Shown here: positions 1-64,000 of the stretch, piece after piece
Position numbering within the stretch: position 1 is the stretch's first letter
Layout: each line of letters begins with the position of its first letter
From: Accumulibacter sp.
Lineage (GTDB): Bacteria > Pseudomonadota > Gammaproteobacteria > Burkholderiales > Rhodocyclaceae
Reading direction: 5' to 3'
Assembly: GCF_023806635.1 (NCBI RefSeq)
Contig: NZ_JAMTDQ010000029.1
Span: forward strand, 62,001-126,000
DNA: 64,000 bases
Translations under genes and position numbers: made by a program
The notes under the pieces: model-generated
Told to the model about the DNA's origin: nothing
Seen by the model: only the letters and a program-made list of their open reading frames with translations
Databases searched by the model: none

Positions 1-412
1 CGGTCACGAGCTGGACGTTCGCGATCTGCGTCGCCATTACTGGAGCAATCTCCGCCTGCTCGAGTTCTTCGCCGACCTGCCCGTGGCACAGTGGTTCAAC
101 CCGGCAGCACCGGCCGTGCGGTCGGGGGTGATCGTGCCGCAGGAGCTGGACGAGGCGACTGCGCTCGTCCTCCTGCGCAACAATCCGCTGCTGATCCGCA
201 GGCCGCTGCTGCAGGTCGGGGACGAACGCAGGGTCGGCTTCGAGGCCGCGACGATCGACAGCTGGATCGGCCTGCGGCAAGTCCCGCCCGATGAACTTGA
301 AAGCTGCCGTTCGCGGCGTTTCGCGGATGACAGCTCTGCCGTGGCAGAGGCCGATGGCGGCGAAGCTCCCTGCCGCCGGCCGAGCGCCGATGACAGCCGC
401 GGCCACCCCTGA
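1..412 (+). CDS. ArsC-like nitrogenase-associated protein, C-terminal part
   Basis: The reading frame is open from base 2 to a TGA at 410-412 and lacks its N-terminus, which lies outside the window. The visible part contains the run VAQWFNPAAPAVRSG and then NPLLIRRPLLQVG, the layout of the ArsC/Spx-fold nitrogenase-associated family found in nif clusters of proteobacteria. The family is thioredoxin-like; its exact role in nitrogen fixation is not established. The C-terminal 35 residues or so are arginine/serine rich and probably unconserved. The gene overlaps the start of the downstream flavodiiron gene by about 23 bases, so the two are likely cotranscribed. The family call is confident; the function is not. 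Confidence 0.8.
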   Translation, partial: GHELDVRDLRRHYWSNLRLLEFFADLPVAQWFNPAAPAVRSGVIVPQELDEATALVLLRNNPLLIRRPLLQVGDERRVGFEAATIDSWIGLRQVPPDELESCRSRRFADDSSAVAEADGGEAPCRRPSADDSRGHP

Positions 413-1664
413 CGGCGCCGTGCCCGTCGCCCCGCGAGTGCACTGGATCGGCGCCCTCGATCCCGACCTGCGGCGCTTCGACATCATCCTGCGCAGCGCC
501 AACGGCACCAGCTACAACGCCTATGCGGTGCGCGGCAGCCAGGGCGTGGCCATCATCGATACGGTCAAGAGCGGCTTCTCGGAAACCTTTTTTCGCCGTC
601 TGGAGTCGATCGCCAGCTACGACGAAATCACCACCGTCGTTCTCAATCACCTTGAGCCGGATCACTCCGGCGCCCTGCCGGAGCTGCTGCGGCGCGCCCG
701 GCGCGCGACGCTGCTGGTCTCGCCGCAGGCGCGCCTGATGCTGCAGGGGCTTTTCGACCCGGCAGACCTGGCGGGCCGGGTCGCTTTCGTCGGCAGCGGC
801 GACCACGCCGATCTCGGCGATCGACAACTGCAGTTCCTCAACACGCCGTACCTGCACTGGCCGGATACCCAATGCACCTGGCTGGCGGCCGAAGGGATCC
901 TGTTCTCGGCCGACTTCCTGGGTTGCCACTATTGCGACAGCCGCTTGTTCAACGACGCGGTCGGCGATTTCCGCTTCTCCTTCGACTACTACTACCGACA
1001 CATCATGCGCCCGTTCGGCAGCTACGTGCGCGACGCGCTGGACCTGATCGAAGCATTGCCGTTGCGCGTCGTCGCTCCCGCGCACGGCCCGATTCTGCGG
1101 CGCGATCCGCACGAGTACGTCGCCCGCTACCGTGCGCTTGCCGCTCGCACCGTGTACGGAGCTGCGACCAAAACCCTGGCGGTCTTCTATGTCTCGGCCT
1201 ACGGTGCCACGCGCCGCATGGCGGAAGCCGTCGTCGCCGGAGCCGAGTCCGCGTCGACTGCTGCCAGCGAAGTTCGCATCTCGCTGCATGACCTGGAAGG
1301 TGGCGAAGCAGCGGCCTTCGTCGACCTCATCGAGGAAGCCGCCGCACTCGTCTTCGGCAGTCCGACGATCAACGGCGATGCGGTGAAACCGGTGTGGGAT
1401 CTTCTCTCCTCGCTGACCGTCGTGGACCTCAAGGGCAAGCTGGGCGCGGCCTTTGGCTCGTACGGCTGGAGCGGCGAGGCGGTACCGATGATCGAAGAGC
1501 GCCTGCGCCGCCTGAAGCTGCGCGTTCCCCTGCCGGGTGTCCGGGCGCGCCTGGCGCCGACCGGCGACGACTTTGCCGCTTGCCATGATCTTGGCCGGGA
1601 GATTGCGCTTCACCTGCTCGGTCGCCCGACGCCACGTACGCTCGATCTCGCACAGATCTCCTGA
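390..1664 (+). CDS. fprA: Flavodiiron protein (A-type flavoprotein, FprA-like)
   Basis: The product (about 424 aa from the ATG at 390) has an N-terminal metallo-beta-lactamase-like diiron domain and a C-terminal flavodoxin domain. Diiron ligands are visible as H87-x-E89-x-D91, H156, D175 and H232, matching the family's ligand set. The flavodoxin half begins near residue 255 (LAVFYVSAYGATRRMAEA). Flavodiiron proteins reduce O2 to water and/or NO to N2O in the cytoplasm with electrons from rubredoxin or ferredoxin. Placed between an ArsC-like nif protein and two ferredoxins, an oxygen-scavenging role for nitrogenase is a reasonable inference. In-frame ATGs also exist at 291 and 327. I chose 390 because the domain starts soon after it and the overlap with the upstream gene stays short; no start has a strong ribosome binding site. 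Confidence 0.85.
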   Translation: MTAAATPDGAVPVAPRVHWIGALDPDLRRFDIILRSANGTSYNAYAVRGSQGVAIIDTVKSGFSETFFRRLESIASYDEITTVVLNHLEPDHSGALPELLRRARRATLLVSPQARLMLQGLFDPADLAGRVAFVGSGDHADLGDRQLQFLNTPYLHWPDTQCTWLAAEGILFSADFLGCHYCDSRLFNDAVGDFRFSFDYYYRHIMRPFGSYVRDALDLIEALPLRVVAPAHGPILRRDPHEYVARYRALAARTVYGAATKTLAVFYVSAYGATRRMAEAVVAGAESASTAASEVRISLHDLEGGEAAAFVDLIEEAAALVFGSPTINGDAVKPVWDLLSSLTVVDLKGKLGAAFGSYGWSGEAVPMIEERLRRLKLRVPLPGVRARLAPTGDDFAACHDLGREIALHLLGRPTPRTLDLAQIS

Positions 1665-1695
1665 TTCCCCTTTCAACCCAGCGGAGAAGAACCAC

Positions 1696-1983
1696 ATGCC
1701 CAAAGCCAGCATCACCTTTCAGGATATCGGCGTCACCATCACCGTGCCCGCGGGCACCCGCCTGATCGAGGTGTCGGAAAAAGTTGGCGCAGGCATCGTT
1801 TACGGCTGCCGCGAGGGAGAGTGCTGTACCTGCCTGACCAGGATCGTTTCCGGTCATGAACACCTCGCTGCCCCCTCGGTCCTCGAGCAGCAGGTGCTCA
1901 GGGACAACCTGGCGCCGCGCCGCCACCGCCTCGCCTGTCAGGCGCAGGTGCTGGGCGGTTGCCTGGTCGTCCAGCCCGCTTGA
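1696..1983 (+). CDS. [2Fe-2S] ferredoxin of the nif cluster
   Basis: This 95-aa protein has the plant-type ferredoxin fold pattern with cluster cysteines C38-x4-C43-x2-C46 and the distal C81 (RLACQ). Extra cysteines occur at 44 and 89. The start ATG follows a purine-rich GCGGAGAAG eight bases upstream. It lies 31 bases after the flavodiiron gene and 39 bases before a second [2Fe-2S] protein in the same direction, so it probably belongs to the same transcript. It may pass electrons to the flavodiiron protein or nitrogenase reductase; the partner cannot be read from sequence. A FdxD-like identity is possible. Confidence 0.85.
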   Translation: MPKASITFQDIGVTITVPAGTRLIEVSEKVGAGIVYGCREGECCTCLTRIVSGHEHLAAPSVLEQQVLRDNLAPRRHRLACQAQVLGGCLVVQPA

Positions 1984-2022
1984 GCTTTCGTCGCACCCTT
2001 CAACACCCACCAGGAGCCTGCC

Positions 2023-2397
2023 ATGCCCAACATCACCTTCTCCAGTCCGCTGCATCGGGACAAGACGGTCTACGCCGTCGCCGGCAGCCATACCCAGACC
2101 ATTCTGAAGCTTGCCAGGGACAATCATGTCCCGATCGATTTCTGCTGTGGTGATGGCGAGTGCGGGACCTGCCTCGTCAAGGTCAGCAGCGTCGACAAGG
2201 CCAGCCACAACAAGTACGGCCATATGGGCGGTCCGCTCAACGCCCGCGAGGTCGCAGTCCTCAGGGAACTGGGCAAGATCAAGCAGTCGCAGATCGAGCA
2301 GATGTACGTCGATGACCTGCCACCGACAGAATGGCGTCTCGCTTGCCAGTACATCGTCCGCGACGAGGACATTCTGGTCGAATACCCGAGCCGCTGA
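2023..2397 (+). CDS. fesII: Shethna-type FeSII protective [2Fe-2S] ferredoxin
   Basis: The 124-aa product closely follows the Azotobacter FeSII (Shethna protein II) pattern: an ITFSSPL start, the cluster motif C42-x4-C47-x2-C50, a central insert (residues 55-95) and the end motif DDLPPTEWRLACQ with C108, then IVRDEDILVEY. Length matches the family (about 122 aa). FeSII proteins bind the MoFe and Fe proteins when oxidised and lock nitrogenase in an inactive, oxygen-tolerant complex (conformational protection). An AGGAG ribosome binding site precedes the ATG. The gene stands directly upstream of the nifH promoter region, in keeping with that role. The family assignment rests on recalled motif similarity, not a search. 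Confidence 0.85.
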   Translation: MPNITFSSPLHRDKTVYAVAGSHTQTILKLARDNHVPIDFCCGDGECGTCLVKVSSVDKASHNKYGHMGGPLNAREVAVLRELGKIKQSQIEQMYVDDLPPTEWRLACQYIVRDEDILVEYPSR

Positions 2398-4153
<1,756 letters not shown>

Positions 4154-4221
4154 GCCGCCACCGTCTCAACCCGCGGCTGCCGCGCACGCATGAGTGCCGG
4201 CAGCGCACAAGGAGAAGCAGG

Positions 4222-5724
4222 ATGTCTGAATTGACACGTGAAGAAACCGAGGCCCTGATTCAGGAGGTGCTCGAGGTTTACCCCGACAAGGCCAGGAGGG
4301 ACCGCGCGAAGCACCTCGCGGTCAACGACCAGTCGGTCGAACAATCGAAGAAATGCATCACGTCCAACCGCAAGTCGCTGCCCGGTGTGATGACCGTGCG
4401 CGGCTGTGCCTACGCCGGTTCCAAGGGCGTGGTCTGGGGTCCGATCAAGGACATGGTCCACGTCTCGCACGGCCCCATCGGCTGCGGCCAGTATTCGCGT
4501 GCCGGTCGCCGCAACTATTACGTCGGCACCACCGGCGTCGACACCTTCGGCACCATGAACTTCACCTCCGACTTCCAGGAGAAGGACATCGTCTTCGGTG
4601 GCGACAAAAAGCTGGCCAGGCTGATCGGCGAGATCGAGATGCTGTTTCCGCTGCACAGGGGCATTTCGGTGCAGTCCGAGTGCCCGATCGGCCTGATCGG
4701 CGACGACATCGAGGCGGTGTCGAAGAAGGCCGCCAAGGAAATCGGCAAGCCGATCGTTCCGGTGCGCTGTGAGGGCTTCCGTGGCGTCTCGCAATCGCTC
4801 GGGCACCACATCGCCAACGATTCGATCCGCGACTGGGTCCTCGACAGGCGCGACGGCCAGGCCTTCGCAGCCACCCCCTACGATGTTTCCATCATCGGCG
4901 ACTACAACATCGGCGGCGATGCCTGGGCCTCGCGCATCCTGCTCGAGGAGATGGGCCTGCGCGTGGTCTCGCAGTGGGCTGGCGACGGTACGCTGGCCGA
5001 GATCGAAATGACACCGAAGGTCAAGCTCAACCTCCTGCATTGCTACCGCTCGATGAATTACATCAGCCGCCACATGGAGGAGAAGTACGGCATTCCCTGG
5101 CTGGAGTACAACTTCTTCGGTCCGACGAAGATTGCCGAGTCGCTGCGCGCCATTGCCGCCCACTTCGATGATCACATCAGGGAAGGCGCCGAGCGCGTGA
5201 TCGCCAGGTACCAGCCGACGATGGAGGCGGTGATCGCCCACTACAAGCCGCGCCTGCAGGGCAAGACGGTGATGCTCTACGTCGGTGGCCTGCGACCGCG
5301 GCACGTCATCGGCGCCTACGAGGACCTCGGCATGCAGGTCATCGGCACCGGTTACGAGTTCGCGCACAACGACGATTACGACCGCACGATCAAGGAGATG
5401 GGCAACGCGACGCTGCTCTACGACGACGCCACCGGCTTCGAACTGGAGGAGTTCATCAAGCGGATGAAGCCCGACCTGGTCGGCTCAGGCATCAAGGAGA
5501 AGTACGTCTTCCAGAAAATGGGCATCCCGCTGCGCCAGATGCACTCGTGGGACTACTCGGGTCCGTACCACGGTTACGACGGCTTCGCCATCTTCGCCCG
5601 CGACATGGACATGGCGATTTCCAACCCGTGCTGGAGCAAGCAGACGCCGCCTTGGAAGAAGCAGCCGGAGTCGGGCGCGTCGACCGCGCCGCGTGAAGCA
5701 GGCGAGCTGAAGAAGGTCGCCTGA
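4222..5724 (+). CDS. nifD: Nitrogenase MoFe protein alpha chain
   Basis: This 500-aa protein is the alpha subunit of the molybdenum-iron protein. The FeMo-cofactor ligands are C274 (LHCYRS) and H441 (MHSWDY), equivalent to C275 and H442 of Azotobacter. P-cluster cysteines are seen in RGCAYAG, GPIGCGQ and SECPIG. Length and motifs match Mo-type NifD rather than VnfD or AnfD. A strong AAGGAG-like site precedes the ATG. It lies between nifH and nifK and forms the alpha2beta2 tetramer with NifK. The last 25 residues are alanine/proline rich and variable. Confidence 0.98.
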
Positions 5725-5786
5725 GAGAATTTCCCTCAAGTTGTGTCCGCGTCTACACATGGGTGGCGCGGCCAAAGGAGATGACG

Positions 5787-7355
5787 ATGCAAGCTGTAGA
5801 CGATATCAAGCCCTGCTACCCGCTTTTCGGCGAAGCGGACTATCAGGTCTCGTTGAAGAACAAGCGGGACGGCTGCGAAGAGCGCCATCCGCCGGAGAAG
5901 GTGCAGGAGATCTTCCTCTGGACCACCACCGCGGAATATCAGGAGCTGAACTTCAAGCGCGAGGCGCTGACCGTCGATCCGGCCAAGGCCTGCCAGCCGC
6001 TCGGCGCCGTCCTCTGTGCGCTGGGTTTCGAGAAGACGCTGCCCTACGTGCATGGCTCGCAGGGGTGCGTCTCCTACTTCCGGACCTATTTCAATCGTCA
6101 CTTCAAGGAGCCGATCTGCTGCGTCTCGGATTCGATGACCGAAGATGCCGCGGTGTTTGGCGGCCAGAAGAACATGTTCGACGGCCTCGAGAATGCCCGT
6201 GCGATCTACAAGCCGGAAATGATCGCGGTGTCGACCACCTGCATGGCGGAAGTCATTGGTGACGACCTCAATGCCTTCATCAACAACGCCAGGAAGGAAG
6301 GGCACGTACCGGACGACTTCCCGGTCCCCTTTGCGCACACGCCTTCCTTCGTCGGCTCGCACGTCACCGGCTGGGACAACATGTTCGAAGGCATCATGCG
6401 CTCGTTCACGCTCAACCACATGGCCGACAAGGCGCCAGGCAGGAACGGCAAGCTCAACTTCGTTCCCGGCTTCGAGACCTATCTCGGCAACTTCCGGGTC
6501 ATCAAGCGGATGATGGCCGAGATGGACGTCGAGGCGACGCTGCTCTCCGACCCGACCGAGGTGCTCGACACGCCGGCCGACGGCGAATTCCGGATGTATG
6601 CCGGCGGCACGACGCAGGATGAGATCAAGGACGCGCCGAACGCCATCAGCACCGTCCTGCTGCAACCATTCCAGCTCGACAAGACGAAGAAGCTGGTCGA
6701 GAACACCTGGAACCACGAGGTGCCCAGGCTCAACATCCCGATGGGTGTCGACTGGACCGACGACCTTCTGATGAAGGTCTCCGAACTGACAGGCAAGCCG
6801 ATCCCGGAGTCGCTGGCCAAGGAACGCGGCCGCCTGGTCGACCTGATGTCCGACTCGCACGCCTGGCTGCACGGCAAGAAGTTCGCCCTCTACGGCGATC
6901 CGGACTTCGTCATGGGGATGGTCAAGATCCTCTTTGAATGCGGTGCCGAACCGACGCACGTGATCAGCCACAACGGCAGCAAGCGCTGGCTGAAGACGAT
7001 GGAAAAGATGCTCTCGGAAAGCCCGTTCGGGGTCAACGCCAAGGCCTGGACCGGTCTCGACCTGTGGCACCTGCGTTCGCTCTGCTTCACCGACAGACCG
7101 GATTTCCTGATCGGCAACAGCTACGGCAAGTTCATCCAGCGCGACACGCTGCACAAGGGCAGGGAGTTCGAGGTGCCGTTGATTCGCATCGGCTTCCCGC
7201 TGTTCGACCGTCATCATCTGCATCGCCAGACGACCATGGGCTACGAGGGGGCGATGCAGGTCGTCACGACACTGGTGAATGCGGTGCTCGAGCGCCTGGA
7301 CCAGGAGACGATGGGCATGGGTACCACCGACTACAACTTCGATCTGGTGCGCTGA
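5787..7355 (+). CDS. nifK: Nitrogenase MoFe protein beta chain
   Basis: NifK (522 aa) pairs with NifD and contributes the other half of the P-cluster ligands; C residues in KACQPLG, SQGCVSY and TTCMAE are visible. The protein runs from YPLF near the start to DYNFDLVR at the end, matching the 523-aa Azotobacter protein throughout. Two nearby ATGs exist at 5781 and 5787. I chose 5787 because AAAGGAG ends at 5780, leaving six bases of spacing. It follows nifD by 62 bases in the same operon. Confidence 0.98.
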   Translation: MQAVDDIKPCYPLFGEADYQVSLKNKRDGCEERHPPEKVQEIFLWTTTAEYQELNFKREALTVDPAKACQPLGAVLCALGFEKTLPYVHGSQGCVSYFRTYFNRHFKEPICCVSDSMTEDAAVFGGQKNMFDGLENARAIYKPEMIAVSTTCMAEVIGDDLNAFINNARKEGHVPDDFPVPFAHTPSFVGSHVTGWDNMFEGIMRSFTLNHMADKAPGRNGKLNFVPGFETYLGNFRVIKRMMAEMDVEATLLSDPTEVLDTPADGEFRMYAGGTTQDEIKDAPNAISTVLLQPFQLDKTKKLVENTWNHEVPRLNIPMGVDWTDDLLMKVSELTGKPIPESLAKERGRLVDLMSDSHAWLHGKKFALYGDPDFVMGMVKILFECGAEPTHVISHNGSKRWLKTMEKMLSESPFGVNAKAWTGLDLWHLRSLCFTDRPDFLIGNSYGKFIQRDTLHKGREFEVPLIRIGFPLFDRHHLHRQTTMGYEGAMQVVTTLVNAVLERLDQETMGMGTTDYNFDLVR

Positions 7356-7419
7356 GTGCGTTGAACCAGCCCGGCGGGGACGTTCGCCGTTCCCGTCGCC
7401 AACTGCAAGGGGAAGTTCC

Positions 7420-7644
7420 ATGGCCAACATCATGGTCCGCAAGACGGCGGTCGGAACCTATTCTTTCTACCTGCCGAAGCGTGACTTCGAGGACGCCATC
7501 GTCGCGATGGAATTCGACAGCTCCGACAAGTGGGGTGGCGAGATCCGGCTCAACAACGGCGGCACCTACTACATTGAACCGCAGGCCCTGCCTGCACGCT
7601 TCCCGATCTCGCTGCGCGCCAGGCGACTGGATGCAGCGGAGTAG
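7420..7644 (+). CDS. nifT: NifT/FixU family small protein
   Basis: This 74-aa protein begins MANIMVRK and contains the family pattern TYSFYLPKRDFED and WGGEIRLNNG. NifT is a small beta-rich protein encoded after nifK in many diazotrophs; knockouts usually have little phenotype and its role is unknown. The ATG follows AAGGGGAAG. It sits 64 bases after nifK and 23 bases before the ferredoxin gene. Confidence 0.93.
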   Translation: MANIMVRKTAVGTYSFYLPKRDFEDAIVAMEFDSSDKWGGEIRLNNGGTYYIEPQALPARFPISLRARRLDAAE

Positions 7645-7667
7645 GTCATTCAACGGAGAGTGAGATC

Positions 7668-7865
7668 ATGGCAATGAAGATCATCCAGGCCGAGTGCACG
7701 TCGTGCGGCGACTGCAAGCCGGTCTGCCCGACGAACTCGATCACCAGCAAGGCAGGCATGTACAAGGTCAACGTCGACACCTGCACCGAGTGCGAAGGCG
7801 AGTTCGATTCGCCGCAGTGCCTCGATGCCTGCCCGGCAGGCGAAGCCTGCATCGTCTTCATCTAG
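7668..7865 (+). CDS. fdxN: 2[4Fe-4S] ferredoxin (FdxN-like)
   Basis: The 65-aa product has two cluster motifs: C10-x2-C13-x2-C16-x3-C20 and C39-x2-C42-x8-C51-x3-C55, the second with the eight-residue spacing typical of nif-associated ferredoxins. Such ferredoxins act as low-potential electron donors to NifH or in NifB-dependent cofactor synthesis. The gene lies between nifT and nifY in the nif operon, preceded by GGAGAG. Which of the two roles applies is not shown by the sequence. Confidence 0.92.
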   Translation: MAMKIIQAECTSCGDCKPVCPTNSITSKAGMYKVNVDTCTECEGEFDSPQCLDACPAGEACIVFI

Positions 7866-7882
7866 GCTCGAGGGAGGCTTCG

Positions 7883-8608
7883 ATGGCGCAGTCGATTACC
7901 CGTGAAGCGGCTCTGCGCGTCGCGCTCGCTGCTCGCGAGCTGGGCATCCTGTCGGCCAGGGAACTGGTCTCGGCGCTGGTTGAGCGACTCGGGTTGCCGC
8001 TGACCGAGGCCAGACTCGCAACCGTCACGGTGGCTGATCTGCAGTTCATGCTGCAGGGGGATGACGTGATCGTGACCGACGCGGCGCGGGAGCAACTGAA
8101 GCAGGCCGTGCGCCTGCTGTGGGGCGAGGACGTCGTCAACAGCGAGCTGCCGACGGTGGCGCGCTACGCCGCCGGCGACATGCCGGGATCGATCCGCGTC
8201 GCCTGCGCTTCGAACCGCGCGCAGTTGCTCGATGGCCACTATGGCTCGTGCGAGCGCTTCCTGGTCTATCAGGTCTCCCCGGACGAGGTGCGGCTGATTG
8301 CCGTGCGGCCAACGCTGGCGGCGGATCACGCCGAGGATCGCAACGTCGCCCGTGCCGCACTGATCGATGATTGCCAGATCGTCTACGTGCAGTCGATCGG
8401 TGGCCCGGCGACGGCCAATGTCGTCCGCGCCGGCATCCACCCGGTCAAGGTGGCGAGTCGCGGGAACGCGGGCGGCGAAGCCCTGCAGGCGCTTGCCCAA
8501 CTGCAGCGGGCACTGCGACAGCCACCGCCGTGGCTGGCCCGGATCATGGGCGTCGAAGCCGGTTCGCTGGCCCGCTTCGCGGCGGACGCCGTTGCCGAGG
8601 ACGCATGA
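7883..8608 (+). CDS. nifY: NifY/NafY-type FeMo-cofactor binding protein
   Basis: The 241-aa protein has an N-terminal helical domain (about residues 1-100) and a C-terminal NifX/NifB-like dinitrogenase cofactor-binding domain (about 105-225, with RVACASNRAQLLDGHYGSCE). This two-part layout is that of NifY/NafY, which hold FeMo-co or stabilise apo-dinitrogenase during cofactor insertion; NifX has only the second part. GGGAGG precedes the ATG. It follows the ferredoxin by 17 bases and precedes an unknown gene by 12. Confidence 0.88.
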   Translation: MAQSITREAALRVALAARELGILSARELVSALVERLGLPLTEARLATVTVADLQFMLQGDDVIVTDAAREQLKQAVRLLWGEDVVNSELPTVARYAAGDMPGSIRVACASNRAQLLDGHYGSCERFLVYQVSPDEVRLIAVRPTLAADHAEDRNVARAALIDDCQIVYVQSIGGPATANVVRAGIHPVKVASRGNAGGEALQALAQLQRALRQPPPWLARIMGVEAGSLARFAADAVAEDA

Positions 8609-8620
8609 AGGCCACCGGGA

Positions 8621-9595
8621 ATGAATAGCATCCCGGACTGGAAGGACCTGTCGCGCCGGGTCGCCGAGCTGTGCGTGCGAATGCCTGCCAGCGCCGGGCC
8701 GGACGTGCTGGCCAGGGAACTCGCGGTACTGGCTCCCGGGCTGACCTTTCGCCAGGCCCTGTCGCGCGGCGGGTGGTATCGGCTGGGTGGCGTCGTGGAC
8801 GCGAACCATGTCCGCATTTCGGACGATCTCGAAACCTGGGCCGAGCAGCAACTGGCGGCCCACGACGATGACATGGCTGCCCTCTGCGACGACTGCGCCG
8901 AGCACGGTCTGCGGGCGACACGACTCACCGGCCGCACGCGTTACTTTGTCGCCGTGACCGGCAGCGGCGCCACTGATTTCGTCCAGATCGAAATCGAGGA
9001 ACTGCAGGAAGTCGTCTGCCATCCGCTGTTCATGGCCGAGGGCCTGCCATCGGGAATCGAGGAACTGATCGATCCGCGCGGCGCCGACGTCACCTGCTTT
9101 GCCGGCGCCGAACCGATCGGTTCGCCGTTCCTGGTCCTGCGCCGCCTGACGCCGGTCGCCGCCTTCCTTGCCCGGATGCGCGTGCAGAAGCCCGAGGCGC
9201 AGCCGATCCATCGTTTCGTCGAAGCCTGGGAAGCCAGCAGCGCAAGCGTGGCGACGCAGTTTTCGAACCACTGGGTGATTGCCGTACGCGAGCATCTCGA
9301 CCCCTACCGGCAGGCCGTACTGCACGCCACGCCGGTCGCCGCACTGAACGGTGCCGCACCCAGGTTCGCCGCCACCTTCGGCATGCAGGGGCTGGCCCTG
9401 CATCAGGCGATGGCCCGCTACGACAGGGCCGCGGGCTTCCCGATGGCCTGGTTCTTCCACATGCTGACCGTCCGCAGCGCACCCTACGCTCTGGCCAATG
9501 CCGTGATCAACGACGTCGAGGCCGGCTTCCACTACCTTCCCGGTCGCGACATACAGGTGGTCAGGCAGTGGCTCTGCCAGCCCTACGCCTGCTGA
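8621..9595 (+). CDS. Conserved-looking unknown protein at the end of the nif operon
   Basis: I do not recognise this 324-aa protein. It starts 12 bases after nifY and is the last gene before a strand switch, so it is very probably cotranscribed with nifHDKT-fdxN-nifY. It has no signal peptide or membrane segment. The first 200 residues are acidic with mixed alpha/beta character. The rest is helical with aromatic-rich stretches (GFPMAWFFHMLTV). Cysteines are scattered (CDDCAEHG, VVCHPLF, VTCFAG), with one C-x2-C. The start is the ATG at 8621; the ribosome binding site is weak, so translation may depend on coupling to nifY. Confidence 0.8.
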   Translation: MNSIPDWKDLSRRVAELCVRMPASAGPDVLARELAVLAPGLTFRQALSRGGWYRLGGVVDANHVRISDDLETWAEQQLAAHDDDMAALCDDCAEHGLRATRLTGRTRYFVAVTGSGATDFVQIEIEELQEVVCHPLFMAEGLPSGIEELIDPRGADVTCFAGAEPIGSPFLVLRRLTPVAAFLARMRVQKPEAQPIHRFVEAWEASSASVATQFSNHWVIAVREHLDPYRQAVLHATPVAALNGAAPRFAATFGMQGLALHQAMARYDRAAGFPMAWFFHMLTVRSAPYALANAVINDVEAGFHYLPGRDIQVVRQWLCQPYAC

Positions 9596-9678
9596 CCGCG
9601 CTGCGGTGAACGCGGCTGCGCCTTGCGGCAGGAAATCCGGATCGATGGCCGCAAGACGGTGAGGCGGCGGGTGGGCCG

Positions 9679-10107
9679 CTACCGTGTCGCCCGCTCCTCC
9701 GGCAGGGAAACGAAACCGACACGCTGCAGTCCGGAACGGACGGCGATCGCCAGCACCCGCGCGACGCGCTCGTAGTGCACGTGGCGATCGGCGTGCAGGT
9801 GCAGTTCGGGTTGCGGCACCTGTCGGCCGGCGGCAGCACAGCGTTCGGTCAGTTGCTCGAGCGTCAGCGGCTCGCCGTTCCAGTACAGTGCACCGTCCTC
9901 GCGCACCGCCAGCTCGACGCGCTCGTCGCGGGTCACATTGACCTCGCTCGACGCCTGCGGCAGGTCGATCTTCACCGCATGCGTCAGCAGCGGCGCGGTG
10001 ACGATGAAGATCACCAGCAGCACCAGCATCACGTCGACCAGCGGCACGACGTTCATGTCGGCGCGTGGCGCCGCCTGGCGCTGGCGGCGGAAGCGGCTGT
10101 CGCTCAT
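9679..10107 (-). CDS. exbD: ExbD, TonB energising complex
   Basis: This 142-aa inner-membrane protein has one transmembrane helix (residues 19-43) carrying the essential D25 in PLVDVMLVLLVIF, followed by a periplasmic domain. With ExbB it forms the proton-driven motor that energises TonB. Its ATG overlaps the TGA of exbB (ATGA), so the two are translationally coupled. It is the last gene of the exbB-exbD pair and converges with the nif operon 83 bases away. Confidence 0.93.
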   Translation of the reverse strand: MSDSRFRRQRQAAPRADMNVVPLVDVMLVLLVIFIVTAPLLTHAVKIDLPQASSEVNVTRDERVELAVREDGALYWNGEPLTLEQLTERCAAAGRQVPQPELHLHADRHVHYERVARVLAIAVRSGLQRVGFVSLPEERATR

Positions 10108-10823
10108 CGACCGGCGGCGGGCGCCTGCGCGGCAGCGGCATCGGCGGCGACGCCCTTCACCGTCAGCAGCACGTAGAGCTCGTGCGCAAAGCCTTCGAGG
10201 CGCGCCAGCCACAGGCGGTTGCGGCGGTTGAAGGCGTTGTGGGCGAGCACCGCCGGAATCGCCACCGCCAGGCCGAGCGCGGTCATGATCAGCGCCTCGC
10301 CGACCGGTCCGGCGACCCTGTCGAGCGTTCCCTGGCCCGACAGCCCGATCTGCACGAGCGCATGGTAGATCCCCCAGACGGTACCGAACAGCCCGATGTA
10401 CGGCGCCGCCGAGGCGGCGGAGGCGAGCATCGTCAGGCCATACTCGGCGGCAGCCGCCTCGTCGTCGATGACGTGGCCGAGCCGCCGGCTGAGGTATTCG
10501 GCGAAGCCGCCTGCCGCCGCCAAGCTGACGTCGCCGCTGTCGGCGAGCGCGTCGAGCCCCTCGGCAGCCAGGCGCGCGAAGGCGTGATCGCACGCCTCGT
10601 CCTGCAGGCGGCGTCGCAGGTCTTCGCTGCGGCTGCTCCAGAAGCGCGCAAGAAAGGCCTTCGCCCGTCGCTGCGCGAAATGGCTGGCCAGCGAGCGGCT
10701 GATGATCAGATACCAGCTTGCCAGCGACAGGAGCAGCAGGACGAGCAGGACCAGCCGGCCGACGAGGTCGGCCTGCGAGAGGAAATGGGCCACACCGAAG
10801 CCATCAACGAACTGTGACTGCAC
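10104..10823 (-). CDS. exbB: ExbB, TonB energising complex (MotA/TolQ/ExbB family)
   Basis: The protein (about 239 aa) has an N-terminal transmembrane helix (VLLVLLLLSLASWYLI) and two further helices with the family signature APYIGLFGTVWGIYHAL and GEALIMTALGLAVAIPAVLA. It is the channel-forming partner of ExbD. No ATG lies near the expected N-terminus in this frame. GTG at 10823 or 10793 are the candidates; 10823 is used here without a clear ribosome binding site. About 150 bases separate it from tonB upstream. Confidence 0.88.
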   Translation of the reverse strand: MQSQFVDGFGVAHFLSQADLVGRLVLLVLLLLSLASWYLIISRSLASHFAQRRAKAFLARFWSSRSEDLRRRLQDEACDHAFARLAAEGLDALADSGDVSLAAAGGFAEYLSRRLGHVIDDEAAAAEYGLTMLASAASAAPYIGLFGTVWGIYHALVQIGLSGQGTLDRVAGPVGEALIMTALGLAVAIPAVLAHNAFNRRNRLWLARLEGFAHELYVLLTVKGVAADAAAAQAPAAGR

Positions 10824-10974
10824 GATTCGGAATCCAGGGAAGGTTGTCTGCCTGCGGCAGGGGAAGCGGCACGAAGGAGGCGGGAGGGCCGCATTCCAAC
10901 CGCAGAGGCGGGCCGCGACGTGACCGGGCAACGCTCTACCGGGCGTGTCGGGCCGCGGTCGTCGGTGCCTGACG

Positions 10975-11679
10975 TCACTGCAGGACGAAACGGAAAGGCT
11001 GCAGCGCAACGGCGCGCGCGCCACGACCGAAGCCCGGCGGTACACTGCAGCGCCAGCCCCTGACCGCTGCCAGCGCGGCGTCGTCGAGCCGTTGATGACC
11101 GCTGCCGCGCTCGACCCGCGCCGCGGCGACGCTGCCGTCCTCGCCGAGTTCGACCCGCAGGATGACTTCGCCGGTCTCCTCCAGCCGTCGCGACAGCGGC
11201 GGATAGGCGGGGGCTGGCCGGTGCTGGCAGACGACCGACAACTCGGACCCCAGGGCCACCGCTCCCCGTTGCGCCGGCGGCGTCGTTGCGGCAACCGCTG
11301 CCGGCGCGTCGACGACCACGGGGAACTGCTCGGCGGTGGCTGCCACGACCGCCGCTGCGCTCGCCCGCGGCGGCGTCACCAGCAGCGCCTGGCGTGGCGG
11401 CGGTCGCTGGCGTGGCGTCGCGGGCTTGCCCGGCGGCTGCGGACGATGCGGCTCGGCCGGCAGCGGAACGCGCGGCGGCGTCAACGTCGGCGCGACGAAG
11501 TCGACCTGCAGCATCCTCACTTCGGCGTGTGCCGCGAGGAGACGGTGCGTCCACAGGCCATAGGCTGCCGCGACGTGGATGACGGCGACGACGCCGAGCG
11601 CGAGGATCGCTTCGCGAGGCCTCCGACGCGGGCCGGCAGCGGGTGAACCCGGCCGCCAGCCAGTCGCGGACACCGCCAT
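10975..11679 (-). CDS. tonB: TonB energy transducer
   Basis: The 234-aa protein has a cytoplasmic arginine-rich start, one membrane anchor (AILALGVVAVIHVAAAYGLW, about residues 24-43), a proline-rich periplasmic span (residues 60-100) and a C-terminal TonB domain containing YPPLSRRLEETGEVILRV. It carries energy from ExbBD to outer-membrane receptors. It is encoded right after the receptor gene on the same strand (35-base gap), so it likely serves that receptor. The ATG at 11679 is chosen because it precedes the anchor closely. Confidence 0.9.
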   Translation of the reverse strand: MAVSATGWRPGSPAAGPRRRPREAILALGVVAVIHVAAAYGLWTHRLLAAHAEVRMLQVDFVAPTLTPPRVPLPAEPHRPQPPGKPATPRQRPPPRQALLVTPPRASAAAVVAATAEQFPVVVDAPAAVAATTPPAQRGAVALGSELSVVCQHRPAPAYPPLSRRLEETGEVILRVELGEDGSVAAARVERGSGHQRLDDAALAAVRGWRCSVPPGFGRGARAVALQPFRFVLQ

Positions 11680-11714
11680 CACCGGCGATGGTCGATGCGG
11701 CGACTCGCCGCCAC

Positions 11715-14042
11715 CTACAGCTTGAAGCTGATGCCGGTATAGACCGAACGGCCCATTCCGGGAACCGCGATGCCCCAAGGAACCCCGTTCAACATCATGG
11801 TCTGGCCCTGGCCGGTGTAGGCACCCCCGAGCGGCAGGTAGTAGAGCTTGTCGAAGACGTTGTCGATGCCGAAGTCGAGACGTGCCTGCTTCCACGAGTA
11901 GCTGGCGCGCAGGTTGAGCAGGCCGTAGCCTGGTGTGCCGATCTCGTTGCGCACGTCGGACAGGTGGTCCTTCGACGTCGCGCCGACGAACTCGAGCGCG
12001 TTGTCCCAGCCGCCAAGACGGTGGGTCAGCGTCAGCCGGGCGTTGAACGGCATGATGTTGTACAGGCCGTCGCCGGTGTCGCGGTTCTTGCCGTAGGTGT
12101 AGGAGACGACTCCGTTCAGCCCGAAGTTGCCGTAGCTCGAGCTGGCCAGCGGCAACTCGCCGGAGAGGTCGATGCCGTAGAGCTCGGCCGACTGGTTCGC
12201 GTACTGCAGGACGACGAACTGGTTGCTCGTCGTCGCGTTCGGCGGCTGACAGGTGGTGTTGTTGTTGCATCGGATCGCGTCGATGTAGTCCTTGACCCGC
12301 GTGTAGTAGGGCGTCGCCCGCAGTTGCCAGCTGCGGTCGCTCGCATGCCAGTCGACCGACGCCGAGACCGTGTACGCGACCTCCGGATCGAGGTCGATGT
12401 CGCCGTAGTAGCCGTTGCCGTCGCCGGCGAAGTTGTTCATCACCGCCGCCATCGACCAGGTCGACCACGTGTAGCGCTCGTACAGGTTTGGCGAGCGCGT
12501 CTTGCGCGCGACACCGACTTCGAGGTCGGTCTGGGCGTCGAGCACGTAGCGGGCGAGGGCGGTGAGATCCCAGTTGTTGTCGCTCCGCTTGCGATCCTGC
12601 GCGTTGAACGCAGCGGCATCGGCCTGCTGGTTGCTGTACATCCGCATCGGCATCATGCCCATCATCATGGTCGTGAAGTTGATGTTCGGGTTGTAGCCCT
12701 GCACCGGACCGGCATCCGTCGTGACGCGCTCGTAGCGGACGCCGACCAGGGTCGTCCACTGCGCGTCGAGTCGCGATTCCCACTCACCGAAGATGCCGAA
12801 GCGGTCGCGCGTACCATCGTTGATGTTGTCGAAGGTCAGCGGCCACATCGCGCTTCCGGACGCCGGCCAGTAATCGTCGAGGCGGTAGTGCTGGTAGAGG
12901 CCGCCGGTACGCAGCAGGTCGTTGGCGCCAAGATTGATGTCGGCACGCAGGGTGACACCGCTGGTGTTGCTGTCGGTCTTCATCGGCATGCCGGCAGCGC
13001 AGGTTGCGCTGATCGGCGAGCATGGCAGGCCCGTTGGTGAAGCCATGCCGTAGTAGAAGCGCTTGTCGGGACCGAAATCCATCAGATGGTCGACCGTTTC
13101 GTAGTAAGCACGGGCGTCGAGCTGACCCCAGTCGAACTGCCCGCGATAGTGCAGGTTGAAGCGGTTCTGAGTGTTGCCCAGCATGTCCATCCGCTGGTTC
13201 GGGAACAACTGCTCCGGAATGTCCTGGTACGCATACTTGAACTCCACGAGGTGGTCGCTCGGCCGGTAGGCGAGCCCGAACTGGTAGTTGTGCGTCTCGT
13301 AGGCCGTCGAGCCGACCTCGTCGCGCGCCAGCGTGCGTCCCGGATTGCCGGTCGCGGTGAAGTTCTTGAAGTTGCCACCGGCGGTGTAGTTGTCCGCCTT
13401 CGCGGTCGTGGCACTGAAGTTGGCGCTGAGATTCTCGTTGGCGACGACGGCCGACAGGTTGCCGCCCCAGGCATTGCCGTTGCTGCGGTAGAACCCTCCG
13501 ACCTCGCCGCCGAGCAGCGGGCTCTGGCCTGCTGCCGCGAAACGTGGTGCCAGCGATTCGGCGATGATCGTACCGCCGATGCTGTCGCCACCGAGGCTGA
13601 CCGGCGTGACGCCGGGAATGACGCGCAGCTTGCTGACGCCGTTCGGGTCGAGATACGAGAGCGGCGGGTTCATGTGGTTCGGGCAGGACGCAATCAGGTC
13701 CATTCCGTCGACGAGGATGCGGTTGCGGTCGTCGGCGAGGCCACGGATCACCGGCAGGCTCGACACGCCGCCGGCGCCCTGCAACTGGACGCCCGGGACA
13801 TCGCGCAGCAGGCTCGCGGTGTCGCTGGTCGCCGGGCGCAGGGCCCGCATCGTCTCTTCGTCGACGCGGCTCGCGGCCGGCAGCGGCTGCAGGCGGTTCT
13901 CCTCGACGACCACCGGCGCGAGCTGCGCTGGCCGCTCGGCGCCGGCGGCAGCGCCCGCCCCGTCGGCGGCGGCTGCCGGCAGCATGCCACTGGCCCCGAA
14001 AGCCGCGATCAACGCGGCCATGCGATTGATCCGGAACTTCAT
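11715..14042 (-). CDS. TonB-dependent copper receptor, OprC/NosA-like
   Basis: The 775-aa precursor has a signal peptide (cleavage after ADG/AAA near residue 27), a plug domain (about 45-165) and a 22-strand-type barrel ending in aromatic/Leu (ISFKL). The plug holds C120-PNH-M124 and the barrel H319-L-M321. These are a CxxxM and an HxM, the copper-binding set described for Pseudomonas OprC. A Met-rich external stretch (about residue 455, MMMGMMPMRM) is also present. GGGAGGAG precedes the ATG. Adjacent tonB-exbBD supports high-affinity copper uptake, which would serve cuproenzymes such as NosZ or cytochrome oxidase. Substrate assignment is by motif, not by search. Confidence 0.85.
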   Translation of the reverse strand: MKFRINRMAALIAAFGASGMLPAAAADGAGAAAGAERPAQLAPVVVEENRLQPLPAASRVDEETMRALRPATSDTASLLRDVPGVQLQGAGGVSSLPVIRGLADDRNRILVDGMDLIASCPNHMNPPLSYLDPNGVSKLRVIPGVTPVSLGGDSIGGTIIAESLAPRFAAAGQSPLLGGEVGGFYRSNGNAWGGNLSAVVANENLSANFSATTAKADNYTAGGNFKNFTATGNPGRTLARDEVGSTAYETHNYQFGLAYRPSDHLVEFKYAYQDIPEQLFPNQRMDMLGNTQNRFNLHYRGQFDWGQLDARAYYETVDHLMDFGPDKRFYYGMASPTGLPCSPISATCAAGMPMKTDSNTSGVTLRADINLGANDLLRTGGLYQHYRLDDYWPASGSAMWPLTFDNINDGTRDRFGIFGEWESRLDAQWTTLVGVRYERVTTDAGPVQGYNPNINFTTMMMGMMPMRMYSNQQADAAAFNAQDRKRSDNNWDLTALARYVLDAQTDLEVGVARKTRSPNLYERYTWSTWSMAAVMNNFAGDGNGYYGDIDLDPEVAYTVSASVDWHASDRSWQLRATPYYTRVKDYIDAIRCNNNTTCQPPNATTSNQFVVLQYANQSAELYGIDLSGELPLASSSYGNFGLNGVVSYTYGKNRDTGDGLYNIMPFNARLTLTHRLGGWDNALEFVGATSKDHLSDVRNEIGTPGYGLLNLRASYSWKQARLDFGIDNVFDKLYYLPLGGAYTGQGQTMMLNGVPWGIAVPGMGRSVYTGISFKL

Positions 14043-14239
14043 TTCCCCACTCCTCCCGATGGACATTCGTCGGCGCTGGATTCTGGCAGAAGCGGGTGGG
14101 GCACGGAATGCGACACATTGTCGCGGATCGTGCCGGACGGCCGCCGCGGGCGCAGCGGCCAACGACCACGTTGGCGGCAGCAGCAGCGGGCAGGCGCAAC
14201 GTCCCGCCGGCCAGGCGTTGCGCCGGCCTGCCCGCCCGC

Positions 14240-15160
14240 TCACTGCCCGGGTGCCGGGGACAGGCTCGCCGTGGTGTCTCCGAGTGTCAGCAGCGCGTCG
14301 ATCACTACCCGGACGCGCGGCGGCACGAGCCGGCCCGACGGGTAGACGATGCTGATCGGCTCCGCCGGTGCCCGGCTCGAGGACAGCACCTCGACGAGAC
14401 GGCCACTGGCGATCTCGTCGGCGACCATGTAGTCGGGTACCTGCACGAGGCCGAGGCCGAGGCAGGCGCTGTGGACGGTGCCTTCCCCGTCGTTGACCTG
14501 CACCCGCGATGGCGGGTCGAGTTCGCGGCGTGTGCCGCCGCTGGCGAAAACCCAGCTGCGCAAGCGACCGCTCGTCGGCAGCCGGTGCACGACCGCCTGG
14601 TGTCGTGCGAGATCGTCGATCGTCCGCGGGACGCCGTGCTCGCGCAGGTAGCCCGGGCTGGCGCAAAGGAGCAGCGCCTGTTCGCTGAAACGCCGAGCAA
14701 CCAGTCGTGAGTCGCTGAGCGTGCCGACACGCACCGCCAGGTCAATGCCGTCCCGGATCAGATCGGTGTAGCTGTCGTGCAATCGCAGGTCGAGCTGCAG
14801 TGCCGGGTGACGCTCGAGCAGCCGCGCAAGCACCGGCAGCAGGACGCGACGGCCGTAAACGATCGGCAGATCGACGCGCAGCAGTCCAGCGGGTGCACTG
14901 CGCGTGCCAGCGGCTTCGGACTGCAGTGCCTCGACCTCTTCGAGGACGCGCCGGCAGCGCTCGAACAGGCGCTCTCCGTCGGCAGTCGGGCGCACCTGTC
15001 GCGTCGTCCGATGAAAGAGCTTGACGCCCAGTGAGTCCTCGAGCCGGACAACGGCCTTGGCCAGGGTCGACGGAGCGGTTCCCAGCTTGCGCGCGGCGGC
15101 GGCGAAGCTGCCGTGTTTGACCGTTTCGGCGAAGGCGATCAGCTGCTGCAGACCCTGCAT
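14240..15160 (-). CDS. LysR-family transcriptional regulator
   Basis: The 306-aa protein has an N-terminal winged helix-turn-helix (residues 3-62: FAETVKHGSFAAAARKLG then PSTLAKAVVRLEDSLG) and a substrate-binding domain from about 90 to 300. It belongs to the CrgA-like subgroup by its HRTTRQVRPTADGE motif. It is divergent from a cupin gene with a 162-base shared promoter region, so it probably controls that gene. An ATTG-N6-CAAT palindrome at 15185-15198 could be an operator. The effector is unknown. Confidence 0.92.
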   Translation of the reverse strand: MQGLQQLIAFAETVKHGSFAAAARKLGTAPSTLAKAVVRLEDSLGVKLFHRTTRQVRPTADGERLFERCRRVLEEVEALQSEAAGTRSAPAGLLRVDLPIVYGRRVLLPVLARLLERHPALQLDLRLHDSYTDLIRDGIDLAVRVGTLSDSRLVARRFSEQALLLCASPGYLREHGVPRTIDDLARHQAVVHRLPTSGRLRSWVFASGGTRRELDPPSRVQVNDGEGTVHSACLGLGLVQVPDYMVADEIASGRLVEVLSSSRAPAEPISIVYPSGRLVPPRVRVVIDALLTLGDTTASLSPAPGQ

Positions 15161-15322
15161 GGCGGGAACCCGTGAATTGAGGATATTGTGTCTCCAATGT
15201 TACGGCATTCCAGAGGATTCCGTCCTGGTGCATTTGCGCGCAAGCTTCGTTGCAAGCTCGCGCCGCGGGCCGCAAGGCGTCGAATGAACCGACGTTCTCG
15301 TCCATCGATCAGGAGAAGACTC

Positions 15323-15700
15323 ATGCATGTTCACCCGCAGACCCCACCAAGCGCCACCCCGATTCCCGGCATCGCCCACAGCACCTGGGCCGGCCGGGCG
15401 CAGGGCCTGACGCAGCTCAGTCTCTGGCGGCAGAGCATTGCGCCCGGGTGTGCCACGCCGCCGCACCGGCACGACTGCGACGAGATCGTCCTCTGCCTGT
15501 CCGGCAGCGGCGAACTGCTCATTGCCGGAGCGGTGCACCCGTTCGGCGCCGGGCAGACGATCACCGTGCCGCGCGACGCCCCGCACCGGATCGAGGCCGT
15601 CGGCTCGGAGCCACTGGAGATCATTGCCGTTCTGGCGGCGTCGCCGGTCGCGGTGTTCCTTCCCGACGAGCAGCTCCTCGATCTGCCGTGGCCCAGCTGA
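15323..15700 (+). CDS. Small cupin-domain protein
   Basis: This 125-aa protein is a single cupin barrel with the first motif PPHRHDCDEIVLCLSGSGEL and the second PRDAPHRIEAV, which together supply the usual histidine/glutamate metal site. An AGGAGA site precedes the ATG. It is divergent from the LysR regulator. Stand-alone cupins of this size act as sugar- or small-molecule-binding proteins or isomerases; the substrate cannot be told. Confidence 0.88.
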   Translation: MHVHPQTPPSATPIPGIAHSTWAGRAQGLTQLSLWRQSIAPGCATPPHRHDCDEIVLCLSGSGELLIAGAVHPFGAGQTITVPRDAPHRIEAVGSEPLEIIAVLAASPVAVFLPDEQLLDLPWPS

Positions 15701-15848
15701 GCGACGCCAGCGATCGGCTCCCGGACGGCGAAGGTGGCGCAGGAGGCAGGGGGCGAAGCCGGACCGGCCGCCTCCTGCTGGCGATCAGGCCCGCTGCGGG
15801 CTTATCATTGATTCCTCGCCAGATCCTCAATCACCGACAGGACGTGCC

Positions 15849-16445
15849 ATGCAGCCATTGCTCCGGATGCTGTTCAGCCTCTTCCTCCTCATCCTCGCGC
15901 CAGTCGCCGTCGCGGCGACCGACGACCCGCATGCGGCCGACCGGCAGGCGCTGATCAAGCTGTTTCGCGAGATGGAGGCGGCGATCAATGCGCAGGACGT
16001 CGAACGGATGATCGCCCAGATGCACCCGCAGGTGACGGTGACCTGGCTCAACGGCGAGGTGTCGCGCGGCCACGACGAGGTGCGCGCCTACTATCACAAG
16101 ATGGTCAAGGGCGAGAAGCGGATTCTCGACCGCTACCTGACGACCGCCAGGCTCGGCAAACCGGCGCGCTTCTTCGGCAACGGCGAGGTGGCAGTGGCCG
16201 ACGGGACGATGGTGGACCAGTTCTTCCCCGTCGCCCGTGGACCGTTCGCGCTCGACTCCAACTGGACTTCGACCTCGGCGAAGGTGGGTGACCGGTGGCA
16301 GGTGGTTTCGATGCACCTGTCGTCGAACGTGTTCACCAACTCGCTGCTTGCCGAAGCCGAGCGGGCGATCTGGTATGTCGGCGCCGGCGCCGGCGTCGGC
16401 GGCCTGCTGCTCGGCTGGCTGCTCGGTCGCTGGCGGCGACGCTAG
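15849..16445 (+). CDS. Secreted NTF2-like (SnoaL/DUF4440) protein with C-terminal membrane helix
   Basis: The 198-aa product has a signal peptide (FSLFLLILAPVAVAA), an NTF2-like domain (about residues 35-150: LIKLFREMEAAINAQDVERM and VTWLNGEVSRGHDEV) and a C-terminal glycine-rich transmembrane helix followed by RWRRR. It is thus likely a periplasmic domain anchored to the inner membrane. The fold binds varied small molecules and no active site is evident. It converges with the ynb operon, ending 13 bases from the stop of ynbB. Confidence 0.82.
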   Translation: MQPLLRMLFSLFLLILAPVAVAATDDPHAADRQALIKLFREMEAAINAQDVERMIAQMHPQVTVTWLNGEVSRGHDEVRAYYHKMVKGEKRILDRYLTTARLGKPARFFGNGEVAVADGTMVDQFFPVARGPFALDSNWTSTSAKVGDRWQVVSMHLSSNVFTNSLLAEAERAIWYVGAGAGVGGLLLGWLLGRWRRR

Positions 16446-16458
16446 CGCGGCTCCCGGT

Positions 16459-17433
16459 TCAGGGGCTGCAGCCGCAGCGCAGCAGGTAGTAGAAGGCCGG
16501 CGCCGACAGGCAGAGCGAGTCGAGCCGGTCGAGCATGCCGCCGTGACCGGGAATCAGCGTTCCCCAGTCCTTGATGCCGCGCTGCCGCTTCTGCGCCGAG
16601 AGCAGCAGTCCGCCGCAGAAGCCGAGGACGCCGAGCAGAAGCGAGACGAGTGCCGCGCCGGCCGCGGTGAACGGGGTCAGCGGCGCCAGCCAGGCGCCGA
16701 GCGCGCAGGCGCTGAGAAGGCCGCCCACCGTGCCCTCGACGGTCTTCGCCGGCGACAGGCGGGGAGCGATCGGATGCCGTCCGAGCAGCTTGCCCCACAG
16801 GTACTGCAGGACGTCGCCGACCTGCACGACGAGCAGCAGGAAGACGAGCAGCCACGCATTGCGCTGCCCGCCCTCGGCGTCGCCCGGCAGCGTCAGCAGT
16901 GCCGGAACGTGCGCGATGCCGTAGACGCAGAACAGCAGGCCGGCCTGCAGCGCTCCGATACGTGCCGGCGGCTTGCCGTTGGCGCGGCGCAGCCGTTCGC
17001 CGAGGGGCAGGACGAGCACGACGCAGAGCGGGATCAGGCTGCCGAACAGCGGGCCGGGAGCACCGCAGAGCAGCAGATACTGCAGCGGCACGACGATGCC
17101 GAAGCTCGCCCAGCGCAGCGCCCGCGGCAGCGCGGCACCGGCTTCGCCGGCGAGGAACTCGCGCAACGCGAGCAGCGAGGCGAGGGCAAACAGCAGGATG
17201 ACGCCCGGCCGTCCGGCGAGCAGCGCCAGGCCGACGGCGATGGCGATCAGCCACCAGCCGTCGATGCGCTGGTTGAGATTGTCGAGCAGCGCATGCGGTT
17301 GCCGGCGGGCCGGCCGCAGCCGCAGCAGCCGGGCGACCAGGGTGGCCAGCAGCAGGACGCCGGCGATGCCGCCAGCCATTCGCCAGGCGGCGGCAGGCAG
17401 CTGCGGCAGCAGGTCGGCGTCGAGCCAGTCCAT
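16459..17433 (-). CDS. ynbB: CdsA-family phosphatidate cytidylyltransferase (YnbB-like)
   Basis: The 324-aa polytopic membrane protein ends with the CDP-diglyceride synthase signature KRQRGIKDWGTLIPGHGGML followed by DRLDS. CdsA enzymes make CDP-diacylglycerol from phosphatidate and CTP. The neighbours, a CDP-alcohol phosphatidyltransferase, a hydrolase/methyltransferase fusion and a PAP2/phosphatase fusion, are the same set as E. coli ynbABCD, so this is the YnbB paralogue rather than the housekeeping CdsA. It starts 21 bases after ynbD and is the last gene of the operon. Confidence 0.9.
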   Translation of the reverse strand: MDWLDADLLPQLPAAAWRMAGGIAGVLLLATLVARLLRLRPARRQPHALLDNLNQRIDGWWLIAIAVGLALLAGRPGVILLFALASLLALREFLAGEAGAALPRALRWASFGIVVPLQYLLLCGAPGPLFGSLIPLCVVLVLPLGERLRRANGKPPARIGALQAGLLFCVYGIAHVPALLTLPGDAEGGQRNAWLLVFLLLVVQVGDVLQYLWGKLLGRHPIAPRLSPAKTVEGTVGGLLSACALGAWLAPLTPFTAAGAALVSLLLGVLGFCGGLLLSAQKRQRGIKDWGTLIPGHGGMLDRLDSLCLSAPAFYYLLRCGCSP

Positions 17434-17454
17434 GCGCGCTTGTGCCGCGTCGCG

Positions 17455-18828
17455 TCAATCGCCCGCGATGCCTGCCGGCGGCTGCCGCCGCTGCCAGTCG
17501 GCGAGGGCAGCGATTGCCGGTGCACCGAGGGCGATCGCCGGTCGCGCGCGTTGCACCAGGGCGACGGCTTCGCCGGCGGTGGCGACCTGGCCGCTGCGCA
17601 ACAGCCAGGCAGCGACGACGAGCGCGCTGCGCGCCAGGCCGAGCGCGCAGCAGACGAGTACCGGACCGCTGGCGAGCGCGCGCTGCAGGTGTGTCAGCGC
17701 GGCGTCGATCTGGTCGCCGTCCGGCGTCACCAGATCGAGCATCGGCACGCTGGCGTGCGCCACGCCGGGGGTGCTGCAGGGCAGCTCGGCGCACACATCG
17801 ACGACCGTCGCCACCGGCAGCAGGCGCAGATCCGCGGCGCTGGGCAAGCGACCGAGCAGGACTCCGGGGACAACGATGTCGGCGACGGCGAGCCGGCGCG
17901 TCCACCAGCAGCGGTTGAGCCAGGCGCCGACCAGGTAGGGGCCGAGCAGGCAGCGCACGGCGACGGGCATCGAGCCGTCGTCGCGCTTGCCGAAGGCCCG
18001 GCCATCGAGCAGCAGGTAGATCGCTGCCACCATGGCCAGTGATGCCGCCGGCCAGAGCAGCCAGAGCCAGCCGCCGCCGGCCAGCGTGGCGAGGCCGCCG
18101 AGGCTGATCGCCGCGGCGGCGTAGGCCAGCGACAGCCAGCGTCGCCGTCGATCGGGACTGCGTCGCAGGCGGCAGAGCGGCGAGCCGCCCGCGTCCGGAA
18201 ACAGCCAGATGGCCAGGCAGCCAAGCCAGAGCCCGGTCGGAACGTCGAAGAAGTGGTGCTGCCAGGTGGTCAGCACCGAGATGCCGATCAGCAGCGCGAC
18301 GCCATGGACCGCAGCGTGCCAGCGCCGCGGGACGACCCGCAGATAGGGCGCGAGGAGGACGACGAGCAGGGCGATGTGCAGCGACGGCGCCTGGTTGTAA
18401 GGCTGGTCGAAGCTCGTCAGCAGATCGAACAGCCAGCCGAAGGCGCCGTCGACGGTGCCGCGCTCGAAGGTCACGCGCAGCGGGAAGACGAGAAAGCAGC
18501 CGATCGCGATCAGCTGCGTCGCCAGCAGGCGGCAGGCGTGCGTGTCGAGTTCGCGGCGCGTCCGGCAGAGCAGCAGCGAGAGGCCGTAGAGCAGGTCGAT
18601 CAGCCAGTAGGGGACGATCGTCCAGGGCAGCAGCGGGATGTGCCGCTCCCAGTCGAAACGGATGAAGCCGACATCGCTGCGCTGGCCGCTGACCCAGGTG
18701 GCGAAGCCGTAGCTGGCGAAGAAGAAGGGGCCGAGCAGCAGCAGCCAGGCGAACGCCCGCCGCCACGGACGGCGCCCGGCGGCGCCGGCAGCGTCGGCAC
18801 GCAAGGGCGACGCCGGCGCGGAGCTCAA
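17455..18828 (-). CDS. ynbD: PAP2 / dual-specificity phosphatase fusion (YnbD-like)
   Basis: The protein (about 457 aa) has an N-terminal membrane PAP2-type part (PSLHIALLVVLLAPYL and TWQHHFFDVPTGLWLG supply the phosphatase histidines) and a C-terminal cysteine phosphatase domain with the loop C394-ALGLA-R400, the Cx5R signature. This domain pair matches E. coli YnbD and related inositol-phosphorylceramide-synthase-like enzymes. The start is taken as a TTG whose bases overlap the TGA of the upstream gene, because no ATG precedes the first helix. Translation is therefore probably coupled to ynbC. It probably acts on phospholipid head groups or phosphatidyl-alcohol phosphates. Confidence 0.87.
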   Translation of the reverse strand: MSSAPASPLRADAAGAAGRRPWRRAFAWLLLLGPFFFASYGFATWVSGQRSDVGFIRFDWERHIPLLPWTIVPYWLIDLLYGLSLLLCRTRRELDTHACRLLATQLIAIGCFLVFPLRVTFERGTVDGAFGWLFDLLTSFDQPYNQAPSLHIALLVVLLAPYLRVVPRRWHAAVHGVALLIGISVLTTWQHHFFDVPTGLWLGCLAIWLFPDAGGSPLCRLRRSPDRRRRWLSLAYAAAAISLGGLATLAGGGWLWLLWPAASLAMVAAIYLLLDGRAFGKRDDGSMPVAVRCLLGPYLVGAWLNRCWWTRRLAVADIVVPGVLLGRLPSAADLRLLPVATVVDVCAELPCSTPGVAHASVPMLDLVTPDGDQIDAALTHLQRALASGPVLVCCALGLARSALVVAAWLLRSGQVATAGEAVALVQRARPAIALGAPAIAALADWQRRQPPAGIAGD

Positions 18829-20573
18829 TCGCGCCGGGCCAGCGAGACGCTGAACATGCCCCAGTCGTCGATCCACTGTGCCAGCTTGCTGAAGCCGGCG
18901 ACCCGCACCAGTTCGTCGATCTCCGCCTGCGTCCGCCGCCGCATGATCCACGGCTGGTGGCCCCGATGGCTGGTCAGCGTGCGGGCGATCAGCTCGAGCT
19001 GTGGATGCCAGGGCTGGCCGGTGTAGATCAGGTAGCCACCGCGCTCGACGGCCTGCGCGAGTCCGCGCAGCGAACTGGCGACGAGCTGGTTGTCGGAGAA
19101 CAGTTCATAGAGGCCGGAAACCGTCACCAGGTTGGGCTGCGGTCTGATCGCCGCGAGCGCGGCCTCGGCGAAGGCGTCGCCGGTTTCGCAGCGGGCGATG
19201 CCGGCGAACCCCGCGGCTTCGAGCAGTGCCTGTGCCTGCGCCACGTTGGCCGCGTCGAGGTCGCGCAGGAGCAGCGACTGCGGTCGCTCGGGCAAGGCCT
19301 GCACGGCCTCGACGAGATAGCGCCCGTGCCCGGCGGCAGGGTCGAAGACACGAATCGGCCGGCCGGCGGCACGCAGCCGCGCGGCGGCATTGGCGATCGC
19401 CACCAGCAGGTGCGTGCGGCGAATGCGGATGCCGCGCCAGCCGATCGAGTCGAGATAGCCACGGTCGATCAGCCGGCCGAGCAGCAGTCGGCCACGCGCC
19501 TGATTGCGGTACACATGATCGAGGCTGCTGCCCGAATCGAAACCGGTCCTGAGGCCGGTGGCGATGCCTTCACTCAGCCGGCCGAGCGTGCGCATCGCCA
19601 GGCGGGTACCGGCAAAGCCGAGGCGGCGCGGCGAGAGCAGCGGCAGCGGTTGGCCAAGCCGCCGTTCCTCGTCGCGGGTATGGCCGAAGCGATCCGCCTG
19701 CAGCAGCGAGTCGGCGGCGGGTGGCGCCGCGAACATGCGCTCGATGAAGGCGCGGATCGCCGCCAGCGGCAGCCGGCGCTCGCGCTCGCCGAGCGTGTCG
19801 TGCAGGAACCCGGGCAGCAGGTGGCATTCCTTGACCGGCGAACCGAGACGTTCGAAGAAGCGCTCCTGCGGCCGGCGATGAACCACCCAGTCGTTGCCCG
19901 GGATCAGCAGTTGCAGCGGCACGCGGATCGCCTGCGCATCGGCGACCACCCGGTCGGCGGCGTCGGCGAGTTCGAGCAGGACACGCGCCGAGATGTTGCG
20001 GGTGATCAGCGGATCCTCGTCGTAGGAAGCGATGCGCTGCGGATCATGGGTGAGGAAGCGCGCCTTGACGTAAGAGGTGATGAAGAAGTTGCCGAACAAC
20101 CGCCGCATCAAGGCCAGCCCCGGACGTGCCAGCGGCACGTAGAGGCGGACCTCGAAGGCCGGTGCCGTGAGTACCAGGCAGCGCAGGCGCGGCGCGTAGT
20201 CGTGCACCCAGGTGGCGGCGATGACCGCGCCGACGCTCTGGCCGATCAGAGCGATGTCCTCGATGGCGATGCCGCAGACGTCGCTGACGTGCGTGACGAA
20301 GGCGTCGAGATCGCGGACGAGGGCGGCAAAGCCCGGGCTGTCACCGCGCGTACCGGGCGATCGTCCGTGGCCGCGCGCATCCCAGGCGAACAGGGCGAAC
20401 TCGTCGAGGCCGAGTTCGTCGACGACATGCTGCAGGCGTCCCGAATGCTCGTGACCCCGATGCAGCAGGATCAGCGCGCGCGCCGTGCTGCCGGCCTGCC
20501 TCGGTGGCCAGTGGCGATAGAAGAGGCGGCTGCCGTCGTGCGTCGTGAATTGTCCTTCCACTGCCTGGCGCAT
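18825..20573 (-). CDS. ynbC: Alpha/beta hydrolase - SAM methyltransferase fusion (YnbC-like)
   Basis: This 582-aa protein has an alpha/beta hydrolase domain (about residues 10-285, nucleophile motif GQSVGA, start of fold GHEHSGR) and a class I methyltransferase domain (about 330-582, glycine-rich FDPAAGHGRYLVEA). Length and domain order match E. coli YnbC (585 aa). A lysophospholipase-like activity coupled to head-group or acyl methylation is conceivable, but the substrate is not known. It lies 24 bases after ynbA and overlaps the start of ynbD by 4 bases. Confidence 0.9.
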   Translation of the reverse strand: MRQAVEGQFTTHDGSRLFYRHWPPRQAGSTARALILLHRGHEHSGRLQHVVDELGLDEFALFAWDARGHGRSPGTRGDSPGFAALVRDLDAFVTHVSDVCGIAIEDIALIGQSVGAVIAATWVHDYAPRLRCLVLTAPAFEVRLYVPLARPGLALMRRLFGNFFITSYVKARFLTHDPQRIASYDEDPLITRNISARVLLELADAADRVVADAQAIRVPLQLLIPGNDWVVHRRPQERFFERLGSPVKECHLLPGFLHDTLGERERRLPLAAIRAFIERMFAAPPAADSLLQADRFGHTRDEERRLGQPLPLLSPRRLGFAGTRLAMRTLGRLSEGIATGLRTGFDSGSSLDHVYRNQARGRLLLGRLIDRGYLDSIGWRGIRIRRTHLLVAIANAAARLRAAGRPIRVFDPAAGHGRYLVEAVQALPERPQSLLLRDLDAANVAQAQALLEAAGFAGIARCETGDAFAEAALAAIRPQPNLVTVSGLYELFSDNQLVASSLRGLAQAVERGGYLIYTGQPWHPQLELIARTLTSHRGHQPWIMRRRTQAEIDELVRVAGFSKLAQWIDDWGMFSVSLARRD

Positions 20574-20597
20574 GTCACTCCCCTCCGCTGCCTGTCG

Positions 20598-21218
20598 TCA
20601 CTGCTGCGCGCTGCGCTGCCCGGCGGCGATGCCGTGCCGGACCCGGTTGCCGATGGTCAGCACGAGCAGGACGCTGACGATCGCCAGAACCCAGGCGAGC
20701 CATGGACCCGGTGCGACGCCACCGCCGAGCAGCAGGCCGAGCGCACCGAAGGCCAGGGCGCGATCGCTCTTGCCCATCGGCCCGTCGTTGCGCCGCCCGT
20801 CGTCGTCGGCGGCCAGTACGGCCGCCATTTCGGCAACGTTCGCCAGCACGACGACGAGCACCGCGACTGCGCCGGTGGCTGCCGGCAGGAGGGCGAATGG
20901 CAGGTACAGGGCGGCATCCGCCAGCAGGTCGGCGAGTTCGTTCAGGCAGGCGCCGAGCCTCGACGCCTGGCCGAACTCGCGCGCCAGCAGGCCGTCGACC
21001 GCGTTCAGCGCCATGCGCAGCAGCAGCCAGCCGGGCAACAGCAGGAACCAGCCCAGCGCGCCGCGCGCCGCGGCCAGCGCCAGCCCGCCGCCGAGCAGCA
21101 GCGACGCGGCAGCGGTGGCGACCGTCACCTGGTTGGCGGTGACGCCGCCGGCGTGCAGGTGGCGTACCGCCGGGCGCAACAGCGCCTGGAAGCGCGGCTT
21201 CAGCGAGTAGAGCGTCAT
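20598..21218 (-). CDS. ynbA: CDP-alcohol phosphatidyltransferase (YnbA-like)
   Basis: The 206-aa membrane protein carries the CDP-alcohol phosphotransferase signature in altered form: NAVDGLLAREF then GACLNELAD. The first and third acidic residues of DxxDG...G-x3-D-x3-D are asparagine, while the second and fourth aspartates remain. The same Asn substitutions occur in E. coli YnbA as I recall it, which supports the name. It would transfer a phosphatidyl group from CDP-diacylglycerol to an unknown alcohol. It is the first gene of the four-gene ynb operon. Confidence 0.88.
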   Translation of the reverse strand: MTLYSLKPRFQALLRPAVRHLHAGGVTANQVTVATAAASLLLGGGLALAAARGALGWFLLLPGWLLLRMALNAVDGLLAREFGQASRLGACLNELADLLADAALYLPFALLPAATGAVAVLVVVLANVAEMAAVLAADDDGRRNDGPMGKSDRALAFGALGLLLGGGVAPGPWLAWVLAIVSVLLVLTIGNRVRHGIAAGQRSAQQ

Positions 21219-21318
21219 CGGTGGCTGCGGGCAGGTCGCCGCCCAGCAAACAGCATGCCGCCCGCAGGCGGCATCGGCGGCTGCCGGAGCCCCGCTGCCG
21301 GGGCCCCGTCTGGCTGCG

Positions 21319-22995
21319 TCAGAACTCGAAGTCCTCCTCGTAGAACTCGAGCGGGCCACGCGCCGCGGCACCCCGGTCCTGTTCGCCCTTGCGCAGCTCG
21401 ACGCGGCGAATCTTGCCCGAGATCGTCTTCGGCAGTTCGCCGAACTCGATCCGCCGCACGCGCTTGTACGGCGACAGCCGGCTGCGCAGGAAGACGAAGA
21501 TGTCGCGCGCCAGTTCGCGGCTCGGCTCATGGCCGGCGCGCAGCGTCAGGAAGGCTTTCGGCACCGCCAGCCGCAGCGGATCGGGGCTCGGAACGACCGC
21601 CGCTTCGGCGACCGCGTCGTGCTCGATGAGGACGCTCTCGAGTTCGAACGGGCTGATGCGGTAGTCCGACGCCTTGAAGACGTCGTCGGCGCGGCCGACG
21701 TAGGTGATGTAGCCATCGGCGTCGACGGTTGCCGTGTCGCCGGTGTGATAGAAGCCGTCGCGCATCACCTCGGCGGTCTTTTCCGGGTCATCGTCGTAGG
21801 CGATCATCAGTCCGATCGGGCGCTGCGCGAGGTCGAGGCAGATCTCCCCCTCTTCGGCGACGTGCCCGTCGACATCGACCAGCCGCACCTGATAGCCGGG
21901 CATCGGGCGGCCCATCGAGCCGAGCTTGACGACCTGGCCGGGCGAATTGCCGACCTGCGCCGTCGTTTCGGTCTGGCCGAAACCGTCGCGCAGCGTGATG
22001 CCCCAGGCTTCCTTGACCTGATCGATGACTTCCGAGTTGAGCGGCTCACCGGCACCGATCAGTTCGCGCACCTTCACCGGATACTTCTTCAGGTCTTCCT
22101 GGATCAGCATTCGCCAGACGGTCGGCGGCGCGCAGAGCGTCGTCACCGAGCAGCGGACCAGCGTTTCGAGGATCGCCGCGGCGGCAAAGCGGGCATAGTT
22201 GTAGATGAAGATCGTCGCGCCGGCGTTCCACGGTGCGAAGAAGCAGCTCCAGGCGTGCTTCGCCCAGCCCGCCGAGCTGATGTTCCAGTGCACGTCGCCC
22301 GGCTGCAGGCCGAGCCAGTACATCGTCGACAGGTGTCCGACGGGGTAGCTCTGCTGGCTGTGCAGGACGAGCTTCGGTTTCGACGTCGTGCCCGAGGTGA
22401 AGTAGAGCAGCTGCGGGTCGGTCGCTTTCGTCGGGCCGTCGGGCAGGAAGTCGGGCGACCCGCTGTAGGCCTGTTCGAGCTGCTGCCAGCCGGCGACGGC
22501 GCCGCCGACGGTGACCCGGGTGTAGGCGCCCGGCAGCCCGTCGAACTTGTCGGCGTGCGTGTGGCCGATGATCACGTGCCGGATCTGGCCGCGGTCGATG
22601 CGGTCGCGCAGATCATCCGGCGCGAGCAGGGTGGTGGCCGGCGACAGGACGGCGCCGAGCTTGATCGACGCCAGCATCGTGTCCCACAGCGGCACCTCGT
22701 TGCCGAGCATCATCAGGATGCGGTCGCCGCGGCGGACGCCCTGGTCGCGCAGCCAGTTGGCGACCTGGTTCGAGCGCCGCGACATGTCGGCGAACGACAT
22801 CTTCTGCTCCGAACCATCCTCGTTCACCACCCACAGCGCCGGCCTGTCGTTGCCGGCAGCCATCACGTCGAAATAGTCGAGCGCCCAGTTGAAGTCGTTG
22901 AGGACCGGCCACTTGAAATCCCGAAACGCCGTCTCGTAATCGGTGCGGTGGGCCTGAAGGAAATCGCGGGCCTGCACGAAGGCCGAATAAGACAT
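21319..22995 (-). CDS. AMP-forming acyl-CoA synthetase (ANL family)
   Basis: The 558-aa enzyme has the adenylation P-loop YFTSGTTSKPKLV, the motif DGFGQTETTAQ, and the C-terminal catalytic lysine in LPKTISGKIRR. It activates a carboxylic acid to acyl-AMP and then acyl-CoA. The length and overall pattern fit medium-chain or short-chain acyl-CoA synthetases rather than 650-aa acetyl-CoA synthetase. AAAGGAG lies six bases before the ATG. It is 100 bases upstream of ynbA on the same strand; cotranscription is possible but not evident. Confidence 0.9.
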   Translation of the reverse strand: MSYSAFVQARDFLQAHRTDYETAFRDFKWPVLNDFNWALDYFDVMAAGNDRPALWVVNEDGSEQKMSFADMSRRSNQVANWLRDQGVRRGDRILMMLGNEVPLWDTMLASIKLGAVLSPATTLLAPDDLRDRIDRGQIRHVIIGHTHADKFDGLPGAYTRVTVGGAVAGWQQLEQAYSGSPDFLPDGPTKATDPQLLYFTSGTTSKPKLVLHSQQSYPVGHLSTMYWLGLQPGDVHWNISSAGWAKHAWSCFFAPWNAGATIFIYNYARFAAAAILETLVRCSVTTLCAPPTVWRMLIQEDLKKYPVKVRELIGAGEPLNSEVIDQVKEAWGITLRDGFGQTETTAQVGNSPGQVVKLGSMGRPMPGYQVRLVDVDGHVAEEGEICLDLAQRPIGLMIAYDDDPEKTAEVMRDGFYHTGDTATVDADGYITYVGRADDVFKASDYRISPFELESVLIEHDAVAEAAVVPSPDPLRLAVPKAFLTLRAGHEPSRELARDIFVFLRSRLSPYKRVRRIEFGELPKTISGKIRRVELRKGEQDRGAAARGPLEFYEEDFEF

Positions 22996-23310
22996 CTCTG
23001 CTCCTTTCTTGTTGATCAAACCGCTTTCGTGCCGATCTCCGCCGGGACCCTTGCGGGCGTCCGCGCGTGCCGGCGTCTCTCCCCGGCGGCCTGGCTTCGG
23101 CAGCGCTTCCCGGTGGCGCACGATCCGCCGCCATCAGGCCGCTGTCGATTCCCTGCCGTGCCTTGCAGACCGGTATTGTAAGTGAGTTGCCACTCTCGCT
23201 GCCATCGTTGCGGGCGGCAGGCGCCAGGCACGGCGTTGCGCCGCGCGGGCGCCCGGCGGTGCGGCAGCAGCCGGGTCCTGTCTTGCTCGCCGGCGGCGTC
23301 GCGACGCGCG

Positions 23311-24474
23311 CTAACGGAGGTCGAATGCTGGTGGAAAATGGCCTTCCTCGACCTTGCGGGCGACCGCCTGGCCGATCTCGACCAGTTGCCGCATGTTCTT
23401 CGGCTGGTCCATCTCGCGCAGCGTCTGCGCGTCGGCATCGCTGTAATCCGGCCGCACGTTGGCACGCAGCCAGTCACCATCGAGATGGGCGTTGTAGCGC
23501 AGGTAGGTGAGCAATGGCAGTCCCCCGCCCGGATGGTCGGTGGCCAGGGTGCCGACCTCGCGATCGATCACCCGCGCCGTCGGGCTGACCGACATCCACT
23601 GCAGCAACTGCTCGTTGAGCGCCAGTGCGTCGTCCATCAGCGACGCCAGTCCCATGATCGCGTCGGCTGCCGCCAGTGCCTTCCTGTCCGAGTCATGGCT
23701 CGTCTCGTTGATGCCGGTGCCGCAGGAGACGAGCAGCAGCTTCTCTGCTCCGGCCGGCCACTGCAGCGCATAGCCGCGCAGCCAGGCGAGCATCAGCAAC
23801 TGCAGCGACGGGTTGTTGTGCGGGCTGACGCCGCCGTCGACGAAGACGCCGGCCTGATCGTTGCCGGCAGCATCGCGGCCGACGACCAGCTTCTCGGGAT
23901 CGAAGTAATGCGGAGCCGCGGTGCTCGCGCGAACGATCTGCCAGAGCAGGAACTCGCTGTTGGCGAGCGCTTTGCCACCCGGCCGCGGGCTGAAGTAGCG
24001 GCTGCGCGGGTTGTTGTGCACCACCCACGGGCTGCCGGTATCGAAGCGCTTGAGCATGATCGCCAGACCGGTACGGATGCGCGTCGGGTCGCCGAGCGTG
24101 ATGTCACCGAACTGGCGCTTGAGCGCTTTTTCGAGCGGCGCTTTCGAGAACTTGGCGCGCAGCAGCCCCCAGCGCAGCACGTCGGGGTCGAAGATGGCAT
24201 CGCCCAGCTCCTGGTAGAGGCGCTCGAGTTCCGCCGCCGACATGCCGGTCGCCAGGCCGGCAGCAAGGATGGCGCCCGTCGACGTGCCGCCGATGAGATC
24301 GAAGTAGTCGCAGAGGCGGAACGTCTCGTCACCGCCGGCACGCTCGCGCAGCAGGCTTTCGATCCGCTTCAGGATCTGGACGGTGAGGACGCCACGGATG
24401 CCGCCGCCGTCGAGGGCCAGGATTCGCTTCGGTCCGGGGCTGAAGAGATGTTCGTCGCGATTGGGTCGGGTCAT
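23311..24474 (-). CDS. Patatin-like phospholipase
   Basis: The 387-aa protein has the patatin hallmarks: oxyanion hole DGGGIRG, nucleophile elbow GGTSTG and the catalytic aspartate in FVDGGVS. No signal peptide is visible, so it is probably cytosolic. These Ser/Asp lipases release fatty acids from phospholipids or, in some bacteria, act on polyhydroxyalkanoate granules or in defence. Nothing in the neighbourhood favours defence. The start at 24474 is preceded by GAGG; in-frame ATGs at 24489 and 24555 are alternatives. Confidence 0.9.
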   Translation of the reverse strand: MTRPNRDEHLFSPGPKRILALDGGGIRGVLTVQILKRIESLLRERAGGDETFRLCDYFDLIGGTSTGAILAAGLATGMSAAELERLYQELGDAIFDPDVLRWGLLRAKFSKAPLEKALKRQFGDITLGDPTRIRTGLAIMLKRFDTGSPWVVHNNPRSRYFSPRPGGKALANSEFLLWQIVRASTAAPHYFDPEKLVVGRDAAGNDQAGVFVDGGVSPHNNPSLQLLMLAWLRGYALQWPAGAEKLLLVSCGTGINETSHDSDRKALAAADAIMGLASLMDDALALNEQLLQWMSVSPTARVIDREVGTLATDHPGGGLPLLTYLRYNAHLDGDWLRANVRPDYSDADAQTLREMDQPKNMRQLVEIGQAVARKVEEGHFPPAFDLR

Positions 24475-24707
24475 GGTTGCGGTCCTCATGGCTGTGGCGC
24501 ACTGGTTGCAGAAGGCTGCGGCGAAGGGGCCCGCAGATGGCCATTCTAAGCGCACTGCAGCGGTCCGCGTCGCCGTTTGCGGGGCAGCGCCGCAGCTTTC
24601 CCGCGCACCGGCCGCGGCGCCCCTCGAGTGGCGACGTCGGGCGACGCGGATCGGCGACGTGAATCGGCGGTCGGCAGCCGGGTCGGCGGCTGCTAGAATG
24701 CCGGCCC

Positions 24708-25779
<1,072 letters not shown>

Positions 25780-25787
<8 letters not shown>

Positions 25788-26424
25788 ACTGCGGCAGCAA
25801 CTGATCGATTGCGCCCGGCAGATGGCCGCTCTCGGGCTCAACCGCGGCACCGCCGGGAACCTCAGCGTGCGTCTGCCGCCGGCGGGCGAAGCGGCCTTCC
25901 TGATCACGCCCAGCGGCATGGCCTACGACGCGCTGCAGCCCGAAGACGTCGTCCAGGTGCGTCTCGACGGTGCCACCAGCGGTCGTCGCCTGCCGTCGTC
26001 CGAATGGCGCTTCCACCGCGACCTCTACGCCCGGCGCGCCGACGCCGGCGCCATCCTGCACGCGCATTCGCCCTTCGCCACCAGTCTCGCCTGCCTGCGC
26101 CGCGACATCCCGGCCTTCCACTACATGATCGCGCGTTTCGGCGGCGACAGCGTGCGCTGCAGCGACTACGCCACCTTCGGCACGCAGGAGCTGTCGGCGG
26201 CGGTGCTGCGCGCGATCGACGGGCGCTGCGGCTGCCTGCTGGCGAATCACGGCATGCTCGTCGTCGGCCGCGACCTGCCGCAGGCACTGGCGCTCGGCGG
26301 CGAACTCGAGGCGCTCTGCGAGCAATACTGGCGAGCCTGCCAGATCGCGCCACCGGTGCTGCTCGACGCCGCCGAGATGGCGCGCGTGCTGGCGAAGTTC
26401 GCCAGCTACGGGCAGCAGTCCTGA
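25780..26424 (+). CDS. Class II aldolase (5-methylthioribulose-/5-deoxyribulose-1-phosphate aldolase candidate)
   Basis: The 214-aa protein is a class II aldolase/adducin-type enzyme: GTAGNLSVR phosphate-binding loop, SSEWRFH with the catalytic acid, zinc histidines in LHAHSPFA and a third in ANHGMLVVG. The family includes L-fuculose-1-phosphate aldolase. Coupling to mtnA points to cleavage of 5-methylthioribulose-1-phosphate or 5-deoxyribulose-1-phosphate to DHAP and an aldehyde. AGGAGG precedes the ATG inside mtnA. MtnB dehydratase, a relative in the same fold, is the alternative. Confidence 0.87.
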
Positions 26425-26464
26425 ACGGCAGCGGCCCGGCTCACCGCGACCATCACCGGCTCGC

Positions 26465-28081
26465 ATGTTGCGTCTGAGCGAAATCCGCCTGCCGATCGAC
26501 CATGATGCAGCCGCGCTGCCGGCGGCGGTCGCCGCCCGCCTCGGTGTCGAGGCGGCCGAAGTCCGCTCGCTGGGCATCTTCCGGCGCAGCCACGACGCGC
26601 GTCGCAACGGCGCGCTCGCCTTCATCTACAGTGTCGATGTCGAGCTGGCTGACGAAGCGTCGGTGCTTGCCCGCCTCGCCGGCGATCTCCACCTGCAGCC
26701 GACGCCCGACATGCGCTATCGCTTCGTCGGCCATGCGCCGGCCGCAGCCGGCGAACGGCCGCTGGTCGTCGGCTTCGGCCCGGCCGGCATCTTCGCCGCG
26801 CTGATCCTGGCACAGGCGGGCTTCCGCCCGATCGTCCTCGAGCGCGGCAAGGCGGTGCGCGAGCGCACGCAGGACACCTGGGGGCTGTGGCGCCGCAAGC
26901 GGCTCGACCCCGAGTCGAACGTCCAGTTCGGCGAGGGCGGCGCCGGCACCTTCTCCGACGGCAAGCTCTACAGCCAGATCCGCGATCCCGGGCATTACGG
27001 GCGCAAGGTGCTCGAGGAGTTCGTCAAGGCCGGCGCGCCGGCCGAGATCCTCTACGTCAGCAAGCCGCACATCGGCACCTTCCGCCTCGTCGGCATGGTC
27101 GAGCGCATGCGGCACGAGATCGAGAGCCTCGGCGGCGAGGTGCGTTTCCAGCAGCGGGTCAGTGGTCTGCAGATCGACGACGGCCGCCTGCGCGGCGTGA
27201 CGATCGCCGACGGCGGCGCAGTGCGCGCCCGGCACGTCATCCTGGCGCTCGGGCACAGTGCCCGCGATACCTTCGCCATGCTGCACGCGGCGGGCGTCGG
27301 CATGGAGGCGAAGCCGTTCTCGATCGGTTTTCGCGTCGAGCACCCGCAATCGCTGATCGACCGCGCGCGCCTTGGGCCAAACGCCGGCCACCCGCTGCTC
27401 GGCGCCGCCGACTACAAGCTCGTCCACCACTGCCGCAACGGCCGCTCGGTCTACAGTTTCTGCATGTGTCCCGGCGGCACCGTCGTCGCCGCGACTTCCG
27501 AGGCCGGGCGGGTCGTCACCAACGGCATGAGCCAGTACTCGCGCAACGAGCGCAACGCCAACGCCGGCATCGTCGTCGGCATCACGCCGGCCGATTACCC
27601 CGGCGGGCCGCTCGCCGGCATCGAGCTGCAGCGGCAGCTCGAAGCGCACGCCTTCGCACTCGGCGGCGGCAACTACGAGGCGCCGGCACAGCTCGTCGGC
27701 GATTTCCTCGCCGGCCGGCCATCGACCCGGCTCGGCGGGGTGATCCCCTCGTACCAGCCCGGCGTCCGCCTGACCGACCTCGGCAGCGCGCTGCCGGACT
27801 ATGCGATCGCCGCGATCCGCGAGGCGCTGCCGGCATTCGATCGCCAGATCCGGGGGTTCGCGATGGCCGACGCGGTGCTCACCGGCGTCGAGACTCGCAC
27901 CTCGTCGCCGCTGCGCATCACCCGCGGCGACGACTGCCAGAGCATCAACCTCGCCGGCCTCTACCCGGCCGGCGAAGGCGCCGGCTACGCCGGCGGCATC
28001 CTCTCGGCGGCGGTCGACGGCATCCGCGTCGCCGAGGCGGTGACGCGCGCTCTGCTCGCGGCGGGGGAGGGGCGCGGCTGA
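26465..28081 (+). CDS. FAD-dependent oxidoreductase (COG2509-type)
   Basis: The 538-aa protein has an N-terminal accessory region (residues 1-95), the dinucleotide motif VVGFGPAGIFAALILAQAG (about 100-118) and the conserved FGEGGAGTFSDGKLY and GGNYEAPAQ motifs. It ends with LYPAGEGAGYAGGI, the second FAD contact. This is the uncharacterised NAD(P)/FAD dehydrogenase family COG2509. It follows the aldolase gene by 40 bases and could be in the same transcript. The substrate is unknown. Confidence 0.88.
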   Translation: MLRLSEIRLPIDHDAAALPAAVAARLGVEAAEVRSLGIFRRSHDARRNGALAFIYSVDVELADEASVLARLAGDLHLQPTPDMRYRFVGHAPAAAGERPLVVGFGPAGIFAALILAQAGFRPIVLERGKAVRERTQDTWGLWRRKRLDPESNVQFGEGGAGTFSDGKLYSQIRDPGHYGRKVLEEFVKAGAPAEILYVSKPHIGTFRLVGMVERMRHEIESLGGEVRFQQRVSGLQIDDGRLRGVTIADGGAVRARHVILALGHSARDTFAMLHAAGVGMEAKPFSIGFRVEHPQSLIDRARLGPNAGHPLLGAADYKLVHHCRNGRSVYSFCMCPGGTVVAATSEAGRVVTNGMSQYSRNERNANAGIVVGITPADYPGGPLAGIELQRQLEAHAFALGGGNYEAPAQLVGDFLAGRPSTRLGGVIPSYQPGVRLTDLGSALPDYAIAAIREALPAFDRQIRGFAMADAVLTGVETRTSSPLRITRGDDCQSINLAGLYPAGEGAGYAGGILSAAVDGIRVAEAVTRALLAAGEGRG

Positions 28082-28262
28082 GCATCGCGGGGCTGGCAAC
28101 GGTCTTGGTCGCGTTGTACCGCCTGCGCGGCGAACGGCACGCGATCAGCACGGCCGAAGCGCTGCGCCACCCGGAACCGGCGATGCTCAGCGGCGGGCTG
28201 CAGGCCGGGAGCGAGGGAAGCGACCTGCGGCATGCGCATCTCCGGGTGTGCCGAGTGTTCAT

Positions 28263-28438
28263 CCTAGATTCCTCTGTTAAGCCTTGACCGGATTTGATGA
28301 ACGCCAGATTTGGCAAGGCTTTGCGGCCGATTTTGGCAACTGCGCCACAGTTCCTTTTGGGTGTCCCAGAGACATTCGAAAAATCCAATCTTCATAGCAA
28401 CTTAGCTGCCATTCCTGGCTTCAACTGAGGAATCTAGG
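28263..28438. mobile_element. MITE-like element with IS1380-type ends
   Basis: A 176-base, AT-richer segment is bounded by terminal inverted repeats of about 21 bases: CCTAGATTCCTCTGTTAAGCC at the left (28263-28283), and at the right (28417-28438) a copy that in reverse complement reads CCTAGATTCCTCAGTTGAAG and on. The flanks carry a perfect 5-base direct repeat TTCAT at 28258-28262 and 28439-28443, the expected target duplication. No transposase fits inside. The CCTAGATTC ends recall the IS1380 family (for example ISEcp1). Confidence 0.8.
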
Positions 28439-28516
28439 TTCATGGACCACTGGTGGTGACAGCGACTCACCGGGGCCGCCGACGATCCACTGGCACTGAC
28501 GGCACGGTCGGGGAAT

Positions 28517-28945
28517 TCAGATCACGACGAGATGATGGCTTCTTGCCTCAGGTACCGCTTGCAGTGGGACCGCGCGATCCAGCGTCACCAGGCGGCCACC
28601 CTGCTGCACCGCCAGCGCCAGCAGATAAACGTCGCTCACCTGGCGGGAGCCGAGCACGGCAGTCCAGGCAATGCGTCCGCCATCGAGGATGCTCACGGCG
28701 TCCGGCCAGAAAACGTGATGGCTGGTCGCGCTTGCTGTGGCGAGGCGTTCGGCTATGGCCCCGGCAGGAAGTGGGTTGGGGTAGCCGGGTTGCGACATGA
28801 TCCGGATACAACCGTTCTCGGTCAGCGGGCACGACGCCCAGCCCGGCTGAATGTTCTCCTGCAGCCACGCCATCGCTCGCGCGTGATGCAGGTGATCGCT
28901 GTCCAGCAGGGCGATCAGCACATTCACATCGAGCAGGGCGCGCAT
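28517..28945 (-). CDS. vapC: VapC-type PIN-domain ribonuclease toxin
   Basis: The 142-aa protein is a PIN domain: acidic metal ligands are seen in ALLDVNVLIALLD, LTENGCIRIM, and the late VSDVYLLALAVQQGG and VTLDRAV. Such toxins cleave tRNA or rRNA in the cytoplasm. The ATG at 28945 overlaps the TGA of the upstream antitoxin gene, the usual VapBC coupling. It lies 79 bases from a MITE, at the edge of the accessory island. Confidence 0.9.
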   Translation of the reverse strand: MRALLDVNVLIALLDSDHLHHARAMAWLQENIQPGWASCPLTENGCIRIMSQPGYPNPLPAGAIAERLATASATSHHVFWPDAVSILDGGRIAWTAVLGSRQVSDVYLLALAVQQGGRLVTLDRAVPLQAVPEARSHHLVVI

Positions 28946-29193
28946 CAAACACCTTCCTCGTCTCGCAGCCGGTCGACCTGCTCGTTGGTGACCACTTTCC
29001 CCCGTGACGGGAAGGGGCGGAAACCATGGATGGCCGCCGGCTCGCTGGTGCTGCTGGTCGTCGAAGACGGCGATTGGGTCAGGGCCTGTCGCAAGAGCTG
29101 CGAAATCACCCTGCCGGCCGTCGTCCCACCGCGTCGGGCAAGCTCCTTGGCCGCCAGCAGAACATCATCTTCGATATCGACCGTGGTACGCAT
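28945..29193 (-). CDS. vapB: VapB-type antitoxin
   Basis: The 82-aa product begins MRTTVDIEDDVLLAAKELAR, a ribbon-helix-helix DNA-binding motif, and has a disordered C-terminal half that would wrap VapC. GAGGAGG lies six bases before the ATG at 29193, favouring it over upstream in-frame ATGs at 29199 and 29208. It probably represses its own promoter together with VapC. Confidence 0.87.
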   Translation of the reverse strand: MRTTVDIEDDVLLAAKELARRGGTTAGRVISQLLRQALTQSPSSTTSSTSEPAAIHGFRPFPSRGKVVTNEQVDRLRDEEGV

Positions 29194-29682
29194 CAGCATC
29201 CTCCTCACATCTGATGCGGCGATGCTAAAGTATCAGCGCGTCACACGCAAGGGACGATGCCAAACCCCATGGAACGAGGCATCACGGCCATGTCCTGACC
29301 ATTCCAACCCCCGCGCCCGAGCGTTCACGCCGGGCGCACTTCCTCCTGGATGAAACGCCACAGCGCTCCTTGTCCGCGATGCCCATCCCACTGCATCGCC
29401 CGGACAACACGAAGTCCGCTCCTTCGATGTCTTTCACCCCACCGCCACGGTATGATTGGACATGGTTGTCGCGACCGGATCCGCTGCCGGCCGATCCGCG
29501 CAGCGAGCGCTTTCCGGCGTGGCGAAGCGGGTCGCTGGTCTGCTCGGACTCGCGTGTCGGGGGCGCGAGCGAGCGGCGGCATCGCCCCCGGATCGACGAG
29601 TCGTGGCCTCGCAGCAAACCAGCACGATCGTGCGCACCCCGGGGGTGGGTGCGCGGGACGCTTACAACCGGAGCAGCACGGC
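29194..29682. other. Gap between vapB and the DUF4062 gene
   Basis: No gene is supported here. Open frames on both strands are short of recognisable domains and lack ribosome binding sites. The region must hold the vapBC promoter (leftward) and that of the DGR-containing run (rightward), but no clear promoter was identified. Confidence 0.4.
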
Positions 29683-31530
29683 ATGCGACTCTATCTGTCT
29701 TCGACGCTTTCCGACCTGGAGGAGGAGCGGCGGGCGGTCAAGGAGGTCCTCAGCGGTCAGTACACGGTCGTCGAGAGCTACGAGGCCGATCCGCGACCAC
29801 TCTGGCAAAGCTGTGTCGCCGACGTCGCCACGTGCACGATCTACATTGGCATCGTCGGCCTGCGCTATGGATTCGTTCCGCCGGGGCAGGACAAGTCGAT
29901 CACCGAACTCGAGTTCGACGCCGCGCTGGCGGCGGGTCTGCCTTGCTTCGTCTTCGTCCGGGAAGTCGATGCCATCCCAGCCTCCCGGACCGATCTGTAT
30001 ACGAAGCAGAATGATCCGGCGCTGATCGAAGCGTTTCGCGCACGCCTGTCGTCCGGCGCGAGCGGCATCCCGCGGGCAGCGCTGTTCACCACCGCCGACG
30101 ATCTGAAGGTGAAGGTTCTCAGGGCGCTGCAGCGGCAGCCTGCGCCGGCGCTCGATCGGCCCGTCGGCCTGCCATCGCCGCCGGCCGCAGCGAAGCCCGC
30201 CGCTCCTGAGACCGCTCCACCGCCGCCATCGCCATCGCCGCCCCTGACCGAACTCCAGAAGCTGCTCAAGAGCTACCTGCAGGACAACTGGGCAGCCTTG
30301 CACGGTCATCCGGCATTCCTGCGCGCCAACCTGTTCCCGGACCTCGATCAGGCGGTGCCGCTCAGCGCCGAGCGCGTCTTCGCCATGGCGTGCGATGGTC
30401 CGCCGATCGAGCTTCTGCTCGGCGCCCGGGAATTTTTTCAAGCCAGGGCGGCGAGGGGTGTCTCGCCCGCATCGTCCGTCTCCGAAAGCGACGGCATCGT
30501 CTGCAGCGCCATCGTCCGTTGCGCGCTCGTCGCCGCCGAGCGTTACGTCAGGGGCAAGGTCGACGGCGGTGCGCATCGCGATCACGACCCCGTGTGGAGT
30601 TCCGATCATCTGGTGGCATGCATCGAAGCCGCGGTGCGGCTGGGCTTTGGGCTGTGTTTTTCGCCAGGGAGCCCGCAGCCCGAGAATGTCTTCCGCCTCG
30701 TCCATCCGGTTCCGGAACCCGGAGTGGCGGGGGAAGAAGGCGCCGCGCTCTCGGCGGCTGAACTCCTGGCAACGATCGAGCGGCGCGAGTTCCAGACCGG
30801 TCAGGACTATGACCCCGATTACCTGCGCGCCTTCATTCGACGTCGTGCCAGCGGACTTGGTACGGCGCTGGTGGTGAGCACGGATGCGGCAGGCCGTTTC
30901 GAGAGCGCGGAACGGCGAGCGGAACTTCTCAAGGATCTGCGCGAGCAGTTCGATCTGCGCACCTTCTTCCAGCGGCGAGGCGAAGACGCGATGCCGCCCT
31001 GGGCCAGACAGATGCAGGACAGCCTGCTGCATGCGCTTGGCCCGGTTCTTGACATCTCGCTGCACAAGGCGGCGATCACGGAGAAAGACATGGCCCAAAG
31101 AGAATCCGAACGTGCCGCTGCACCGGCGGTCACCAACCTCACGATGACTTTCAACGCCCCCGTCGGCACGCTCGCGCAGGCCAACGCCCCGGGGGCGCAA
31201 GCCGCCGCCCGCGACATCGTCAACGGTCTGCAGGGCGCCGAGTTGCTGCAGGTCCTGGCGGCGGTGCAACGGGCGATCGATGCCTGCGCCGCGCAGCCTG
31301 GCGACGCGGCGCAGCGGCGGCTGATGGAGCAGGAACTCGATGAGGTCCGCACGGTGTTGCAGGGAGAAGGGCGCTCGGCGTCCGATGCCAAACTCGTCAA
31401 GCGCTGTCTCGACGGTGTCGAGACGAGCGCCAGGGCATTGAGCAACGGCCGCGCGATCGTCGAAACACTCGCCCCCGTGTGGGCCGGCCTCAAGCAGTCC
31501 TGGCCCGCTTTTCTCGCGCTCTTCAACTGA
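29683..31530 (+). CDS. DUF4062-domain protein, first gene of the DGR run
   Basis: The protein (615 aa from the ATG at 29683, GGAG nine bases upstream) begins MRLYLSSTLSDLEEERRAVK, the start of a DUF4062 domain (about residues 1-90; related to TIR/SEFIR-like folds used in signalling and conflict proteins). A proline-rich linker follows (about 160-190), then a helical region without recognised domain, and a C-terminal part (about 485-615) with TNLTMTFNAPVGTLAQANAP and a helical bundle. The frame is open upstream to 29350, but the DUF4062 consensus starts at 29683. It precedes the MoxR gene by 15 bases, so it is likely in the same operon. A sensor or effector role is inference. Confidence 0.8.
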   Translation: MRLYLSSTLSDLEEERRAVKEVLSGQYTVVESYEADPRPLWQSCVADVATCTIYIGIVGLRYGFVPPGQDKSITELEFDAALAAGLPCFVFVREVDAIPASRTDLYTKQNDPALIEAFRARLSSGASGIPRAALFTTADDLKVKVLRALQRQPAPALDRPVGLPSPPAAAKPAAPETAPPPPSPSPPLTELQKLLKSYLQDNWAALHGHPAFLRANLFPDLDQAVPLSAERVFAMACDGPPIELLLGAREFFQARAARGVSPASSVSESDGIVCSAIVRCALVAAERYVRGKVDGGAHRDHDPVWSSDHLVACIEAAVRLGFGLCFSPGSPQPENVFRLVHPVPEPGVAGEEGAALSAAELLATIERREFQTGQDYDPDYLRAFIRRRASGLGTALVVSTDAAGRFESAERRAELLKDLREQFDLRTFFQRRGEDAMPPWARQMQDSLLHALGPVLDISLHKAAITEKDMAQRESERAAAPAVTNLTMTFNAPVGTLAQANAPGAQAAARDIVNGLQGAELLQVLAAVQRAIDACAAQPGDAAQRRLMEQELDEVRTVLQGEGRSASDAKLVKRCLDGVETSARALSNGRAIVETLAPVWAGLKQSWPAFLALFN

Positions 31531-31545
31531 CCGACAGGCAAACCG

Positions 31546-32598
31546 ATGACCGCAGCCGCCACCCCCAATTCTCCCTTCGCCGCCCTGCAGCCGGGCGCGG
31601 TCCAGGAACTCGGCGAATCCGCCGGCCAGGCGCGCGCCTGGCACCAGTGGTCGGCGGCCGAAATCGACGCGCTGACGCTGGCCTACGCGGCGCGCCGGCC
31701 GCTGCTCGTGCGCGGCGAGCCGGGCACCGGCAAGACGCAGCTCGCGCGTGCCGCGGCCGACGCGCTCGGCTGGCGCCTGCACGCCGAAACGATCCATCCG
31801 CGCTTCGAGCCGCCCGAGCTGCTGGCGCGTTTCGACGCCGTCCGCCGGCTCGCCGACGCGCAGGCCGGCGCAGGCGCCGAAGACAGGCTCACCGACCTGA
31901 AGCGCTACTGGCGGCCCGGCGTGCTGTGGAAGGCCTACGGCTGGGAGTCGGCGCAGGACTTCCTGGCCGACGGCGAGCGCGGCATCGATCCGGCGGCGCC
32001 GGCCGGGCACGTCGTGCTGATCGACGAGATCGACAAGGCCGACAGCGACCTGCCGAACAGCCTGCTCGAAGTCCTCGCGCAGCGCAGCTTCCGCGTCGAG
32101 CCGCTGGCGCAGCCGATCGGTGGGCCGAATGCGCAGCCGCCGCTGATCGTCATCACCACCAACGAGGAACGCGAACTGCCGGCAGCCTTCCTGCGCCGCT
32201 GCATCGTCCTGACGCAGCAGCCGGACCCCGGAATGAGCTATCGCGACTGGCTCGTCAGACGCGGCGCGGCGCATTTCGCCGCATTGCCGACGGCCAGCCC
32301 GCCGCGCGCCGAGCTGATCGCGGCGCTGATCCTCGAGCAGGCCGCCGACCAACTGGTCAGCGACAGGCAGCAGGTGAGCAATCTCAACCTGCCGCCGCCC
32401 GGCCTCGCCGAATACCTCGACCTGCTCTACGCCTTGCACGAACTCTTTCCGGGCCAGACCGGCGTGCAGCGGCAGTGGCTCGGTCGCCTCTCGGCGTACG
32501 GCTATCTGAAGCAGGGCGTCGTTGCCGGCCAATCCGGCGTGTCGCAGACGCGGGCGCCGATCGACGGCCTTGCCGCGGCGCCGGCGGAGAATGGCTGA
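31546..32598 (+). CDS. MoxR-family AAA+ ATPase
   Basis: The 350-aa ATPase has Walker A GEPGTGKTQ (residues 57-65), Walker B HVVLIDEIDKAD and a sensor region VITTNEERELPAAFLRR with the arginine finger. MoxR proteins work as chaperone-like remodelling ATPases, usually with vWA-domain partners. The gene ends exactly where the next gene begins (stop 32596-32598, ATG 32599), so the two are tightly coupled. It sits between a DUF4062 gene and a DGR target gene, as in NTP-dependent conflict systems built on MoxR/vWA pairs. Confidence 0.92.
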   Translation: MTAAATPNSPFAALQPGAVQELGESAGQARAWHQWSAAEIDALTLAYAARRPLLVRGEPGTGKTQLARAAADALGWRLHAETIHPRFEPPELLARFDAVRRLADAQAGAGAEDRLTDLKRYWRPGVLWKAYGWESAQDFLADGERGIDPAAPAGHVVLIDEIDKADSDLPNSLLEVLAQRSFRVEPLAQPIGGPNAQPPLIVITTNEERELPAAFLRRCIVLTQQPDPGMSYRDWLVRRGAAHFAALPTASPPRAELIAALILEQAADQLVSDRQQVSNLNLPPPGLAEYLDLLYALHELFPGQTGVQRQWLGRLSAYGYLKQGVVAGQSGVSQTRAPIDGLAAAPAENG

Positions 32599-35484
32599 AT
32601 GAGCCCTCGCGGTCTCGCCGGCCGCTCCGACCTGCTGCGCGCCGCGGTCGCCGTCCACGGCGCGCAAGCCGTCGGCAGCGACGAGGCGATCGCCGCCGCC
32701 CTCGCGCCGCTCGCCCGCCTGCTCGCCCTGCATCCGCAGCCGCAGCGGGCGGAACGGAGCGATCTGCCGGTCGACGAGCGGCAGCAAGCCGCCGCCGCCA
32801 GCGGCCGCAGCGGATCCGGGGCGCCGGCCAGCGCCGCCAGCCGCCGGCTACCGCTGTCGGCGGCGCATTTCGCGCTCGTCGAGTACCGTGTCGAGGCCGC
32901 GGCGACGCCGCCGCACAGCCAGCCGTTGCCGCCGCTGACCCGCCTCGACTGCCAGCCGCGGCGATCCGGCAGCGCGCCGCACTCGCCGCTGGTTGGCCGC
33001 ACGCGGCTGTGGCCGGCGTTGCAGCGCGCGCTGGCGTCGCCGCGACGCGGCCCCCTCGACGTGCCGGCGCTGGTCGGCGAACTGTCGCGCGCGCGTTCGC
33101 CGCAGCGCCTGCCGCGGCGGCTGCTGCGCCGCTGGGGCGGCGAGATGGACGTCGTCGTCGATGTCGCGCAGCGGCTCGTTCCCTACGACGCCGACTACCG
33201 CGAGTTGCTCGGCGAAGTGCGCCGCCGGCACGGCGAGGGCGGTCTGCGGCTGTGGGTCGTCGATGACTCGCCGTTCACCGCGCGCGCGGTCGCTGCGCCG
33301 GGTTGCGCGTCGCCGCCCGCCGCAGCCGGGCCGATTCCCTTGCCGCCGCCGGCGACGCGCGTGCTGATCCTCGGCGACCTCGGGCTGCTCGCCGGCGATC
33401 CCGCGCGCGCCGCGGCGTGGCAGGAGTTCACGCGCCGCCTCGCCGCGCACGGCGCGCTGCCCGTCGCCTGGCTGCCGATGTCACCGGCGCTGGTGCCGGC
33501 GGAGGCGCTGCGTCACGCTGCGCTGCACTGCCTCGATGGCGCGCATGGCCTGCGCGCGTTGCGCGCGCGCAACGCCGGCACGGCGACGGCGCCTGTTTCG
33601 CCACCCGTCGCTCCGTCTGGCGACGCGCCGATCGGCGCGGCGGCGCGGCACCCGCTGCTGCCGGCGCTGCTGACGCGGCTGGCCTGCTGCGTCCGCGTCG
33701 AACCCGGATTGCTGCGCGCCTTGCGCCGTATCGACGCCGATACCGCCGCCGAACCCGGCCTCGAGGCGATCGCCTGGTCGTACGCGCCGGCGGTCGCCGC
33801 CGGCAGCCGCTTCTGTGAACTCAGCCCGGCCGGCGTCGCCGACTACCGCGATCGCTTCTCCGGACTCGCCGCCGCCGAGCAGCAGGAAATCCTGCGCCGG
33901 ATCCTCGACGCGCACGCCTGGCGCGGTCGCGCGACCGAAAGCGCCGAACTGCTGATCTGGCAGGCGCATGCCAGGCCGGAAGCGGCCGGCGAAGAATTCG
34001 GCGGCCGGCTCGGCGAAGCGCGCGACTGGTTCGCGCGTTTCGGCGCCGCTGCCGCGGAGACGGTGGGCGACGCCGCCGGCTATGCCGGCGATCTGTTCGA
34101 TCGCCATGGCGGCGACCGCGCGTGGATCGAGGCGAACTCGTCGCTGCTGGCGCCGATCTGGGCGCTGGCCGGCGTCGACGACATCCCCGACGGCCTGCGG
34201 CCGGCCGACGTCGCCGCCGCCCGGCGGCGTGCCGGCAGCGAGGCGGTGGCGAGCAGGTGGAGGCTGCGGCAGCAGGACGATCGCTTCGTCCTGCTGCCCG
34301 ATCGCGGCGAAGAGCTTGCGGGTCGCTGGCCGGCGTTGACCCTCGAGGGTGGTGCCGTCTGCAGCCTGCGCGGCGATGCCGGCTCGCGGCAGCGATGGAT
34401 CGAAGCGCGCGCGGCGCCGTTGACGCTGCCGCTCGCAGACGCGGCGCAGCTTTCGGCGATCGCCCTCGACAGTGGCCGCCGCCATCATCGTCTGGCGCGC
34501 CTGCAGCGCCCGCCGTGGGCGAAGGAGCTGGGACGCGACAGCCACGGTCTGTATCTCGACGTCGAACTCAATGGCGTCGTCCAGCGTTTTCGCTGGATCG
34601 ACCCGGGAGAGTTCCTGATGGGGTCGCCGGGCGATGAACCCGGGCGCGAGGAGAACGAGGGACCGCGCCACCGCGTGCGCCTGACCCAGGGCTTCTGGCT
34701 CGCCGACACCGCGTGCACGCAGGCGCTGTGGCGGGCGGTGATGGGCGGAAGCAATCCGAGCGCTTTTCAGGACGACGCGCGCAACCCGGTCGAGAACGTG
34801 TCGTGGGATGACACGAGTGCCTTCCTGCAACGGGTGTCTTCGCTGGTTCCCGGCGTCGTCGCCGAACTGCCGACCGAGGCCGAGTGGGAATACGCGTGCC
34901 GGGCGGGAAGCGAGACGCCGTTCAGTTTCGGTACGACGATCACTCCCGAGCAGGCGAACTACGATGGGAATTACCCCTATGCAGGCGGCGAGAAAGGCGT
35001 GGACCGGCAGAAGACGGTGCCGGTGAAGTCGTTCGCGCCGACCCGCTGGGGTCTGTACGAGATGCACGGCAACGTCTGGGAGTGGTGTGTCGACGGGAAG
35101 CGCGCTTACGACGGCAGCGACGAGGAGAATCCGCGCGGCCCCGAGGACGTGGGCGAGTGGCGCGTCGTGCGCGGCGGCTCGTGGGACGACGGGGCCGTGG
35201 GGCTTCGCTCCGCCTGTCGCGACGAGTGGCACCGCGCCATCCGCCTCGGCCCCCTGGGGTTTCGCTTTGCCCTGAGGTCCATCGGCCAGGAGCAGGCTGC
35301 GGGCGCGGAGCGCCCGCAGCAGGACTTCAACCCGGCGGGGCCGGAGGCCCCGCCGGGTTTGGCTGCCTTCCCGGGACGGGAAGGCAGCGTGGCTGCTTCG
35401 GCGGATGCCGAAGCAGCCACGGGCGGGCGCGGCAAGCTGGCCAAGGCGACCCCGAAGCGATCACGCAAGCAGACAAAGAAGTGA
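32599..35484 (+). CDS. DGR variable protein 1: FGE/C-type-lectin domain with unusual N-terminus
   Basis: The 961-aa protein has an N-terminal region of unknown type. Within it, residues about 183-310 (MDVVVDVAQRL ... TRVLILGDLGLLAG) look like a degenerate vWA Rossmann fold, which would fit the MoxR partner next door. Residues about 640-893 form a formylglycine-generating-enzyme/sulfatase-modifying domain (GEFLMGSPGDEPG, ELPTEAEWEYACRAG, MHGNVWEWC). The variable repeat spans residues 855-893 (RVVRGGSWDDG ... GFRFAL), placing diversified residues on the ligand surface of the C-type-lectin fold. The 68-residue tail is low-complexity, encoded by the hairpin array, and ends in KRSRKQTKK. It is coupled to moxR upstream. 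Confidence 0.9.
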   Translation: MSPRGLAGRSDLLRAAVAVHGAQAVGSDEAIAAALAPLARLLALHPQPQRAERSDLPVDERQQAAAASGRSGSGAPASAASRRLPLSAAHFALVEYRVEAAATPPHSQPLPPLTRLDCQPRRSGSAPHSPLVGRTRLWPALQRALASPRRGPLDVPALVGELSRARSPQRLPRRLLRRWGGEMDVVVDVAQRLVPYDADYRELLGEVRRRHGEGGLRLWVVDDSPFTARAVAAPGCASPPAAAGPIPLPPPATRVLILGDLGLLAGDPARAAAWQEFTRRLAAHGALPVAWLPMSPALVPAEALRHAALHCLDGAHGLRALRARNAGTATAPVSPPVAPSGDAPIGAAARHPLLPALLTRLACCVRVEPGLLRALRRIDADTAAEPGLEAIAWSYAPAVAAGSRFCELSPAGVADYRDRFSGLAAAEQQEILRRILDAHAWRGRATESAELLIWQAHARPEAAGEEFGGRLGEARDWFARFGAAAAETVGDAAGYAGDLFDRHGGDRAWIEANSSLLAPIWALAGVDDIPDGLRPADVAAARRRAGSEAVASRWRLRQQDDRFVLLPDRGEELAGRWPALTLEGGAVCSLRGDAGSRQRWIEARAAPLTLPLADAAQLSAIALDSGRRHHRLARLQRPPWAKELGRDSHGLYLDVELNGVVQRFRWIDPGEFLMGSPGDEPGREENEGPRHRVRLTQGFWLADTACTQALWRAVMGGSNPSAFQDDARNPVENVSWDDTSAFLQRVSSLVPGVVAELPTEAEWEYACRAGSETPFSFGTTITPEQANYDGNYPYAGGEKGVDRQKTVPVKSFAPTRWGLYEMHGNVWEWCVDGKRAYDGSDEENPRGPEDVGEWRVVRGGSWDDGAVGLRSACRDEWHRAIRLGPLGFRFALRSIGQEQAAGAERPQQDFNPAGPEAPPGLAAFPGREGSVAASADAEAATGGRGKLAKATPKRSRKQTKK
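35161..35276 (+). repeat. DGR variable repeat VR1
   Basis: These 116 bases align without gaps to the template repeat at 37030-37145. By my codon-by-codon reading there are 15 differences, 14 of them at template adenines (for example AAC to GAC, CTC or CCC; AGG to TGG) and one G to T. The last 21 bases (GGGGTTTCGCTTTGCCCTGAG) are identical and form the initiation-of-mutagenic-homing segment. Confidence 0.95.
35296..35421 (+). repeat. Array of four perfect hairpins after VR1
   Basis: Four long inverted repeats stand in tandem inside the 3' end of the variable-protein gene: 35296-35320 (10-bp stem, loop CGGAG), 35329-35359 (14-bp stem, loop GGA), 35362-35388 (12-bp stem, loop GGA), 35389-35420 (14-bp stem, loop GGAT). 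The first begins 20 bases after VR1. Hairpins or cruciforms next to the VR are known cis elements for DGR target recognition; the other three are unexplained. Confidence 0.85.
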
Positions 35485-35503
35485 AAGAGGAGAGCGATCA
35501 GCG

Positions 35504-35974
35504 ATGACCCTGCGTTTCTTCGCCATCCCGGCCTGCGACCCCGTGGCGGTCGAGGCCGAACTCAACCAGTTGCTCGCCGCAAGCCGGGTGCTGACGATCG
35601 ATCGGCATTTCGTCGCCTGCGGCGAGTCGTCGTTCTGGGCGGTCTGCGTGCGGATCGCCAGCGGCCCGGGTCCGCTGCCGCAAGCGCTGAAGGCCGATCA
35701 GGGCAGCGCCCGCCGCGTCGATTATCGTGAAGTGCTCAGCGAAGCCGATTTTGCCGTCTTCGCCAGGCTGCGCGAACTGCGCAAGAGCATCGCCGAGGCC
35801 GAAGGCGTTCCGTGATACGCGGTGTTCACCAACGAGCACCTGGCGAGCATGGTGCGTGGCAAGCTGAAGACGCTCGACGCGCTCGGCCGGATCGAGGGGG
35901 TGGGGCCGGGGCGAGTCGATCGCTATGGCGCGCGCTTTCTCGCGCTGCTCGAGCAGGCGCTGGCGCCGGCGTGA
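35504..35974 (+). pseudogene. HRDC-domain DGR accessory gene interrupted by TGA
   Basis: The frame starts at ATG 35504 (AGGAGAG upstream), encodes 103 residues, meets TGA at 35813-35815, then continues in the same frame for 52 more codons to TGA 35972-35974. The C-terminal part across the stop (LRELRKSIAEAEGVP / YAVFTNEHLASMVRGK / GVGPGRVDRYGARFL) is one HRDC domain, so the stop cuts the domain. HRDC proteins are known accessory factors of some DGRs, replacing Avd. Either the gene is broken, the stop is read through, or the two halves are made separately. No base deletion is needed to restore the frame. Confidence 0.82.
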
Positions 35975-35983
35975 GCAGCGCGC

Positions 35984-36991
35984 ATGCAGCGCCAGGCGAT
36001 CACCCTCGCAGCACTTGCCGAGCGCAGGAATCTCGAACTCGCGACCTGGAAGGCGGCGCGCGGCAAGAGCAGCCGGCCGGCGGTGGCGCGTTTTCTCGAT
36101 CGGCTCGACGAAAATCTCGACCGGCTTGCGGCCGACATCGTGAGCGAGCGGGCGCCGCAGGGGCGCGCGGTCCGGTTCACGATCCACGACCCCAAGCGGC
36201 GGACGATCCACGCGGCGTGTTTCGCCGACCGCGTGCTGCACCATGCGATTCTCAATCTGGCCGAGCCGCGCCTGGAGCGGATGCTGGTCGATGGCTGTCA
36301 CGCCTGCCGGCGCGGCAAGGGCGTCCATTCGGCGGTGGCCGCGGTGCAGCAGAGCTTGCGGGCATACCCGTGGTTCGCGCAGGTCGACATCGACGCCTAT
36401 TTCGCGTCGATCCGTCACGACCTGCTGCTCGAACTGCTCGCCCGACGCTTCAAGGGCGAGCCCTTCCTGCGCCTGCTGGCGCGCATCCTGACCTGCGGGG
36501 CGACGGCTGGAGCAGGCGTCGGCCTGCCGATCGGCGCGCTGACCTCGCAGCACTTCGCCAACGCCTTCCTCGACAGCGCCGACCGCCTGCTGCTCAGGCA
36601 ACCGGGTTGCGGCGGGCTGGTGCGTTACATGGACGACATCGTCTGGGGCTGCACCAGCCGGCAGGCGGCCGCGGAGAGCGTCGCGCTGCTTGCGGCGCAC
36701 CTGGCGGACGAGCGCGCGCTGAGCCTGAAGCCGCGGCGGCGCATCGCCCGCTCGGCAGAGGGGACGCAGTTCTGCGGCTTTCGCATCCGGCAGGGCGTCA
36801 TCCTCGCCAGCCGGCGCAAGCTGGCGCGCTTTCGCGCCGCGCTGCAGCGGATCGAGCGCGTCGCGGCGACCGGCACGGTGGCGGAAGCCGACCTGCAGCG
36901 CGCCAACGAACTCGCTCTGGCGACGCTCGACGGCTGCCAGAGCCTCGGTTTCCGGCAGCGGCTGTTGGCGGCGTACGAATTTCAGGTATAG
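35984..36991 (+). CDS. DGR-type reverse transcriptase
   Basis: The 335-aa enzyme has the RT palm motifs: AQVDIDAYFASI (motif A), GLPIGALTSQHFANAFLDSAD (motif B, with the IGxxxSQ form typical of DGR and group II-like RTs) and Y215-M-D-D218 (RYMDDIVWG). Size and lack of maturase or endonuclease domains fit DGR RTs, which copy the template RNA with adenine mutagenesis. It begins 10 bases after the HRDC gene and ends 33 bases before the template repeat. Confidence 0.96.
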   Translation: MQRQAITLAALAERRNLELATWKAARGKSSRPAVARFLDRLDENLDRLAADIVSERAPQGRAVRFTIHDPKRRTIHAACFADRVLHHAILNLAEPRLERMLVDGCHACRRGKGVHSAVAAVQQSLRAYPWFAQVDIDAYFASIRHDLLLELLARRFKGEPFLRLLARILTCGATAGAGVGLPIGALTSQHFANAFLDSADRLLLRQPGCGGLVRYMDDIVWGCTSRQAAAESVALLAAHLADERALSLKPRRRIARSAEGTQFCGFRIRQGVILASRRKLARFRAALQRIERVAATGTVAEADLQRANELALATLDGCQSLGFRQRLLAAYEFQV

Positions 36992-37023
36992 TGGGGCAGG
37001 GATGTCGGTCACTGCAAAGGAAA

Positions 37024-37145
37024 GCCACCCGCGTCGTGCGCGGCGGCTCGTGGAACAACGAGGCCAGGAGGCTTCGCTCCGCCTGTCGCAACGAGAGGCA
37101 CCGCGCCAACCGCAACGACAACCAGGGGTTTCGCTTTGCCCTGAG
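37024..37145 (+). repeat. DGR template repeat (TR)
   Basis: This 122-base non-coding segment lies just downstream of the RT gene and is matched by two variable repeats, 35161-35276 and 38048-38169. It is rich in AAC codons when read in the VR frame (GGSWNNEARRLRSACRNERH ...), as expected of a template whose adenines are mutated. About 20 adenines lie in the variable stretch. Unlike the VRs, it is not followed by a CGGAG-loop hairpin. Confidence 0.95.
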
Positions 37146-37324
37146 CTCGATGGAGCCAACGGCATGGACTTGCCGAGAACCATGGACCAGACGCGACGTC
37201 CTGCCGGCACGGCTTGCCGTGCCCGCGAACCGCAAGGCGCCCGGGGCGCCGGTAGGCGAGAACGGTGGATGCCGGCGCCGACAGCCCCCCGGGTCGCCGC
37301 CTCCGCCTGCCACCGCCCCGCCCG

Positions 37325-38242
37325 ATGAAGCGCGCAGCGCTCGCGACCGGCGCGCACTTTCCGTCCGAAGACGCGCGGCGGCCGCCCGTACTGCCGCCTG
37401 CCTGCGCGAGCGCCTGGGGTGACGATGCCTACGGGCTGTGGATCGACGTCGACCTGGCTGGCGTCGTGCAGCGCTGCCGCTGGATCGAACCCGGCGAGTT
37501 CATGATGGGCTCGCCGGAAGACGAGCCGGAAAGAGTTGAAGACGAAGGGCCGCGCCATCGCGTGCGCCTGACCACCGGCTTCTGGCTCGCCGACACCGCC
37601 TGCACACAGGCGCTGTGGCTGGCGGTGATGGGCGGGGACAATCCGAGCGCTTTCCAGGAAGACGCGCGCAACCCGGTCGAGAACGTGTCGTGGGATGAGG
37701 TCAGTGGGGCCGGTGGTTTCCTGCAGCGCGTGGCTGCGCTGGCGCCCGGCGTCGTCGCGGAACTGCCGACCGAGGCCGAGTGGGAGTACGCGTGCCGGGC
37801 GGGCAGCGAAACGCCGTTCCATTTCGGCGCGACGATCAGCCCGGAGCAGGCCAATTACGACGGCAACCATCCGTATGCGGGAGGCAGGAAAGGCGAGTTC
37901 CGGCAGAAGACGGTGCCGGTGAAGTCCTTTGCGCCCAATGGCTGGGGTCTCCACGAGATGCACGGCAACGTCTGGGAGTGGTGTGCCGACGGGCTCCGCG
38001 AGTACGCTGACGAGACGGTCGAGGATCCGCGTGGCCCGGAGGGCGACGCCACCCGCGTCGTGCGCGGCGGCTCTTGGTTCGTCGGGGCCTGGGGGCTTCG
38101 CTCCGCCTACCGCCTCGGGGGGCTCCGCGACTACCGCGACGACTTCCAGGGGTTTCGCTTTGCCCTGAGGTCCACCAGCCAAGAGCAGGAGGCAGGCGCG
38201 GAGCGCCTGCCTGCGGCAAGCGGGGTCACGCGGGACGCGTGA
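37325..38242 (+). CDS. DGR variable protein 2: stand-alone FGE/C-type-lectin domain
   Basis: This 305-aa protein is a near copy of the C-terminal domain of variable protein 1: GEFMMGSPEDEPE, RHRVRLTTGFWLADTACTQ, ELPTEAEWEYACRAG, MHGNVWEWC. The variable repeat spans about residues 242-282 (GGSWFVGAWGLRSAYRLGG ...). It lacks the long N-terminal region, so it may be a diffusible or partner-bound recognition module. ATG 37325 has no clear ribosome binding site; GTG 37265 with a weak upstream AGGCGAG is the alternative. The TGA lies inside the second downstream hairpin. Confidence 0.9.
   Translation: MKRAALATGAHFPSEDARRPPVLPPACASAWGDDAYGLWIDVDLAGVVQRCRWIEPGEFMMGSPEDEPERVEDEGPRHRVRLTTGFWLADTACTQALWLAVMGGDNPSAFQEDARNPVENVSWDEVSGAGGFLQRVAALAPGVVAELPTEAEWEYACRAGSETPFHFGATISPEQANYDGNHPYAGGRKGEFRQKTVPVKSFAPNGWGLHEMHGNVWEWCADGLREYADETVEDPRGPEGDATRVVRGGSWFVGAWGLRSAYRLGGLRDYRDDFQGFRFALRSTSQEQEAGAERLPAASGVTRDA
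38048..38169 (+). repeat. DGR variable repeat VR2
   Basis: It aligns gap-free over 122 bases to the template repeat. I count 20 differences, 16 at template adenines; the others are one G to T, a TGT to TAC change and a C to A. The first 26 bases and the last 26 bases (from CAGGGGTTTCGC) are identical to the template. VR1 and VR2 differ from each other mainly at the same adenine positions. Confidence 0.95.
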
Positions 38243-38247
38243 CCCCG
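38191..38247 (+). repeat. Two perfect hairpins after VR2
   Basis: 38191-38211 has an 8-bp stem with the same CGGAG loop as the first hairpin after VR1 and starts 21 bases after VR2. 38221-38247 has a 12-bp stem and a GGA loop and contains the stop codon of variable protein 2. The 20-21 base spacers after VR1 and VR2 are also similar. The second hairpin could double as a terminator. Confidence 0.85.
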
Positions 38248-38461
38248 GCGGCGACCTGTCCCGGTTGGTTCCGGCACTGCTGAACCACGTACCACCGTTG
38301 CATGATCGGCTGCGGTTGGCTCGTATCCCTTCGGCGCGCGGCATGATCCTGGCCGGCAAGACCACATCGTGCCGGAAGCGGCCGCTCGCATCCCCCCGTC
38401 GTCTGCAGCCGCGAGAACAATCAGTCCTGCAGGGTGCAGTCCGGCAGGAGGCTCCCCTGCA

Positions 38462-38686
38462 TCACGCTGCCAACAGATCGTGCAGCCGGGTGGCTGTCTG
38501 CTCCGGCACCTCCACGGCCTCGAAAAGAGAAGCCGGGTAGAGAAAGTCCTCGCCGGAGTCGTCGATGATCCGCAGCATGCTGTGGCTGTCCGCCGGGGCA
38601 AGCACTTCATAGAGCCGGCCGAGGGTCAGGTCATCCGTCGAGAACTCGCCAAATCCTTCGCGAGACAGGCAAACCACAAACCTCAT
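38462..38686 (-). CDS. Small hypothetical protein, second of a coupled pair
   Basis: The 74-aa acidic protein (MRFVVCLSREGFGEF ...) is not recognised. Its ATG at 38686 overlaps the TGA of the preceding gene (ATGA), and AAAGGA lies six bases upstream, which decides this start over ATG 38692. No membrane segment or signal is seen. The coupled small-gene pair in an accessory island could be a toxin-antitoxin module or phage-derived genes, but no family is recognised. Confidence 0.7.
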   Translation of the reverse strand: MRFVVCLSREGFGEFSTDDLTLGRLYEVLAPADSHSMLRIIDDSGEDFLYPASLFEAVEVPEQTATRLHDLLAA

Positions 38687-38913
38687 AGCCATTCCTTTAT
38701 CTTGAGTTTCACCTTGCCGATGCCATGCGCCTCATACCAGTGCAGCTCGGCCCTGGCGGTCGTTCCATCAAGCAGACGCACCGTGGCGATCCCCTTCTTC
38801 TTCCGCCAACAGCCAACCCCGTATCGCTGCCGCAGCAGGGCAAGCTCCCGGATGCCACTGCCTTCGGCGATGGTCTGGACATCCACGATCCTGCCGACAA
38901 TACAGAATTCCAT
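38683..38913 (-). CDS. Small hypothetical protein, first of a coupled pair
   Basis: The 76-aa basic protein (MEFCIVGRIVDVQTIAEG ... KVKLKIKEWL) is predicted to be mostly beta strands with a KKKG turn. It is translationally coupled to the 74-aa partner through a 4-base overlap. It resembles no family I can name. The basic/acidic pairing of the two products is compatible with a complex. Confidence 0.7.
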   Translation of the reverse strand: MEFCIVGRIVDVQTIAEGSGIRELALLRQRYGVGCWRKKKGIATVRLLDGTTARAELHWYEAHGIGKVKLKIKEWL

Positions 38914-39110
38914 CGCCCAATGCTACTCCGATTCCCGGACTTGCCAATGCCTTTACGGGGACAGTATGTGAAATTCCCGCGGCTGCCTGCTGCCGCCTGT
39001 CAGCGTCACCACCCTGACGCGGTGAGCTGGCACGCCGACATGGGTGCAAACAGGCGAGTCTGGTATTCTGTCGCTCCGATCGTCTTTGATCGCTCCCCAT
39101 CCGATTGCTG

Positions 39111-39461
39111 ATGCTCCACCTCATCCGACTGCCGAAGTTTCCTGTCGTGGTCGACCTGGGCGACAGATTGATGCACGCGAGAACGCGGGCGCAACTCGAG
39201 GCCAGGTTGGTGCAGACGAAGCTTGTCGGCAACGAGCGCAGGCGCATCATCGATGCCGCAGCCGAAGGATTCCTCTTCGATCCGGAGCGCAAGCTGATCG
39301 TGCCGAGCGTCAGCATCAGGCGGTGGACGAAGCAGCAGATCATCGACCTCTACAACCAGAAGCGGCAGGCTGGCACGCCCGAGCTCGGCAATGCCTCCCT
39401 GGGCAACCGGAGCCTGCAGCGGATCGTCCTTGAAGTGGTCGAGTTGCTGGCCCGACGCTGA
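39111..39461 (+). CDS. Hypothetical protein
   Basis: The 116-aa frame from ATG 39111 reads as a folded, helical, basic protein (ARTRAQLEARLVQTKLVGNE, SIRRWTKQQIIDLYNQKRQA). No family is recognised and no ribosome binding site is obvious. It lies between the DGR island and tamA. It might be the C-terminal part of a longer ancestral gene. Confidence 0.55.
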   Translation: MLHLIRLPKFPVVVDLGDRLMHARTRAQLEARLVQTKLVGNERRRIIDAAAEGFLFDPERKLIVPSVSIRRWTKQQIIDLYNQKRQAGTPELGNASLGNRSLQRIVLEVVELLARR

Positions 39462-39683
39462 ATCCTGCATCGAGTGATGGGTGCAGCATGCTCGATTCCC
39501 GGGAGCATGCCGTCGCTTCCCCGGATCCCTGGATCCTGTCCCATTGCTTTTCGACCCCTTGCGGAGGACTGTCGTTTGCAGTGATGATCCGGGTTTCGCT
39601 GCTGGTCAGCCCACTCACGTTCCTGGTCATCCCTTCCCGTTCGTGTTGATGCGACTCGTTCGGGAGCCGGCAACGCGCCCTTC

Positions 39684-41390
39684 ATGCGCCTCGTCCTTGT
39701 CCTCGCAGCTCTGCTGCCTTCCCTGCCCGTGCTGGCTGCGGTGCCCGTCCTGCGTGCGCCGGAGGAGGTGCGCGCCCTGCTCGCAGAACACCTCGAGATT
39801 GCTGACGTCGCCGATCAGCCGGCGGAAGTGGCGTTCGCGCGCCGGATGCAGCGCGAGGTCGAGAAGCTGCTGGCGACCGAAGGATATTTCTCGCCGCGTG
39901 TCAGCCTGCGTCGCGAGGGCGAGGAACTGCTCCTCGTCGTCGATCCCGGGGAGCGCTCGCTGATCGCCAGCGTGCGCATCGACATCAGCGGCGAGATCGA
40001 TCCCGTGCGCCGGCAGGAGCTGGTCGATGGCTGGAAACTGAAGGTTGGCCAGCCGTTCCGCCAGGCCGACTGGGACGCTGCCAAGGAGTCGCTGCTGGCC
40101 GGCCTGCTGGCAGTCGACCACGCCGGTGCGCGCCTGCAGCAGAGCAGCGCCGAGGTCGATCCGGAGACGCTGCGCGTCGAGCTGGTCGTCGTTGCCGATG
40201 CCGGTCCGCGCTACCGCTTCGGCGAACTGCAGATCAGCGGTCTGCAGCGCTATCATCCCGCCCTGGTGGCGCGCTTCAACCGGACCGTCAAGGCCGGCGA
40301 CGAGTACCGCGAGGATCGCCTGCTGGCACTGCAGGCCGCGCTGCAGAGCACGCCCTACTTCTCGTCGGTGAGCGTCGCCCTGCAGCGCAGCGATGACGAT
40401 GGCGAAGCAGCCGACGAAGCCGGCTGGGTGACGGCTCCCGTACTCGTGCAGTTGCGCGAGCGCGCACCGTACGAGATCACGCTCGGCGCCGGTTACAGCA
40501 CCAACACCGGCGCGCGTGTCGAGGCGGCCTACCGCAACAGTGACTTTCTCGGTCGCGCCTGGCTGCTGCAGACCGGCGCCCGCATCGAACAGCTGCGCCA
40601 GTCGGGCTTCATCGACGTCTTCCTGCCGCCCGACGAACAGCAGCGGCGTGATGGCGTCGGCACCGTCGTCGAGCATTCGGACATCGAGAACCTGGAACTC
40701 CATCGCTTCGCCATCGGCGCGATGCGGGTGCAGAAGCTGGGCAGTGTCGAGCAGCTGCTGAGCCTCAACTGGCAGAGCGAACGGCAGGCGCCGCAGGGCG
40801 CACCGGCGGTCACCAACCAGGCGCTGACGCTGCAGGGTGGGTGGACCTGGCGACATGCGGCGGATCCGCTCGATCCGGCCGAAGGGCTGTCGTTGCAGTT
40901 CCAGATCGGTGGTGGCAGCAAGCATCTGCTGTCCGACCAGAGCTTCGTTCGCACCTACCTGCGCTACAGTCAGGGGGTGCCGCTCGGTGCGCGTGACGCG
41001 CTGCTCTTTCGCGCCGAGCTGGGGGCGACCTTGGCCGAATCATCGAAGGGGATTCCGCAGGATTTCCTCTTCCGTACCGGCGGCAGCAATTCGGTGCGCG
41101 GTTACCCTTACCTCAGCCTCGGCGTGCCGGAAGGGTCGGCGATCGTCGGCGGCCGTTACCTGCTGGTGCTGAGTGGCGAGTACACGCACTGGCTGACGCC
41201 GACGTGGGGAGCCGCCGCCTTCATCGACGCCGGCAACGCGGTCGACGACCTGCAGGCGATGAGCCTGGCGGTGGGTTACGGCGTCGGCGCGCGCTGGCGC
41301 AGTCCGGCCGGGCCGCTCGGCATCGATCTCGCCTACGGCCATCGGGACAGCTCGCTGCGTCTCGGTTTCTCGCTGGCGATCCCCTTCTGA
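39684..41390 (+). CDS. tamA: TamA outer-membrane assembly protein (Omp85 family)
   Basis: The 568-aa protein has a signal peptide (LVLVLAALLPSLPVLAA), three POTRA-type domains (about residues 25-260) and a 16-strand Omp85 barrel with the RGYPYLSLG motif and a terminal phenylalanine (LGFSLAIPF). TamA works with TamB in the insertion of some outer-membrane proteins and in phospholipid transport to the outer membrane. tamB starts 25 bases downstream, confirming identity. Confidence 0.94.
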   Translation: MRLVLVLAALLPSLPVLAAVPVLRAPEEVRALLAEHLEIADVADQPAEVAFARRMQREVEKLLATEGYFSPRVSLRREGEELLLVVDPGERSLIASVRIDISGEIDPVRRQELVDGWKLKVGQPFRQADWDAAKESLLAGLLAVDHAGARLQQSSAEVDPETLRVELVVVADAGPRYRFGELQISGLQRYHPALVARFNRTVKAGDEYREDRLLALQAALQSTPYFSSVSVALQRSDDDGEAADEAGWVTAPVLVQLRERAPYEITLGAGYSTNTGARVEAAYRNSDFLGRAWLLQTGARIEQLRQSGFIDVFLPPDEQQRRDGVGTVVEHSDIENLELHRFAIGAMRVQKLGSVEQLLSLNWQSERQAPQGAPAVTNQALTLQGGWTWRHAADPLDPAEGLSLQFQIGGGSKHLLSDQSFVRTYLRYSQGVPLGARDALLFRAELGATLAESSKGIPQDFLFRTGGSNSVRGYPYLSLGVPEGSAIVGGRYLLVLSGEYTHWLTPTWGAAAFIDAGNAVDDLQAMSLAVGYGVGARWRSPAGPLGIDLAYGHRDSSLRLGFSLAIPF

Positions 41391-41415
41391 CGACCGGCGG
41401 CAGCGACAGGCGACG

Positions 41416-44400
41416 ATGACTCGGGAAAGCGACATCTCTCCATCCCCGGTACCGACACCGGCTGCGGGCGAGGCGCCGCCGGCCGGCACCGCGCCGCCGG
41501 CAGCGCGGCGTCGACGTCGCGGCTGGCTGCCGCTGTCGCTCCTGTTGGTGCTGTCGCTCGTGCTCGCCGGCTTCGTCGCGCTGCTCGGCAGCGAAGGCGG
41601 CCTGCGGCTGGGCTGCCGCTTGCTCGAAAGGCTTTCTGGCGGGCAGCTCGTCGTCACGGCGCCCGCCGGCACCCTCGCTTCATCGTTCACCCTGGCGTCG
41701 CTGCACTGGCGCAGCGAGACACTCGATGTCCAGGTGCAGGGACTGCAGCTCGACTGGCGGCCGGCCGAGCTGCTGCGTGCCCGCCTCGCCATCAGCCGGC
41801 TCGCCGCCGACAGCTTGCGGGTGTCGCAGGCGACGAGCAGCGATCCCGTCGTCGTCCCCGAAAGCCTCGAGCTGCCGCTGGCGTTTGCCATCGAGAAGCT
41901 CGAGATCGCCGTCATCGAGCTCGGCGACCACGCCCACCCCGATGGCCAGGCGGCGACGATCGCCGAGTCGTTGCGGGCCGGGCTGGCGAGCGACGGCGGC
42001 GTGCACCGGCTGCTCGGCCTGCACGCCCGCGCCGGCGGCCTGGCGCTCGGCGGCAACGCCTCGCTGGCCGCGGTGCGACCCTTCGCGCTGCAGGCCACGG
42101 CCGGCATCGAGGGCGAGGCGGCGGGCCGCGCGCTGCGCTTCGAGCTGAGCGCCGAGGGAACGCTCGATGACTTCGTCGTGCGTGGTGCGGCGCGAGCGCT
42201 GGCCGCGGCGGCGGCCGACGACTTCGCCGGCGAGCTCAACGCGCGCATCACGCCCTTCGCGCCGCAGCCGGTCGGCGAGGCGGCGCTGCAGCTGTCGGGG
42301 GTCGACCCGGCGGCGTGGATCGCCGGTGCGCCGCACGCCGATTTCGGGCTGCAGATCGACCTGCTGCCCGTCGCGGACTCGTCGCCGGCCCTGCAGGGCA
42401 GGCTGCGTGCGGTGAACCGTCGCCCGGGGGCGATCGATCGCGATTCGTTGCCGATCGAGTCGCTCGCCGCCGACCTCACGCTGGCGGCGGACGGGCTGCG
42501 CCTGGGCGACATCGACCTGCGCCTGGCGGGCGGCGGGCGGTTGCGCGGCAGCGGCGCGCTGCACGACTCCGAGCTGTCGCTGACGCTCGCCGCGAGCGCG
42601 GTCGACGCAGGCGCACTGCATGGCGGCCTGCAGCACACCCGCCTGGCCGGCCCGCTGCGCGCCACGCTCGGGCTGCACCGGCAACTCGTCGAGGCCGACC
42701 TGCGCGACCCGCGCTTCGCCCTCGACACCAGGCTGGCGATCGACCCGGAGCAGGTCGCCGTCGAGCGGCTGCGCCTCGCTGCCGGCGACGCGCGGCTCAG
42801 CGCCAGCGGCACGCTGGCGCTGGCGGGCAGCGGCAGCTTCGCGGTGCAGGGGCAACTGCGGGAATTCGACCCGCGCCGCTTTCTCGCCAGGCTGCCGACC
42901 GCGCGCATCAACGCCGAGTTCTCCGCGCGCGGCAGCAGCAGGCCACAAGTTGCCTTGCGCCTCGGCTTCCAGTTGCGCGACAGCCGCTTCGCCGGCGAGG
43001 TGCTTGCCGGCGGCGGCGAGATCGATCTGGCGGCGGACCACCTGCGCCAAGCCGATGTCGAGTTGCGTGCCGGCGCCAACCGCCTGCTGGCGAAGGGGGC
43101 CTTCGGTGCACCGGGTGAGCGCCTGCGGTTGAGCATCGCGGCGCCACGCCTCGATCCATTCGGCCCGAGCGGCGACCTCGCCGGCGAAGTCGTCATCGGC
43201 GGCAGCATGCGGGCGCCGGAGGTGTCCGCCAGTCTGCAGTCGCAGCGACTGGCCTGGCCTGGCCTGGGTCAGCTGCGCGGACTCGAGGTCGACGCGCGGC
43301 TCGCCGCAGGTGAGCACGGCGCGCTCGGCGGCAGGCTGCGGCTGGCCGGCTTCGATCTGGCCAGCGGCGAGGCGGCGGTCACCGCGCTGCAGATCGAGGC
43401 CGACGGGCTGCGCAGCCGGCATCGCCTGCGCGGGCGCTGCGAGGTGGCTGGCCGGCGCGCCGTCGAACTGGCGCTCGAAGGGGGTTTGAAGCCGGGCAGC
43501 TCGGTGCCGGTCTGGACTGGCGCGCTGCAGGAGTTCAGCCTGTCCGCTGCCGGAGGACGGGCGCCGCCCTTGCTTCGTCTGACAGCGGCGATGCCGCTGC
43601 AGATCAGCGCGGACAGCTTCAGCGCCGGTCCCGGCGATTTCGCCGGCGTCGACTGGTCGGCGCGCCTGCAGCGGGCGCGTTACGACGGCGGCGTCTGGCA
43701 GACCGCCGGCAGCCTGCGCGCGTTGCCGGTGGCGGCGATGCTCGCCGAGTTCCCGGAAGTCTTCGCCGCTGCCGCCGCAGCGGCGGTGCAGGTCGATGGC
43801 GAAGCGTTGCGCATCGATGGCGAGTGGGATCTCGGCAACGGTGGCCGGGCGGCCGGCGTGGCGGCGCGGCGGTTGCCGGGCGGCAGCCTGCGGCTGTGGC
43901 GTGCGCGCGGCGATCTCGCGGTCGGCGCGCTGCCGCTCGGCCTGGAGGAGGGCGTCCTGAGCCTGCAGGCGGGCGACGGCAAGATCGACCTGCGGCTGCA
44001 AGTGCGTGGCAAGCGACTCGGCGAGGTGAACGGCGAGCTCAGCGCGACGAGTTCCGCCGCCAGCCTGATCAACCGTGCGGCGCCGTGGCGCGGCCGGCTG
44101 CGGCTGAACATGCCGGACCTGGCGTGGGTCGGGCCGCTGCTCGGTGCCGGCTGGCAGCTCGGCGGCCAGCTCGCTGGCGAGGCGCGGCTCGACGGCAGTC
44201 CGGCGCAGCCGCGCGTCAGTGGCGAGTGGCGCGGCGACCGGCTGGCGGTCCGGGCGCTCGATCAGGGGATGCGTCTGGAACGAGGCAAGCTGCTGCTCGA
44301 ACTGGCGGTCGGGGCAGACGGCGAGCAGCGCCTGAAAGTCCGGGAACTGAGCTTTGACAGCGAACAGCAACCGATGCCGCGCGCCCTCGCAGTCGCTCCG

Positions 44401-45489
44401 GGAACCGATGTCGCCGAGCTTGGAGGCCGGCCGGGTCGGCTCGAGGCGAGCGGCGAACTGCGCCTGGGCAGCAACGACGGCGTCCTCAACGTTCGTGCCG
44501 AGCGCCTCGGCGTGACGCAGCGTGCCGACCAGTGGACGCTGCTTTCCGGCACCGCCGAGCTGAAACTCGCGGCCGGCATGCTCGACGTCGCCGGCAAGCT
44601 GCGCTTCGACGCCGGCTTCTGGCAACTGGCGAAGGCGGGCGCGCCGCAGCTGTCGGACGACGTCGTCGTCCGGCGCCCCGGCGGCTCGGCGAAGAAGGAC
44701 GCGGCGCCGGTCCGGTTGCTGGCCGTCGACCTCGAGGTGGACCTCGGGCGGAACTTCCATTTTCGTGGCGCCGGAGTCGAGAGCAGGCTCGTCGGCACGG
44801 TGCGCCTCCAGTCCGACGGCAGCGGCATACCGCGGGCGACCGGGACGATCCGCACCCGCGGCGGGGTCTTCGACGCGTACGGGCAGAAGCTCGATATCGA
44901 GCGCGGCATTCTCAATTTCCACGGCCTGATCGACAACCCCGGACTCAACATCCGCGCCGTGCGGGCCAACCTGCCGGTCGAGGCCGGCGTCGAGGTGACC
45001 GGCACCGCCAAGCGGCCGATCGTGCGCCTGGTTTCCGACCCCGAGGTTCCGGATGCCGAGAAGCTGTCCTGGCTGGTGCTCGGACAGGGCCTGGACCAGC
45101 AGGGCGGCAAGGATTCGTCGGTGCTCCTGGCGGCGGCGCAGACGATCCTCGGCGGCCAGGACGGTGGACCGCTGAAGGCGGTGCAGCAGCAATTGGGGAT
45201 CGATCAGTTCGGCATCAGTTCGGGGACGCTGAGCGGTTCCGGACGACCGTTGAGCAGCCGGATTGCCAGCAGCAGCGGCTTCGGCAGCAGCGACACGACC
45301 ACCGACCAGATCGTCAGCATCGGCAAGCGCCTGTCGTCGACGATGCTGATCAGTTACGACCAGTCGCTGAGCAACGCCGGCAGCGTCGTCAAGCTGACCG
45401 TCAGCCTGGGCCGGAACCTGTCTCTGGTCGGTCGCGCCGGCACCGACACCGGCTTCGACGTGCTGTGGAACCATCGCTTCGGGCGTTAG
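41416..45489 (+). CDS. tamB: TamB translocation/lipid-transport protein
   Basis: The 1357-aa protein has an N-terminal membrane anchor (WLPLSLLLVLSLVLAGFVAL, about residues 36-56), a long beta-helical periplasmic repeat region and the C-terminal TamB (DUF490) domain (about 1050-1357: RGGVFDAYGQKLDIERGIL, LSWLVLGQGLDQQGG). It spans the periplasm to reach TamA and forms a hydrophobic groove for lipid movement. Size is normal for the family. It is the second gene of a tamAB operon. Confidence 0.94.
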   Translation: MTRESDISPSPVPTPAAGEAPPAGTAPPAARRRRRGWLPLSLLLVLSLVLAGFVALLGSEGGLRLGCRLLERLSGGQLVVTAPAGTLASSFTLASLHWRSETLDVQVQGLQLDWRPAELLRARLAISRLAADSLRVSQATSSDPVVVPESLELPLAFAIEKLEIAVIELGDHAHPDGQAATIAESLRAGLASDGGVHRLLGLHARAGGLALGGNASLAAVRPFALQATAGIEGEAAGRALRFELSAEGTLDDFVVRGAARALAAAAADDFAGELNARITPFAPQPVGEAALQLSGVDPAAWIAGAPHADFGLQIDLLPVADSSPALQGRLRAVNRRPGAIDRDSLPIESLAADLTLAADGLRLGDIDLRLAGGGRLRGSGALHDSELSLTLAASAVDAGALHGGLQHTRLAGPLRATLGLHRQLVEADLRDPRFALDTRLAIDPEQVAVERLRLAAGDARLSASGTLALAGSGSFAVQGQLREFDPRRFLARLPTARINAEFSARGSSRPQVALRLGFQLRDSRFAGEVLAGGGEIDLAADHLRQADVELRAGANRLLAKGAFGAPGERLRLSIAAPRLDPFGPSGDLAGEVVIGGSMRAPEVSASLQSQRLAWPGLGQLRGLEVDARLAAGEHGALGGRLRLAGFDLASGEAAVTALQIEADGLRSRHRLRGRCEVAGRRAVELALEGGLKPGSSVPVWTGALQEFSLSAAGGRAPPLLRLTAAMPLQISADSFSAGPGDFAGVDWSARLQRARYDGGVWQTAGSLRALPVAAMLAEFPEVFAAAAAAAVQVDGEALRIDGEWDLGNGGRAAGVAARRLPGGSLRLWRARGDLAVGALPLGLEEGVLSLQAGDGKIDLRLQVRGKRLGEVNGELSATSSAASLINRAAPWRGRLRLNMPDLAWVGPLLGAGWQLGGQLAGEARLDGSPAQPRVSGEWRGDRLAVRALDQGMRLERGKLLLELAVGADGEQRLKVRELSFDSEQQPMPRALAVAPGTDVAELGGRPGRLEASGELRLGSNDGVLNVRAERLGVTQRADQWTLLSGTAELKLAAGMLDVAGKLRFDAGFWQLAKAGAPQLSDDVVVRRPGGSAKKDAAPVRLLAVDLEVDLGRNFHFRGAGVESRLVGTVRLQSDGSGIPRATGTIRTRGGVFDAYGQKLDIERGILNFHGLIDNPGLNIRAVRANLPVEAGVEVTGTAKRPIVRLVSDPEVPDAEKLSWLVLGQGLDQQGGKDSSVLLAAAQTILGGQDGGPLKAVQQQLGIDQFGISSGTLSGSGRPLSSRIASSSGFGSSDTTTDQIVSIGKRLSSTMLISYDQSLSNAGSVVKLTVSLGRNLSLVGRAGTDTGFDVLWNHRFGR

Positions 45490-45545
45490 CCGGTGGCGTT
45501 CCCGCCGCTGCGCGCCGGCGGCAACCGCGAAATTTCCAGGGGTCT

Positions 45546-46082
45546 TCAGAAACTGGAACCCGGTTGCTTCAGGAACTCCACTTCTGCTGCGGAGGATACG
45601 CGACCGAGAATCTGATTGCGGTGCGGATAGCGACCGAATCGATCGATGATCGCCTTGTGGCGCAATTCAAACCGGTGGTTTTCGGGCCGGGCGAAGCGCT
45701 TGAACAAGGCCTCTGCCTGAACATGGATCAGAGCAGACTCGCTGTGCATGTAGGGCATCAGCAGGAAGGAGCACTCCACCTCATCCAGAGCCTGCAAGGA
45801 TCCGGCCGAAACCGCTTCCTGTGACAGGACCAGTGCCTGCGGATCCTGGGCAAACGCCTGTGCCGTACCGCGGTGCATGTTGCGGGAAAACTGGTCGAGG
45901 ACGATGACTTCGGCCAGACGGCCTCGCGCGCTGCTCCGCCACGCAAACAACTCCCCTGCTGCCGCCTGCTGCAACAGCGTGAGAAACCGGGCCCGGAGAC
46001 GATCATCAAAGTCAGGATCGACGACCCACCATTGCCGGGGTTCGATTTCCCTGAACCAGAATGTCAGAACTTCATCGTACAT
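45546..46082 (-). CDS. DUF924 family protein
   Basis: The 178-aa protein starts VLTFWFREIEPRQWW and contains VIVLDQFSRNMHRGTAQAF and FLLMPYMHSES, the conserved core of the DUF924 (TPR-like) family. The function is unknown. It converges with tamB. Confidence 0.9.
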   Translation of the reverse strand: MYDEVLTFWFREIEPRQWWVVDPDFDDRLRARFLTLLQQAAAGELFAWRSSARGRLAEVIVLDQFSRNMHRGTAQAFAQDPQALVLSQEAVSAGSLQALDEVECSFLLMPYMHSESALIHVQAEALFKRFARPENHRFELRHKAIIDRFGRYPHRNQILGRVSSAAEVEFLKQPGSSF

Positions 46083-46238
46083 TTCCGCTCACGACGCTTT
46101 CTCGAACAGACTGCAACACCGCGCATGCGCATTCGCCACCGCGTTTGCGGCAGGGACGTGGGGTAATCGACGCGGACACCCGGCCAGGCAGCGCTCGCGG
46201 GACACCCGCAGACGTGGCCGGCAAATCCGCGAGCCATT

Positions 46239-46532
46239 CTACCCGTAGTCGATGCAGGCGCGGATCCTGGGCAGTCGATTTCGCTCCTGCAACATCAGCG
46301 CATGGATCGGGACGCGCTGGCCGTCGATCTCATCCTGGAGCAGCGCCACCACCTCGCCGCGGCGAATCAGTGGCGCGGCCAGCAGGTCCATGAGTCGGGG
46401 GAAGCGTCGGTACAGGCCGTCGAGGCTGGGTGCGATGACGGTATCCGCGATGACCAAGCTCATGCTCACGCGCACCCAGCCGCTCGGCCCGCTGACTCTG
46501 CGGCCGGGGTTTTCGTCCTCCAGAGCGCGTCG
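46239..46532 (-). pseudogene. LysR regulator remnant with internal deletion
   Basis: The frame reads as two LysR substrate-binding-domain ends joined directly. SGWVRVSMSLVIADTVIAPS ... RRFPRLMDLL is the first strand-helix of the domain, and AAPLIRRGEVVALLQDE ... PIHALML ... RIRACIDYG is its last section. The junction is near 46382, with roughly 120 residues lost, and the helix-turn-helix domain is absent. It is therefore a degraded gene. The reading is by pattern only. Confidence 0.6.
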
Positions 46533-46659
46533 GCTCGTCAGCGCCACCGGGACAACGACCGACGGGGTGTCGAAATTTTTTACACAAGACGCCGACCTGG
46601 CCGGCGGCGTGGCAAGGATTTCTCTCGAAAACAATGGCTTGCCGTTTTATGTATTCTCC

Positions 46660-46675
46660 TGGAATGGTTTTTGCT
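46660..46675 (+). promoter_or_regulatory. Sigma-54 type promoter upstream of the PEP-CTERM gene
   Basis: TGGAATGGTTTTTGCT matches the RpoN consensus at 15 of 16 positions, with GG and GC exactly 10 bases apart. It lies about 100 bases before a small ORF and 275 bases before the PEP-CTERM gene. RpoN with PrsK/PrsR is known to drive PEP-CTERM genes in Zoogloea. Confidence 0.65.
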
Positions 46676-46776
46676 TCCACTTCATTGGTGTGGGAAATGG
46701 GGCGGAGGAGAACCGGTAGTTGCATCCGATCTCCGGCCGCGTGTTGAGTGGTTGGGAGGAAGCCAAGGAGAGGTGG

Positions 46777-46923
46777 ATGGAACGTAGATCGAGTCCGCGA
46801 TCGTTGAAGGCTCTGGCGATCGCAACTGCAGTGGCAGCAACTCTGGTTTCACCGGTGGCGGATGGGGCAGGGACCGCTCTGGCGCCTGATTCGAGTTCAG
46901 CAACCATGATGTGGGTCGTTTGA
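46777..46923 (+). CDS. Small leader ORF before the PEP-CTERM gene
   Basis: This 48-codon ORF has a strong AAGGAG at the right spacing from its ATG. It encodes a basic start and a hydrophobic alanine-rich segment (LKALAIATAVAATLVS) resembling a signal or membrane segment. Its TGA overlaps an ATG in frame with the PEP-CTERM protein (TGATG at 46921-46925). It may be a real small secreted or membrane protein, or a translated leader coupling expression of the next gene. Confidence 0.5.
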   Translation: MERRSSPRSLKALAIATAVAATLVSPVADGAGTALAPDSSSATMMWVV

Positions 46924-46949
46924 TGGCCATGAGCGAGATGGAGAAATCC

Positions 46950-47588
46950 ATGAAAACACCCTTTGCACCTCTAGTAGCCGCGTTCGCAGTGGCTGGCACC
47001 GCATTTTTCCTGGCTGAGCCAGCCGTGGCGGAGATCGTCAGACACAATTTCACGGGAACCGTAACGTATGTATCTGGGGCGCCATTCGGACTGCCTCCAA
47101 ACCCTGGTGACCCGGTGACAGGAAGCATCACTTACGATACGAGCCTACCACCTGCGTGGAGTGGCGCCGAAGCCGCTGGCTACATCCAGCAGCCCCCCAG
47201 TGGAATGTCAGTGGTCATTTCAGGCGTTACCATACAAAGTCAAGACTATGCTTCCTTCCAGGTCATAAACGGGTCTGGCTTCTACAATTTGAATGGGTTT
47301 TTTACACCAATTTCGGTGGGCGGGGTGTTACAGGAAAATTGGAGTTCTATTCTTTTTAGTTTGAGCGAAGTCAATCAATCAGCGTTCGTTGGCACCGCGT
47401 TGCCACCATCGCTCAATGGCGCAAGCTTCAGTCAGCGACATGGGAGTGTTCTTGACGCAGAGAGCTTTGGGTCATTGGACTTCTCCATTGACGCTATCGA
47501 GACCCCGCCCAGTTCGATTCCAGAACCTGCCACGATCGCCCTTCTCGGCCTCGGCGGTCTGGCCGCTGCACGCAGGCGAAAGCAGTAG
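46950..47588 (+). CDS. PEP-CTERM sorting-signal protein
   Basis: The 212-aa precursor has an N-terminal signal peptide (LVAAFAVAGTAFFLAEPAVA), a serine/glycine-rich beta-type body without recognised catalytic domain, and a C-terminal PEP-CTERM tag: IPEPATIALLGLGGLAAARR plus RKQ. Exosortase recognises this tag and exports the protein to the surface, where such proteins help floc and extracellular polymer structure. The GC content is lower than that of neighbours. ATG 46923, overlapping the leader stop, is an alternative start; 46950 gives the cleaner signal peptide. Confidence 0.9.
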   Translation: MKTPFAPLVAAFAVAGTAFFLAEPAVAEIVRHNFTGTVTYVSGAPFGLPPNPGDPVTGSITYDTSLPPAWSGAEAAGYIQQPPSGMSVVISGVTIQSQDYASFQVINGSGFYNLNGFFTPISVGGVLQENWSSILFSLSEVNQSAFVGTALPPSLNGASFSQRHGSVLDAESFGSLDFSIDAIETPPSSIPEPATIALLGLGGLAAARRRKQ

Positions 47589-47830
47589 TCGGCAACGCCT
47601 GAGCCCAAGCTCTCGTCGGCGGCCTGTCCCCGCGACCCGCTGGAAAGACTGTGGACAAGCGTTGTACAGGCGGTGGAGAAACGCCGCCGAGCGGCTTCCG
47701 GCAAGGAACGTGCTACAGTGCCGAACATTTGGGCGGCAGGGTCTGTTGCCGGCGGCGATGCGGCGCGCGGCGACGACTTCGCAGCACGACCGGCACCCGC
47801 CGCTGCCGCGATTGCCGTGGGGACTGCCTG

Positions 47831-48544
47831 ATGGCTACCGAACTGCTCTTTCGCGACGACGCCTACCTGCAAACGGCCAGCGCGCGCGTCACGGCGCTGC
47901 ACCCGCAGGGGATCGAACTCGAGCGGACGATCTTCTACCCGCTCGGTGGCGGGCAGGTGGGGGACACCGGTTTCCTGGTGCGCGGCAGTGGCGAGCGCAT
48001 CGCCATCGTCGATACCCGCCGCGATGCCGCGCTCGATGCCGTCCTTCACCTGACGGCCGCCGGGGCGCAGCCGCCGGAAGTGGGAGAACTGCTGACGCTG
48101 GCCATCGACTGGCCGCGCCGGCATCGGCTGATGCGCCTGCACACGGCGCTGCACCTGATGTCCTGCGTCGTCGTCGCGCCGGTCACCGGCGGCAACATCG
48201 CCCCCGATCGCGCCCGCCTCGACTTCGACATCGACATGAGCCTGCTCGACGCGCAGCGCATCGAGCGCGAGATGAACGCGTTGATCGGCCGCGGAATCGA
48301 GACCGAGACCGTCTGGATCAGCGACGACGAACTCGCTGCGCGACCCGATCTCGTCAAGACGATGAGCGTGCAGCCGCCACACGGCAGCGGACGTGTCCGT
48401 TTGCTGCGCATTCCGGGAATCGACCTGCAGCCCTGCGGTGGCACGCACGTCAGGAACATCGCCGAGATCGGCGGCATCCGCGTGCTCAGAATCCGCAACG
48501 AAGGCCGGCGCAACAGGCGCGTCGAGATCGCACTCGTCGACTGA
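47831..48544 (+). CDS. alaX: AlaX-type alanyl-tRNA editing protein
   Basis: The 237-aa protein has the editing-domain motifs YPLGGGQVGDTG, zinc ligands H-x3-H in LHTALHLMSC and C-x3-H in CGGTHV. It hydrolyses Ser- or Gly-mischarged tRNA-Ala in trans. The length fits the AlaX-M class. It stands alone; the ribosome binding site is weak. Confidence 0.92.
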   Translation: MATELLFRDDAYLQTASARVTALHPQGIELERTIFYPLGGGQVGDTGFLVRGSGERIAIVDTRRDAALDAVLHLTAAGAQPPEVGELLTLAIDWPRRHRLMRLHTALHLMSCVVVAPVTGGNIAPDRARLDFDIDMSLLDAQRIEREMNALIGRGIETETVWISDDELAARPDLVKTMSVQPPHGSGRVRLLRIPGIDLQPCGGTHVRNIAEIGGIRVLRIRNEGRRNRRVEIALVD

Positions 48545-48823
48545 CCGCCTGCGCGCCGGCCTCGTGATTGGCGAGGCCGTAGCCCCCGGGGATCGGAATG
48601 GTCGCCGATTGGTCGTCGCGTCGGATGATTCATTACGGCTGCCGCCGCCGTGCGGCGGCAGGCCGCGAGCTTGCGCAAGGGAGTAGAATCCGCTGCTGGC
48701 TGCCCCTTTTCGCTGCGCGCGAAGTGCGGGCGGCAGCCCGTTCCATACCCCGGCTGCAAGAGGAGGAGCCTGCGTGTCAAACGCCACCCAGCTGACGATC
48801 GCACCGGCACCGGTGCGGCCCGC

Positions 48824-49570
48824 GTGACGAGCGCTTTCGTCGTCGCGCCACTGGTCGCCCTGGCGGTGCTCGCGGGCGGGCTCGCCGGCACCTTCCTGCG
48901 CGACCGGCTGCCGGGCCGCCATCTCGACGAGGACACGAAGTGGATGGTGCGGATCGGCATCGGCTTCCTGTCGACGCTGGCGGCGCTGCTGATGAGCCTG
49001 ATCATCTCGGCCAAGATGCAGTCCTTCGATGCCGTTTCGCGCTCGGTGGCGACGGCCGCGGCGCAGATCGTCGGCATCGACGCCAGCCTGCGCGAGCTCG
49101 GTGCGGCGGGCGATGCGGCGCGCGCCCAGTTGCGCGCGCTGGTCTCGGCCGAGGTCGACCGCCTGTGGCAGCATGCTCCGTCGCCGGCGAGCGATGCGCG
49201 CGGCTATCACCCGCTCGAGCGCACGCTGCGGGCGCTTTCGCCGGCGGGCGCGGCCGAGCAGGCGGCGCGAGCCAGGGCGCTGCAGCTGACCAGCGAGCTG
49301 GCGCATGCCGGCGGCCTGGCGAGCAGCGAGAGTGGCAGCACGACGACCGTTCCGTTGCTCATCGTGCTGCTCCTCTGGCTGGTGATCATCAGCTTCGGCA
49401 TCAACCTCTTCGCGCCGGCGAGTGTGCCGATCGTCGTCGTCAATCTGCTGGTGGCGCTGTCGATCGCCGCGGCCATCTTCCTCATCCTCGAGCTGGACCA
49501 GCCCTACCACGGCCTGATCGGTGTTTCCGACGCGCCGCTGCGCGCTGCCCTGCAGCAGCTGGCTTCATGA
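48824..49570 (+). CDS. DUF4239-like membrane protein
   Basis: The 248-aa protein has an N-terminal helix (VVAPLVALAVLAGGLAGTFL), a second helix (VRIGIGFLSTLAALLMSLII), a long cytosolic helical middle and two C-terminal helices (LLIVLLLWLVIISFGINLFA and the next). This is the layout of the DUF4239 bestrophin-like family, of unknown function. GTG 48824 is the best start because no ATG precedes the first helix. Its stop overlaps the ATG of the first pqiA gene, so it may belong to the pqi operon. Confidence 0.75.
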   Translation: MTSAFVVAPLVALAVLAGGLAGTFLRDRLPGRHLDEDTKWMVRIGIGFLSTLAALLMSLIISAKMQSFDAVSRSVATAAAQIVGIDASLRELGAAGDAARAQLRALVSAEVDRLWQHAPSPASDARGYHPLERTLRALSPAGAAEQAARARALQLTSELAHAGGLASSESGSTTTVPLLIVLLLWLVIISFGINLFAPASVPIVVVNLLVALSIAAAIFLILELDQPYHGLIGVSDAPLRAALQQLAS

Positions 49571-50262
49571 TGGCCAGCGACAGCCTGCCGGTGGCGGCGC
49601 AGGTTCCGGCCGCCAGCGCCGCCGAGGAGACGTTGCTCGCCTGCCCCGATTGCGACCTGCTGCAACGGCTGCCGCCCCTGCCGCCCCACCATGCCGCGTC
49701 CTGTGCGCGCTGCCAGGCGCCGCTGTGTCGGCACAAGCCGGACTCGCTCGAACGGACGCTGGCGCTGGCGCTGGCTGCCGCGATCCTGCTGCTGATCGCC
49801 AACGTCGTGCCGATGCTCGGTCTCTCGGTCGCCGGCCGCGAGGCGTTCACCACCGTGCTGGGCGGCGTCGTCGAGATGTGGCGCGAAGGTAGCCAGGTGG
49901 TGGCGATGCTCGTCCTCTTCGCCGCCGTCATCGCCCCGGCTCTGGAGATCGTCTGCCTGTTGCTGGTGGTTCTCGCCGTGCGCCATCCACCGGCGCCGCA
50001 CTGGGTGGCGACGCTGCTGCACGGCTACGAGTTCGTCCGTGAGTGGAGCATGATCGAGATCATGCTCCTCGGCGTCCTCGTGGCGCTGATCAAGATCGCC
50101 GAGCTGGCCACGGTGATTCCCGGGCTGGCCCTGTTCGTCCTCGGCTCGCTGGTCTTTCTGCTGGCGGCGATGGCAGCGGCCTTCGACCCGCGCGTCGCCT
50201 GGCAGCGGATCGAGTGGGCTGCCGGCCGCGGCCCGGATGGCATCGCCGGGGGGCGGGGATGA
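49567..50262 (+). CDS. pqiA: PqiA-family membrane protein, first half
   Basis: The 231-aa protein has a zinc-ribbon-like motif (CPDC ... CARC), followed by four transmembrane helices of one PqiA domain. E. coli PqiA has two such units in one chain; here each unit is a separate gene. PqiA anchors the PqiABC lipid-transport assembly in the inner membrane. Its TGA overlaps the ATG of the second unit (ATGA). ATG 49567 overlaps the stop of the DUF4239 gene. Confidence 0.9.
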   Translation: MMASDSLPVAAQVPAASAAEETLLACPDCDLLQRLPPLPPHHAASCARCQAPLCRHKPDSLERTLALALAAAILLLIANVVPMLGLSVAGREAFTTVLGGVVEMWREGSQVVAMLVLFAAVIAPALEIVCLLLVVLAVRHPPAPHWVATLLHGYEFVREWSMIEIMLLGVLVALIKIAELATVIPGLALFVLGSLVFLLAAMAAAFDPRVAWQRIEWAAGRGPDGIAGGRG

Positions 50263-50900
50263 GCACCACCGCGGCGAGTGCACGCTCACTCGGCTGTGCC
50301 GGCTGCGAAGTCTGCGGCCTCGTCGTTCGCTTGCCGGTGCCTGCCGGCGCGGCGTTCTGCCCGCGTTGCGGCGAGCGGCTGCACAGCCGCCTGCCGGCGA
50401 GCCTGGAGCGGACGTGGGCGTTGACCATCGCCGCGCTGCTGCTTTACATTCCGGCCAACCTGCTGCCGGTGATGACGACCAACACGCCGCTCGGCGCCGT
50501 CAGCGACACGATCATGCAGGGCGTCGTCGAACTGTGGTCGCCGACGTCGTGGCCGCTGGCGGTCGTCGTCTTCGTCGCCAGCGTCACCATCCCGCTCGGC
50601 AAGCTGATCGCCCTGGCCTACCTGCTGCTGACCGTGCAGCGTGGATCGGTGCGCTCGAACGGGCAGCGGGTGCGCCTCTATCGTCTGCTGAAGTTCATCG
50701 GTCGCTGGTCGATGCTCGACGTGTTCGTCGACACCTTCGTCGTCGCGCTGATCCAGTTGCAGCCGCTGATGTGGGTCGAGCCGGGCGCCGGGGTGCTCTA
50801 TTTCGCCGCTGTCGTGGTGGTGACGATGGTGGCGGTGAACAGTTTCGACCCGCGGCTGATCTGGGATCTGCCGCAACAGGAGAAGCACGCGCATGGCTGA
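50259..50900 (+). CDS. pqiA: PqiA-family membrane protein, second half
   Basis: The 213-aa protein again has a zinc-ribbon pair (CEVCG ... CPRCG), then YIPANLLPVMTT and SMLDVFVDTFVVALIQ, the conserved PqiA membrane motifs. It overlaps both neighbours, the first pqiA unit by 4 bases and pqiB by 8, so the four pqi genes are made as one unit. Confidence 0.9.
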   Translation: MSTTAASARSLGCAGCEVCGLVVRLPVPAGAAFCPRCGERLHSRLPASLERTWALTIAALLLYIPANLLPVMTTNTPLGAVSDTIMQGVVELWSPTSWPLAVVVFVASVTIPLGKLIALAYLLLTVQRGSVRSNGQRVRLYRLLKFIGRWSMLDVFVDTFVVALIQLQPLMWVEPGAGVLYFAAVVVVTMVAVNSFDPRLIWDLPQQEKHAHG

Positions 50901-52578
50901 GCAGCACGACGCGCCGCAACATCCGGAACTGCCGCTGGCGCAGGTGACGGCCAGGAAACGCGGCCGCCTGTCGGCGGTCTGGATCATTCCGATCATCGCG
51001 GCGCTGCTCGGCGGCTGGATCGCCGTGCAGAAGCTGCTCGCCGAGGGGCCGACGGTCGAGATCGGCTTCAGCTCGGCGGAAGGGCTCGAGGCCGGCAAGA
51101 CGACGGTGAAGTACAACGGTGTCGACGTCGGCCGCATCGAATCACTCAAGGTGTCGCCCGACCGGCAGCGCATCCTCGCCAGTGTGCAGATGGCGCCCGA
51201 GGCGCGCGACTGGCTGGTCGATGGCACCGCCTTCTGGGTCGTCCGCGCACGCATCGCCGGTGGCAGCGTCAGCGGTCTTGGAACGCTGCTGTCCGGTTCG
51301 TACATCGGCATGCAGATCGGTACCGGCAGCGAGCGGCAGCGCTCGTTCACCGCGCTGGAAGTGCCGCCGGTCGTCGCCAGCAACGCGCAGGGACGCTATT
51401 TCAAGCTGCAGGCGAGCAGCCTGGGGTCGCTCGACTTCGGCACGCCGATCTACTTCCGGCGGCTGCAGGTCGGTCAGGTGGCATCGTACGCGCTCGACGA
51501 AGACGGCCGCGGGCTGACGATCCGGGTTTTCGTCAACGCACCCTACGACCGTTATGTCAAGGCCGAGACACGCTTCTGGCAGGCGAGCGGACTCGACTTC
51601 TCGCTCAATGCCGACGGTCTCGACGTGCGCACGCAGTCACTCACATCGATCCTCGTTGGCGGCCTCGCGTTCGATACGCCGGCAGAGAACGCCGACAACG
51701 ATCCTGCGCCGGCGGACACGGCCTTCGAGCTCTTCGACGACCAGGAGACGGCGATGAAGGCGCCCGAGCGGGGTTCGCTGCGTTACGTCCTCTATTTCGA
51801 CGAGTCGGTGCGCGGGCTGGCGGCGGGCGCGCCGATGACCTTCCTCGGCATGCCGATCGGCGAGGTCGTTTCGGTGCGGCTGGAGGTGGACCGGCAGAAG
51901 AAGGACGTCGCCGTGCGCGCGCGCGTACTGGTCGCGGCGTATCCGCAGCGCTTCCTCGACATCCTGGCGGATCCGCAGGTCGTCACCGGCGGCAGGACGG
52001 CGATCACGCAGCAGATGCGCCAGCAATTGATGGACGGGCTGGTGGCGCGCGGGCTGCGCGCCCAGTTGCAGCCGGGAAGCCTGCTCACCGGCCAGTTGTA
52101 CGTCGCGCTGAGCTACGTGCCACAGGCGACGAAGGCGAAGATCGACTGGCGCAGCGATCCACCGGTGTTTCCGTCGGTCAAGGGCAGTTTCACCGACATC
52201 GAGACCCGCGTGACGAGCATCCTGGCGAAGATCGAAGGCCTGCCCTTCGAGGCGATCGGCAAGGATCTGCAACAGTCTCTGGCGACGCTGGCGAAGACCC
52301 TGCAGGATTTCGATGCGCTCGTCAGGCGCTGGGACGGCGAGCTCAGCCCCGAGCTGGCGAAGACCCTGGCCGAGGCGCGGCGCACGCTGGCGGCGGCCGA
52401 GCGGAGCTTCGACGGCGCCGGCAAGCTGCTCGCGCCCGACTCGCAGACGATGACCGAGTTGCAGGCGACCGTCGTCGAACTCCGGCGCGCGGCGCAGTCG
52501 ATCCGGGTGCTGGCGGATTATCTCGAGCGCCATCCGGAGGCGCTGGTGCGGGGCAAGAGCGAGGAGACGCAGGAATGA
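50893..52578 (+). CDS. pqiB: PqiB, MCE-domain lipid transport protein
   Basis: The 561-aa protein has one N-terminal membrane helix (SAVWIIPIIAALLGGWIAV, residues 27-45) and three MCE domains (about 50-145, 165-280 and 295-405), then a helical C-terminal needle region. Length matches E. coli PqiB (546 aa). It forms a hexameric tunnel across the periplasm for lipids. It overlaps pqiA2 and pqiC. Confidence 0.94.
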   Translation: MAEQHDAPQHPELPLAQVTARKRGRLSAVWIIPIIAALLGGWIAVQKLLAEGPTVEIGFSSAEGLEAGKTTVKYNGVDVGRIESLKVSPDRQRILASVQMAPEARDWLVDGTAFWVVRARIAGGSVSGLGTLLSGSYIGMQIGTGSERQRSFTALEVPPVVASNAQGRYFKLQASSLGSLDFGTPIYFRRLQVGQVASYALDEDGRGLTIRVFVNAPYDRYVKAETRFWQASGLDFSLNADGLDVRTQSLTSILVGGLAFDTPAENADNDPAPADTAFELFDDQETAMKAPERGSLRYVLYFDESVRGLAAGAPMTFLGMPIGEVVSVRLEVDRQKKDVAVRARVLVAAYPQRFLDILADPQVVTGGRTAITQQMRQQLMDGLVARGLRAQLQPGSLLTGQLYVALSYVPQATKAKIDWRSDPPVFPSVKGSFTDIETRVTSILAKIEGLPFEAIGKDLQQSLATLAKTLQDFDALVRRWDGELSPELAKTLAEARRTLAAAERSFDGAGKLLAPDSQTMTELQATVVELRRAAQSIRVLADYLERHPEALVRGKSEETQE

Positions 52579-53174
52579 TCAAGGCGCAAGCAGCAGCCAT
52601 TGTCGCACTCGCCCTGGCCCTGCTGGCGGGCGGTTGCGCGTCGCCACCGTCACGCTTCCATGTGCTGGCGGCGACGGCAGTCCCCGATGCGGGCAGCACG
52701 GTGACGAGCGACGCGGTGATGGTAGACCGCGTCGCCATTCCGGCGGCAGTCGACCGGCCGCAGTTCGTCGTCCACCGGGGGAGCAACCGGGTGCTCATCG
52801 ACGAGTTCAACCGCTGGGCGGAGCCGCTGCCAGAGGGCATCACGCGCACGCTGGCGGAGAATCTCGCCGTACTGCTCGGCACGCCACGGGTCGTCAGCGG
52901 GCCGCTTGCGGCGAGCTTCGACCCGGCGTACCGGGTGAGCGTCGACATCCAGCGCTTCGAGTCGATCCGCGGACAGGAGGTCTTTCTCGACGCCGTCTGG
53001 GTCGTGCGTGGGTCGTCTGCCGGCGCTGCCGCGACGAGTGGTCGCAGTGCCGTGCGTGAAGCGGTGGCGGGCGAGGGCGCCGATTACGAGGCGCTGGCGG
53101 CGGCGCACAGTCGGGCGCTGGCCGGACTGAGTCGCGACATCGCGGCGGCGATTCGCGCCGCGGGTGGCCGCTGA
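52575..53174 (+). CDS. pqiC: PqiC outer-membrane lipoprotein
   Basis: The 199-aa protein has a lipobox LLAGGC (lipidated Cys about residue 21) and an ABC-type transport auxiliary lipoprotein domain (RPQFVVHRGSNRVLIDEFNR, about 60-195). It would dock the PqiB tunnel at the outer membrane. Its ATG overlaps the pqiB stop by four bases and it closes the operon. Confidence 0.93.
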   Translation: MIKAQAAAIVALALALLAGGCASPPSRFHVLAATAVPDAGSTVTSDAVMVDRVAIPAAVDRPQFVVHRGSNRVLIDEFNRWAEPLPEGITRTLAENLAVLLGTPRVVSGPLAASFDPAYRVSVDIQRFESIRGQEVFLDAVWVVRGSSAGAAATSGRSAVREAVAGEGADYEALAAAHSRALAGLSRDIAAAIRAAGGR

Positions 53175-53258
53175 CGCACAGGGAGCCGCGGCGACGCGGC
53201 GTCCGGCGGCGCGGCGCCCGGCGGCGCGCGGTGGCGCTTGATGTAGAATCGGCGCCCC

Positions 53259-55433
53259 ATGAACGCCCCGCACGCAGCAGACCCCGCGGCCGCACCGCGC
53301 GGCCTCTTCACCTGGCGCAAGCACTGGGCCAGCCGTTTCGGAATTGCGCCCTTCCTGCCGATGTCGCGCAGCGAGATCGACGCGCTCGGCTGGGACTCGT
53401 GCGACATCATCCTGGTCACCGGCGATGCCTACGTCGATCACCCGAGCTTCGGCATGGCGCTGATCGGCCGCCTGCTCGAGGCGCAGGGTTTTCGTGTCGG
53501 CATCATCAGCCAGCCGGACTGGCGGTCGGTGCATGCCTTCCGCACCCTCGGCCGACCGAACCTGTTCTTCGGCGTCACCGCCGGCAACATGGATTCGATG
53601 GTCAATCGCTATACCGCCGATCGCAAACCGCGCTCCGACGATGCCTACACGCCGAATGGCGAAGCGGACCGACGGCCGGACCGGGCAGTGGTCGTCTATG
53701 CACAGCGCTGTCGCGAAGCCTTTCCCGGCAGCAACGTGGTGATCGGCTCGATCGAGGCCAGCCTGCGGCGCATCGCCCATTACGACTACTGGTCGGACAA
53801 GGTCCGGCGCTCGGTGCTGCCGGACGCGAAGGCCGACCTGCTGCTCTACGGCAACGCCGAGCGGGCGGTGGTCGAACTCGCGCACCGCCTGGCAGCCGGC
53901 GAGAAGATCGGTGACATCCGCGATCTGCGCGGCAGCGCCTTCATGGTGCCGCGCGGCTGGCTGCCCGGCAGCGGCTGGAACGAGATCGACTCGACGAAGG
54001 TCGATGCGCCCGGGGTGCTGATCCGCCACGCCGATCCCTATGCCGTGACCGTCGCCGGTGCCGGTGGCGTGGCCTGCAGCGGGAGTGGTGGCGAGGCGGG
54101 CGGCGAGGCGGCGGCCGGCGGTGTCCGTGTCGTCCAGTGGCACCGGCAGTCGCATGCGCGGATGCCGAAGCTCGACCGCGCCCGGACGGCGATCCGCCTG
54201 CCGTCGTACGAGCAGGTGGCGGCGGATCCGGTTCTATATGCACATGCCTCGCGCGTCCTGCACCTCGAATCGAACCCGGGCAACGCGCGCGCACTGGTGC
54301 AGGCGCATGGCGAGCGTGACGTCTGGCTCAACCCGCCACCGATTCCGCTGACCACTGCCGAGATCGACGGCGTCTTCGCCGCACCGTTCCAGCGGCGGCC
54401 GCATCCGGCCTACGGCGAGGCGAAGATTCCAGCCTTTGAGATGATCCGCTTCTCGGTCAACATCATGCGCGGCTGCTTCGGTGGCTGCACCTTCTGTTCG
54501 ATCACCGAGCACGAGGGGCGGATCATCCAGAGTCGTTCCGAGCAGTCGATCCTGCACGAGATCGAGGAGATCCGCGAGCGTACGCCCGGCTTCACCGGCA
54601 TCATCTCCGATCTCGGCGGACCGACGGCCAACATGTACCGCCTGGCGTGCAAGGACCGGCGGATCGAGTCGGCCTGCCGCCGGCTCTCATGCGTCTTTCC
54701 GGGAATCTGCGAAAACCTGGATACCGACCACACGCCCTTGCTGCAGCTCTACCGCAAGGCGCGCGCGCTGCCCGGCGTGAAGAAGGTCCTGATCAGCTCC
54801 GGCCTGCGCTACGACCTCGCCGTGCGCGATCCGGCGTACGTCCGCGAACTCGTCCGACACCATGTCGGCGGCTACCTGAAGATCGCCCCGGAACACACCG
54901 AGGAGGGACCGCTGGCGCACATGATGAAACCCGGAATCAGCTCCTACGAGCAGTTCCGGCTGATGTTCGAGAGGTTCTCGAAGGAAGCCGGCAAGGAGCA
55001 GTACCTGATTCCCTACTTCATCGCCGCGCACCCGGGAACCACGGACGGGGACATGCTCAATCTCGCCCTCTGGCTGAAACGCAACAACTTCCGTCTCGAC
55101 CAGGTGCAGACCTTCCTGCCGACGCCGATGGCGCTCGCCACTGCCATGTATCACAGCCGCCGCAACCCGTTGCACCGGGTCGGGCAGGGCTCCGGCAGCG
55201 TCGAGACCGCTCGCGGTGCCCGCCAGCGTCGCCTGCACAAGGCCTTCCTGCGTTACCACGATCCCGGCAACTGGCCGCTGCTGCGCGAGGCCCTGCGGCG
55301 GATGGGGCGTGCCGACCTGATCGGCAACGGTCGCCAGCACCTGGTGCCATTCACGCAGCCGCACGGCAGCGGGTCGCAACGCATTGGGCCGCTGCAGTCG
55401 CGGCCGGTCAGGCAGAGGTCGGCCGGCACGTAG
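53259..55433 (+). CDS. ygiQ: YgiQ-family radical SAM protein
   Basis: The 724-aa protein has a B12-binding-like N-terminal region ([20 protein letters not shown]) and a radical SAM core with the C-x3-C-x2-C motif in [19 protein letters not shown]. It also has [19 protein letters not shown], typical of YgiQ (UPF0313). Length is near that of E. coli YgiQ (739 aa). It presumably binds a [4Fe-4S] cluster and SAM; the substrate is unknown. A short glycine/alanine-rich insert lies near residue 270. Confidence 0.93.
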
Positions 55434-55471
55434 CCGGTGCGGTGGGGTCTCCTGTCACTGAAAGGTCCACC

Positions 55472-56251
55472 ATGTCGATACAGGTTTTTCTCGGCGGCGC
55501 TTGCGGAACGACCACCTGGCGGGCGGATGTCGCCATCCCGCTGTTGCGTGCGGCCGGTGTCAGCTTCCACGACCCGCAACTGGCCGACGGCGAGTGGACC
55601 CCGGCCCATCAGTACGCCGAAATGGAAGCCCGCTCCGCCGCCGATGTCTGGTTGTTCGTCGTCAACGAATCCACCTGTGGCGTCGCCAGCGTGGCGGAGT
55701 GCGCCTACCGCATCGGCCAGCGCGGCAGACTGGCTCTCGCCCTGACCGATCTCCCCGCTGACGCGGTACTGCATGGCAGGAGGCTGGCGCGCCGGGAGAT
55801 CGACGACATCAACCGTGGCCGTGTCTTTCTCCGCGCCATGGCCGAGAAGCACGGCGTCGCGGTGTTTGCCAGCGTCGCCGATGCGACGGCACACGCCATC
55901 GAGCTGGCGCGGCAGGCGGCAAGGGAACTCAACCTCGACAGGCTGACGACCGTGTTGCGGCGGGTCTCGGTGCCGGGCTATTCGTTCATCCCGGAAGCCA
56001 TTGCCGGGCATCTCAGCGTGCGCATCAGCAAGGCGGAATGCGACTCCCGCACCGGCGCCAGCGAGACCATGCTCGGGCGCCGCTGGCTGATCGAGCGCGA
56101 AGCGACGCCGGACGAAGTGGTGCGGACGCTCCTCAAGGCGGCGCTCACCTGGGAGGAACACGAGTTGCGCGAGCGTTTCCGAGTCGACGACAGGTTGGTT
56201 TTCGACCCGCATTTCCAGCTTCCGGTCGATGCCGCATCCGGTCACCCTTGA
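55472..56251 (+). CDS. Nucleoside deoxyribosyltransferase-like protein with extra C-terminal domain
   Basis: The 259-aa protein begins [15 protein letters not shown] and contains [20 protein letters not shown], the pattern of the nucleoside 2-deoxyribosyltransferase-like (TIR/deoxyribosyltransferase-related) family. From about residue 150 a second region ([45 protein letters not shown]) is not recognised. The 3' end overlaps the start of a 2-oxoglutarate oxygenase gene by 23 bases, so the two products likely act together, perhaps on a modified nucleotide or small molecule. Function beyond the fold is not known. Confidence 0.75.
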
Positions 56252-57230
56252 CGCGGCGGCGATGGCCGCGGGCGCGACTGCTCGCGCGGCCTTCGTGCGC
56301 GGGCTCGGCGCGGCGTGCCGCGACGAGGGCTTCCTGCTGCTGCAGAACCATGCCATCCCGGCTGATCTGTGCACCGCGGTTCTCGCCGATGCGGCCGCTT
56401 TCTTCGCTCGTCCGGCGGCGGACAAGGAACGCCTGCACATCAGTCATTCGACGAATCATCGCGGCTTTTCGCGGATGCGGAACAGCCGCGACTGGCGCGA
56501 GCAGCTTCATTTCGCGTGCGAGTGGCCCGAGGGCGCGTGGTCGCCGGGCAAACCGGACCACTACCGCCTTGCCGGCGGCAATCCCTGGCCCGATGACGTG
56601 TTTGCGGACACGCTGTTGCGCTACATGGCAGCGGTCCAGGCGCTCGGTTTCCACTTGCTGGACGCCCTGGGCGAATGGCTGGGCCTGCCACGCGGGCACT
56701 TCGAAAGGCTCTCCGACGAGCCGCCGTATCTGCTGCTGAAGCTGATTTCCTATCATGTCGAGCCCGGAGGAAGCCGGCGCAACGGCGTCGCCGCGCATTG
56801 CGACTGGAGCTGGATCACCATCCTCCTGCAGGATTCGACCGGTGGACTCGAAGTGCAGGATCGCAACGGCGACTGGTGGCCGGTTCCTGCGCAGCCGGAG
56901 ATGCTCGCGGTCAACGTCGGGGAATTGCTCGAAATCCAGAGCCGCGGTCATTTCCGGGCGGCGCCGCACCGCGTCATCAGCCCGTTGACCCGCCACCGCG
57001 TTTCCGTCCCGGCCTTCATCAATCCGCCGCTGGACGCCCGCATCGAGCCGCTGCCCATCCCGCCCGGGCCGCTTGCGCCGCAAGCCCCGGAAAAGGAACA
57101 CATCCACCGGGTAGTGCCGCTGGGGGCAGCCTGCGAAGCCTTCGTCTTCGGCGACAGCGAGTGGCGGCGGAAGGGACTGGGCGGCTGGTGCCACGACCCC
57201 CGATGCCTATTGCGATGCCTATTGCGGTGA
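56229..57230 (+). CDS. 2-oxoglutarate/Fe(II)-dependent oxygenase (isopenicillin-N-synthase family)
   Basis: The 333-aa protein has the N-terminal non-haem dioxygenase domain ([20 protein letters not shown]) and the catalytic core with H-x-D in [14 protein letters not shown], the distal histidine in [10 protein letters not shown] and the 2-oxoglutarate arginine in RHRVSVPAF. Such enzymes hydroxylate or cyclise small molecules. The last ten residues come from a 12-base tandem duplication (57201-57224) and look unconserved. It overlaps the preceding gene. Confidence 0.88.
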
Positions 57231-57397
57231 CAGTATACATAACTGTCGGATTTTCCAGCGGTCGCTAACCGTCGCCCGAGAAGTGTGATCCTCGCCCGCG
57301 CACCCGCGTCCACCGGCAGCCGCAGTCGTCGGCGATCGGATGCGCGTCGGCCAAAGGCACCGCCGCGCGCGGGTCTGACTGCGGTGCGGCAGCGGCA

Positions 57398-58108
57398 TCA
57401 GCCGGCGGCCCGGATTCCCGGGACCTCGACGACTGCCAGCGCTGACGCCGGCGGCTCTTCGATTGCCCGGACGAGTGCCCGGGTCATCTGCTCCAGACTG
57501 ACCAGGCCGAGGCGCTCGGCAGCCTCGCGCCAGTGCGGAACAGACGCCGCCAAGGCGTAGAGCGGCGTCAGGATGAGCGGCCAGCGATGCCCCGGGCCAA
57601 CGACGTACCACGGACGCAGGATCGTCGCGCGCACGCCGCTGCCGGCGATCGCCACCTCAGCGGCGGCGCGGGCGGCGACGTAGGCGCGCATCACCGGTGC
57701 CGGCTGCGCTACGCTGACGTAGACGAGGTGGGAGATCGCGGCCCGCGCGGCCGCGTCGACCGCCGCGCGGACCGACGCGAGGTCGACCGCTTCGAATTCC
57801 GCCGCCTTGGCCGGGTTGGGATGCGCCGTACCGACCAGATGAACCAACGTGTCGCCCGCGTGCAGGGCGCTGGCGATCGAGTCGCTGTCGAGCGCGTTGC
57901 CGACGATGAGCTCTGCACCGGGCGCGGCGCGCCCCGCTGTGGCGGCACGCACCACGAGCCGGACGTGGTGCCCGCGCGTGAGCAGTCGCTTCGCCAGGGA
58001 TGTGCCGAGATAACCGGTGCCGCCGGTCAGTACCACGGCGGCGGACGTCGCTGCCATCGGAGTGGCGACTGTCGATGCAGGTCGAGTCAGCGTCATCAGC
58101 CAATCCAT
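57398..58108 (-). CDS. NAD(P)-binding SDR-like protein (NmrA/atypical SDR)
   Basis: The 236-aa protein has the nucleotide-binding motif VVLTGGTGYLGTSLAKRLL (about residues 25-43), HLVGTAHPNP and YVSVAQPAPVMRAY with the active-site-like tyrosine region, then RATILRPWYVVGPGH. It is an atypical short-chain dehydrogenase, perhaps an isoflavone reductase/NADH-ubiquinone subunit-like protein. The start at 58108 gives the fewest extra residues after another ATG at 58096; no good ribosome binding site is seen. Confidence 0.82.
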   Translation of the reverse strand: MDWLMTLTRPASTVATPMAATSAAVVLTGGTGYLGTSLAKRLLTRGHHVRLVVRAATAGRAAPGAELIVGNALDSDSIASALHAGDTLVHLVGTAHPNPAKAAEFEAVDLASVRAAVDAAARAAISHLVYVSVAQPAPVMRAYVAARAAAEVAIAGSGVRATILRPWYVVGPGHRWPLILTPLYALAASVPHWREAAERLGLVSLEQMTRALVRAIEEPPASALAVVEVPGIRAAG

Positions 58109-58284
58109 CGTGGGCGAGAGGGGCCGGGGGCCAGGGTCGCCGGATGCGAATCCTTCCCTGCCATCCATACGCAGCAGGGGTGCGTCCGGATGCAGGCACC
58201 GGCGTCGTCGCTGCTGCCGCATCGCGACGGCTGCCGGCAATCGGCGACTGTTGGCTCGCGGCGGACCATCGCGCGGCCGGGTCC

Positions 58285-59523
58285 TCAACTCCCCATGTCG
58301 CGGAACGGCCCGGAGTCCTTCCTGCGCAGGGCGTGGACCCGGGCCAGGCCTCCGCGCGCGGTCTCCCGGTAACTCGCCTTTAGGTCGCGGCCGGTTTCCC
58401 ACATCGTCCGGACCACCTCGTCGAAGGAGACGAGGTGGTGACCATCGGAGAGCAGGGCGTAGGCCGCGCAGTCGACCGCGCGGACGGCGGCGATGGCGTT
58501 GCGTTCGATGCAGGGGATCTGAACGTAACCGCCGATCGGGTCGCAGGTCAGGCCCAGATGATGTTCCAGCCCCATCTCGGCCGCATACTCGATCTGCCGC
58601 ACCGAAGCGCCCAGGAGTTGCGCGGCGGCGCCGGCCGCCATCGCGCAGGCGGTGCCAACCTCGCCCTGGCAGCCGACTTCGGCTCCCGAGATCGACGCGT
58701 TGCGCTTGACGATGTTGCCGATCATGCCCGCTGTCGCCAGCGCGCGATGTATCTTCCCGTCTGGCAAGCGCGCGTTCCGCTGCAGGAAGAAGAGGACCGC
58801 GGGCAGCACCCCGCAGGCACCGCAGGTGGGCGCCGTCACCACCTCGCCGCCGGCGGCATTTTCTTCCGATACGGCCAGCGCATAGGCAAACTGCAGGGCT
58901 GTCTGGCCGAAGTAGCCGGAGAGGCTCTGCGCGCGGGCGTGATAGGCGGAAGCCTTGCGCGGCACCTTGAGTTCTCCGGGCAGACGCCCTTCGGCGTTCA
59001 GCCCGGTTGCAATCGTCCGCTGCATGCTCTTCCAGACGCTGGCGAGGTAGGGCCAGATCGCCGGCCCTTCGTGGCGGTCGACGATCTCCCAGATGCGCAG
59101 CCCTTCACGCTCGGTCTCTTCGAGTATCGCGTCCATGCCGGCATGGGGGTAGATCTCGCAGCCGCCGTCGCTCTGCCCGTCCTCGTCGAGCAGCGCGCCG
59201 CCGCCCACGGAGTAGGTGACGCGCGTCGCCAGGATCCAGCCGCTGCCATCGAGCGCCTCGAACCGCATCCCGTTCGGGTGACGCGGCAACGACTGTTCAG
59301 GTAGCCAGACGATATCGACCGGTGTCGGCGAGAACGGCGCGCTGACGGCCACGTCGGTCAGGTGGCCCCGACCGGTGGCCGCCAGCGCGCCGTAAAGCGT
59401 GACGCGCACGCGTGCAGCCGTCGGGTTGGCGGCGCTGAACGCCGTCGCGGCGAAACGCGGCCCCATGGTGTGGCTGCTCGAGGGGCCGAGGCCGATGCGA
59501 AAGAGTTCCTGCAGGGATTTCAT
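58285..59523 (-). CDS. sdaA: L-serine dehydratase, [4Fe-4S] type
   Basis: The 412-aa single-chain enzyme begins with [20 protein letters not shown] and has the iron-sulfur and active-site motifs [25 protein letters not shown] and [15 protein letters not shown]. It converts L-serine to pyruvate and ammonia. It is somewhat shorter than E. coli SdaA (454 aa) but holds both the beta and alpha domains. It is followed by the SDR-like gene after 176 bases. Confidence 0.94.
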
Positions 59524-59912
59524 CGGTCTGTGGTGCCTCCCGCTCGTTGCACGAAATCGTCCACCAGCCCACTCCCGGAGAGTGGTGCCGACGTGTGGTC
59601 GTACCTCCACCGCGGTCCGTGCCGCCGACGCGAAAACGACCTCCGCGACCAGCGGCCGCCTTCGTTGGCGGCTGCCGCATGCATCGTGGTCTCCGTGGCG
59701 GCTGTCGCAGCGCCGCTCAGCGATGCCTGCACGGACCACGAGCCGTCTCCGCCGAGGCCGTGCGCGGCACTGTCGGTTCGCGCTCGCCGGCAAGACCGGC
59801 GCACGCCGGGCGCGGTGGCGCAGCGGGTCGCCGACGGCAACGGCGCACGTTCATGGTCAGCGCGAAGCCCTATTCAATATACTGTCACCGGAATCCAGTA
59901 TGCTGTCCCCGT
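59524..59912. other. Gap upstream of sdaA with paired GGKGACAGYATA motifs
   Basis: No gene is seen. At 59872-59889 and 59896-59910 stand two minus-strand copies of the motif GG(G/T)GACAG(T/C)ATA, six bases apart. The same motif occurs at 38957-38970 and 57226-57238, all just outside genes. It may be a REP-like repeat. Confidence 0.45.
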
Positions 59913-60971
59913 TCAGCCGGAGACCAGGACGAAGCCCCAGGTGCCGAGGACGTAGATCAGCAGGGCGGCCCACGAATCGGCACCGAGTCCCCAGTAGCGC
60001 CGCGGGTGGCGCAGCAGGATGCCGGCCACATACACTGTCGTCATCACCAGCCCGATCATGCCGATCCACGCGTTCGCGCGTCCTTCGTGCGTCAGCACGG
60101 GTTGCCCGGCGAGGAGGTCGGCGAGGACGAAGAGAATGAGCTGGAAGGCGTTGCCGCCAAAGATGTCGCCGAAGACGAGCGTGTAGCTCTTCATCTGCAC
60201 GCCGGTGACGGCGGTGCTGATCTCCGGCAGGGCCGAGGCGAATGCCAGGACGGTCGCGCCGAAGAGTACGCCGTTGATGCCCATCAGATCGGCCAGGCGG
60301 TCGCCGCTCTGCTCGAGAACGACGCCGGCGATCAGCGTCACCACCGAAGCGGCGACGAAGATCACCACGTTCCGGGCCGTGCTGGCATTCTCGAGGGCAT
60401 TGCCCTTGCCCGCTCGATCGATTGCCGCTTCCGTCGTTGTCGTGGCCGGTTCGGCAGGGATCACGAGATCCATGTCCTTCCGGTCACGACAGCGGGCAAG
60501 AGCCAGCATGCCGACCAGCCAGACGACGAAGATTGCGATGCTCCCGACGCCGATTGGCCCGACTGCGGCGGAGGCGGGAAGCAGTCCGCTCATCACGGTG
60601 ATGCCGACGACGGCGATGACGAGAACGCCCTCGAGTGCCGGGAGCAGCGATGCCGAGACGGTGGACAGCGGGCGCGAGCCGGTGACGAAGCGGTCGGCAA
60701 TGACCAGTACCAGGGTCTGCATGGCGACGCCGCCGATCAGGTTCCCGGCGGCGATGTCCAGATGGCCACTGGTGACCGCGCTGATCGTGATTGCCAGTTC
60801 GGGCAGAGCGCCGGTGATCGACAGCAGGACCATGCCGCCGATCGTCTCGCCGAGACCGAAGCGGTCGTCCAGCACGTCGGTCGCCCTCGCCAGCCAGACG
60901 CCGGCGATCCAGGTCGCGACGGCGGCGGCAGCGAAGACGAGCAGAAGGGCGGGAATTCCGAGCTGGTTCAT
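59913..60971 (-). CDS. Sodium/calcium exchanger family protein (CaCA)
   Basis: The 352-aa membrane protein has two inverted halves of five helices with the alpha-repeat motifs GALPELAITISAVTSGHLDI plus AAGNLIGG and, in the second half, ALPEISTAVTGVQMKSYTLV plus FGDIFGGNAFQL. The central loop is charged. It exchanges Ca2+ or another cation for Na+ or H+. GAGGAAA precedes the ATG. It stands alone between sdaA and ettA. Confidence 0.9.
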   Translation of the reverse strand: MNQLGIPALLLVFAAAAVATWIAGVWLARATDVLDDRFGLGETIGGMVLLSITGALPELAITISAVTSGHLDIAAGNLIGGVAMQTLVLVIADRFVTGSRPLSTVSASLLPALEGVLVIAVVGITVMSGLLPASAAVGPIGVGSIAIFVVWLVGMLALARCRDRKDMDLVIPAEPATTTTEAAIDRAGKGNALENASTARNVVIFVAASVVTLIAGVVLEQSGDRLADLMGINGVLFGATVLAFASALPEISTAVTGVQMKSYTLVFGDIFGGNAFQLILFVLADLLAGQPVLTHEGRANAWIGMIGLVMTTVYVAGILLRHPRRYWGLGADSWAALLIYVLGTWGFVLVSG

Positions 60972-61201
60972 TGGCAGTTTCCTCACGGTTTGGTTGTTGT
61001 TGGTGGTGGAGGGTGACGGGTGGCGCTGTCGCGCCGCCCCAGGCGTTCGGTTCGCCAGGCCGATGCTGTCAAAGTCGCGTGGTCTCGCGGCATGTGGCGT
61101 CGCCAATCGTCGCCATGGAGCCGGCCATGGCTACGGCTGGCGCCTGGTCGGAGACGCGAATGCATCGGCTTCACCGCTCATCCGGTTGGCGGAACGAAAG
61201 A

Positions 61202-62869
61202 CTAGCGCGTGATCGGCCGGTAGCGGATGCGCTTCGGGCGGGCGGCTTCATCGCCGAGGCGGCGTCGCTTGTCTTCCTCGTACTCGTGGTAGTTGCCGCT
61301 GAAGAAGCTCCATTGCGAATCGCCCTCGCAGGCGAGGATGTGCGAGCAGATGCGATCGAGGAACCAGCGGTCGTGCGAGATCACCAGCACGCAGCCGGCG
61401 AACTCGAGCAGCGCGTCCTCGAGCGCACGCAGCGTTTCGACGTCGAGGTCGTTCGACGGCTCGTCGAGCAGGAGGACGTTGCCGCCGGCGATCAACGTCT
61501 TCGCCATGTGCAGCCGTCCGCGCTCGCCACCCGAGAGCTGGCCGACCCGCTTCTGCTGGTCGGCGCCCTTGAAGTTGAAGCGGCCGATGTAGGCGCGCGC
61601 CGGTGTTTCGTACTTGCCGACCGTGAGGATGTCGGCGCCACCCGAAATCTCCTCGAATACCGTCTTGTCGCCGTCGAGGCAGTCGCGACTCTGGTCGACG
61701 TAGGCGAGGCGGACGGTCTCGCCGATGTCGATCTCGCCCGAGTCGGGCTGCTCGCGGCCGGTGAGCATGCGGAACAGTGTCGACTTGCCGGCGCCGTTCG
61801 GGCCGATGATGCCGACGATCGCGCCCGGCGGCACGCTGAAACTCAGCCGGTCGATCAGCAGGCGGTCGCCGAAGGACTTGCTGACGTTGGAAAACTCGAT
61901 CACCTTGCTGCCAAGGCGCTCGCCGACCGGGATGAAAATCTCCTGCGTCTCGTTGCGCTTCTGGTACTCGACGTTCGACAGCTCCTCGAAACGCGCCAGC
62001 CGGGCCTTGCTCTTCGCCTGCCGCGCCTTCGGGTTCTGCCGCACCCACTCGAGTTCCTGCTTCATCGCCTTGATGCGCCCGGCTTCCTGGCGCGCTTCGC
62101 TTTCCAGTCGCGCCTCCTTCTGTTCGAGCCAGCTCGAGTAGTTGCCCTTCCACGGGATGCCGTGGCCGCGGTCGAGTTCGAGGATCCATTCGGCCGCGTT
62201 GTCGAGGAAGTAGCGATCGTGCGTCACGGCGACGACGGTACCGGGGAAGCGGACGAGGAACTGCTCGAGCCAGTCGACCGACTCGGCGTCGAGGTGGTTC
62301 GTCGGCTCGTCGAGCAGGAGCATGTCGGGCTTCGAGAGCAGCAGCCTGCACAACGCGACACGCCGCTTCTCGCCGCCGGAGAGATTGCCGATCAGCGCCT
62401 CCCAGGGCGGCAGCCGCAGCGCGTCGGCAGCGAGCTCGAGCTGGTTCTCGAGGTCGGCGCCGCCGCTGCTGGCGATGATCGCCTCGAGCCGCGCCTGCTC
62501 CTCGGCGAGCTTGTCGAAGTCGGCGTCGGGCTCGGCGTAGGCGGCGTAGACGGCGTCGAGCATCGCCTGCGCGGCGAAGGCGTCGCCAAGTCCCGACTCG
62601 ACTTCCTGGCGAACGGTCCTGCCCGGGTCGAGCTGCGGCTCCTGCGGCAGATAGCCGATGTTCAGCCCGGGCATCGGCGTTGCTTCGCCGATGATGTCGC
62701 GGTCGACGCCGGCCATGATGCGCAGCACCGTCGACTTGCCGGATCCGTTGAGGCCGAGCAGGCCGATCTTGGCACCGGGGAAGAAGGAGAGCGAGATGTC
62801 CTTGATGATCTGGCGCTTGGGCGGGACGATCTTGCCCACGCGGTTCATCGTGAATACATATTGAGCCAT
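61202..62869 (-). CDS. ettA: Energy-dependent translational throttle protein EttA (ABC-F)
   Basis: The 555-aa protein has two ABC domains with Walker A motifs GLNGSGKST and GPNGAGKST and signatures LSGGEKRRVAL and LSGGERGRLHMAK, and an arm/linker between them (RLESEARQEAGRIKAMKQE). The start MAQYVFTMNRVGKIVPPKRQ and length match EttA (555 aa). It binds the ribosomal E site and gates translation according to the ATP/ADP ratio. Confidence 0.96.
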   Translation of the reverse strand: MAQYVFTMNRVGKIVPPKRQIIKDISLSFFPGAKIGLLGLNGSGKSTVLRIMAGVDRDIIGEATPMPGLNIGYLPQEPQLDPGRTVRQEVESGLGDAFAAQAMLDAVYAAYAEPDADFDKLAEEQARLEAIIASSGGADLENQLELAADALRLPPWEALIGNLSGGEKRRVALCRLLLSKPDMLLLDEPTNHLDAESVDWLEQFLVRFPGTVVAVTHDRYFLDNAAEWILELDRGHGIPWKGNYSSWLEQKEARLESEARQEAGRIKAMKQELEWVRQNPKARQAKSKARLARFEELSNVEYQKRNETQEIFIPVGERLGSKVIEFSNVSKSFGDRLLIDRLSFSVPPGAIVGIIGPNGAGKSTLFRMLTGREQPDSGEIDIGETVRLAYVDQSRDCLDGDKTVFEEISGGADILTVGKYETPARAYIGRFNFKGADQQKRVGQLSGGERGRLHMAKTLIAGGNVLLLDEPSNDLDVETLRALEDALLEFAGCVLVISHDRWFLDRICSHILACEGDSQWSFFSGNYHEYEEDKRRRLGDEAARPKRIRYRPITR

Positions 62870-63143
62870 GGCTGTCGATCGGAGGTCGGGAACGGGTTGC
62901 GGGAAACCGGCGGCAGTTCCGGCGGCGAAGGCGCGAGTTTACCCGAGTCTGCCGCTGCGCGTTGCAGGTGGTGAACCGACCCGCCACGCTGACGCGCGGC
63001 AGGGCGATTGACAGCGCTCGCAGCCGCCGGGCATACTCGGCCCGTTACGCCGATGCGGGCCTCGACGGCCGTCGGTCCTGCCCGCATGCCTGCCGCGGCG
63101 TCCTGCCAGCCGGTCCGGCGGCGGCGCTGAAGACGAATCCCGC

Positions 63144-63989
63144 ATGACATCGAGCATCCATCCGCCACCATTCGCAATCGCTCGCGAGGTCCGCGCCGCC
63201 GGTCGCCGGTGCCAGCGCTGGCGGGCCGTGCTCGGCAGCCTGTTGCTGTTGCTGCATGCATTGTTGCCGGCCGGCGCAGTCGCCAGCATCTGGGGCTATG
63301 TCGATGAGCAGGGGATAGCGCACTTCGCGACCGAGCAGCTCGATTCGCGCTACAGGCTTTTCCTGCAGGGCGACGCCGCGCGCACGTCGCTGTCGGCACC
63401 GAGCGGGCCAGGCAAGCCGGAACTGCTGCGCTACCTGTCGCAGCATCCCAACCTGAAGAAGTTCGAGCCGCTGATCAAGCGCGCGAGCGACGAGTTCGCC
63501 GTCGATGCCGCGCTGCTGAAGGCGGTGATGGCTGCCGAATCCGCCTTCAACCCGGATGCCGTATCACCCAAGGGCGCCATCGGACTGATGCAGGTGATGC
63601 CGGCGACCGCCGGGCAGTACGGTCTGCAGGCGGATCGGCAGCAGAGCCTGGAGGAAAAGCTGGCCGATCCGAAGACCAACATCCGCATCGGCGCGCGTTA
63701 CCTGCGCGACCTCGGCAAGCTGTTCCCGAACGATCCGCAGCTGGTTCTGGCCGCCTACAACGCGGGCCAGGGAGCCGTGCAGCAGCACCGCAACCAAGTG
63801 CCGCCATACCCGGAAACGATGAGCTACGTCCAGCTCGTGACGCAGTTCCATCAGCTCTACCAGGGCAACACGCTGACTCGGAAGGCGGCACCGCCGTCGA
63901 TCTTCACCCGTTCGGCTGCCGGCGGTCAGCGCATCTACATGAAGCTGCCCGGGCGGCGCGATGTGCCGGAATCAGCTCCTGCGCGCTGA
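63144..63989 (+). CDS. Lytic transglycosylase (SLT family) with DUF4124 start
   Basis: The 281-aa protein has a signal/anchor helix (VLGSLLLLLHALLPAGAVA), a DUF4124-like segment (WGYVDEQGIAHFATEQ) and an SLT lysozyme-like domain (about 105-240) with the catalytic glutamate in MAAESAFNPDAVSPKGAIGL and the motifs MQVMPATAGQYG and AYNAGQGAV. It cleaves peptidoglycan glycan strands in the periplasm. The basic 28-residue lead before the hydrophobic segment is long, so the true start may be further in. Confidence 0.9.
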   Translation: MTSSIHPPPFAIAREVRAAGRRCQRWRAVLGSLLLLLHALLPAGAVASIWGYVDEQGIAHFATEQLDSRYRLFLQGDAARTSLSAPSGPGKPELLRYLSQHPNLKKFEPLIKRASDEFAVDAALLKAVMAAESAFNPDAVSPKGAIGLMQVMPATAGQYGLQADRQQSLEEKLADPKTNIRIGARYLRDLGKLFPNDPQLVLAAYNAGQGAVQQHRNQVPPYPETMSYVQLVTQFHQLYQGNTLTRKAAPPSIFTRSAAGGQRIYMKLPGRRDVPESAPAR

Positions 63990-64000
63990 TGCCGGCCTGT

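Follow-up and report, generated by a model that had tools for sequence, protein, structure and literature searches.

The window, i.e., the whole 64-kb stretch of Accumulibacter DNA analysed here, carries a diversity-generating retroelement (DGR) in which one template repeat (TR) serves two flanking target genes for FGE/C-type-lectin domains. This description had been proposed in an initial annotation and is supported by the adenine bias of the variable repeats (VR1 and VR2) and by the grouping of the reverse transcriptase (RT). The two targets are reasonably likely to act as tunable sensors of a MoxR-vWA-NADase defence system. The direct evidence consists of the sequence pattern of the repeats, the family of the RT, the hypervariability of homologues, the placement of hairpins, the gene order and the swap of effectors.

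One-template two-target DGRs, FGE targets, HRDC genes, a MoxR context and Accumulibacter hosts are already in print (PMC3521204, PMC4891356, PMC10907252, PMC7159879), and Dore et al. 2024 (PMC10907252) list Accumulibacter among the organisms that carry several related DGRs. What is likely new is DUF4062 as the choice of effector in a known kind of cassette. The rows of DNA hairpins beside the targets are unusual.

Organization of the Locus

The source genome comprises 4.47 Mb in 119 contigs. The genes stand in the order DUF4062 - MoxR - target 1 - HRDC - RT - TR - target 2 (Table 1), and the RT, the TR, the VRs and both target frames are intact. For target 2, the mechanically predicted open reading frame begins at 37265; the ATG at 37325 was taken as the start on the evidence of its seven nearest homologues (P0002-P0008), which are 297-306 aa long. 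Neither Rfam families at gathering score nor tRNAs were found within the 64-kb window. The HRDC gene with its stop codon, the hairpins, the MoxR/DUF4062 context and the history of the template were not part of the initial annotation.

Table 1. Features of the retroelement and its neighbours, in positions of the window.
Feature	Position	Strand	Description
DUF4062 protein	29683..31530	+	615 aa from ATG 29683; Pfam DUF4062 2e-17, full-length homologues
MoxR-type AAA ATPase	31546..32598	+	350 aa; Pfam AAA_5 1.9e-15; bpMoxR 37.1 bits vs cut-off 27
Target gene 1	32599..35484	+	961 aa; Pfam FGE 9.5e-41
VR1	35161..35276	+	15 differences vs TR, 14 at adenines
Four tandem hairpins after VR1	35296..35421	+	hairpin scan
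HRDC-domain accessory gene	35504..35974	+	in-frame TGA 35813-35815; Pfam HRDC
DGR reverse transcriptase	35984..36991	+	335 aa; YMDD, IGALTSQ
TR	37024..37145	+	ungapped comparison with VRs
Target gene 2	37325..38242	+	305 aa from ATG 37325; Pfam FGE 2.8e-41
VR2	38048..38169	+	20 differences vs TR, 16 at adenines
Two GGA-loop hairpins after VR2	38190..38247	+	hairpin scan

Template and Variable Repeats

In an exact ungapped comparison, VR1 pairs with TR positions 37030-37145 and differs from them at 15 of 116 bases, 14 of these differences falling on the 21 adenines of the template (p 4.0e-12, hypergeometric). VR2 pairs with the entire TR and shows 20 differences over 122 bases, with 16 at the 22 template adenines (p 7.0e-12). 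The counts previously made by hand were therefore exact, and the enrichment of substitutions at template adenines, for which an exact alignment had been proposed as a check, was found. The gapless alignment claimed for both repeats over a 122-base template holds in full for VR2, and for VR1 over 116 bases. When both VRs are pooled, 30 of 35 differences are at template adenines. Within the shared 116 bases, 20 of the 21 adenines are altered in at least one VR, and all 21 occupy codon positions 1 and 2 in both target frames. The remaining differences are a single G>T change in VR1, at 37067, and four in VR2, at 37050, 37085, 37086 and 37106. Both VRs are located at the end of Pfam FGE-sulfatase domains, in agreement with their earlier placement at the C-terminal end of FGE/C-type-lectin domains. 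A search of the 4.47-Mb genome with the template returned only the template itself, VR1 and VR2 above noise; the next match had an E value of 0.01 over 35 template bases, and extra targets elsewhere in this genome are rejected on this basis.

Among the 80 loci fetched by RT similarity, 62 contain adenine-type TR-VR pairs according to a script for single-base-biased repeat differences. The order VR - RT - TR - VR is found in 17 of the 24 nearest loci (L034-L057), of which L036, L043 and L049 yielded no pair of this type. Recombination between paralogous FGE genes and a pseudogene copy, with no retrohoming, might also be considered, as a stretch of about 3 kb contains three homologous copies. 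The differences at template adenines in both copies and in the related loci just counted already refute this explanation, and a DGR-type RT lies between the copies, so that its probability is close to nil.

The residues of each target were compared with those of seven close homologues, taken from the top of the match lists. Agreement with the window at template-adenine codons was found in 24/98 cells for target 2 and 11/98 for target 1, against 155/168 and 153/168, respectively, at the remaining codons of the VR. Over the 180 residues that precede the VR, it reached 1106/1260 for target 2 and 1052/1254 for target 1. The codons predicted by the template are thus where variation is concentrated.

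Reverse Transcriptase and Accessory Gene

The RT carries the YMDD and IGALTSQ motifs, which confirms its earlier description as a DGR-type enzyme with YMDD and IGxxxSQ. When 31 RTs were placed in a maximum-likelihood tree, a branch with 100/100 support set off the 23 RTs of DGRs (those of the window, 19 related loci, BPP-1 brt, pPAES01 and ANMV-1), and three group II and five retron-like RTs each stood apart from them. An origin of the RT from group II introns or retrons, which would have contradicted the initial annotation, is rejected by this grouping. In profile searches, the RT reached 103 bits against a cut-off of 300 for group II and 34.6 against 235 for retron St85. Two more RT matches in the same genome (E 7e-10 and 2.5e-9) reach 262 and 207 bits against the group II model, leaving the RT of the window as the only one of its kind found in this genome. 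Its best relative of solved structure is 8ub7 (1e-25; next 8e-10). The nearest full-length RT, with 91% identity, is that of Candidatus Accumulibacter contiguus (L034), whose contig of 23,551 bases is contig C68 of G007, a genome in the genus of the window. In a survey of this genus, RT matches with an E value of at most 1e-20 were present in 16 of 28 genomes. The 25 of 44 PADLOC matches listed for the RT were to RT, DRT, Cas1-, CRISPR- and homing-endonuclease-type models, none of them named DGR.

The accessory gene between target 1 and the RT is interrupted by an in-frame TGA (Table 1), with positions 2-22 of the Pfam HRDC profile before the stop and 24-68 after it. A stop at this codon was seen in 0/40 other rows compared, which include some of the same loci fetched twice, and a conserved recoded TGA is rejected on this count; an assembly error is possible. 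As only 9 bases separate the HRDC gene from the RT, there is no Avd gene at this place, and the accessory gene (Avd or HRDC) is represented by the interrupted HRDC. Accessory genes are common in DGRs without being a defining feature, so that membership of the family stands. A gene for an HRDC protein has also been reported in the DGRs of Treponema denticola (PMC4891356). With this stop codon, the activity of the element in this genome may at present be reduced or absent.

Template History and Possible Decay

The four non-adenine differences of VR2 carry exactly the letters of related templates. Among six related loci, the template has A at 37085 in five, C at 37086 in all six and A at 37106 in all six, where the template of the window has G, T and C, respectively; at 37050, T occurs in one of the six (L125). 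VR1 is identical to the present template at these four positions, and none of the six shares its own difference at 37067. Since its non-adenine differences match related templates, VR2 was probably last written from an older template than the present one. The simplest reading of these letters is that the template changed after VR2 had been written and before VR1 was. Such an order would place homing inside this lineage. At the sites where the templates of sister loci differ from that of the window, VR1 has the letters of the latter. Of the three template changes with good support, two fall on positions that, given the inferred polarity, had been adenines, and back-copying into the template may be one route of change.

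Parts of the RT have been lost in five related loci. The RTs of L125 (from the single-contig genome G014) and L126 are without their middle part, YMDD included, and have kept the frame. The RT of L055 retains residues 1-134, that of L130 residues 188-335, and that of L136 about residues 132-223. In G014 both targets are open (960 and 325 aa), and the target 1 of G006, the genome of L130, is divided between two frames. Frame-keeping deletions of the RT as a selected trait were considered and dropped, with two cases (L125 and L126) being too few for such a claim. Degenerate DGR loci are known in Thiohalocapsa too (Dore et al., PMC10907252).

These lesions, together with the stop in HRDC, are what would be expected if the element were a decaying, frozen DGR, whose VRs were written in the past and whose broken machinery has left two fixed lectin genes. 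The intact RT, TR, VRs and target frames of the window speak against this, as does VR1, whose letters point to homing after the template change. A frozen element is a possibility to be taken seriously, at somewhat below even chances.

Hairpin Rows after the Variable Repeats

The four hairpins that follow VR1 (35296-35320, 35329-35359, 35362-35388 and 35388-35421) have perfect stems of 11, 14, 12 and 15 bp and the loops GGA, GGA, GGA and GGAT. The two after VR2 (38190-38212 and 38221-38247) have GGA loops and perfect stems of 10 and 12 bp, the second spanning the stop codon of target 2. The stems differ from each other while the loop remains GGA, once GGAT. All four hairpins of target 1 are coding, and much of its C-terminal tail is thus written by hairpin DNA. 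These six are the only GGA-type hairpins of at least 8 bp (loop 3-4) on this strand of the 64-kb window, in which no hairpins with complementary loops were found. A role as terminators was discarded, as those of VR1 are inside an open frame and none of the six is followed by a T-run in the sequence viewed.

A survey covered 24 loci (the window, L034-L042 and L044-L057). L043 was omitted because no VR had been mapped in it, and in L036 and L049 the ends of the zones were placed manually. The 42 zones of 250 bases after VRs held 30 GGA-type hairpins of at least 8 bp and the other 287 kb held two, figures which are not fully independent because the loop was picked after viewing the window and some loci are orthologous. 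The corresponding numbers without the window are 24 and two (L039 and L048), and when the zones were shuffled in 200 rounds, such hairpins numbered 0.02 on average and never more than one. With stems of at least 7 bp, 19 of the 42 zones have at least one hairpin, nine have at least two and 23 have none; the two rows of L046 contain five and three. In the 150 bases after the template, a hairpin was found in one of 21 loci (L038, 7 bp). Among more distant DGRs, GGA-type hairpins of at least 6 bp follow three of 36 VRs scanned (one in L068 and two in L074).

The same kind of scan recovered, as a positive control, the hairpin of the BPP-1 DGR of a Bordetella phage (L155), GCGGGGCC[GAAA], located 4 bases after the VR. 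A hairpin just downstream of the VR, as looked for in a DGR, is present at both VRs of the window. In BPP-1, the hairpin is needed for efficient homing, and its loop acts by sequence, with the consensus GRNA (Guo et al. 2011, PMC3240598). A 2026 study reported that homing without the hairpin was severely but not completely impaired (PMC12875486). We infer that the hairpins of the window mark the VRs as targets for cDNA homing. An RT, a TR, a VR and, immediately behind the VR, a GC-rich hairpin are common to the window and BPP-1. In BPP-1 a single VR is annotated, the tetraloop is of the GRNA type and Avd is present, whereas the window has two VRs, four and two tandem GGA/GGAT hairpins, and HRDC. 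The pPAES01 DGR of Prosthecochloris aestuarii (L158) has the order FGE - HRDC - RT - FGE, as in the window, but contains an annotated avd gene in addition; no hairpin of at least 7 bp with a loop of 3-4 bases was found at a distance of up to 120 bases from the ends of its two FGE genes. Hairpin rows at VRs as homing signals were not met with in the open-licence literature covered, including parts of PMC8144416, PMC12875486, PMC6642488, PMC7517822 and PMC10907252, an absence that carries little weight.

Tandem inverted repeats resembling MITEs have been described at DGR loci of Thiohalocapsa (Dore et al., PMC10907252), and the rows could in principle be transposon remnants of this kind and not homing signals. 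Such an origin is improbable, given stems that differ mutually around a constant GGA loop and the presence of hairpins just after VRs in other species too. In addition, a search of their own genome with the two arrays gave, besides the arrays themselves, a match between the two over 33 bases (85%) and short stretches at chance level, with no further full-length copy of either among the candidates scored (40 of 70 and 40 of 41). This argues against dispersed genomic repeats, which are rejected.

Target 1, MoxR and DUF4062

In the AlphaFold2 model of target 1, fold searches place a vWA-like domain at about residues 177-320, followed by helical and beta parts, the FGE/C-type-lectin domain (666-891) containing VR1, and the hairpin-coded tail. 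Target 2 consists of the FGE/C-type-lectin domain alone, with VR2. The best match of the predicted fold is vWA; no Pfam vWA profile exceeds its cut-off and the DxSxS motif is absent, and a degenerate vWA fold is what is predicted for the N-terminus of target 1. The gene directly upstream of target 1 encodes the MoxR-type ATPase, which scores above the bpMoxR cut-off, and the gene before it has an N-terminal DUF4062 (Pfam 63.6 bits vs 24.7). This protein contains the stretch SITELEF with a conserved Glu, at least 95% conserved among 22 aligned proteins. DUF4062 has been described as a TIR-like NADase family making an antiphage system (2026 preprint, PMC13174449). From its family membership and the activity known for other members, the DUF4062 protein is predicted to be a TIR-like NADase effector.

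The C-terminal module of this protein is retained in the homologues P0186 and P0188, which have SEFIR/TIR in place of DUF4062. Rows with the module come from nine of the 28 genus genomes, and it adjoins a MoxR match in all nine. Its N-terminal domain is DUF4062 in seven, SEFIR/TIR in one (G007) and none seen in one (G004); the variant of G007 is located at the nearest sister DGR. Moreover, DUF4062 is fused directly to the FGE domain in P0032 and P0196. The swap of TIR-like effectors on one module and the fusion to the target domain favor an effector and a sensor belonging to one system. Pairs of module and MoxR found without such an RT (G003), or with the RT on another contig (G027 C2), count against this link.

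The same pairs would fit an ordinary DGR of known lineage, whose targets serve in surface adhesion or biofilm recognition and have MoxR and DUF4062 as chance neighbours. Other tasks are indeed known for DGR C-type-lectin proteins, e.g., phage receptor binding (PMC10743442). Chance neighbours would not be expected to include a MoxR gene directly before target 1, MoxR homologues in 17 of the 24 nearest loci, an effector module next to MoxR in every genome that has it, or DUF4062-FGE fusions. This explanation is considered rather unlikely.

The VMAP ternary conflict systems (Kaur et al. 2020, PMC7159879) share with the window a MoxR ATPase, a DGR-diversified FGS/FGE domain, which they have fused to a vWA domain, and a third component bearing the effector. 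They differ in that the vWA of the window is degenerate and only predicted, and that DUF4062 or SEFIR/TIR, on a common C-terminal module, makes up its third component; Pfam found no VMAP domain in this component, only DUF4062, or SEFIR/TIR in one relative. The locus may work like a VMAP system. Clade 5A DGRs, such as Thiohalocapsa DGR 8 (PMC10907252), are alike in layout, by which the window would be assigned to this clade. Their N-terminal extension is described as having no predicted domains and their effectors as TIR, trypsin-like and caspase-like, whereas the window has a predicted vWA-like extension and DUF4062. Swarozyc, the DUF4062 antiphage NADase (PMC13174449), has DUF4062 with a TIR-like fold and auxiliary parts in common with the window. 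It senses the phage portal, whereas a DGR-diversified protein and MoxR stand alongside DUF4062 here, and the words 'MoxR' and 'retroelement' are absent from the main text of that preprint. In the open-licence literature, no paper was found joining DUF4062 with MoxR or with a diversity-generating retroelement, an absence which is weak as evidence.

Proposed Mechanism and Significance

In the proposed mechanism, the RT would copy the template with errors at adenines, and the mutated copies would be written into the ends of the two flanking genes, at VRs marked by the hairpins. The surface formed by each VR would bind a ligand as an antigen sensor, the signal might pass through the vWA part to MoxR as a relay, and MoxR could then release the NADase, with loss of NAD as the outcome. 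A more elaborate and less likely version describes a self-rewriting immune receptor, leading from a lectin on a degenerate vWA adaptor over MoxR to a DUF4062 or SEFIR/TIR NADase. Here the hairpin rows would be multi-copy beacons that pick out the targets and spare the template, and the writing machinery would have been broken later, repeatedly in different lineages, so as to lock in a useful sensor.

The role of DGR-diversified proteins in cellular hosts is still open, and the antigen-sensor model has been stated as remaining to be tested (PMC10907252). A DUF4062 effector would make this model simple to test, by asking whether a ligand of the lectin leads to loss of NAD through MoxR. The natural series of zero to five hairpins per target allows the role of hairpins in homing to be addressed, and letters of former templates that persist in the VRs allow the order of homing events to be followed.

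Hairpins near the variable repeats and the template

The second hairpin after VR1 belongs to the series of GGA-loop hairpins, and the inner 8 bp of its stem, GCGGGGCC, are identical to the stem of the hairpin in the DGR of the Bordetella phage BPP-1. This identity may be due to chance in GC-rich DNA. A distinct type of hairpin, with a CTTG loop, is found some 60 bases 3' of the template both in the window and in the related DGR locus L125, with a stem of 7 bp in the former versus 10 bp in the latter, and is possibly part of the template RNA.

Features of the window in and beside the DGR
Feature	Window coordinates	Strand	Location
Second VR1 hairpin	35329-35359		after VR1
CTTG-loop hairpin	within 37145-37240		about 60 bases 3' of the template
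Two small adjoining ORFs, 76 aa each	38462-38913	minus	directly after the DGR element

Related loci and proteins

Candidatus Accumulibacter contiguus (G007) carries two distinct DGRs of the window's family, L034 and L046, the second of which has five and three GGA hairpins after its VRs. Internal or terminal losses of the RT were observed in five related DGR loci (L125, L126, L130, L055, and L136), in which matches to the FGE target are still present; the RT losses are in frame in L125 and L126. In another related locus, L124, the match to HRDC runs no further than residue 78, and nearby the match to the RT starts from about query residue 55, as if both genes had been joined by a deletion. In two proteins, P0032 and P0196, DUF4062 is fused directly to an FGE domain.

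Template history of VR2

The non-adenine differences between VR2 and the template (window 37050, 37085, 37086, and 37106) all match, four out of four, letters that occur in templates at related loci, and VR2 therefore seems to keep an older template.
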